A DNA stretch of 32,819 bases from Nitrospirota bacterium. GTDB taxonomy: Bacteria; Nitrospirota; Thermodesulfovibrionia; Thermodesulfovibrionales; JdFR-85. The notes under the pieces are model-generated. The model was not told the DNA's origin, searched no databases, and was given only the letters and a program-made list of their open reading frames with translations. The stretch is taken from positions 1 to 32,819 of the forward strand of contig WFMM01000070.1 of NCBI GenBank assembly GCA_015484595.1, in the 5' to 3' direction. Below are positions 1 to 32,819 of this stretch, piece by piece (the first letter of the stretch is position 1; each line of letters starts with the position of its first letter). Made by a program: the position numbers and the translations under genes.

Positions 1-2
1 CA

Positions 3-446
3 CTTTGCCTTGAGGAGGTAGAAAGGGTCTCAGAAGCAGGCTGCAGGAGTCTCCTTGACCTTGGCACAGGCACGGGTATCCTGGCCATTGCTGCAAGAAA
101 GCTTGGCATTCCCGAGGTGTTTGCCATTGACATAGACCAGGAGGCCCTTGAGATAGCCCGAAGAAATGCCCTGATAAATGCCACTGAAGACATCAAGTTC
201 AGTTCAGACCCGCTTGACAGTATCAGCAGAGAGTTTGATGCCATTGTTGCCAATCTTACCCTTGAGAGCATAAAGGGACTCTTTAAGACGATACTGAATA
301 GGTGTAAAAGGGGTGGGACTGTTATACTTTCAGGTGTGCTTTCTGAGCAAAGGGATGACGCTGAGTTAATGCTTCAAAGGGCAGGCCTTTCTGATTACAC
401 TGTTAAAGAGTTAGACCAATGGCTTTGCATCACCGTTTTAAACTGA
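3..446 (+). CDS. prmA: Ribosomal protein L11 methyltransferase (PrmA-like), 3' part
   Basis: The gene runs in from the left edge; the reading frame is open from base 3 and about half of a normal PrmA (~290 aa) is visible. PrmA uses S-adenosylmethionine to methylate ribosomal protein L11 in the cytoplasm. The class I methyltransferase motif I (DLGTGTGILAIAA) is followed by the acidic motif II region (FAIDIDQEALEIARRNA), a VANL motif IV and an RGGTVILSG strand, in the order and spacing usual for PrmA. The substrate-recognising N-terminal domain is outside the window, so another small-molecule or protein methyltransferase cannot be fully excluded. It ends convergent to purC, 142 bp away. Confidence 0.8.
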   Translation, partial: LCLEEVERVSEAGCRSLLDLGTGTGILAIAARKLGIPEVFAIDIDQEALEIARRNALINATEDIKFSSDPLDSISREFDAIVANLTLESIKGLFKTILNRCKRGGTVILSGVLSEQRDDAELMLQRAGLSDYTVKELDQWLCITVLN

Positions 447-588
447 ATTACATAAGTGAAGCTTCCCGACCAAAGGTCGGGGCTTCCAATGCAAGGAAAA
501 TTTTTATTATTATTCTTGCCTTCATCCCCGTGGGTGAGGTATCCTCTTGGGTTTGGGCGAAGCCCCAAAGCTCAACCTGCTGACTTTT
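447..588. other. Convergent prmA/purC intergenic region with hairpins
   Basis: There is no gene here. Three inverted repeats are visible: a strong one at 458-486, a small GAGG/CCTC pair near 535-545, and TTTGGG/CCCAAA arms at 552-557 and 564-569. The last, read on the minus strand downstream of purC, has a CUUCG-containing loop. Both flanking genes point inward, so these could end transcription from both sides, but none is directly followed by a clean U-tract. Confidence 0.5.
458..486. repeat. Strong hairpin, CCCGACC/GGTCGGG with GAAGC/GCTTC outer arms
   Basis: The perfect 7-bp inner stem CCCGACC-AAA-GGTCGGG (465-481) is extended by outer arms GAAGC and GCTTC, with a two-base TT bulge on the left. 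A related, diverged hairpin lies at 15932-15948. It could be a terminator for prmA, a REP-like dispersed palindrome, or the end hairpin of a decayed IS200/IS605-type element; nothing nearby decides between these. Confidence 0.5.
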
Positions 589-1620
589 TTAATTTGTGGT
601 TAAATATTCAACTATCTCTTTCATAATCTCATCAAGGGCTGGCACATTTTCAAACCACTTTCTGCCTGTGATTTCATTTGTGCAGCACTGATAGGCAAGG
701 GAGATAAGCTCCTTTAGCCTCCCGGGAAGAGGCTCGGGAGGGTTTTTAACCAGCTTTTTCCAGTTCAGGCGGTCCTTTTTCTTTGCCTCTTCAACCTCTC
801 TGTACCAGCTGGTTTTACGGTAGTAGATGCGTGCTATCTCCTTGCTTACCTGTACCCCCTGATAGGTGAATCGGCACTCGTCAAGGGTGCCAAGCACATC
901 CACCACCATGAGCCTTCTTTCAGGAGAGAAGGCAAGCTCTATCTTTCCGTCTTCGTTGCTGAGGCCGATCTTTTTGAACTCATCAGTGATAAGCCTGTTT
1001 ATGAAGTCTGTAAGTTCCTGTATCTGCCTTAGTTCTTTATCACTCAGGGAAGAAATCTCCCTGGCCTCCTGCCATGTGATGTAACGGTCGGTTATCTCTA
1101 ACTTTGTGGAGACATCGTATATGGGCTTTGGAAGCCTCTGCCCAGGACGGGGCATCTCCTCAAGACCCAGGTCCTTCAGGGTTATCTGTCCGCTTTTTAG
1201 CCGTTTGAAAACACTGCTTCCTTCAGGAAGGGAGTTTCTGTAGATTATCTCAAGGGGGATTAAGAAGTTTCCCCTGAGGTTTTTATATCCTGAATAGTCG
1301 TAGCTTGCACCTTTAAGTGCAGGTTTTATGACCCTTACGAGACTTATCTCCATTACATCCGAAGGTTTGCTTAGTTCCTGTAGGGGTTTTACCCTGCCTT
1401 GCTCAACCAGTCCTCTGTAGTGGGTTTTTATGCCTTCCTTTGATAGCCTTTCAAAGAAGTAGGCACTTAAAAGGGCAATGGATGCCCCTTTGTGAGGGAT
1501 GTGGTCAGGCATCTCTCCCCAGTCAAAGACAGAGTAACGGTCTGAGAAGTGAAACCTCCCAATGCCAGATTCATCATCGGTAGGTTGTTTTATTATCTCA
1601 AGGTCTTTAACACTACCCAC
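589..1620 (-). CDS. purC: Phosphoribosylaminoimidazole-succinocarboxamide synthase (PurC, long form)
   Basis: PurC joins aspartate to CAIR using ATP to make SAICAR in purine synthesis. The N-terminal GSVKDLEII segment and the HFSDRYSVFDWGEMPDHIPHKG region are typical SAICAR synthetase ATP-site signatures, and VVDVLGTLDECRF near the C-terminal third matches the conserved catalytic region. At about 343 aa it is longer than the common bacterial form (~240 aa) and resembles the long bacterial/archaeal version. I chose the GTG at 1620 because a GAGGAG ribosome site lies six bases before it; an ATG at 1635 is also in frame but poorly spaced from any such site. The gene overlaps the end of purE by 8 bp, so the two are coupled. 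Confidence 0.9.
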   Translation of the reverse strand: MGSVKDLEIIKQPTDDESGIGRFHFSDRYSVFDWGEMPDHIPHKGASIALLSAYFFERLSKEGIKTHYRGLVEQGRVKPLQELSKPSDVMEISLVRVIKPALKGASYDYSGYKNLRGNFLIPLEIIYRNSLPEGSSVFKRLKSGQITLKDLGLEEMPRPGQRLPKPIYDVSTKLEITDRYITWQEAREISSLSDKELRQIQELTDFINRLITDEFKKIGLSNEDGKIELAFSPERRLMVVDVLGTLDECRFTYQGVQVSKEIARIYYRKTSWYREVEEAKKKDRLNWKKLVKNPPEPLPGRLKELISLAYQCCTNEITGRKWFENVPALDEIMKEIVEYLTTN

Positions 1621-2086
1621 TTCCAAGCTCCTCATCTGCCTGAAATATCTTCTGACGCATCTTTGCCTGATATTCCTTTACTCTCTCCCTTACCCTGTCG
1701 TCTGAAAGTGCAAGGATCTTTGCAGCTGCCAGAGCAGCACCCTCAGCCTCGGTGATTACCAGTGGTGCAACCCCAGAGGGCATCCTTAAACTGGAGTAGA
1801 TGTCCACCTCCCATAAACGGTCGCTTCTTGGTGGACAGGATATCACAGGGCAGTGGGTCTGGGCATCTGTGAAACCCCCGAGGGCATTGCTTCTTCCTGC
1901 AACTGTTATAAACACCACCTTTTCTCCCTCGTACTCCTTTATTATCTCATGGCATCTGAGAGGGGTTTTATGAGCAGAGGAAACCCTCATAACCACCTCT
2001 ATACCAAATTCCTCAAGCAGACTGCTTATCTTTTTTGCCCAGTCAACATCACTTTTTGAACCCATAATTATTACTACCTTGCTCAC
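1613..2086 (-). CDS. purE: AIR carboxylase, class II PurE type
   Basis: PurE makes CAIR in purine synthesis. The N-terminal GSKSD and SSAHKTP motifs identify the family. The next motif reads AGRSNALGG rather than the AGGAAHLPG of ordinary bacterial PurE, and it is followed by CPVISCPPRSD and SSLRMPSG. This is the pattern of class II enzymes, such as the PurE half of animal PAICS, which carboxylate AIR directly with CO2 and do not need PurK. No purK is in the window. Length (157 aa) is normal. The start is GTG, six bases after GGGAGG. It leads a two-gene unit with purC, diverging from thyX. Confidence 0.9.
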   Translation of the reverse strand: MSKVVIIMGSKSDVDWAKKISSLLEEFGIEVVMRVSSAHKTPLRCHEIIKEYEGEKVVFITVAGRSNALGGFTDAQTHCPVISCPPRSDRLWEVDIYSSLRMPSGVAPLVITEAEGAALAAAKILALSDDRVRERVKEYQAKMRQKIFQADEELGSG

Positions 2087-2129
2087 ATAGCCTCCCTTTT
2101 GGGTAAGATGACTTAATGAATAGGAAACT

Positions 2130-2135
2130 ATTATA
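2130..2135 (-). promoter_or_regulatory. Probable -10 box for purE-purC
   Basis: Read on the minus strand this is a perfect TATAAT, placing a transcription start near 2123 and giving a leader of about 37 nt before the purE GTG. The -35 region 17-18 bases upstream is AT-rich and weak. The 158-bp gap (2087-2244) also has to hold the thyX promoter, for which I see no convincing hexamer pair. Confidence 0.45.
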
Positions 2136-2244
2136 CAAAAGAAAAGATGTTTTAATAAATGTGATTTTTTAAGAGGAAAAATTTTTTTGAATATGCTAAA
2201 TTAGTTTAGTCAGTTTTTTATTGTTTTAAGCGGCAGGAGGGTCT

Positions 2245-2973
2245 ATGAAAGAGGCAAAACTAAAGGTGCTCCTTTTACGCCACAGCCCTGAACCTGAGGC
2301 AACGGTGGCCATGGCTGCAAAGCTCTGTTACAGTCCTTCTGATATTGAGTCTTTGAAAGAAAGGATAAGCAAGAAAGACCAGAGGAAGTTTGTAAAAAAA
2401 CTCATAAGCATGGGACACATGAGCCCTGTAGAGCATGCATCTTTTACCTTTGCAATTGAAGGTATCTCAAGGGCATGCTCGCATCAGCTTGTAAGACATC
2501 GTCTTGCATCATACAGCCAGCAGTCACAGAGGTATGTAAGTGAGGAGGCTGGTTTTGATTATGTGATTCCTCCCTCTATTAAGGATGACCCTGAGCTAAG
2601 GGAATACTTTGAGGGTTTTATGGATAAGGCACAGGAGGCTTACAACTTCATTGTGAAAAGACTAAACGAAAAGGGGCTTAAGGGTGAGGCTGCAAATCAG
2701 GATGCCCGTTTCGTTTTACCAAATGCCTGCGAGACAAAGATAATAGTTACCATGAATGCACGAGAGCTTCTGCATTTCTTTCGTCAAAGATGCTGTCTCA
2801 GGGCACAGTGGGAGATAAGGGCAATGGCTGAGGAGATGTTAAAGCTCGTAAAAAAGGTCGCACCAGTGATATTTGAAAAGGCAGGCCCTGGGTGTATATC
2901 TGGCCCCTGCCCTGAGGGTGAATACACCTGTGGTAAGATTAAAGAGGTCAGGAAGAGATACAGGGAGATGTGA
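2245..2973 (+). CDS. thyX: Flavin-dependent thymidylate synthase (ThyX)
   Basis: ThyX makes dTMP from dUMP using FAD, NADPH and methylenetetrahydrofolate. The diagnostic RHR-x7-S motif is exact: RHR at residues 84-86 and Ser94, followed by QRY. A conserved NARELLHFF...RAQWEIR block for dUMP binding follows at about residues 170-190. Length (242 aa) is usual. The C-terminus carries several cysteines (GPGC, GPCPEG, YTCG), a feature of some ThyX branches. A GGCAGGAGGG ribosome site precedes the ATG. It probably replaces ThyA in this organism, but only this window is visible. Confidence 0.96.
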   Translation: MKEAKLKVLLLRHSPEPEATVAMAAKLCYSPSDIESLKERISKKDQRKFVKKLISMGHMSPVEHASFTFAIEGISRACSHQLVRHRLASYSQQSQRYVSEEAGFDYVIPPSIKDDPELREYFEGFMDKAQEAYNFIVKRLNEKGLKGEAANQDARFVLPNACETKIIVTMNARELLHFFRQRCCLRAQWEIRAMAEEMLKLVKKVAPVIFEKAGPGCISGPCPEGEYTCGKIKEVRKRYREM

Positions 2974-3051
2974 ACAGGGTGTTGGGGGTAGTGAATAGAA
3001 AAGAGAAATATGGAAGCCTAAACTTAAATAAATTTTTTAAGGGGTGTGAAG

Positions 3052-4599
3052 ATGGATGAAAAGAGACAGCGTCTTGGAGAGCTTCTGGTAGAGTATGGGC
3101 TTATCAACACAAACCAGCTCAAGGAGGCTCTGAGGCGTCAGGCACAGGTTGGAGGGCAGATCGGCTCTATCCTTATAGAGATGGGCTACATCACCACCGA
3201 TGACCTGTTGAATTTTCTCAGCAAACAACTGGGTGTTCCCTCTGCAAACCTCCTTAAGCTTGAGATAGACCCTGAACTTTTAAAGCTCCTGCCCCTTGAC
3301 AAGATAAAGACAATGAAAGTGCTTCCCATTGGCATTGACGAGGCAGGCGTAACCCTTGCAATGGTCAACCCAAACGACCTTATGGCACTAAACGAGGTGG
3401 AGTTCACCCTTGGAAGAAAGGTTCAGCCTGTGGTAGTGCCAGCAGCACAGATGGAGGCTGCAATTAAGAGCCTTTGTTCGGGAAAGGAATGCACTTCACT
3501 TGCTGAAGAAATCGAAAAGCAGATAAGGAGAGAGAAAAAGGAAAAACCCCTTGGTATAATAAGTCTCTTGAGATACCTGGTTAAGTCAGAGGCAACGGAT
3601 ATGCTTTTGACAGCAGGGGTGCCACCGTCAATTAAACTTCACAACGAGGTAAAGAGAGTTCCAATGGAGAATCTCACTCCTGCAGACTGTGAACGCTATG
3701 CAAGGGATATGATGACCGAACGGGGATGGCAGATCTTTCAGAGAAAAGGTGATTACGACTTTGCCGTAACCTATCCAGACATAGGAAGGTTCAGGGTTAA
3801 TGTTTACAGACAGCGTCATTCGGTATCGATAACTATCAGGCATGTAAGTGAGATATTGCCCACCCTTTCAGAGCTTAACATACCCCAATGGCTTGAAGAA
3901 TTTGCACTCAGGCACCAGGGATTAATCATCATTTCAGGACCTGCAGGACACGGTAAGACCACCACACTGTCCGCACTGATAGACATAATTAACACTAAGA
4001 GAAGGTGTAACATTGTGACCCTTGAGGATCCGATTGAATACCTGCACAAGCACAAAAACTCAAATGTTAACCAGCGAGAGATCGGTATTGATTGTGAAAG
4101 CTTTGCCTCAGGGCTTAAGCATGTCTTCAGACAGGACCCTGATGTGATAGTTATTGGAGAGTTAAGAGACCCTGAAAGCTTTGAGATAGCCCTTCATGCA
4201 GCTGACACAGGACACCTCGTGCTTTCCACAGTTCATGCCTCTAACACGACATCCACGGTTGAGAGGATTATCGATATGTTTCCATCAAAAAAGGAGGCCC
4301 TGATACGGTCAAAGATGGCTGACTCACTTTTACTTATCTTTGCTCAAAAGCTTGTGCCAAGAAAGGATGGAAAGGGAAGGATACCTGCCTATGAAAAGCT
4401 GGTAAATACCTACAGGATTAAGAGCTTTATCCGTGAGGCCAAGACCCACCAGATAAGAACCCAGATGCAGAGTGGAACCGAGGACTTTTACTCCTTTGAC
4501 CTCTGTCTGGCCGAGCTATACAGGCAGGGTCTTATAGACATGGAGCAGGCACTAAGGTTTGCTGAAAATGAGGAGTACCTGCGAGAGATTGCCCTTTGA
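3052..4599 (+). CDS. PilT-like type IV pilus ATPase with N-terminal MshEN domain
   Basis: This is a hexameric secretion-family ATPase with two parts. Residues ~5-60 form an MshEN/T2SSE_N domain with two adjacent repeats: the first has the RLGxxL-x3-G...L...L..Q pattern of the c-di-GMP-binding MshEN motif, and the second starts QIG instead of RLG. From about residue 165 the protein is PilT-like: Walker A GPAGHGKTTT, aspartate box VTLEDPIEY, Walker B VIVIGELRD and histidine box LSTVHASNT. It lacks the CxxC zinc insertion of PilB/GspE. PilT-type enzymes normally retract pili and lack an MshEN domain. I prefer ATG 3052 to GTG 3046 because GGGG at 3041-3044 is correctly spaced only from the ATG. 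It meets pfk tail to tail with no gap. Confidence 0.88.
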   Translation: MDEKRQRLGELLVEYGLINTNQLKEALRRQAQVGGQIGSILIEMGYITTDDLLNFLSKQLGVPSANLLKLEIDPELLKLLPLDKIKTMKVLPIGIDEAGVTLAMVNPNDLMALNEVEFTLGRKVQPVVVPAAQMEAAIKSLCSGKECTSLAEEIEKQIRREKKEKPLGIISLLRYLVKSEATDMLLTAGVPPSIKLHNEVKRVPMENLTPADCERYARDMMTERGWQIFQRKGDYDFAVTYPDIGRFRVNVYRQRHSVSITIRHVSEILPTLSELNIPQWLEEFALRHQGLIIISGPAGHGKTTTLSALIDIINTKRRCNIVTLEDPIEYLHKHKNSNVNQREIGIDCESFASGLKHVFRQDPDVIVIGELRDPESFEIALHAADTGHLVLSTVHASNTTSTVERIIDMFPSKKEALIRSKMADSLLLIFAQKLVPRKDGKGRIPAYEKLVNTYRIKSFIREAKTHQIRTQMQSGTEDFYSFDLCLAELYRQGLIDMEQALRFAENEEYLREIAL

Positions 4600-5838
4600 T
4601 TACCTGACAGTGTAGTAAAACCTCTTTTTAAACTCCTGGGGGCTCATGTGTGCAACCGCAGAAAGCTGTTTTAACCTCTCGCCAAAAAAGTCAGGTTTTT
4701 CCAGTCTGATCATATACTTACGGGCAACCTCATAGCCTTCGGAGTTGATGCTTACTGCCCTTAAACGGGTCTTGTCTGTCTGTGGGTCAACCAGGTCTTT
4801 AAGTGGAATAGGTCTTAGGTGACCATCATAAAGCACTATCATCGCCCCTGAGCCACCACTTAAGAGGTATCTAACAGCACCGTAGCCAAGGTTTCTGGTG
4901 TAATCGATATCAAAGGGTATTGGGTCAGCGGCTCTTAATTCATAACCGATGTTTTTGTCAACTATCGTGAGCTTCAGCCCCCTCTTTTCAAGGCTCTCCT
5001 TTACAAAGTGTTTCATCACCCTGCCAAGCTGAATCTCCGATAGCCGTACCCTTCCTGCCTCGTCCTTTGTTACCTCTTCGTATTTGCTAAGTTCTTTGAG
5101 ATTGAATTTATAGGCAATCCCTTCAGCAAGTATTGCCACTCCGTGGTCTTTTCCAAAAAAGAGCCTTTTTATAATAGAGCCCTCCAGTATATCAGCCACC
5201 TTCTTAAAGGAGAGTTTCTTTTCAGTAAACTCCTCCGGGATCAGGGTTACCGTTGCCCCTGCTGCCTTTCCAATGCCAAGGGCAAGGTGACCAGTGTACC
5301 TGCCCATGGTTGTTACGAAGTACCATCTTCCCATGGTTCTTGCATCTTCCATGAGGTTTTTTACAAGCTCCACACCGATGTGACGGGCTGTCTCGTATCC
5401 AAAGGTAGGCATACCACCAGGGATTGGAAGGTCGTTGTCTATGGTCTTAGGGACATGGACAATGGATATCCTGCCCATGGACTCACGCTCTATCAGTCTT
5501 GCCATAAAGGATGTGCCATCACCACCGATTGTGATGAGATAACGGATGTTTAGGTCGTAAAGGGTGGCCATCATCTTCTTAAGGCCTGTCCTGAGCCTTG
5601 CAGGATAATCCCTCGATGTCCGAAGAATAGAGCCCCCTTCAATGTGTATCCGTGATACATCATCGATGTTAAGAGGAATGGCTGCATTTTTATCACCAAG
5701 AAACAGTCTCTTAAAGCCATCCTTTATGCCCACTACCTTAAGACCTGAGTTAATCGCCTCAATGGCTGCAGAGCTTATAACGCCATTGATACCAGGTGCG
5801 GGACCTCCACCAACTATTATACCAAGGATGTCAGCCAT
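4600..5838 (-). CDS. pfk: 6-phosphofructokinase (PfkA superfamily, likely ATP-dependent)
   Basis: This enzyme phosphorylates fructose 6-phosphate, the committed step of glycolysis. Visible motifs are the N-terminal GGGPAPGIN loop, IGGDGT, the catalytic PKTIDNDL segment and MGRYTGHLAL. PPi-dependent enzymes usually carry a second acidic residue in the GGDD/GGED motif together with PKT; here Gly follows GGD while Lys precedes TIDND, a combination known from some ATP-using enzymes of the long 'group X' branch. ATP use is therefore likely but unproven. The length of 412 aa exceeds E. coli PfkA (320 aa). AGGA lies five bases before the ATG. It starts only 24 bp after fliW in the same direction, making it the probable last gene of the flgM-csrA-fliW transcript. 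Confidence 0.9.
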   Translation of the reverse strand: MADILGIIVGGGPAPGINGVISSAAIEAINSGLKVVGIKDGFKRLFLGDKNAAIPLNIDDVSRIHIEGGSILRTSRDYPARLRTGLKKMMATLYDLNIRYLITIGGDGTSFMARLIERESMGRISIVHVPKTIDNDLPIPGGMPTFGYETARHIGVELVKNLMEDARTMGRWYFVTTMGRYTGHLALGIGKAAGATVTLIPEEFTEKKLSFKKVADILEGSIIKRLFFGKDHGVAILAEGIAYKFNLKELSKYEEVTKDEAGRVRLSEIQLGRVMKHFVKESLEKRGLKLTIVDKNIGYELRAADPIPFDIDYTRNLGYGAVRYLLSGGSGAMIVLYDGHLRPIPLKDLVDPQTDKTRLRAVSINSEGYEVARKYMIRLEKPDFFGERLKQLSAVAHMSPQEFKKRFYYTVR

Positions 5839-5862
5839 TCTGTCCTGCTTTATTCCTCCCTA

Positions 5863-6294
5863 TCATTTTTCTACCAAAGACTCGTTTAAGTTATTATAAG
5901 CAACAACACTTGCAGATTCAACTATTAATTGATAGCCCTTCATCTTTGAGGTGTTTATAACAAGGGGGCCCTGAAAATTGGCAAGTAACCTTTCACCATC
6001 CACTCTCAGGATGACAAGGATGGCAACCTCTCCCTCGTCTTTTATCTCAAGGGCCTCTGTTACCTGGGCAGGAAGGGTTATCTCATAGTTTCTGTCAAGC
6101 ACAAAGGGTGCAACTACAATGAATGCTACCGATGGGTCATCAACGGATTGTAACCACTTAATCTCAGTGTCTTTGTAATCTAAAAGCACATACCTTTTCA
6201 GGTGAGAAAGCCCCACGAGACCATCAGGGAAGTGGATTATGCGGTTTTCCTCAACCCTTAGTCTTCCAAACCTTGATGTGTCAAACTCTATCAT
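5863..6294 (-). CDS. fliW: Flagellar assembly factor FliW
   Basis: FliW binds both flagellin and CsrA; when flagellin is exported, freed FliW sequesters CsrA and lifts its block on flagellin translation. The protein (143 aa) shows the family features: N-terminal F-x-T-x-R-FG-x-L, I-x-FPDGLVG at about residues 20-27, and the central FIVVAPF and EVAILVILRV strands with NFQGPLVIN. The start overlaps the csrA stop by ATGA (4 bp), so the two partners are made in a coupled ratio. Confidence 0.95.
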   Translation of the reverse strand: MIEFDTSRFGRLRVEENRIIHFPDGLVGLSHLKRYVLLDYKDTEIKWLQSVDDPSVAFIVVAPFVLDRNYEITLPAQVTEALEIKDEGEVAILVILRVDGERLLANFQGPLVINTSKMKGYQLIVESASVVAYNNLNESLVEK

Positions 6295-6521
6295 ATCTTT
6301 TTGAATACCTCCTTTAGCCTTCCAAAGACCACATCATCAGAGCAGATAGACTGCAGGTTTTCATTCTTTATCTTCTGGTAAAGCTCCTCTCTATAAATCC
6401 TTACACCCTTTGGAGCCTCAATCCCTACCCTCACCTGTCCCCCCTTAATCTCCACTATCCTTATAAGGATGTCATCTCCAATCCTGATTGCTTCCTCTGA
6501 CCTCCTTGTCAATACCAGCAT
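6291..6521 (-). CDS. csrA: Carbon storage regulator CsrA
   Basis: CsrA is a dimeric RNA-binding protein that recognises GGA loops near ribosome sites and blocks translation. The key RNA-contact residues are at their standard places: Leu4 and Arg6 in MLVLTRR, and Arg44 in GVRIYREE. At 76 aa it has the longer C-terminal tail typical of FliW-regulated CsrA proteins. An AGGAGG site is close before the ATG. It sits between flgL and fliW, the usual position in flagellar operons outside the gamma-proteobacteria. Confidence 0.96.
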   Translation of the reverse strand: MLVLTRRSEEAIRIGDDILIRIVEIKGGQVRVGIEAPKGVRIYREELYQKIKNENLQSICSDDVVFGRLKEVFKKI

Positions 6522-6541
6522 CCTGCCTCCTGTCTTTCAGC

Positions 6542-7609
6542 TTATCGTAAAAAGTCAAGCAATGACTGAGTCATAAACCTTGCCCCAGAGTTTCTCAGTG
6601 CCTCAAGGGCGGTCTGATATTTCGCCATATTTGATACAACCTCTGTTATGTCAGCATCCTCAATCTCTGAAAGGGTCTTTTGCAGAGAGAGCACCTGCTC
6701 AGAGACCGCATCCTGTTCCTTTTCAATCAGGTTCATCCTTGCTCCAACCTCTGCACGGCTTTCAGAGACCTGATCTATTGCGTAATCAATCGTATGTATA
6801 AGAGCGCTGACGCGGTCGGTGTTGTTATTCGTAAGTGCATCCTTTAGTTTGTCCATCATCTCAATGGTGTTGTCAAAGTAAAAGGCATCATCCACTGCTG
6901 AAGACACAGGCCAGTTCTTTAACTCTGACTCTATGTAAGCCTTGTCGTCAGTGTCTGCTATGGCTATGTATACCCTTGTTTCAGGCAAGGAAGGGTCTAT
7001 CAGTTTTGCTGGGACATAGTGCACATACCGTCCGTCAGCCATCTCAACTACTTCGTGCTCATCCAGCGTGAAGGCAAAGCCCTCAAGACCGGTAATGTTT
7101 TCCTTAACCCTGAGGTCTGGGTTGACATTTACCTCGATGTAGTTTGTGTCACCCTGATAGTTGCCCGAGCTGTCAAAGGCAGGCTTGTTGTAGAGGAGAC
7201 CACTGAATATGTATCTGTCGCGGTATTTGGTGTTTGCAAGCCCCAGTATATGAGAGCGAAGCTGCTCGACCTCCTTTGAGATGGACAGGCGGTCATCAGC
7301 GCTAAGGGTGTCGTTAGCAGCAGATACAGAGAGTTCCCTTGCACGGGTCAGGGCATTTGTTAGCCCCTCAAGGGCTGTATCTGTTGCCTCAAGATAGGAA
7401 CTTGCATCCTGCTGATTTTTCTTGTATTGTTCAAAATCCCCTATGTCTAACCTGTATGAGAGGGCCTTTCCATAGCCTATGGGGTCATCGGAGGGTCTGT
7501 TTATCTTTTTGCCCGAAGATAGCCTCTGTCCTTCAAGGCTCAACTTTTCCATGTTGTCCTGTATGCTCCTGATTATGTTGTTGTAAAGTTGAAAGCTTGA
7601 AACCCTCAT
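6542..7609 (-). CDS. flgL: Flagellar hook-filament junction protein FlgL (HAP3)
   Basis: FlgL forms the junction between hook and filament. The N-terminal flagellin-like helix bundle is clear (MRVSSFQLYNN..., then LSSGKKINRPSDDP at about residues 32-44), as is the C-terminal coiled region (EVGARMNLIEKEQDAV, then DADITEVVSNMAKYQTALEA). The middle is a variable, exposed domain. Length of 355 aa is normal. Its ATG overlaps the flgK stop by ATGA; csrA follows after 20 bp. Confidence 0.95.
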   Translation of the reverse strand: MRVSSFQLYNNIIRSIQDNMEKLSLEGQRLSSGKKINRPSDDPIGYGKALSYRLDIGDFEQYKKNQQDASSYLEATDTALEGLTNALTRARELSVSAANDTLSADDRLSISKEVEQLRSHILGLANTKYRDRYIFSGLLYNKPAFDSSGNYQGDTNYIEVNVNPDLRVKENITGLEGFAFTLDEHEVVEMADGRYVHYVPAKLIDPSLPETRVYIAIADTDDKAYIESELKNWPVSSAVDDAFYFDNTIEMMDKLKDALTNNNTDRVSALIHTIDYAIDQVSESRAEVGARMNLIEKEQDAVSEQVLSLQKTLSEIEDADITEVVSNMAKYQTALEALRNSGARFMTQSLLDFLR

Positions 7610-9234
7610 ACTAACTTAAGAACCTCCTCTGTAAGCTGGTCTGTAAGCTGTATCAGCTTTGAGGCAGCCTCAAAGGACTTCTGAAACCTGATCAGGTTAG
7701 CTGCCTCCTCATCCAGATTGACCCCGGAAAGTGCCTCTCTCCGGCTGTTTAATTCGTTCATCAGGTTCTGTTCGAATTTAAGACTGTCCTGAGATGCAGA
7801 GCTTAAAACACCCACATCAGAAACGATGGAGCTGTAAAAGTCTGACTTAGTTCCGCTTAGTTCTGAAACCTCCTGCTCATAGGTCTCTATTATCTGAAGT
7901 GCATTGGTGTTGTCACCGGGTAACATGCTTTTATCTGATGCTGCGGCGATCTGATCTGTATCGGTAATGTCAACAGAGAAGTCCTCAATGGCATTCTCAA
8001 AGGGGCTTACCACGAAGTAATCACCTGTTTGCGGGCCGGCACCGTCGTTTTCAATCACCACACTGATTCCGTTAAACCATATAGCAGAACCACTTGTGTA
8101 TGTGCCTGAGGTGACAACCGTGTTGGTATCAAGGTCTTTTACTTCATAAGTAGTTGGAGATGTGAAGTTTATCTGGTATTCGTGAAGGGTAAGGGACTGA
8201 AAGCTCGTGATATATGAAGAGGTGATTTTGGCACCCTCGGAGTAGTCGTAGCTTTTAACAGAGAGCTTTCCAAAGAAGTCCCTGCCTGTTCCACCGTCAA
8301 GTCCGTAACCAAGCTCGTGCTGGGCATTGGTGTCCCGAACGATGGTTGCAATCAGCCTGCGAAAGTCCTTTAAGGGCCCCTGTGTTATCTGTTCCGAGGC
8401 ATTAAGGAGTGCCTCAAGTTTTCCTTTCTGGAGAAAGTCGTTTATCTTTTCAGAACCAAAGAGTATGTTTATTGAACCGTCCTGATTCCTGCTTATGGAC
8501 AGTTCGTTGTAGTCAACACCCTCTACCAGGTTTTTTCTTCCAACGATTATAGTTACCTTACCCGAGCTGTCTTCAAAGTAGGTGTATCCAACCAGACCAG
8601 CCAGCTCCTTCATGAGGTTGTCTCTTTTGTCTCTGAGATCGTTGGCCTTCAGATAACTCCCTGCCTCAACCTGTGCAATCTTGTCGTTTAAGTTAGCGAT
8701 CTCCTTTGCAATCTGATTTATCTTTTTAACTGTGTTTGAGACATCTGTGTGGATATCAGAAACCAACTGGGTCATTGCCCTTTCCATTGACTTTGCCCTG
8801 CTTACCAGGGTCTGTGCCTTTGAAAGAAGGACCGTTCGCTGGGGTTTTGAGTCAGGATTGTCTGCAACCTCCTGCCAGGCATTGAGATATTCAGAATAGG
8901 CTGTCGTAAAGCCAGAGCCTGTCTGTTCATTAAAGATGCTTTCAAGCTGCTTGTATATGCTGGACAAAACCGATGACCTTCCAATGAGCTGTTGCTGATT
9001 AAGTATCTGTCGCTGGAGGAATCCATCGTAGTAGCGTTTAACCTGCCTTGCCATCACACCACGGCCTATGTAACCTATGCTCGTTTTTACAGGAGGCTGG
9101 CTTTCAAGAACTATTTCCTGACGGCTGTACCCTGGTGTGTTTACATTGGCAATATTGTGGGAGATGACATCCAGGGCTGCCTGGGATGTCAGGAGGGCAG
9201 TTTTTCCGATGTCAAAGATAGAAAAAAGTGACAC
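7606..9234 (-). CDS. flgK: Flagellar hook-associated protein FlgK (HAP1)
   Basis: FlgK is the hook-proximal junction protein. The N-terminus carries the rod/hook signature (TSQAALDVISHNIANVNTPGYSRQ) and the C-terminus the matching NLIRFQKSFEAASKLIQ helix. An internal coiled-coil segment lies around residues 145-200. The length of 542 aa is normal. The start is GTG, one base after the flgN stop, with the ribosome site (GAGAGG) inside the end of flgN. Confidence 0.95.
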   Translation of the reverse strand: MSLFSIFDIGKTALLTSQAALDVISHNIANVNTPGYSRQEIVLESQPPVKTSIGYIGRGVMARQVKRYYDGFLQRQILNQQQLIGRSSVLSSIYKQLESIFNEQTGSGFTTAYSEYLNAWQEVADNPDSKPQRTVLLSKAQTLVSRAKSMERAMTQLVSDIHTDVSNTVKKINQIAKEIANLNDKIAQVEAGSYLKANDLRDKRDNLMKELAGLVGYTYFEDSSGKVTIIVGRKNLVEGVDYNELSISRNQDGSINILFGSEKINDFLQKGKLEALLNASEQITQGPLKDFRRLIATIVRDTNAQHELGYGLDGGTGRDFFGKLSVKSYDYSEGAKITSSYITSFQSLTLHEYQINFTSPTTYEVKDLDTNTVVTSGTYTSGSAIWFNGISVVIENDGAGPQTGDYFVVSPFENAIEDFSVDITDTDQIAAASDKSMLPGDNTNALQIIETYEQEVSELSGTKSDFYSSIVSDVGVLSSASQDSLKFEQNLMNELNSRREALSGVNLDEEAANLIRFQKSFEAASKLIQLTDQLTEEVLKLV

Positions 9235-9235
9235 T

Positions 9236-9676
9236 TCAGACCTCTCGGGAAACCGTGCTTTTTACACCTGAGAAACTCGAGACTGACTGTAAAAAGGCGG
9301 TTGATGTCTTTAAGTGAAGCGTTGCCCTGTCAATAAATATCCTGTTTATCTCGTTTAACTCCTCAATGGACTGAAGCAGGCTTACCAGCTCGGAGCGTAT
9401 CCTCAAAAACTCTCTATCCCCTGTGGCATCATAGAGTTCAGAGAGGCTTGTGCCTGTTGAGTACTGACGGGATAGCTCCTTAACGAGCCTTCTTCTTTCG
9501 TCTTCAAGGAGCCTTAATTGAAGGGTAAGGGTGTCTTTGTTTTTTGCTATCTCCTCAAGCAAAGCAGGTTTGAAAGAGACAATGGCATCCTTTTCCCTGC
9601 CAAGTATCTCTAAAAGCCTGCGATAACACCTGAGTTCCTCGTTAAGGATTCGGATTAATTCGTCCTTTGGCTTCAT
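9236..9676 (-). CDS. flgN: FlgN-type flagellar export chaperone
   Basis: FlgN is a small cytoplasmic chaperone that delivers FlgK and FlgL to the export gate. The protein (146 aa) is almost wholly helical, charged and leucine-rich, with coiled-coil character at about residues 3-70 and 85-125 and a serine-rich tail. Sequence similarity in this family is weak, so the call rests on size, helical pattern and position between flgM and flgK. Its ATG overlaps the flgM stop by ATGA and follows GAGGAG. Confidence 0.85.
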   Translation of the reverse strand: MKPKDELIRILNEELRCYRRLLEILGREKDAIVSFKPALLEEIAKNKDTLTLQLRLLEDERRRLVKELSRQYSTGTSLSELYDATGDREFLRIRSELVSLLQSIEELNEINRIFIDRATLHLKTSTAFLQSVSSFSGVKSTVSREV

Positions 9677-9972
9677 AGCTCCTCAAAGAGTTTGTTTACG
9701 ATCTTTTCAGGCTCCACCCTGTAAGTGCCAGCTTCTATGGCCTTCTTAATCGCCTCTACCCTGTCTGTTCTGACCTCAGGAAGTGCCTCCACTGCCTTTT
9801 TAAGCTGCTCTACCTCCTTTGCCTTGCCAGAGAGCATGACATTGTCTTTTTTGACACCCCTTTTTACACTGTCTGCCCTCTGAACCTTATCTATGGCTTC
9901 CTTGCCCTGGGTTTTTTCTGTCCTGAGATAAACATCCTGTCCCTCAGGAGGTCTGTTGCCGTGTACCTTCAT
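9673..9972 (-). CDS. flgM: Anti-sigma-28 factor FlgM
   Basis: FlgM binds and inhibits the flagellar sigma factor FliA until the hook is finished, when it is exported. The protein is 99 aa, with a disordered, polar N-terminal half and a C-terminal sigma-binding half: VMLSGKAKEVEQLKKAV, then RVEAIKKAIEAGTYRVEPEKIVNKLFEEL, the typical FlgM ending. A strong AAGGAGG site precedes the ATG. A sigma-28 promoter lies directly upstream (10016-10042), so FlgM is made under the factor it inhibits, a standard feedback loop. Confidence 0.94.
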   Translation of the reverse strand: MKVHGNRPPEGQDVYLRTEKTQGKEAIDKVQRADSVKRGVKKDNVMLSGKAKEVEQLKKAVEALPEVRTDRVEAIKKAIEAGTYRVEPEKIVNKLFEEL

Positions 9973-10015
9973 CTTAAACCTCCTTTTTGTAAAGATGCTC
10001 TTTCCTGTACTGCTA

Positions 10016-10042
10016 TTATCGGCCAGAATTGAGAATTCTTTA
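10016..10042 (-). promoter_or_regulatory. Sigma-28 (FliA) promoter before flgM
   Basis: Read on the minus strand the site is TAAAGAAT, an 11-base spacer, then GCCGATAA. The bacterial sigma-28 consensus is TAAAGTTT-N11-GCCGATAA: the spacer is exact, the -10 is perfect and the -35 differs at two of its outer bases. It lies in the only real gap of the flgI-to-pfk block (73 bp between flgJ and flgM). It should drive flgM-flgN-flgK-flgL-csrA-fliW and probably pfk as a late flagellar unit. Confidence 0.88.
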
Positions 10043-10045
10043 ACA

Positions 10046-10354
10046 TTATAACTCTCCTGAGGGGCTGTTGTACTTCTCGGTTATTGCCTTGATAATCATC
10101 TCTTTTATTCCCGTGCCTCTTTGTGCAAGCTCTCTTGAAAGCTCAAGCTTAAAGATGGTCTCGTAAACATCTTCTCCCAGTCCCTTTCCACCAAGCCCCT
10201 TGCTAAGGGGTAGGTGTTTCAGTAGCTCGTTAATAAAGAGTGCCTCAAACTCGGTGGCAGCCTTTTTTATCTCCTCCTCGGTTGGCTTTGAGGAGTTCTG
10301 CCCCCTGAGGGTTAATCCACCAAGTGCTGATGTAAAAAGGGTATCGTAAATCAT
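10046..10354 (-). CDS. flgJ: Rod-binding protein, FlgJ N-terminal-domain type
   Basis: This 102-aa protein matches only the N-terminal rod-scaffold domain of FlgJ (KAATEFEALFINELLKHLP, then ELSRELAQRGTGI). The C-terminal peptidoglycan hydrolase of enterobacterial FlgJ (~313 aa) is absent, as in many other phyla, so a separate hydrolase must open the wall for the rod. The ATG overlaps the flgI stop by ATGA. The lack of a truncated C-terminal remnant argues that this is the normal short form and not a broken gene. Confidence 0.92.
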   Translation of the reverse strand: MIYDTLFTSALGGLTLRGQNSSKPTEEEIKKAATEFEALFINELLKHLPLSKGLGGKGLGEDVYETIFKLELSRELAQRGTGIKEMIIKAITEKYNSPSGEL

Positions 10355-11442
10355 AGTATCTCCAGTTCTGCCTTCAGTGCTCCTGATGCCTTAAGGGCTT
10401 GAAGTATTGCTATCAGGTCTCTTGGGGTAACCCCCATTGAGTTAAGTGCCCGCACAACCTCTCCAAGGGTGGTTCCTGAGACCTGTATAAGGTGTGCCTC
10501 CTTCTCTTTGGCGGTTACCTCTGTTTGTGGAACCACGGTGGTCCTTCCCTGAGAAAAAGGCTCGGGCTGGGACACCCCGTATGTGGTGCTTATCTCTATG
10601 GTCAACCCACCATGAGCAATGGCAACTGGTGATATCCTCACATTGCTTCCAATCACTACTGTGCCTGTCTTTTCGTTTATTACGACCCTTGCAGGGGTGT
10701 CGGTAGAGACATTTATGTTTTCTATAAGTCTCATAAGCTCAACCACCCTTCCGTTGTAATCCTCTGGTACCCTGAGGACCACCGTTGAAGGGTCAGTGGC
10801 TTCTGCATAGCTGCCTTTTAGCACGCTGTTTATTGCCCTCATGGTGTTTGTGGCAACCGTGAAGTCAGGCTCTTTGAGGATCAGTTTTAACTTTTTTTTA
10901 TGCTCAATATCAAAGTAGATGTCCCGTTCAACGATTGCACCTTCGGGCACCCTCCCTACAGTGGGGTGGTTTTTTTGCACTCCCGTGCCCCCACCACCTG
11001 CCTGAAATCCACCAATTGATACAGGCCCCTGAGCCACGGCATATACCCTACCATCAGGCCCTTTCAGGGGGGTCATAAGAAGGGTTCCTCCCTGCAGGTT
11101 CTTTGCATCACCAATGGCTGATACAGTGGCATCAAGCTTCAACCCTGGCCTTGGAAAGGGTGGCAGCGTGGCGGTGACCATTACTGCTGCTACATTCTTT
11201 GCCTTGATGTCCTTTGGGTTTACCCTCAGTCCCATCCTTGAAAGCATATTCGCAATCCCCTGTAGTGTGGCCTTTCCCTTGTCACCTGTGCCGTTAAGCC
11301 CCACGACTAGTCCAAAACCAACGAGCTGGTTTTCTCTTACCCCTTCCACAAAGGCGATGTCCTTTAGTCTTTCAGCTCCTGCTAAAATCGGAGTCACCAT
11401 CAGGATGAAAGCTGACAAAACAATGGCAATGGCCTTTTTCAC
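10351..11442 (-). CDS. flgI: Flagellar P-ring protein FlgI
   Basis: FlgI assembles in the periplasm as the P-ring around the rod. A signal peptide occupies about residues 1-22 (KKAIAIVLSAFILMVTPILAGA). The mature part begins ERLKDIAFVEGVRENQLVGFGLVVGL, followed by GTGDKG, the family hallmark; ITPRDLIAILQALKASGALKAELEIL-type sequence ends it. I chose GTG 11442 because GGAGGT is seven bases upstream and the protein then starts at the signal peptide; a TTG at 11469 would add nine residues before it. It follows flgH after 14 bp. Confidence 0.96.
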   Translation of the reverse strand: MKKAIAIVLSAFILMVTPILAGAERLKDIAFVEGVRENQLVGFGLVVGLNGTGDKGKATLQGIANMLSRMGLRVNPKDIKAKNVAAVMVTATLPPFPRPGLKLDATVSAIGDAKNLQGGTLLMTPLKGPDGRVYAVAQGPVSIGGFQAGGGGTGVQKNHPTVGRVPEGAIVERDIYFDIEHKKKLKLILKEPDFTVATNTMRAINSVLKGSYAEATDPSTVVLRVPEDYNGRVVELMRLIENINVSTDTPARVVINEKTGTVVIGSNVRISPVAIAHGGLTIEISTTYGVSQPEPFSQGRTTVVPQTEVTAKEKEAHLIQVSGTTLGEVVRALNSMGVTPRDLIAILQALKASGALKAELEIL

Positions 11443-11456
11443 CGTATCCACCTCCA

Positions 11457-12164
11457 TTAAAAGGGCCAAATCTTATCAAGTATTCTTCCCAGAGGGCCGG
11501 GTGACTGCTTTTCGTCTATTATGCCCTCACCTACCAGGTATATCTGTGCATCGGCTATTCGGGTACTCTCTATGGTGTTTTCGTTTGAGATGTCTTCTGG
11601 CCTTATGATTCCCCTTAGAACGAGCACCTGTTTTTCAAAGTTAAGGGTGATCTCCTTTCTTGACTCTATTACGAGATTGCCATTTGGAAGCACATCCACT
11701 ACCCGTGCGGTTATGGTGCCTCTTAAGGAGCCTTCACGGGAGGTCTCCCCAGAGCCAGAAAAGTCGTTTTTGATAGAGCTCTTTACCTCTGGTGAGAACT
11801 TATGTCCCTTTCCGTAGAGGTTTGTCTGGTTAAAGTCAAGGGGTGCACCAAAGAAACTGGTAATGCCAGCATCAATAGATGAGTCCCTGCCTGTCTTGGT
11901 CTCAGCCTTTTTGTTACCAGAGACCCTCTCCACAATGAGCACTGTCACGAGGTCGTTTAGCCTTCTTGCCCTTCGGTCTTCAAAGAGGCTTGCCCTGTCC
12001 TGATAAATGGAGCCAGGTGACTGAGGCTCCTGTTTGTAGGTATCAACTGTTGAGCTCTTTATGTACGAAGGCGAAGGCGGTGGCAGTGTACTGGTAGATG
12101 GTGCACAGGCATTGATTGATGCCAAAAGCAGAATCATCGATATTATTGACAATGCCTTCCACAT
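11457..12164 (-). CDS. flgH: Flagellar L-ring lipoprotein FlgH
   Basis: FlgH forms the outer-membrane L-ring. The N-terminus is a lipoprotein signal with Cys at residue 20 (SINAC), then a proline/serine-rich linker, then the family core (SLFEDRRARRLNDLVTVLIVE, and RGTITARVVDVLPNGNLVIES). The GIIRPEDIS...TIESTRIADAQI block near the C-terminus is diagnostic. An AAGGAG site precedes the ATG. Its presence argues for a true outer membrane in the host. Confidence 0.96.
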   Translation of the reverse strand: MWKALSIISMILLLASINACAPSTSTLPPPSPSYIKSSTVDTYKQEPQSPGSIYQDRASLFEDRRARRLNDLVTVLIVERVSGNKKAETKTGRDSSIDAGITSFFGAPLDFNQTNLYGKGHKFSPEVKSSIKNDFSGSGETSREGSLRGTITARVVDVLPNGNLVIESRKEITLNFEKQVLVLRGIIRPEDISNENTIESTRIADAQIYLVGEGIIDEKQSPGPLGRILDKIWPF

Positions 12165-12175
12165 GGTTTTCTCCT

Positions 12176-12802
12176 TCAGGGTGTTATGTTGACGGTTGAA
12201 CTATCCCGAACATAGCCCATCAGAACCTTTTTAGACCAGAGGTTAAGCACATGGACAAGATTGCCCCTGGCACCATCTTCTCTTGCCACACCTGGTGCTG
12301 TAACCCTTAAGCCTGGTTTTTCGTAGATAATGGTAACCCTCTGTCCCTTTTTTATAATGGGTCTTTCGGTTAGCACTGACTCGGTAAGCACCATGTCTGC
12401 CATTACTGACCTTTTCAGAACCTTACCAACTGCTTCATCAAGGTTTATGATTGCGTTTTTGGGCAGCCTCCTGACATCAGCATCAGCAAGGTAAACATCC
12501 CTTTTTGTAAGAACAGTCCCCCTTCTAAGGGGATAGACCGTTTTTACCACCCTTTGTGTGGCATGCACAGTGGCATAGACCTTTTTGTAGGTGCCATCGG
12601 GAAACTCAAAAAGGAATGTAGCCTGTCCCACAGGCCCCCTCTGAACAATGATGCTTACCGGCCTTTCAGCAGGCATCTTGCCATGATACCTGACATGCTC
12701 AACTGTGACATTGTCCCAGGGATAATGCTCAGAGATGTAGTTTTTCACCACCTCAGAGGGTGACCAGTTAAGAAGCATTGCCATCATCAAAAGGACTGCC
12801 AT
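12176..12802 (-). CDS. flgA: P-ring assembly chaperone FlgA
   Basis: FlgA is a periplasmic chaperone for FlgI. A hydrophobic N-terminus (residues 1-12, MAVLLMMAMLLN) suggests a short signal peptide, although no clear cleavage motif is visible. The C-terminal SAF-type domain is recognisable: PLRRGTVLTKRDVYLADADVRRLP, then LKRSVMADMVLTESVL, then IKKGQRVTIIYE and GARGNLVHVLNL. The length of 208 aa is in family range. The ATG follows a GAGGAG site at the end of flgG. Confidence 0.92.
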   Translation of the reverse strand: MAVLLMMAMLLNWSPSEVVKNYISEHYPWDNVTVEHVRYHGKMPAERPVSIIVQRGPVGQATFLFEFPDGTYKKVYATVHATQRVVKTVYPLRRGTVLTKRDVYLADADVRRLPKNAIINLDEAVGKVLKRSVMADMVLTESVLTERPIIKKGQRVTIIYEKPGLRVTAPGVAREDGARGNLVHVLNLWSKKVLMGYVRDSSTVNITP

Positions 12803-12805
12803 GAG

Positions 12806-13594
12806 TTATCTCCTCAGATTGTTAGCAGTCTGAAGCATCTCATCTGATGCCTGTATTGCCTTTGAGTTCATCTCATAGGCCCTCTGACTGATGATCATCT
12901 GAACCATCTCCTCCACTATGTTTACATTGCTCAGCTCAAGGAACCCCTGCTGAATGCTGCCAAGGCCATCCTGACCAGGGTTACCCGTGATAGGTGCACC
13001 GGAGGAAGGTGTCTCAAGGAAGAGGTTTTTCCCGATTGCCTTTAATCCACCAGGGTTTGGAAACTTCACTATCTCTATCTGTCCAACCTCCACAGGCTCA
13101 GTGCTACCTGCCTGTAGCACGGTTACCTTCCCATCGGCGCTTACGGTAATCTGCGTTGCATCAGAGGGTATGGTAATCTCTGGCTCAAGGGCATAGCCCT
13201 CTGAGTTTACGATCCTGCCCTCGCTGTCCAGTTTGAATGTCCCGTCCCTGGTATAGGCAATCTCACCGTTAGGACGGGTGATCTGAAAGAACCCGTCACC
13301 CTCTATTGCAAGGTCAAGGGGATTACCTGTGTTGACCAGTTCACCCTCTTCAAAGACCTTGTGGACTGAAACTGGTTTTACGCCAAGACCCACCTGAAGC
13401 CCTGAGGGCATGGTGGTCCCCTCTGCAGAAGTTGCTCCGGGAGTTATGATGTCCTGATACATGATCTCCTCAAAGTCAGCCCTGCTTCGTTTAAAACCTG
13501 CTGTGTTTGCGTTGGCAAGGTTGTTAGCAATAACATCGATGTTCATAGTCTGGGCCTCCATGCCTGTTGCTGCTATAAAAAGTGACCTTATCAT
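12806..13594 (-). CDS. flgG: Distal rod protein FlgG
   Basis: FlgG builds the distal rod that crosses the P and L rings. It has the N-terminal rod signature ([27 protein letters not shown]), the central FlgE/F/G core ([37 protein letters not shown]) and the C-terminal motif ([27 protein letters not shown]). At 262 aa it is very close to E. coli FlgG (260 aa). A GGGAGG site at the end of flgF precedes the ATG. Confidence 0.97.
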
Positions 13595-13597
13595 GGC

Positions 13598-14314
13598 TTA
13601 TATCCTCCCTATTTCGTTTATTGCCTTTGAAGAGATGTCGTCAATTGCCCTTATGGTTCTCTGAAAGGTCTCAAACTCTCTCATGCTGTCTATCATCAGA
13701 ACCATCTCCTTTATAACATTGATATTTGAGCCCTCAAGTGCACCCTGCAGGACCTCAGAGTCTGACTCCACAGGCTGCTGCTGAAGACTGGTAACATATA
13801 AAGAGTCACCCACCTTTATGAGTTTGTTTTCATCAGGAAACTCAACCAGCTTTAACCTTCCAACCGTGCGTCCATCAACCGTTATTTGACCATCTCTGGA
13901 GATTATTATCTTTCCTGAAGGAACCCTTATCGGTTTGGAGTTTGCCCCGAGCACCTTAAGCCCCTTGTAGTTGACCAGATAGCCCTCAGAGTCAAGCTGA
14001 AAGTCACCCCTTCTTGTGTATCGGTTGCCTTCAAGCACGAAAAACCCCCTGCCCTTTATGGCAAGGTCAAGGGGATTTGAGGTGTTTATGAGCTTGCCCT
14101 CTGAAAAGTCAGTCGTAACGGTGATGTCAGGGTTTAAAAAGACCCTGGTTGATGCGTTAAACACACCCTGAGGAGCGGTGAGGAAGGAGCTAAAGGCCGT
14201 GCGTTCCTTTTTGTACGCAATGGTGTTTAGGTTTGCAATGTTGCGGTTAATAAACTCAAGCTCTCTGTCCTTTACCGCTGCTGCTGAGGTTGCTATGTAT
14301 ATTGCCCTGTACAT
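13598..14314 (-). CDS. flgF: Proximal rod protein FlgF
   Basis: FlgF is a proximal rod subunit, paralogous to FlgG. It shows the same three conserved parts (NRNIANLNTIAYKKERTAF; SNPLDLAIKGRGFFVL with YTRRGDFQLDSEGYLV; GSNINVIKEMVLMIDSMREFETFQRTI) in a slightly shorter protein (238 aa), and it is more diverged than flgG, as usual for FlgF. The assignment of F rather than a second G rests on order (before flgG) and divergence. The upstream sequence has only a weak ribosome site, and a sigma-54 site sits almost at the start codon. Confidence 0.9.
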   Translation of the reverse strand: MYRAIYIATSAAAVKDRELEFINRNIANLNTIAYKKERTAFSSFLTAPQGVFNASTRVFLNPDITVTTDFSEGKLINTSNPLDLAIKGRGFFVLEGNRYTRRGDFQLDSEGYLVNYKGLKVLGANSKPIRVPSGKIIISRDGQITVDGRTVGRLKLVEFPDENKLIKVGDSLYVTSLQQQPVESDSEVLQGALEGSNINVIKEMVLMIDSMREFETFQRTIRAIDDISSKAINEIGRI

Positions 14315-14328
14315 TCCGCAGTTTTACA

Positions 14329-14344
14329 AGCAATGTTTATGCCA
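14329..14344 (-). promoter_or_regulatory. Sigma-54 (-24/-12) promoter before flgF
   Basis: Read on the minus strand the site is TGGCATAAACATTGCT, which fits TGGCAY-N5-TTGCT with correct spacing between the invariant GG and GC. It lies in the 177-bp gap ahead of the rod/ring genes, where a sigma-54 middle-class flagellar promoter is expected. The predicted transcription start (~14318) is only about four bases from the flgF ATG, so either the mRNA is nearly leaderless or the true start is elsewhere. Confidence 0.65.
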
Positions 14345-14460
14345 GAGATGGTTCTGAAAAAGGTGTTGAGTGTAAAATGCTTAAAAAACAGCTCCTTTGC
14401 TTATAAGACAGGATGGAAATGAGGCCATAGAGTTGGGGTGTAAAAAGCCATTAAAATGAC

Positions 14461-14486
14461 ACTTTTTCCTGAGGAAGGCAAAAAGT
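14461..14486 (-). terminator. Possible terminator hairpin after the DUF2802/DUF6115-like gene
   Basis: Arms ACTTTTTCC and GG(C)AAAAAGT form a nine-pair stem with one bulged base, just past the stop codon at 14492. The stem is AU-rich and the T-run on the minus strand is not directly adjacent, so termination would be weak. It would separate the HDOD unit from the flgF unit. The rest of 14315-14491 holds only the sigma-54 site. Confidence 0.35.
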
Positions 14487-14491
14487 TCCCT

Positions 14492-14851
14492 CTATTGCTG
14501 CATGTTAAGGATGAGTTCCACTTCACCTTCTGGTATGTCAAGAAGCCGGGCAATCTCCTTTACCTTCGCTCCCCTGCTTGCAAGGGTTAGGACCTCAGCG
14601 TAACGGTTTTGTGCCTGCTCGGGCATCTCCTTCTGGAGTGCCTCTACCCTTAAGATAAGTGACTCCAGTGCAGAAAGCTTTTTGTCAATCCTCTCTTCAA
14701 CCTCCTTTAGTCTTTTGATTCTTTCGTCAATGCGGCTCATTAGCAGTGCAGAGAGTTCCTCAATCTCTGAAAGCTCAAGCTGAAGTAGCTCTGCAGCCTG
14801 TCTTTTCCTGGAGTTAACCTTTTTGTTTTTACCTATCAGTGAACCGATCAT
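14492..14851 (-). CDS. Coiled-coil protein with C-terminal HTH-like segment (DUF2802/DUF6115-like)
   Basis: I recognise the shape but not a firm function. Residues ~18-80 are a charged coiled coil (LLQLELSEIEELSALL..., KRLKEVEERIDKKLSALESL). Residues ~88-117 read YAEVLTLASRGAKVKEIARLLDIPEGEVELIL, a helix-turn-helix-like motif typical of small DUF2802/DUF6115 proteins encoded in flagellar clusters. There is no signal peptide or membrane segment. A GGAGG site precedes the ATG. It is the last gene of the HDOD-led unit and lies next to flgF. Confidence 0.7.
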   Translation of the reverse strand: MIGSLIGKNKKVNSRKRQAAELLQLELSEIEELSALLMSRIDERIKRLKEVEERIDKKLSALESLILRVEALQKEMPEQAQNRYAEVLTLASRGAKVKEIARLLDIPEGEVELILNMQQ

Positions 14852-14861
14852 CCTGTACCTC

Positions 14862-15044
14862 CTATGCCTTGATGTCTATTATTCCCCTTCTCCTTGGGGT
14901 GTATCTTTTGTCCTCCTTCCTGGGAGAGTGCCTTTTCCTTTTTTCCTTTTTCTTTTCGCCATTCTTAGGCTGCTCTTTTACCACATCCACCCTTCCCTTG
15001 ATATAGGGTGTTTCGTAGATCCTCTTCAGTCCTTCTACTGCCAT
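14862..15044 (-). CDS. Small, highly basic protein of unknown function
   Basis: The 60-aa product is rich in Lys and Arg, with basic runs in the middle and the ending RRRGIIDIKA. It shows no membrane segment or cysteine pair. The ATG lies three bases after the HDOD stop and the stop lies 10 bp before the next gene, so it fits the operon well; the ribosome site (GGGATGA) is weak. The short G-x-IDI-x-A tail recurs in small flagellar-locus proteins as I recall, but I cannot assign a family. Confidence 0.55.
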   Translation of the reverse strand: MAVEGLKRIYETPYIKGRVDVVKEQPKNGEKKKEKRKRHSPRKEDKRYTPRRRGIIDIKA

Positions 15045-15047
15045 TTT

Positions 15048-15896
15048 TCATCCCAGAAACTCTAATTTTTCAAGCACAAACCGTGCCTTAAACTCCTCGA
15101 TAATTCCCTCTACCTCTTCGATGTCAAAGTTGAAGTAGTCCATAAACTCTGCCTCGTCTTCACAGAGGGTGATCATTGGCTCAGCATAACCAACCCCCAG
15201 TCGGGCATTGAGACAGTCAGAAAAGGCAACAATTGTGCAGAGGGTTTTCAGGTTTAAATCGTCAATATCGTGACGCCTGTGATGTTTTGCCACTATCTCG
15301 ACCATCTCGTCAGAGAAGCCCCATTCTGAAAACAGGAGCTCTCCAACCTGCTGATGATTGTAGCCAAACACCTCTTCTTCCGCTTTAATAAAGGGAATTT
15401 TGTCGTTGTAAACCATCTCAAAGACCGCCTCATACATCTCAGGATAGTTATTGTTAATCACAGTCTTACCAATGTCATGCAAAAGTCCTGCCACCAGCGC
15501 CTCTTCAGGTGTGATTTCGGTGTTAACCTTCTGGTACTTACAGATAATGCCTGATGCTACTGAAACACCAAGGGCATGCTCCCATAGCTTCTGACCGATG
15601 AGGCTCTTTGTCTTGTAAAGGTCCTTTGTGGCAACTGCAACGGCAATGTTTTTCACTGTGTCAAACCCAAGAAGCAGTATGGCATCAGAGATGGTTTCCA
15701 CCTTTCTCGGAAGTCCGTAGTAGGCTGAATTGGCAATCATCAGTAGCCTCGATGCCATTGACTGGTCCCGGCTTATAAGGCGGTGAAGGTCAGCGATCTT
15801 TGTATTAGGGTTGTTTACCACCTGTAGCACCTTAAGTGCCACATGGGGTAGCGCAGGGAGCTTACATTTTTTAAGTATTATCTCCTTCTCTGGCAT
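15048..15896 (-). CDS. HDOD-domain protein
   Basis: HDOD proteins are signalling proteins related to HD hydrolases; several affect motility or c-di-GMP-linked behaviour, though most have no known catalysis. The N-terminal HDOD core is clear: LPALPHVALKVLQVVNNP, then LISRDQSMASRLLMIANSAYYG and ISDAILLLGFDTVKNIAVAV. A later HD-like segment retains LLHDIGK and, further on, AKHHRRHD, so some metal ligands persist. No GYP motif or receiver domain is present (282 aa). An AAAGGAG site is seven bases before the ATG. It leads a three-gene unit beside flgF and is preceded by a sigma-28-like site, so a motility role is likely. Confidence 0.88.
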   Translation of the reverse strand: MPEKEIILKKCKLPALPHVALKVLQVVNNPNTKIADLHRLISRDQSMASRLLMIANSAYYGLPRKVETISDAILLLGFDTVKNIAVAVATKDLYKTKSLIGQKLWEHALGVSVASGIICKYQKVNTEITPEEALVAGLLHDIGKTVINNNYPEMYEAVFEMVYNDKIPFIKAEEEVFGYNHQQVGELLFSEWGFSDEMVEIVAKHHRRHDIDDLNLKTLCTIVAFSDCLNARLGVGYAEPMITLCEDEAEFMDYFNFDIEEVEGIIEEFKARFVLEKLEFLG

Positions 15897-15931
15897 TGCT
15901 CATCTCCTTTCAGGCTGTCTGTAACAAGCTC

Positions 15932-15948
15932 CCCGACCAAGGGCCGAG
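15932..15948 (-). repeat. Hairpin in the HDOD leader, related to 458-486
   Basis: The plus strand reads CCCGACC-AAG-GGCCGAG; as minus-strand RNA the arms pair over seven positions with two G-U pairs. The surrounding AAGCT-CCCGACCAA bases match the hairpin at 458-486, where pairing is perfect. It lies inside the predicted leader of the HDOD mRNA, upstream of the ribosome site. Confidence 0.4.
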
Positions 15949-15964
15949 TTTAACTCCTTTATTC

Positions 15965-15992
15965 TTATCGACTCCTTTTTAAAAAAACTTAA
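15965..15992 (-). promoter_or_regulatory. Candidate sigma-28-like promoter before the HDOD gene
   Basis: On the minus strand: TTAAGTTT, 12 bases, GTCGATAA. Each half differs from the sigma-28 consensus (TAAAGTTT, GCCGATAA) by one base and the spacer is one base longer than ideal. The predicted start leaves a leader of about 60 nt before the HDOD ATG, containing the hairpin at 15932-15948. Confidence 0.5.
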
Positions 15993-16015
15993 GCCCCTAT
16001 GACCTTAAACATCCT

Positions 16016-16043
16016 GAACTTACTGCCTTTCTTCTGGTATAAT
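16016..16043 (+). promoter_or_regulatory. Extended -10 promoter directly at the HNH gene start
   Basis: A perfect TATAAT (16038-16043) preceded by TG-G makes an extended -10 box. A poor -35 (about 16014-16019, CTGAAC) is 18 bases upstream. The TATAAT ends six bases before the ATG at 16050, the geometry of a leaderless mRNA. Confidence 0.6.
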
Positions 16044-16049
16044 TTACTC

Positions 16050-16358
16050 ATGTATAACTTCATTCCAACGGTCTCTGATGAGGAGATAAAGAGGGAAAAA
16101 CTCAGGGCTCGACAGTTGCGGGCAACCAGGTGGTGGAGACAGAAGAAGCAAAGAGGCAGGTGTTATTACTGTGGCAGAAGGGTAAACCCCTCTGAGCTTA
16201 CCATGGACCATCTGGTGCCATTGATTAGGGGCGGAAAGAGCACGAAGTCAAACCTCGTGCCCTGCTGCAAGGACTGTAACAACAAAAAGAAACACATGCT
16301 GCCCATTGAATGGCAGGAGTATCTGAGCTCTTTAAAAAAGGAAAGGGACATACTATAA
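16050..16358 (+). CDS. HNH endonuclease-family protein
   Basis: The 102-aa protein has a basic, helical N-terminal third and a zinc-finger HNH module: CYYC at residues 38-41, DH at 53-54, HLVPL, RGG, then Asn68 and a CCKDCN group at 72-77. This is the compact McrA-like HNH fold, a metal-dependent nick or cut activity. I start at ATG 16050; an upstream ATG at 15999 would place residues inside the -10 box and add a hydrophobic stretch unlike the family. It stands alone, overlaps the next gene tail to tail by 6 bp, and has no phage or mobile-element neighbours, so its role is unknown. Confidence 0.85.
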   Translation: MYNFIPTVSDEEIKREKLRARQLRATRWWRQKKQRGRCYYCGRRVNPSELTMDHLVPLIRGGKSTKSNLVPCCKDCNNKKKHMLPIEWQEYLSSLKKERDIL

Positions 16359-17087
16359 TGCCCTGAGTAGCTCTGTAAGAGGCAGTCTCTGTACGGGATA
16401 ATCTCTGGTAAATACAGAGTCTTTCAGTGAAGAGTTGGTCTTAACATTCCTTAAAGACACCTTAACGAGGTAATCCCCCCAGGTTATTGAAAAATCAACT
16501 GGAACGCCATTGACTCTGTCTTTTATTTTTATGTTAAAGATACCTCCCCCTTTAGTGTATACCCTGACTGCTTTCCAAAAGAGGGGTTCCCTTTTAAACA
16601 GATACACCCTTGAGAGTTCAGAAGAATTGACATCCCTGTTAATGACCAAAAGCTCGAGGCCCTTTTGGGTTTCCTTTATACGATAGGGACTTTCTTTGAT
16701 TTTTTCCCTGTCTGGAAGGATGCTTTCCACAGGGCAGTATGCATAGTAGACCCTGTTACGGGAGGGAAGAAAGAGCTCAAGGAGCTGGTCCCTTATCAGT
16801 ACCTCTGCCACCCTCATGCCAAAGGGGCCTGTAACAGGGCAGAAAAGACCATGGTTCTTTTTATAAAGGAGATACCCCCTGAAGGTGCCCCTATGTTTGT
16901 TCTTTGAAAACAGGGAAACCCTTATATCGGCGGTGAGGGTTTTTATGTGGGATAAGTCTAAGGTGGAGATAAGTTTATCGAAGAGTTCTCTTTGCGTAAA
17001 GAAGGGCTGTGGCCTTTCTTCCCTTACTGCACAACCTGCAGCGGATAGGACTATCAGAAGGATAATGAGAGCTTTTTTAAGGTTCAT
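16353..17087 (-). CDS. Outer-membrane lipoprotein, LolB/DUF4292-like
   Basis: The N-terminus is a lipoprotein signal with the lipobox SAAGC (Cys19). The 244-aa body follows a LolA/LolB-like beta-strand pattern: residues ~45-75 (LTADIRVSLFS...RGTFRGYLLYKK), GLFCPVTGPFGMRVAEVLIRDQLLELFLPSRNRVYYA, and later FKREPLFWKAVRVYTKGG. This fits DUF4292/LolB-type lipoproteins that handle lipids or sit in outer-membrane assembly, but the match is by pattern only. It diverges from the DUF3568-like gene across a 127-bp gap. Confidence 0.6.
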   Translation of the reverse strand: MNLKKALIILLIVLSAAGCAVREERPQPFFTQRELFDKLISTLDLSHIKTLTADIRVSLFSKNKHRGTFRGYLLYKKNHGLFCPVTGPFGMRVAEVLIRDQLLELFLPSRNRVYYAYCPVESILPDREKIKESPYRIKETQKGLELLVINRDVNSSELSRVYLFKREPLFWKAVRVYTKGGGIFNIKIKDRVNGVPVDFSITWGDYLVKVSLRNVKTNSSLKDSVFTRDYPVQRLPLTELLRAL

Positions 17088-17132
17088 AGAGGATTTTAAC
17101 CTAACATTGTGCTTTTAAATCAAATTCCATTA

Positions 17133-17161
17133 AAGACAAAGGGTTATGTTATTATTATAAG
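17133..17161 (+). promoter_or_regulatory. Candidate sigma-70 promoter for the 17215 gene
   Basis: AAGACA (17133-17138), a 17-base spacer and TATAAG (17156-17161) give an acceptable housekeeping promoter. The predicted start lies near 17168, about 47 nt before the ATG, with AAGGAGG just before the gene. It would drive the DUF3568-like gene and the adjoining radical SAM gene. Confidence 0.5.
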
Positions 17162-17214
17162 CTAAACAGAAAAGCACAGGGGAATAGCTATTAAAAATAA
17201 GGAGGAAACATTAG

Positions 17215-17607
17215 ATGAGATTGTTAAGATTCCTTACAGGCCTTTTAATAATTCTTATGCTTCTTGGCAGCTATGGTTGTGCAGTGCTTGTAGCAGGTGC
17301 AGTGGGTGCTGGTGCAGCTTACAGCCTTACTGCTGACAGCGTATCAGGAAACATCGATGCCTCAAAGAGCAAAACCTATAATACATTTAGACAGATTTTA
17401 ACCGAAGAGGGCGCAAAGATAATAAGTACAAATTACACTGACGGCACTATTAAGGCAAAACTCAACAACAGAGCCATTTATTTTAGCGTTGAGAAGTTAA
17501 CAGAAAGGGCGGTTCACATAAAGATAAGAGCAAGAAAGGGTTACGAGCTTTTGCCAGATGGGCAGGAGGCACTCAGGCTTTACAAAAAGCTTATCTCAAG
17601 GCTATAG
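17215..17607 (+). CDS. Small lipoprotein, DUF3568-like
   Basis: This 130-aa protein has a lipoprotein signal ending in LGSYGC (Cys22), followed by a Gly/Ala/Val-rich segment (VLVAGAVGAGAAYSL) and then a compact alpha/beta domain (TFRQILTEEGAKIISTNYTDGTIKAKL..., RAVHIKIRARKG). This layout is that of the DUF3568 group of small lipoproteins; function is unknown. The stop is immediately followed by the radical SAM ATG, so the two are probably co-transcribed. An AAGGAGG site supports the start. Confidence 0.75.
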   Translation: MRLLRFLTGLLIILMLLGSYGCAVLVAGAVGAGAAYSLTADSVSGNIDASKSKTYNTFRQILTEEGAKIISTNYTDGTIKAKLNNRAIYFSVEKLTERAVHIKIRARKGYELLPDGQEALRLYKKLISRL

Positions 17608-20028
17608 ATGAATCTTCTCCGTTTTCAGAGACCAAGCAGGTACATAAACAGAGAGGTAAACTCCTTCCACGCAGATTCCCGGCTCAGGGTTGCTCTTGCC
17701 TTCCCTGACACCTACGAGGTGGGCATGTCCCATCTTGGTATGAAGATCCTCTATCACATAATCAACTCAACAGGCTTTGCCCACGCAGAGAGGGTATTTG
17801 CCCCCTGGGATGACCTCTACAGATACATGAATGAAGAGGGCCTGATACTTTGTAGTCTTGAAAGCCAGAGACCCCTTAAGGACTTTCACATTGTGGGGTT
17901 TTCTCTTCAATACGAGCTTTCCTACACCACCGTGCTTGGCATGTTGAAAACAGGTGGAATTCCTTTAAGAAGTGAGGACCGCGACGAAAGCTCTCCTCTG
18001 GTCATTGCCGGTGGACCCTGCACGGTTAACCCATTGCCGATGAGTGATTTTATTGATGCCTTTTTCGTGGGTGATGCAGAGGAGGTGCTCCCCGGGTTTC
18101 TTATTAGGCTAAGAGATCTTATTTTAAGTGGTGAAAAAAGGGATGTCCTGCTTGAAGAGATCGCAGGAATTCCTGGTTTTTATGTGCCTTCTTTTTCAAA
18201 GAAACCTGTAAAAAGGGTTTTCGTCAGGGACTTAGACAGTGCACCCTTTCCGGTATCGCCTGTGGTGCCCTATACCCAGATAGTGCACGACAGGGTCAAT
18301 ATTGAGATATCAAGGGGATGCACCAGGGGGTGTCGGTTCTGTCAGGCAGGGATTATCTACAGACCCCTGAGGGAGCGTTCACCAAGAAGGGTGCTTGCCC
18401 TGGTTGAGGAGTCCATAAAAAACACGGGCTACGATGAGGTGTCCTTTACATCGCTGAGTGCAGGTGACTACAGCATGCTACCCGAGCTCCTTCGGGCTTT
18501 TAATCAGAGGTTTTCTGAAAAAAGGATCTCCCTTTCTCTACCTTCTCTCAGAGTTGGTGCCGTTACAAGGGAAATCCTCAGAGAGATAAGAAGTGTAAAG
18601 AAAAGTGGCTTTACAATAGCTCCCGAGGCTGGCACTGACAGGCTCAGAGCAGTGATAAACAAGGACTTCAGCATGGAGGATTTTCAAAGGGCTGTGGACC
18701 TTCTATTTTCTGAGGGCTGGTTAAACCTGAAGCTTTACTTCATGGCTGGCCTTCCTACCGAGACAGATGAGGACATTGAGGGGATTGTCGAGATGGCTTT
18801 GCTTGCAAGAAAGATTGCAAGAAAATATGCCAAGAAGAAGGCAAACATAACGGTCAGTCTCTCGCCCTTTGTGCCAAAACCACACACTCCCTTTCAATGG
18901 CTTGGTCAGTGCAGAGAAGGAGTTATTAAGGAGAGGATTGAATACATAAAAAAGAGCCTTGGCAGGGGAATAACCTTTAAAAGCCATAACCTAAAAATGA
19001 GCCTCCTTGAGGCAGCCCTTTCAAGGGGTGACCGCTCAGCAGGTAAGGTCCTGGAGGAGGCTACTGCACTGGGTGCCTATCTTGATGGCTGGTCTGAGCT
19101 GTTTGATTATGAGCTATGGCAAAAGGCAATGGACAGGGCATCTGTTGACCTTGAGGAGATGGCACTTAGGTCCTATAACATGGATGCCCCCCTGCCGTGG
19201 GATGTGATAGACACGGGTGTAAAAAAGGAGTTTCTAAAAAGGGAATATCAGAGGGCAGTTTCGGCCAGTTGGTCTGGTGACTGTAGCTTCAGTAGCTGCC
19301 TTGCCTGTGGGATTGGCTGTAAGAGTGGAGAGTTCCTTACAAAGGAGTCCCCTTTGAGGGTAGACCACCTCAGGGGTGAACAGAGGCGGCAGTTTTCTCC
19401 TGTTATGGTGAGGGTCTGTTTTGAAAAAAGCGGAGTTCTGAGATACCTTTCACATCTTGAGCTCGTTCAGGCACTTTTAAGAGGACTGAGGAGGGCAGGG
19501 GTAAGTCTCGTTTACTCACAGGGATTCCACCCTGCTCCAAAGGTATCCTTTGGCCCGCCACTTAATGTGGGAGTTTCCGGAAGGAGGGAGTTTTTTGACA
19601 TGCATGTATATCCGCCCTTTGACATAAAGGCAATGAAGGACAGGATAAATGCTGTCCTGCCAGAGGGCATAAAGGTAAAAGAGATGCGATTTGTCCACAG
19701 AAAACTCCCATCTTTAAGCAGCTTTATCTCAAGATACTCCTACAGGGTAGGCCTTGGAAGTGAGTCAAAGACGAGACTTGGCCTGCTTGGCAGTGAGTTT
19801 AGTGATTTGGTGGAGAAATTTGATATAATTGGAGAGAAAGAGGTCCTGCTGATTTTGAGAGATCGCAAAGACCGAAAGGTAAAGCTTTCTGATATCTTAA
19901 AGGGACTTTTTGGTAAGGGGATAGAAGATCTGGAGGTCGAAAGAATCGGGCTTTATGGTTACCTGAAGGGCTGGCTTGACCCGATGGAACTGATTGACAG
20001 GGCCTCCTTTGGCTTTGATGGAAAGTGA
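17608..20028 (+). CDS. Radical SAM protein fused to a DUF2344 (radical SAM-linked) domain
   Basis: The 806-aa protein joins three parts. Residues ~1-215 resemble a cobalamin-binding-like N-terminal region (VALAFPDTYEVGMSHLG, VGFSLQYELSYTTVLGML, IAGGPCTVNPLPMSDFIDAFFVGDAEE). Residues ~230-480 are a radical SAM core with CTRGCRFC giving the CxxxCxxC cluster motif. Residues ~590-800 are the DUF2344/TIGR03936 domain (SGVLRYLSHLELVQALLRGLRRAG, YSQGFHPAPKVSFGPPL). Between them lies a cysteine group (CSFSSCLACGIGC) that might hold another cluster. The fusion matches TIGR03960 plus TIGR03936. Its substrate is unknown; it overlaps the RNase G gene by 11 bp, a widely conserved pairing that suggests an RNA- or ribosome-linked role. 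Confidence 0.93.
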   Translation: MNLLRFQRPSRYINREVNSFHADSRLRVALAFPDTYEVGMSHLGMKILYHIINSTGFAHAERVFAPWDDLYRYMNEEGLILCSLESQRPLKDFHIVGFSLQYELSYTTVLGMLKTGGIPLRSEDRDESSPLVIAGGPCTVNPLPMSDFIDAFFVGDAEEVLPGFLIRLRDLILSGEKRDVLLEEIAGIPGFYVPSFSKKPVKRVFVRDLDSAPFPVSPVVPYTQIVHDRVNIEISRGCTRGCRFCQAGIIYRPLRERSPRRVLALVEESIKNTGYDEVSFTSLSAGDYSMLPELLRAFNQRFSEKRISLSLPSLRVGAVTREILREIRSVKKSGFTIAPEAGTDRLRAVINKDFSMEDFQRAVDLLFSEGWLNLKLYFMAGLPTETDEDIEGIVEMALLARKIARKYAKKKANITVSLSPFVPKPHTPFQWLGQCREGVIKERIEYIKKSLGRGITFKSHNLKMSLLEAALSRGDRSAGKVLEEATALGAYLDGWSELFDYELWQKAMDRASVDLEEMALRSYNMDAPLPWDVIDTGVKKEFLKREYQRAVSASWSGDCSFSSCLACGIGCKSGEFLTKESPLRVDHLRGEQRRQFSPVMVRVCFEKSGVLRYLSHLELVQALLRGLRRAGVSLVYSQGFHPAPKVSFGPPLNVGVSGRREFFDMHVYPPFDIKAMKDRINAVLPEGIKVKEMRFVHRKLPSLSSFISRYSYRVGLGSESKTRLGLLGSEFSDLVEKFDIIGEKEVLLILRDRKDRKVKLSDILKGLFGKGIEDLEVERIGLYGYLKGWLDPMELIDRASFGFDGK

Positions 20029-21514
20029 GATTTTAATAAATGTAACCTTTGAAGAGGTAAGAGTAGGTCTTGTCGAGGGTGGTCAGCTTGTAGAACTTTA
20101 TGTTGAGAGGGAAAAAGAGGCATCCCTGGTAGGAAACATTTACAAGGGAAAGGTGCTGAAAGTGCTACCCGGGATGCAGTCTGCCTTTGTGGATATAGGG
20201 CTTGAAAAGGCCGCCTTTCTTTATGTTGCTGATGTAAAGGCTGACCTTGAGTCCTATGCTCCATTCCTTGACGAAGAGGAACAGCTGGAGCTCACATCTA
20301 TAAGACCCCGCAATGACATCCCCATTGAGGACCTGATAAGGGAAGGACAGGAGCTCCTGGTTCAGGTCTCCAAGGACCCGCTGGGAACAAAAGGTGCAAG
20401 GGTGACCTCCTATGTGACCATTCCAGGACGATACCTGGTGCTTATGCCAGGACTTGACCATGTGGGTATATCCCGCAGGATAACCAATGATGAGGAAAGA
20501 AGCCGGCTGAAAGCGCTGGTTGACAGCTTTAGGCCGCAGGGGCACGGTCTGATAGTGAGAACTGCTGCTGAGGGTGCACAGGAAGAGGAGCTCCGACAGG
20601 ACCTTGAGTTTCTGCTTCTTTTGTGGAAGGACATTCAGGAGAAGAACCAGCGGTGTTCAGCTCCGATGATGCTTTACAGTGATTTTGACCTGGTTTTAAG
20701 GAGTGTCAGGGATATGATGAGTCAGGATGTGGAAAGGGTGGTGATAGACTCTCAGAAGGAGTTTCAGAGGCTGAAGGAGTTTGTAAACACCTACTTCAGT
20801 AAGTTAAGCGACAAGATAGAGCTTTACCAGAGTAACGAGCCACTCTTTGAGGCCTATGGTGTTGAGCCTGACATTGCAAGGGCCCTTGGCAGGAAGGTCT
20901 GGCTTAAGTCAGGTGGATATATCGTGATTGACCAGACCGAAGCCATGACAGTAATAGATGTAAACACTGGAAAGTTTGTTGGTAAGGAGAATCTTGAAAA
21001 CACCATCCTTCAGACCAACCTTGAGGCAGTAAAGGAGATTGCCTATCAGATAAGACTGAGAAACCTGGGTGGAATAATAATCGTGGATTTCATTGACATG
21101 GAACTTCAGGAAAACAGAGACAGGGTGTTCAATGCCTTTAAAGAGGCAATGAAAAGGGATAAGGCCAAAAACACCATCTTTAATATCTCAGAGCTTGGCC
21201 TTATACAGATGACCCGCAAGAGGGTTCGGGAGAGCCTTGGAAGAAAGCTCTGCGAGGTCTGCCCGTACTGCGATGGTAAGGGATTTGTGCTTTCTGCAAG
21301 AACCATCTGCTTTGAGATATTCCGAAAGCTGCAGAAGATAACTGCTCCAAAGGGGACAAAGGTAATCATTACTGCCCATCCAGAGGTGGCTGAATTGCTT
21401 AGTGACGAAAAAAGCTACATCATTGAGACCCTTGAGAGGACCAAGGGAATAGAGATAATCATAAAGGAAAACAAAAACATCCATCAGGAAAACTACAGTA
21501 TAACCGTGTTGTAG
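20018..21514 (+). CDS. rng: Ribonuclease G (RNase E/G family)
   Basis: RNase G cuts single-stranded AU-rich RNA and matures the 5' end of 16S rRNA. The protein (498 aa from this start) contains the S1-like part (GNIYKGKVLKVLPGMQSAFVDIGLEKAAFL), the catalytic region with IDVNTG and IVDFIDM carrying the metal-binding aspartates, and the zinc-link CPYCDGKG. The long C-terminal scaffold of RNase E is missing. I chose ATG 20018 because MESEILINVT matches the family N-terminus; a TTG at 19994 is also in frame. It overlaps the radical SAM gene. The rplU-rpmA genes that often follow are absent here. Confidence 0.94.
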   Translation: MESEILINVTFEEVRVGLVEGGQLVELYVEREKEASLVGNIYKGKVLKVLPGMQSAFVDIGLEKAAFLYVADVKADLESYAPFLDEEEQLELTSIRPRNDIPIEDLIREGQELLVQVSKDPLGTKGARVTSYVTIPGRYLVLMPGLDHVGISRRITNDEERSRLKALVDSFRPQGHGLIVRTAAEGAQEEELRQDLEFLLLLWKDIQEKNQRCSAPMMLYSDFDLVLRSVRDMMSQDVERVVIDSQKEFQRLKEFVNTYFSKLSDKIELYQSNEPLFEAYGVEPDIARALGRKVWLKSGGYIVIDQTEAMTVIDVNTGKFVGKENLENTILQTNLEAVKEIAYQIRLRNLGGIIIVDFIDMELQENRDRVFNAFKEAMKRDKAKNTIFNISELGLIQMTRKRVRESLGRKLCEVCPYCDGKGFVLSARTICFEIFRKLQKITAPKGTKVIITAHPEVAELLSDEKSYIIETLERTKGIEIIIKENKNIHQENYSITVL

Positions 21515-21549
21515 GGTGCAGGATGTAGCGTGTAGGGAGTAGGGTGTAT
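21511..21549 (+). repeat. Degenerate GTAGGG-type short repeats
   Basis: Between rng and larE the sequence repeats variants of GTAGGG(T/A)G four to five times with single-base changes. It starts at the rng stop codon. No hairpin or promoter is evident. It may be a decayed simple repeat. Confidence 0.45.
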
Positions 21550-21561
21550 ATGTTTTAAGGT

Positions 21562-22368
21562 ATGCAGGATATAAAGGATAAGTATCGCAGGCTTATACAG
21601 ATAATTAAAGATGCTGGTTCAGCAGTGGTTGCCTTCTCTGGAGGTGTGGACAGCACCCTCCTTGTAAAGGCTTCAATTCAAAGCGGTATCAGATACCTTG
21701 CCGTAACAGGTCTTTCTCCGACCCTTCCAAAAAAAGACATCGAGGATGTAAAGAGGCTTAAGGCACTCCTTGGCATTAACCACAGGTTTGTAAAGACCGA
21801 TGAGCACAAAAGGAAAGAGTTTATCAGAAACGACTCGATGAGGTGCTATTTCTGTAAGGATACACTCTTTAAAAAACTCCTGGAAATAGCCAGAGCTGAG
21901 GGGTATCAGACCGTTTTAGAGGGGACGAATATTGATGACCTTAAAGATTACAGGCCAGGCATAAGGGCCTGTAAGTCCCACGGGGTGCTGAGTCCACTTG
22001 CAGAGGCAGGGATAACCAAATCCGATGTCAGGGAGCTACTAAAGGGCTTTGGTATCTGGCTCTGGAATAAGCCGTCATCACCTTGCCTTTCTTCAAGGAT
22101 TGCCTATGGAGTGGCCATTCAGGAAGAACTGTTAAGACAGGTTGAGGCTGCTGAGGAGCTTTTAAGAGAGCTTGGTTTCAGGGAGTTCAGGGTCAGACAT
22201 CACGGTGACATCGCAAGGATAGAGGTCTCTTTAGATGAGATGGAACTCTTTTTTAAAGACCAAATAAGACAGAGGGTCGTGGAGGAGCTACTCAGGATTG
22301 GCTATAAATTCGTTACCCTTGACCTTGAAGGTCTGATAAGTGGGAAGATGAACAGGCTTATAGGATGA
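21562..22368 (+). CDS. larE: LarE-type ATP-pyrophosphatase sulfur transferase
   Basis: LarE adds sulfur to the nicotinic-acid-derived precursor of the nickel-pincer cofactor used by lactate racemase and related enzymes. The PP-loop SGGVDS is at residues 26-31. Three cysteines stand out: Cys95 and Cys98 (RCYFCK) and Cys175 (PSSPCLSSRI). Cys175 aligns with the single sacrificial cysteine of Lactobacillus LarE; the extra CxxC is the pattern of LarE proteins that hold a [4Fe-4S] cluster and can act catalytically. Length (268 aa) is typical. The ribosome site is poor (AAGG abutting the ATG). No larA, larB or larC is in the window, so the target enzyme is unknown. Confidence 0.88.
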   Translation: MQDIKDKYRRLIQIIKDAGSAVVAFSGGVDSTLLVKASIQSGIRYLAVTGLSPTLPKKDIEDVKRLKALLGINHRFVKTDEHKRKEFIRNDSMRCYFCKDTLFKKLLEIARAEGYQTVLEGTNIDDLKDYRPGIRACKSHGVLSPLAEAGITKSDVRELLKGFGIWLWNKPSSPCLSSRIAYGVAIQEELLRQVEAAEELLRELGFREFRVRHHGDIARIEVSLDEMELFFKDQIRQRVVEELLRIGYKFVTLDLEGLISGKMNRLIG

Positions 22369-23543
22369 ACGAAAGAGAATGGTTAAAAACTAACCTTGCC
22401 ATCTGTGCCCTCTGTGGAAGGTGTAAAAAGGACTGTCCCACCTACCTTGCTGAGCATAACGAATCCCGTAGCCCAAGGGGAAGAATGCTGCTTCTTTATG
22501 AGGCAGCACTAAAGGAAGAGCTCATTGACCAGGCACTGATAGAAAGGGTCTATAGCTGCCTTGTCTGTGGGGCCTGTGAGGGAATATGTCCATCAGGGGT
22601 GGATGTGCTTAAGGCAATACTTATTGGCCGAGCCTATCTTAAAGGGCACGACAGAAAGGGAAGGCTCTTAAGAAGACTCATGGCAGCAGGCACGAAAAGG
22701 CCCATACTAAGTTACCGATTGCTTTCAGTCTTTAAAGACCTTCTTAATCCTCTGCTCGTAAAAAAGGGCCTTATTCACAGGGGACTTGAGCTTGACATGC
22801 CACCTCTTCAGACCGTTGATACCGTGTTTTCTCCAGAAGGTCGCAGGAAGGGAAGGGTGGTGCTCTTTACGGGTTGCTCGGTGAGGTTTTTATATCCCTA
22901 TCTCGGACAGTCCTTTATATCGGTTATGAACAGCCTTGGCTTTGAGGTGGTGTTACAGAGGAAGGAATACTGCTGTGGTGCACCGCTTCTTGGCCTTGGG
23001 ATGATTAAGGAGACCGAGAGACTTGCTCAGAGAAATCTGGAGTCCTTTGAAAGGCTAAAGGCAGATGCCATTGTATCCCTCTGTCCAACCTGCGTAACCG
23101 TGACAGGGGGCATTTACAGAAGGCTCTTTGGTGACGCCCTTGAAATGATGGTCTTTGATGACTTTATTAAAGACCTTATCGGTGAAAAACAAAAGGCAGG
23201 GCTTGACAGCAGTGTCTTTTATCATCCTCCCTGCCATATGAAGAACTACCGTGGTTGTGATTCAGCCATAGGTCTTATTGAGCTATCAGGGATGGTGTTG
23301 AGGGGGCAGTCAGAGGGGTGTTGTGGTCACGCAGGCACATATTCGTTGAGGTTTAAAGAGCGCTCTTTGCAGATGCTTCAGAAAAGGGTCAGTGAGTTTG
23401 AAAGCTCAGAGGCTGATGTGCTGGTGACTTCCTGCCCTGGCTGTATGTTTCAGCTTTCAAAGATGATTGATCACCCGCGAGTCATACATACTGTTGAAAT
23501 AGTTGAGGAGATGCTTGAGATAAAGGGAAAAGAAACGGATTAG
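22365..23543 (+). CDS. GlcF-like iron-sulfur oxidoreductase subunit
   Basis: The 392-aa protein has two N-terminal [4Fe-4S] ferredoxin motifs (CALCGRCKKDCP at residues ~14-25 and CLVCGACEGICP at ~66-77) and two CCG domains (EYCCGAP near 200, then PPCHMKN...EGCCG near 290-320, and CPGC near 355). This is the make-up of the Fe-S subunit of glycolate or D-lactate oxidase (GlcF/LldE-like) and of HdrD-like proteins. It normally works with an FAD subunit (GlcD) that is not in the window. The ATG overlaps the larE stop by ATGA, indicating coupling. Confidence 0.85.
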   Translation: MNEREWLKTNLAICALCGRCKKDCPTYLAEHNESRSPRGRMLLLYEAALKEELIDQALIERVYSCLVCGACEGICPSGVDVLKAILIGRAYLKGHDRKGRLLRRLMAAGTKRPILSYRLLSVFKDLLNPLLVKKGLIHRGLELDMPPLQTVDTVFSPEGRRKGRVVLFTGCSVRFLYPYLGQSFISVMNSLGFEVVLQRKEYCCGAPLLGLGMIKETERLAQRNLESFERLKADAIVSLCPTCVTVTGGIYRRLFGDALEMMVFDDFIKDLIGEKQKAGLDSSVFYHPPCHMKNYRGCDSAIGLIELSGMVLRGQSEGCCGHAGTYSLRFKERSLQMLQKRVSEFESSEADVLVTSCPGCMFQLSKMIDHPRVIHTVEIVEEMLEIKGKETD

Positions 23544-23599
23544 AAAGGAGCTTAAGGTTTGTGTTAAAGTATAGTTATTCAAGAAAATAATGTGTTTAC

Positions 23600-23705
23600 T
23601 TTGAGGGGCTTTGCCCCTCAAACTCCCCAATATGGTTAAATTATTAAATCCTTACTGGGGTTTCAAAGGGGCGTAGCCCCTTTGAGAGGGCTATGCCCCC
23701 TCAAA
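23600..23705. repeat. Cluster of three GC-rich palindromes (REP/BIME-like)
   Basis: Three hairpins follow each other: a perfect 10-bp stem at 23600-23622 (loop TTT), a perfect 9-bp stem at 23664-23684 (loop GTA), and an 11-bp stem with one mismatch at 23681-23705 (loop TAT). All share the pattern CAAAGGGGC-NNN-GCCCC. The first and second are also inverted copies of each other, with TCCCCA/TGGGG flanks around an AT-rich centre (about 23630-23655). A similar TTTGGG..CCCAAA hairpin lies at 552-569. They may also end the rng-larE-glcF transcript. Confidence 0.7.
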
Positions 23706-23712
23706 GTTCTGG

Positions 23713-23742
23713 TTGAGGTTTTCGGAGTAGGTGAATTATAAA
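23713..23742 (+). promoter_or_regulatory. Candidate sigma-70 promoter for the FmdB-like gene
   Basis: TTGAGG (23713-23718), 18 bases, TATAAA (23737-23742). The predicted start near 23749 puts the 23755-23779 hairpin almost at the 5' end of the mRNA. Confidence 0.55.
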
Positions 23743-23754
23743 TAAATCGATATC

Positions 23755-23779
23755 TTAGAGCCTGTAGAACAGGCTCTAA
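23755..23779 (+). promoter_or_regulatory. 5' leader hairpin abutting the ribosome site
   Basis: A perfect 11-bp stem TTAGAGCCTGT/ACAGGCTCTAA with an AGA loop ends one base before AAGGAGG, the ribosome site of the FmdB-like gene. It may protect the mRNA 5' end or modulate translation. With no U-run after it, it is unlikely to be a terminator. Confidence 0.6.
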
Positions 23780-23792
23780 AAGGAGGTCGGAG

Positions 23793-24011
23793 ATGCCAAT
23801 ATACGAGTATAAATGTAATAGTTGTGGGGCAGAGTTTGAGAAACTGGTATTTGGCTCTCAGAAGGTAACATGCCCTGACTGTAGCAGTGACGACCTGACA
23901 AAGAAGTTTTCCGTGTTTGGAATGAGCGGAGTGGAAAAGCCCTTTGCAGGCTCATCAGGTTGCTCAAGCTGTGGAAGCAGCGGAAGCAGTAAATGTAGCT
24001 CCTGCAAGTAA
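23793..24011 (+). CDS. FmdB-family zinc ribbon protein
   Basis: The 72-aa protein starts [12 protein letters not shown] and has a second CPDCSS pair at about residues 27-30, forming a four-cysteine zinc ribbon. A glycine/serine-rich tail with two more cysteine pairs ([15 protein letters not shown]) follows. This is the standard FmdB/YgiQ-type small regulatory protein pattern; named for a proposed regulator of formamidase, its true function is unknown in most bacteria. A strong AAGGAGG site precedes the ATG. It is monocistronic and converges on the lipoprotein gene. Confidence 0.92.
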
Positions 24012-24014
24012 GCC

Positions 24015-24446
24015 TTACCTTGGGTAAGAAAAGGGGTTGTTCCTAAGGATATCATCCAGTCTAAGTGGCGAAAGCCTGTACTGAAAGGCAGTAAGCCCCT
24101 TTTCGCTGTAATATCTACCGTTTGCCTTCCAGGAGCCCTCCCACCTTATGTAAAGGATCAGCTTTTCCCTATCAATGTCCACCCACTCGGGCTTGAAACT
24201 CAGGGTTGCGTGGTCGAACTCCTTGATTGAGCTTATTATCTTCAGATAACCCTTTCTGGTGCAGTAGGTCTTAAATACCGAGCGGTCGCCCTGAAGATAG
24301 GCATCCTTCAGCTTTTCTGCAATCCTGAATGCCTCCTTTGTAAGCATTGCCTCCTGAGGCACGGGCTTTTTCTCCTTAGAAGAGCAGGCACCTATTAGGG
24401 ACAGTCCAAGCAGAATCATTAACACTATGGAAAAGGACTTTTTCAT
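24015..24446 (-). CDS. Lipoprotein of unknown function
   Basis: The N-terminus is a lipoprotein signal with lipobox LIGAC (Cys21), followed by a charged linker and a ~110-aa domain ([28 protein letters not shown]... [20 protein letters not shown]). The alternation suggests a small NTF2-like or similar alpha+beta fold, but I do not recognise the family. Its ATG overlaps the epimerase stop by ATGA, so the two are co-translated. Confidence 0.7.
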
Positions 24447-25414
24447 TCGGCCTCCTTTAAGGATATGAGAAAGTCTCTGTTTTCCTTGTACCAGTTAACG
24501 GTTCTTTTTATACCCTCTTCTATCCTGACTTTTGGCTCCCAGCCAAGCAGGGTTCGGGCCTTTGTGATGTCAGCCCAGGTGGCCTCAACATCCGCAGGGT
24601 GTCGCTCAAGCCAGTTTATCTGTGCCTTCTTGCCAAGGGCCTCTTCTATAAGGTTGATCACATACATGAGCACCACGGAGTTGTCGTTTCCAAGGTTAAT
24701 AATCTCGTAACCCTTCTGGTCAAGACACCTTATGGTTCCATCAGCTATGTCGTCAATGTAGGTGAAGTCCCTTTTCTGTTTACCATCACCGAAGACAGGT
24801 ATTGGTTTTCCCCTATCGATATTTTTGATAAACTTAAAAATGCTCATGTCAGGTCTGCCAGCAGGCCCATAAACAGTAAAGTATCTGGGTATGATGATGT
24901 CCAGTCCGTAAAGGTAGTGGTAACTGTAGCAGACCGCTTCAGCTGCCTTTTTGGTTGCTCCGTAAGGGGCGAGGGGCGTGTCGGTTCTCTGGCTTTCAGA
25001 AAAGGGCATTTCGTTAAAACCATAGAGGCTTGATGTGGATGCAAGGACAAACCTGTTTACACCCCTGTCTTTACAGCACTCAAGCAGGTTTATCGTGCCC
25101 TTTACATTGGTGTCAAGGTAAACCCAGGGGTCTTTAACCGAATACCTGACACCTGCCCTTGCTGCAAGGTTTATACAGGCATCAAAGTTGTGTGCTTCAA
25201 AAAGGGACTTAACTGTATCGTAATTCACTATGTCCCCTTCCACAAATGTAAAACCCTGAAACCCCTCAAGCTGTTTAAGCCTCCACCTTTTAAGCCTTGG
25301 GTCGTAGTAGTCGTTCAAATCATCAATACCCACTACAGAGTCTCCTCTTTTAAGAAGCCCCTCTGCCACCTTGCTTCCTATAAAACCCGCAACTCCTGTT
25401 ACCAGAACCTTCAT
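24443..25414 (-). CDS. NAD-dependent nucleotide-sugar epimerase, UDP-glucuronate 4-epimerase-like
   Basis: This extended short-chain dehydrogenase (323 aa) probably interconverts UDP-glucuronate and UDP-galacturonate for surface polysaccharide. The Rossmann loop TGVAGFIGSKVAEGLL is at residues 6-22, the NAD-site LAARAGVRYSV at about 84, the STSSLYG serine-threonine motif near 126, and the YGATK catalytic tyrosine-lysine pair near 151-155. PRYFTVYGPAGRPDM and the early DDLNDYYDPRLKRWR match glucuronate epimerases better than GalE. GGAGGA lies before the ATG. Only one linked gene (a lipoprotein) is present, so the polysaccharide is unknown. Confidence 0.88.
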   Translation of the reverse strand: MKVLVTGVAGFIGSKVAEGLLKRGDSVVGIDDLNDYYDPRLKRWRLKQLEGFQGFTFVEGDIVNYDTVKSLFEAHNFDACINLAARAGVRYSVKDPWVYLDTNVKGTINLLECCKDRGVNRFVLASTSSLYGFNEMPFSESQRTDTPLAPYGATKKAAEAVCYSYHYLYGLDIIIPRYFTVYGPAGRPDMSIFKFIKNIDRGKPIPVFGDGKQKRDFTYIDDIADGTIRCLDQKGYEIINLGNDNSVVLMYVINLIEEALGKKAQINWLERHPADVEATWADITKARTLLGWEPKVRIEEGIKRTVNWYKENRDFLISLKEAE

Positions 25415-25437
25415 GTCTCCTCCATTCTTTATTGATT

Positions 25438-25466
25438 GTTTTAAAAGCTTTTTCTTTTTGTATCAA
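25438..25466 (-). promoter_or_regulatory. Candidate sigma-70 promoter for the epimerase gene
   Basis: On the minus strand: TTGATA (25461-25466), 17 bases, TAAAAC (25438-25443). It lies back to back with the plus-strand promoter at about 25477, so the two transcripts may compete. Confidence 0.45.
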
Positions 25467-25476
25467 CCTGTTATGA

Positions 25477-25482
25477 TATAAT
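25477..25482 (+). promoter_or_regulatory. Extended -10 box for the DUF4390-ntrY-ntrX unit
   Basis: A perfect TATAAT preceded by TGA forms an extended -10 element; the -35 region is a T-rich stretch of low quality. The predicted leader is about 97 nt long before the ATG at 25586. Confidence 0.55.
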
Positions 25483-25585
25483 GATAATGCCCTAAGTTGC
25501 AAGTGTACATAAAGCCTGTGAGCTGGTTCAGTACACACAGTGCCCTGAGCTTTGAAGGAAAGCCTTTCAAAAAGGTGCCTTAATC

Positions 25586-26170
25586 ATGGTAAAAAAGACA
25601 GTAGTTATAATTCTTTTGATCCTTTTTCCCTTTGTGTCTTCAGTCGGTGCAGAGGAAAAGGGCCTTACCATATCTGGTCCCTTCATAAAGACAGAAGGGG
25701 CAAGGTTCACCGTAAGTTTTGAGCTTAAGGCCACAAAGCAGTACAGCCAGTCAATAAGGCAGTCCCTTACAAAGGAGTTCAATGTCTATGTTGACCTCTT
25801 CAGACACTGGGGAATATGGCCTGACGAGTTTATAAAGGGAAAAAAGTATGTAAGAACCCTCAGTATAGATCCTATAAAAAAGGAGTTCGTCGGTGGCTCC
25901 TTTGATGGTGAGGTCTATCTTTATAAGAGGTTTAAGGGCTTTGAGAGTCTTCTTAAGTGGTTTTTGACTTTTGACAAGGCCCTTGAGGAGTCAATGGTGG
26001 GGCTTGAGCCAGGAAGGTACTATGTGAAGGTTACGGTGGAGTCAAAGAAGAGCGGACTTTCATCGCTTATATCAAATATCCTGATTTTGCTTCCCGTGCA
26101 TGATTTAAAGATTGAAAAGAGCTCACCCTACTTGCTCTGGGATGGAAAGATCCTAAGGGTTGAAAGATGA
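25586..26170 (+). CDS. DUF4390 protein encoded upstream of an NtrY-like kinase
   Basis: The 194-aa protein has a signal peptide (residues 1-22, ending SSVGAEE) and a single beta-rich domain: AEEKGLTISGPFIKTEGARFTVSFELK, then SIRQSLTKEFNVYVDLFRHWGIWPDEFI and PGRYYVKVTVESKKSGL. This matches DUF4390, a periplasmic family commonly encoded next to NtrY-type kinases; it may serve as a sensory partner, but this is untested. It overlaps the kinase gene by ATGA. Confidence 0.8.
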   Translation: MVKKTVVIILLILFPFVSSVGAEEKGLTISGPFIKTEGARFTVSFELKATKQYSQSIRQSLTKEFNVYVDLFRHWGIWPDEFIKGKKYVRTLSIDPIKKEFVGGSFDGEVYLYKRFKGFESLLKWFLTFDKALEESMVGLEPGRYYVKVTVESKKSGLSSLISNILILLPVHDLKIEKSSPYLLWDGKILRVER

Positions 26171-28107
26171 GCAGTTACGCTGTTACAAAGATATTTCTTA
26201 TCCTGCTTTTTAATCTCTCCATAATAGCCATTCTTACCCTTGGGTTCTTTATATTCAAGAGCCTCTTTAAGCTCTATATTGCAAAGAGAAACAGGGTGAT
26301 TGGGTATCGGTTCAGGACAAAGATAGTTGCCCTCTTTGTGACCATCACCCTTATACCATCGGTGCTACTTTTTTTGATTGCCACAGGCGTGCTGTCTGCC
26401 TATATAGACCGGTGGTTTAGCCCCAATATAAAGATACCCATTGAAAACGCCATGTTTATTGCCCAGACCTTTTATGAAAAGGAAAAACAGAAGGTTCTTG
26501 AAGAGGGTAAACGCTTCCTGAAGGGCCTTCCCATTTCAAAGGAATACAGAACAAGGTGGTTAAAGAAGGCCTCTGAAAAAGATACCGAGACCGTCAGGGC
26601 AGCCTTTAAAGGAGTTGAGGGTGTTGAGGTTATTACATCTCCAGAGGGTGACATCATACGGGCGGCAATCCCTGTAATCAGGCAGGGCAGGGTAAGAAAT
26701 GTGCTTTTAATCGAGGAGACCCTTCCAAAACAGTTCGTGCTTCACGCTGAAAAGATAAAGGAGGACTACGAAAACTTTCTTACCCTTTATCAGTGGAAGA
26801 TACCCCTTAAGACAAATTACATCCTGCTTATGGGATTCCTTACACTTTTGATAGTCTTTGCTGCCATATGGGTTTCCCTCAAAATATCGAATTGGATAAG
26901 CGTTCCAATCCAGAAGCTGGCCTATGCTACTGAGCAGGTTGCAAAGGGAGACCTGGATGTAAGGGTTGACCTCAAAAGAGACGACGAGATGGGCATGCTG
27001 GTTGACTCCTTTAACAAAATGGTCAAAGAGCTTAAGGAGATAAAGGAGTCCCTTGAGAGTGCCTATCTTGAGTCTGACCGAAGGAGGGTCTGTTTTGAAA
27101 ATATCGTCGAAAATATAGACTCCGGGGTGGTCTCTGTAAATGAAAAGGCAGAGGTCATAACCATAAACTCCACTGCCGCTGAGATACTGGGCGTTAAGAC
27201 AGAGGAGTTGGTGGGAAAGAGATACGAAAGGATTTTTGATTATATAAAATCCAAGGAGATAGTGGAGTTCTTCAGAGGGATAAGACTTGCGGAGTTTAAT
27301 AGTTCAACAAGGCAGTTTGAGGTGAAAATAGGTGGGCATACCAGGGTGTTGAAGGTGTTTGTTTCCAACCTTAGAGACAGCTATGGCCATTCGCTTGGGT
27401 TGTTAGTGGTCTTTGAGGACATAACAGAGTTACTTAAGGCACAGCAGGCCCTTGCATGGCAGGAGGTGGCAAGGAGGATGGCTCACGAGATTAAGAATCC
27501 CCTCACGCCGATTAAGCTTTCTGCAGAGAGGATACTGAAGAAGTGGAAAAGGGGAGATGATAACCTTGGAAGTGTTATTGAGAGTGCAACTAATACTATA
27601 ATAAAAGAGGTTCAGCAGCTTCAGAGCATGGTTAATGAGTTTTCAAGGCTTGGCAGGATGCCCCAGATAAGAAGGTCTGAGACTGATTTCAACGAGCTAC
27701 TGGATGAGCTAAAACAGATTTATCGTGACTTTGATGACAGGCTGAAATTCATCACAGAGGGTGACCTGCCGAAGGTCAAGATTGACCGTGACCAGATAAA
27801 AAGGGCATTAATGAACCTGATTGACAACGCAATAGCTGCTACTGATGATGGAGGAAGCATCACCCTTTTGGTAAAGTATCATGAAAGTCCAGGGCAAATA
27901 GGCATTGAGGTTCGGGACACTGGAGTCGGTGTTTCAGAGGAGGACAGGGATAAACTGTTTTTGCCCTACTTTTCAAAAAAGAAGGGTGGCACTGGACTTG
28001 GACTTGCCATTGTGCATAAGATTATAACAGACCACGGTGGTAAGATAAGCGTCAGTGACAATGAACCAAGGGGGACGGTTTTTAACATTGGATTACCTGT
28101 GGACTGA
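26167..28107 (+). CDS. ntrY: NtrY-like sensor histidine kinase
   Basis: This membrane-bound kinase phosphorylates its partner response regulator. Order: membrane helices at about residues 8-30 and 52-74, a sensory region, a third helix at 218-240, a HAMP linker (to ~295), a PAS domain (~305-420, FENIVENIDSGVVSVNE), the HisKA dimer with catalytic His440 in RRMAHEIKNPLTPIK, and the HATPase with NLIDNAIAA, DTGVGV and GGTGLGLAI. The three-helix/HAMP/PAS order with AHEIKNPLTPIKLSAERI is the NtrY signature. It is coupled to the DUF4390 gene and followed by the ntrX-like gene. Confidence 0.92.
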   Translation: MSSYAVTKIFLILLFNLSIIAILTLGFFIFKSLFKLYIAKRNRVIGYRFRTKIVALFVTITLIPSVLLFLIATGVLSAYIDRWFSPNIKIPIENAMFIAQTFYEKEKQKVLEEGKRFLKGLPISKEYRTRWLKKASEKDTETVRAAFKGVEGVEVITSPEGDIIRAAIPVIRQGRVRNVLLIEETLPKQFVLHAEKIKEDYENFLTLYQWKIPLKTNYILLMGFLTLLIVFAAIWVSLKISNWISVPIQKLAYATEQVAKGDLDVRVDLKRDDEMGMLVDSFNKMVKELKEIKESLESAYLESDRRRVCFENIVENIDSGVVSVNEKAEVITINSTAAEILGVKTEELVGKRYERIFDYIKSKEIVEFFRGIRLAEFNSSTRQFEVKIGGHTRVLKVFVSNLRDSYGHSLGLLVVFEDITELLKAQQALAWQEVARRMAHEIKNPLTPIKLSAERILKKWKRGDDNLGSVIESATNTIIKEVQQLQSMVNEFSRLGRMPQIRRSETDFNELLDELKQIYRDFDDRLKFITEGDLPKVKIDRDQIKRALMNLIDNAIAATDDGGSITLLVKYHESPGQIGIEVRDTGVGVSEEDRDKLFLPYFSKKKGGTGLGLAIVHKIITDHGGKISVSDNEPRGTVFNIGLPVD

Positions 28108-28141
28108 GCAGGGTAAGAGATTTGTTTAAGGAGTTTTTTGT

Positions 28142-29488
28142 ATGCAATACACAGTGCTTGTGGTGGATGACGAGGCAGGAATAAGGGAGAGCCTCAAGGA
28201 CATACTGGAAGACGAGGGTTACGAGGTTTTAACCGCTGCCAATGCCCAGGAGGCAGTAGACCTGTTTAACCATTCTTCACCTGACCTTGTTTATCTTGAT
28301 ATATGGCTTCCAGACCGTGACGGACTTGAGGTGCTTGAGGAGATAAAGGCAAAGGACAGCTCCATTCCAGTTGTGATGATATCAGGACACGGAACCATTG
28401 AGGTCGCAGTAAAGGCTACAAAGCTTGGTGCCTACGACTTCCTGGAAAAACCCCTTTCCCTTGAAAGGGTGCTACTTACAGCACAAAGGGCCATCGAAAG
28501 GGGAAGGTTAGAGTTAGAGTACAGGCAGTTAAAGTCAAAGCTTTCAGACAGATACCAGTTTGTGGGACGCTCAGATACGGTAAGAAAACTCAGGGAAGAG
28601 GTTGAAAGGGTGGCAAAGACCAGCAGCAGGGTTTTAATTACAGGAGAAAGTGGCACTGGAAAGGAGCTTATTGCAAGGCTCATTCACGAAACGAGCCCAA
28701 GGAGTCATCAGCCCTTTGTGGAGGTAAACTGTGCAGCCATTCCACAGGAACTTATCGAAAGTGAGCTTTTCGGGCACGAAAAGGGCTCTTTTACAGGGGC
28801 CCATGAGAGAAAGAAGGGCAAGTTTGAGCTTGCCGACAGAGGCACCCTGTTTCTTGACGAGATCGGGGACATGTCACTTCTTACTCAGGCTAAGGTCCTG
28901 AGGGTAATAGAGACACAGGAGTTTCAGAGGGTAGGAGGTAGCAAGAACATAAAGACCGATGTCCGAATCATAGCTGCGACAAACAAAAACCTGGAGGAGG
29001 AGGTCAGAAAGGGTAACTTTCGGGAAGACCTCTTTTACAGACTAAATGTCATACCCATCCACATACCACCACTGAGAGAGAGAAAGGAGGATATCCCTGT
29101 TTTGGTTGATTATTTCTTAAAGACCATCTCTGCTGAATATGGCCGTCCACCAAAGACCATAAAAGATGATGCCCTTCAGTTAATGATGCAGTATGACTGG
29201 CCAGGTAATGTAAGGGAGCTTAAAAATGCAGTTGAAAGGCTGGTAATAATGTGCCCCTCTGATGAGATAACGGCCAGGGATATTGCCTCCTTTAAAAAAG
29301 ACTCAACCGAGGATTACTTTTCCTATAAAACCCTGAAGGAGGCAAGAGAGGCCTTTGAGAGAGACTTTATATTGAGAAAGCTTAAAGAGAATAACTGGAA
29401 TATATCCCGAACTGCAGAGATACTTAACATAGAACGAAGCAATCTATACAGAAAAATCAAAAGCTACGGAATTCAGATACACACTTGA
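28142..29488 (+). CDS. ntrX: NtrX-like sigma-54 response regulator
   Basis: This activator of sigma-54 RNA polymerase has a receiver domain (Asp10, Asp11, phospho-acceptor Asp53, Lys103), an AAA+ domain (Walker A GESGTGKE at 168-175, Walker [11 protein letters not shown], sigma-54 loop at 215-220) and a C-terminal Fis-type helix-turn-helix ([27 protein letters not shown]). The sigma-54 loop reads GSFTGA rather than GAFTGA; the substitution is conservative and occurs in other active members. It could plausibly act on sigma-54 flagellar promoters such as the one before flgF, but that link is unproven. The stop codon overlaps the str promoter. Confidence 0.93.
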
Positions 29489-29513
29489 CAAAACAGATCT
29501 TTTCTGGTAATAT
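29485..29513 (+). promoter_or_regulatory. Housekeeping promoter of the str operon
   Basis: A perfect TTGACA (29485-29490), an ideal 17-base spacer and TAATAT (29508-29513) preceded by TGG form a strong promoter. The -35 overlaps the ntrX stop codon. It gives the ribosomal genes their own transcript, starting near 29520. Confidence 0.8.
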
Positions 29514-29515
29514 AT

Positions 29516-29538
29516 CAAGTCTTTTTAAGAGAGACTTG
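29516..29538 (+). promoter_or_regulatory. Leader hairpin before rpsL
   Basis: Arms CAAGTCT and AGACTTG pair perfectly (7 bp, 9-nt loop) and the right arm runs into the GGGAGG ribosome site, so the stem could lower rpsL translation or protect the 5' end. The predicted transcript start lies at or just inside the left arm, which weakens the case. Confidence 0.4.
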
Positions 29539-29548
29539 GGAGGTTCAA

Positions 29549-29920
29549 GTGCCAACAATACAACAGTTAATAAGAAAAGGCAGAAAGAGGATCAAGGAAA
29601 AGACCAAGAGTCCTGCTTTACAGGGCTGTCCACAGCGTCGTGGAGTGTGCACAAGGGTGTACACCACTACACCCAAGAAACCAAACTCGGCTTTGAGAAA
29701 GGTTGCCAAGGTAAGGCTGACAAATGGTTATGAGGTAATTGCATATATTCCTGGTATCGGACACAATCTGCAGGAGCACTCAATCGTTCTCATAAGAGGT
29801 GGAAGGGTCAAGGACCTCCCTGGTGTGAGGTATCACATCGTAAGGGGTGCGCTTGATACGCAAGGTGTTGCTGACAGGCGTCAGGGAAGATCAAAATACG
29901 GTGCCAAGAGACCAAAATAG
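29549..29920 (+). CDS. rpsL: 30S ribosomal protein S12
   Basis: S12 sits at the decoding centre. The 123-aa sequence is typical from [11 protein letters not shown] to [12 protein letters not shown]. The streptomycin-related lysines are wild type in [11 protein letters not shown] and [11 protein letters not shown]. The start is GTG, five bases after GGGAGG. It is the first gene of the str operon. Confidence 0.98.
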
Positions 29921-29928
29921 GAGAGTAG

Positions 29929-30402
<474 letters not shown>

Positions 30403-30495
30403 GTTAACCTCTTAGGATTCCCTATTAGTAAGAAATTAATTTGCTTAATAGCTTGATGTGATAACTATTGTCTTTTAAAGGAGAAGGAGTAAGCG

Positions 30496-32568
30496 GTGAG
30501 GTTTCCATTAGAAAAAGTCAGAAATATCGGTATCATGGCCCACATTGATGCGGGCAAAACCACTACCACGGAAAGAATCCTTTACTATACAGGTGTGACA
30601 TACAAGATAGGTGAGGTTCATGAAGGCACTGCTGTGATGGACTGGATGGTTCAGGAACAGGAAAGGGGAATCACCATTACCTCTGCTGCAACCACCTGTT
30701 TTTGGCGGGAGCACAGGATAAATATAATTGACACACCAGGCCATGTGGACTTCACGATTGAAGTGGAAAGGGCATTGAGGGTGCTTGACGGTGCAGTGGC
30801 TGTGTTTGATGCAGCAGCAGGCGTGGAGCCCCAGTCAGAGACCGTCTGGAGGCAGGCCAACAAGTACAGGGTGCCAAGGATAGCCTTCATGAACAAGATG
30901 GACAAGATGGGTGCTGACTTCTTTATGTCCGTAAACTCCATGGTTGAGCGTCTTGGTGCTAATCCCGTGCCTGTGCAGATTCCAATCGGTGCTGAAGAGA
31001 CCTTCAGGGGCCCCATAGACCTTGTGAAGATGAGGGCCTTTTATTTTGATGACGAAACACTGGGGGCCAAGTTTGTGGAGGATGAGATACCCGATGAGTA
31101 CAGGGCTCAGGCTGAGGAGTACAGGGAGAAGATGCTTGAGGCCCTTGCTGATGTGGATGAAAATATAATGGAGAAGTATCTGAACGGTGAGGACATCACC
31201 GAAGAGGAGATAAAGAAGGCACTCAGACAGGGGACGCTTGAGATGAAGATTACCCCTGTGCTTTGTGGCTCTGCCTTCAAGAACAAGGGTGTGCAGCTTT
31301 TACTTGATGCAATAGTTGATTATCTGCCATCACCGATTGATATACCACCAGTTAAAGGTAAGACCCCTGATGGACAGGATGCCGAGAGGAAGGCATCCGA
31401 TGATGAGCCCTTTGCAGCTCTGGCCTTTAAGGTGATGACAGACCCTTATGTTGGGCAGCTTACATACATAAGGGTCTACTCGGGTGTGATGACTGCAGGC
31501 TCCTATGTTTACAACATTACAAAGGACAAAAAGGAACGCATAGGAAGACTTCTTAAGATGCATGCCAATAAGCGTGAGGAGATAAAGGAGATAAGGGCAG
31601 GTGATATCGCCGCTGCAGTGGGTCTTAAATACACCCTTACAGGTGATACCCTCTGTGACGAGAGCAATCCAATCATACTTGAGGCAATGGAGTTTCCCGA
31701 GCCCGTTATCTCCATAGCCATTGAGCCAAAGACCAAGGCTGACCAGGAAAAGCTTTCAGCAGCACTTGCAAAGCTTGCCCAGGAAGACCCATCATTTAGG
31801 GTAACCTTTGATGAGGAGACAGGACAGACCCTTATCTCTGGTATGGGTGAGCTTCATCTTGAGATAATAGTTGACAGGCTGATAAGGGAGTTCAAGGTTG
31901 GCGCAAATGTGGGTAAACCACAGGTTGCCTACCGTGAGACCATCAAGAAACCAGCCAAGGCAGAGGGTAAGTTCATCCGTCAGACAGGTGGTCGTGGTCA
32001 GTACGGTCATGTTCTTATAGATGTGGAGCCCCTTGAAAAAGGTAAGGGTTTTGAGTTTGTCAACAAGATAGTAGGTGGTGTGATACCAAAGGAGTACATA
32101 CCTGCTGTTGAAAAGGGAATAAAGGAGGCCATGGAGTCGGGGATACTGGCAGGTTATCCAGTGGTGGATGTGAAGGTCACCCTTTATGATGGTTCCTATC
32201 ACGAGGTTGACTCCTCGGAGATGGCCTTTAAGATTGCAGGCTCCATGGCATTTAAGGATGCCTGTCAGAAGGCAAACCCCGTGCTTCTTGAACCTATAAT
32301 GGCTGTTGAAGTGGTTACACCTGAGGATTACATGGGTGATGTTATTGGTGACCTTAACTCAAGAAGAGGCAAGGTTCAGAGCATGGAGAAAAGGGGTAAT
32401 TCCCAGGTTATCCGTGCTGAGGTCCCCCTTTCAGAGATGTTTGGTTATGCAACAGACCTCAGGAGTAAGACACAGGGCAGAGCAACTTACACCATGCAGT
32501 TTTCCCATTACGAGGAGGTTCCAAAGAACATTGCAGATACAATAATCTCAAAAGTTAAGGGAGAGTGA
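30496..32568 (+). CDS. fusA: Elongation factor G
   Basis: EF-G moves tRNAs and mRNA through the ribosome using GTP. G motifs are intact: [15 protein letters not shown], the RGITI switch, [17 protein letters not shown] and CGSAFKNKG. Domains II-V follow ([19 protein letters not shown]). The length of 690 aa is normal. The start is GTG after AAGGAG. It follows rpsG by 93 bp, which contains no clear terminator. It is the only EF-G visible, so it cannot be sorted between translocation and recycling types. Confidence 0.98.
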
Positions 32569-32601
32569 AAAAAAGTAGAGATTTTTTTGTTCCCTTTTTG
32601 G

Positions 32602-32607
32602 TATATT
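32602..32607 (+). promoter_or_regulatory. Candidate extended -10 promoter before tuf
   Basis: TATATT preceded by TGG is an extended -10 element in the 109-bp fusA-tuf gap; the -35 is a weak T-rich stretch. It would let tuf be expressed beyond the str transcript. Confidence 0.4.
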
Positions 32608-32650
32608 ATTAATCCGTTTTTGATAGGCATAGAAAGTAAAACAAATTTAA

Positions 32651-32819
<169 letters not shown>

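Follow-up and report, generated by a model that had tools for sequence, protein, structure and literature searches.

Contig C70 of a Nitrospirota genome (2.11 Mb in 170 contigs, 96.4% complete) was analysed over its whole 32,819 nucleotides, referred to here as the window. It carries a larE gene whose stop codon overlaps the start codon of a gene for a GlcF-like Fe-S protein, and the locus raises the question of whether the two proteins work together or only lie together. The genes follow one another on the same strand in the order radical SAM fusion gene, RNase G, larE and GlcF-like gene, with these features:

17608..20028, + strand: TIGR03960/TIGR03936 B12-binding radical SAM fusion gene (650.7 and 140.9 bits, above cut-offs)
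19994..21514, + strand: RNase G (Rne/Rng family) gene, directly 5' of larE (TIGR00757, 546.9 bits, above cut-off)
21562..22368, + strand: larE, three-cysteine type (TIGR00268, 298 bits, cut-off 150)
21637..21654, + strand: LarE PP-loop SGGVDS, residues 26-31 (motif reading)
21844..21855, + strand: LarE CxxC, Cys95 and Cys98, predicted [4Fe-4S] ligands (invariant in 55/55 aligned LarE)
22084..22086, + strand: LarE Cys175, predicted third cluster ligand (invariant in 55/55; one residue past the L. plantarum cysteine)
22365..22368, no strand: ATGA, stop/start overlap of larE and the GlcF-like gene (sequence)
22365..23543, + strand: GlcF/GlpC-like Fe-S protein gene, two CCG domains (profile matches and motifs)
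22404..22436, + strand: first ferredoxin motif CxxCxxCxxxC of the GlcF-like protein, residues 14-24 (motif)
22557..22589, + strand: second ferredoxin motif CxxCxxCxxxC of the GlcF-like protein, residues 65-75 (motif)
22971..22979, + strand: CCG core of the first cysteine-rich domain of the GlcF-like protein, residues 203-205 (domain match and motif)
23319..23327, + strand: CCG core of the second cysteine-rich domain of the GlcF-like protein, residues 319-321 (domain match and motif)

Both open reading frames and their ATGA overlap had been proposed in an earlier sequence-only reading and are borne out, as is its remark that larA, larB, larC and glcD are not among the neighbours; larB, larC and glcD are present on other contigs. 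The equivalog score of the RNase G was 569.9, slightly below the cut-off of 594.

LarE matched TIGR00268 at full length (residues 7-264 of 268) and above the curated cut-off, and has the PP-loop SGGxDS, the phosphate-binding arginines and the CxxC-C motif in a genome that also holds LarB and LarC. It contains four cysteines, at positions 95, 98, 137 and 175. Cys95, Cys98 and Cys175 were unchanged in all 55 aligned LarE of the order, the window included, as were the constant residues of the SGGxDS loop and the two arginines Arg210 and Arg212, and position 137 was cysteine in 3/55, so that the label "three-cysteine" given at first sight is right for the conserved set. The alignment covers 55 of the 57 LarE places in the order, L086 and L094 being left out for want of a separate LarE frame. 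In a pairwise alignment the third cysteine falls one residue after the L. plantarum LarE cysteine (Cys176), a shift described for the [4Fe-4S] LarE of Thermotoga maritima, with which the LarE of the window also shares the PP-loop, the CxxC-C ligands and the phosphate-binding arginines (PMC9283937). It differs in having no fourth cysteine beside the third, and its genome has no Lar_N domain whereas a control search found one in T. maritima. The same paper reports CxxC-C in most of the LarE sequences compared, so the LarE of the window is of the common type (PMC9283937). By motif it is of the [4Fe-4S] type, in agreement with the suggestion from the letters alone that it is a cluster-bearing and not a single-use LarE.

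The genome encodes the rest of nickel-pincer nucleotide (NPN) synthesis. LarB lies on contig C53 (278 bits, cut-off 175) and LarC on contig C151, with both its parts above cut-off (LarC1 204, cut-off 90; LarC2 141, cut-off 50). A profile search of the genome contigs found no Lar_N, the domain of LarA. The sequence-only reading had let its proposal stand or fall with larA, larB and larC elsewhere in the genome; LarB and LarC are there and LarA is not. A missed LarA is possible in a genome of 170 contigs and 96% completeness, but hardly in 59 genomes: Lar_N was present in 2/61 genomes of the order and absent from 59/61. Among the same 61 genomes LarE was found in 53, LarC in 55 and LarB, scored as present only above its cut-off, in 54. 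The LarE count treats matches weaker than E 1e-5 (G014, G015) as absent and becomes 55/61 at E 0.001, and the LarC count takes in two genomes (G002, G043) with a C-terminal LarC piece only, which were counted as present in the pairwise tables. LarB, LarC and LarE were all present in 48/61 genomes, 46 of them without Lar_N. In 14 control genomes LarC was found in six, just two of which had Lar_N. The lactate racemase system as defined by LarA is thus lacking from this genome and nearly all of its order. Such a state is already known in kind, since about 15% of the genomes analysed in one study have larB, larE and larC without larA (PMC11796402). The genome of the window resembles these in its complete NPN synthesis without LarA, and differs in belonging to an order where this holds for most of the sampled genomes (46/61) and where one genus lacks all three genes.

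The neighbourhoods of 21 LarB and 20 LarC genes indicated no NPN user (21 LarC loci were considered, one of which, L176, was left out with the gene missed). LarB was preceded by gpsA, identified by eye, in 14/21 contexts, and the largest gene cluster around LarC had at most six members in the 20 contexts. Just 3' of the larC of this genome lies a TusA-like sulfur-carrier gene (L102:8418-8666; 52.5 bits, cut-off 78). It was considered as a lead to sulfur delivery and rejected, as it did not cluster with genes of the other LarC contexts. The larB gene is tail-to-tail with genes that by eye resemble hypF and hypD of nickel hydrogenase maturation (L130:5505-9666). Among the matches listed for recent literature on the nickel-pincer nucleotide or LarB/LarC/LarE, no title or abstract opening names an NPN enzyme other than LarA, and for LarC2 with LarB and LarE the titles and abstracts gave Lactobacillus casei work only. 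In a Haloferax review the assignment of this function to members of the LarB, LarC and LarE families is qualified as "possibly" (PMC8305020).

Adjacency of larE and the GlcF-like gene is not peculiar to the genome in which it was noticed. The pair was adjacent in 40 of the 53 LarE genomes of the order (this one included), in 10/13 families, always with the GlcF-like gene 3' and on the same strand, within 215 bases except for one gap of 1.0 kb. RNase G lies directly 5' of LarE in 39/40 pairs, all but L058. In 36/40 the radical SAM gene lies 5' of RNase G; in three of the others LarE is near the end of a contig or stretch. This gene order is retained across 10 families at 42-67% LarE identity, which exceeds what neutral drift usually leaves, so some shared regulation of the two genes may exist. 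The arrangement is confined to the order as far as the sample reaches. Of 138 genomes sampled across the phylum, 100 have LarE and 50 have the GlcF-like gene, counted here and throughout only at E <= 1e-40; inside the order the pair was adjacent in 24/29 LarE genomes, many of which overlap the 61-genome set, and outside it in 0/71, with two genomes at a distance of about 5.3 kb. Fourteen of these 71 have a GlcF-like match elsewhere, a number that may miss distant GlcF homologues beyond E 1e-40. No title or abstract opening was found that joins LarE with GlcF. In family f5 (L061, L065, L069) the slot 3' of LarE that the GlcF-like gene has in other families is occupied by a gene for an FAD protein of 522-560 residues, NadB-like (L-aspartate oxidase) by eye. 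NPN is made from nicotinic acid adenine dinucleotide, so this neighbour could be meaningful.

The GlcF-like protein has the ferredoxin motif CxxCxxCxxxC at residues 14 and 65 and CCG at 203 and 319, with matches to Fer4_8 and two CCG domains, and in this succession of two ferredoxin motifs and two CCG domains it is like the GlcF/GlpC/LdhH dicluster CCG proteins. COG0247 includes GlcF. The scores of the GlcF-like protein place it within the GlcF/GlpC/LdhH group but under every equivalog cut-off: 144.6 of 333 for GlcF (NF008434), 141.9 of 278 for GlpC and 163.4 of 800 for LdhH. The search for a glcD that it could serve found one, a single stand-alone gene on contig C75 (FAD-oxidase_C at C75:6927-7643) that matches TIGR00387 over its whole length with 437 bits, below the cut-off of 568. 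Like proteins of the GlcF/GlpC/LdhH type, the GlcF-like gene is present in one copy and is co-distributed with GlcD; unlike them, it scores below cut-off and lies on a different contig from its GlcD. The separation is common in the order. In 16/18 GlcD contexts (L143, in which there was no GlcD frame, is left out), this genome included, no GlcF-type gene with E < 1e-20 to the protein of the window was found within four genes of GlcD, some of these contexts ending at contig ends, and GlcD lies 3' of smc, identified by eye, in 10/18. Both the lone GlcD and the lone GlcF-like gene are explained by a dehydrogenase whose genes lie at two loci. Most likely the single GlcD of the genome is such a 2-hydroxyacid dehydrogenase with split genes, and the GlcF-like protein is its Fe-S subunit for electron transfer.

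Which genes are lost together was informative on the relation between the two halves of the pair. When the 56 genomes of at least 90% completeness are compared, the GlcF-like gene tracks GlcD (49 genomes with both; 2 and 1 with the GlcF-like gene or GlcD alone, namely G033 and G058, and G006; 4 with neither; Fisher p=0.0002) and not LarE (47 with both, 4 and 5 with the GlcF-like gene or LarE alone, 0 with neither; p=1), and LarE follows LarC (p=4e-5) and LarB (p=1e-4). For all 61 genomes the values are p=0.002 for the GlcF-like gene with GlcD and p=0.06 with LarE (48/5/5/3), the three genomes with neither the GlcF-like gene nor LarE being 78-84% complete. These p-values treat genomes as independent and ignore kinship. 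All four genomes examined from genus g16 are without LarC, LarE and an above-cut-off LarB, and all four retain the operon as radical SAM, RNase G, GlcF-like gene, a cysteine-rich protein and transaldolase, the last two identified by eye; in the phylum-wide sample 8/8 g16 genomes have the GlcF-like gene and no LarE. In a further genome, 75% complete (G013), RNase G adjoins the GlcF-like gene and LarE is missing with LarB and LarC present. The reverse loss is seen in four genomes of 95-100% completeness (G022, G034, G035, G044), in which LarE is present and GlcD and the GlcF-like gene are both missing, and in six others (G008, G010, G020, G032, G043, G052) the GlcF-like gene is elsewhere and LarE is still with RNase G. 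The four genomes without GlcD and GlcF-like gene belong to two families (two of one genus in f7, two genera in f8) and the four without LarB, LarC and LarE to one genus. The argument therefore rests on about two to four independent losses, and the LarE-LarC-LarB figures on one. The GlcF-like gene and LarE have been lost independently of each other, which suggests that the pair shares a location and not a job.

The explanation that we prefer, at a probability of roughly 0.7, is that a cluster-type LarE acts in a complete NPN pathway with a user other than LarA, that the GlcF-like protein belongs, as its displaced Fe-S subunit, to a GlcD dehydrogenase with split genes, and that the adjacency of the two genes is inherited. 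It draws on gene content, motifs, synteny and co-distribution as observed in these genomes; the chemistry we infer from studied relatives of LarB, LarE, LarC and the GlcD-GlcF proteins. LarE, with ATP, would activate the pyridinium dicarboxylate made by LarB and insert a sulfide borne on the open iron of its [4Fe-4S] cluster, after which LarC would insert nickel to give NPN, to be used in this order by an enzyme other than LarA. The GlcF-like protein would pass on electrons for the stand-alone GlcD flavoprotein. The two genes would be adjacent because both belong to an old operon, inherited through the order and in many relatives running radical SAM, RNase G, LarE, GlcF-like gene, transaldolase-like gene, and not through mutual need; the pair is probably best read as an inherited operon with genes of two processes.

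With the pair seen in most relatives, a functional link between LarE and the GlcF-like protein was considered, and then rejected on the g16 contexts and the co-distribution counts. In this reading, NPN supply is coupled to 2-hydroxyacid oxidation, for example by an NPN racemase that converts L- to D-lactate for oxidation by GlcD and the GlcF-like protein. The frequent adjacency and the ATGA overlap speak for it, and COG0247 is a recurrent neighbour, in 4/25 LarA-homologue groups, in known LarA systems (PMC7583248). The lack of LarA in this genome and 59/61, the persistence of the GlcF-like gene where LarB, LarC and LarE are lost, its absence together with GlcD where LarE persists, and the 0/71 adjacent pairs outside the order, 14 of those genomes with a match elsewhere at the same E limit, make it unlikely. 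The link between lactate isomerisation and 2-hydroxyacid oxidation drawn in the sequence-only reading is accordingly not supported.

It is less probable still that LarE inserts sulfur into a substrate other than the NPN precursor and that no NPN is made. Such a role would account for the absence of LarA, but the strict TIGR00268 match, the invariant Arg210, Arg212 and CxxC-C, and the presence of LarB and LarC, lost jointly with LarE in g16, argue against it. We consider it very doubtful that the GlcF-like protein serves LarE directly by bringing electrons or sulfide to its cluster, as the translational overlap and the proximity of two Fe-S proteins, one of them a sulfur insertase, might suggest: the sulfide of T. 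maritima LarE comes from a cysteine desulfurase acting on cysteine (PMC11796402), the adjacent gene is missing in the 71 LarE genomes outside the order, and in the order itself LarE occurs without a GlcF-like gene in five genomes of at least 90% completeness. Least credible is that the NPN-using enzyme is the GlcF-like protein together with GlcD, with the nickel cofactor accepting hydride next to the Fe-S clusters. Besides RNase G and radical SAM no neighbour of LarE is more regular in this NPN-making order free of LarA, but g16 retains the GlcF-like gene in place without LarB, LarC and LarE, other genomes keep LarE without it, and the ferredoxin and CCG motifs of the protein are ordinary.

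The preferred explanation, inherited adjacency with an NPN user other than LarA, leads to the question of what such a user could be. In six genomes (G002, G005, G007, G010, G011, G043) a different LarE was seen, the sole LarE found in G007 and G011. It is followed by LarB in 6/6 and then by a CO dehydrogenase (CooS) gene in 5/6, the sixth contig ending; the one CO dehydrogenase scored gave 500.7 bits to TIGR01702 (cut-off 478). The cassette LarE, LarB, CooS, NuoF-like lies at L095, L096 and L098-L101 (G011, G007, G002, G043, G005, G010), and in the four loci with enough contig it has 5' of it a gene that we call c27, a DUF2267 gene and a LarC2-only piece of 168-172 residues. There c27 has 590 residues (shortened by a contig end in G043) and is preceded by a membrane-type protein in three. 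Leaving paralogues aside, the c27 proteins of different genera and families in the phylum sample share 77-94% identity, which suggests horizontal transfer. The genome of the window has no c27, and c27 or a paralogue was found in 10/395 genomes of the phylum.

The family extends well beyond this phylum. By record titles, 69 loci (L214:3521-5290 and L215-L282) belong to Nitrospirota, Nitrospinota, Chloroflexi, Proteobacteria, Firmicutes and single records of other groups. In 51 of the 66 loci counted (L262, L266 and L270 were dropped, having no scored c27 frame) genes of lar biosynthesis, named by best BLAST match within our reference set, lie within 6 kb: LarC2-only proteins of fewer than 215 residues at 41, LarB at 24, LarE at 19 and longer LarC at 18. 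LarB or LarE is near c27 in 26/66, part of the loci form one cluster with LarC, LarE and LarB, and 15/66 have no lar gene, some of them on short contigs. Twenty-six genomes were chosen from the 69 loci for a Lar_N search, and 18 of them, including Mesorhizobium, Sinorhizobium, Paracoccus thiocyanatus and a Thiobacillus MAG, gave no Lar_N at E <= 0.001. The other 8/26 have Lar_N, so c27 and LarA can coexist. In some Firmicutes a gene that is LarA-like by eye lies within the c27 locus (L256:1960-3240; cluster h15, loci such as L261, L264, L267, L275 and L280), and the two are thus not strict alternatives. Two paralogues of c27 (L159 and L160, 41% and 39% identical) adjoin genes that look by eye like thermosome-like chaperonins.

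Pfam matches were found for 0 of the 41 c27 family members tested, and no NCBIfam match was useful. The AlphaFold2 model of c27 is confident (mean pLDDT 90, pTM 0.91). Foldseek gave 0/130 matches to solved structures at E <= 0.001, and the best VIA-align match, with Z 6.0 to a designed helical protein, was not a clear one; these results do not establish that the fold is new, nor that it differs from every known fold. Searched against solved structures, the c27 profile gave two weak matches, one to a designed repeat protein and one, covering part of the profile, to a short uncharacterised protein; both were taken as chance. The invariant residues include His179, His232, His331, Lys113, Lys136, Lys140 and Lys290. 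By its gene neighbourhood c27 is a candidate non-LarA NPN enzyme; alternatively, it may act in maturation or as a partner protein. Our tentative view, held at a little under even odds, is that NPN is used by at least one family unrelated to LarA, for which c27, an undescribed protein of about 590 residues, is the candidate, and that the order of the window then uses yet another NPN enzyme.

The pair of LarE and GlcF-like genes is itself ordinary once its history is seen. What lies behind it is an order in which a rare nickel cofactor is made without LarA, the only known user of NPN, and in which one genus is devoid of the whole pathway, so that the question of what else uses NPN is answerable by subtraction. 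For other phyla, rhizobia included, c27 is a concrete candidate for NPN use, and together with the gene-loss pattern of the order it makes the question of which enzyme uses NPN a testable one.
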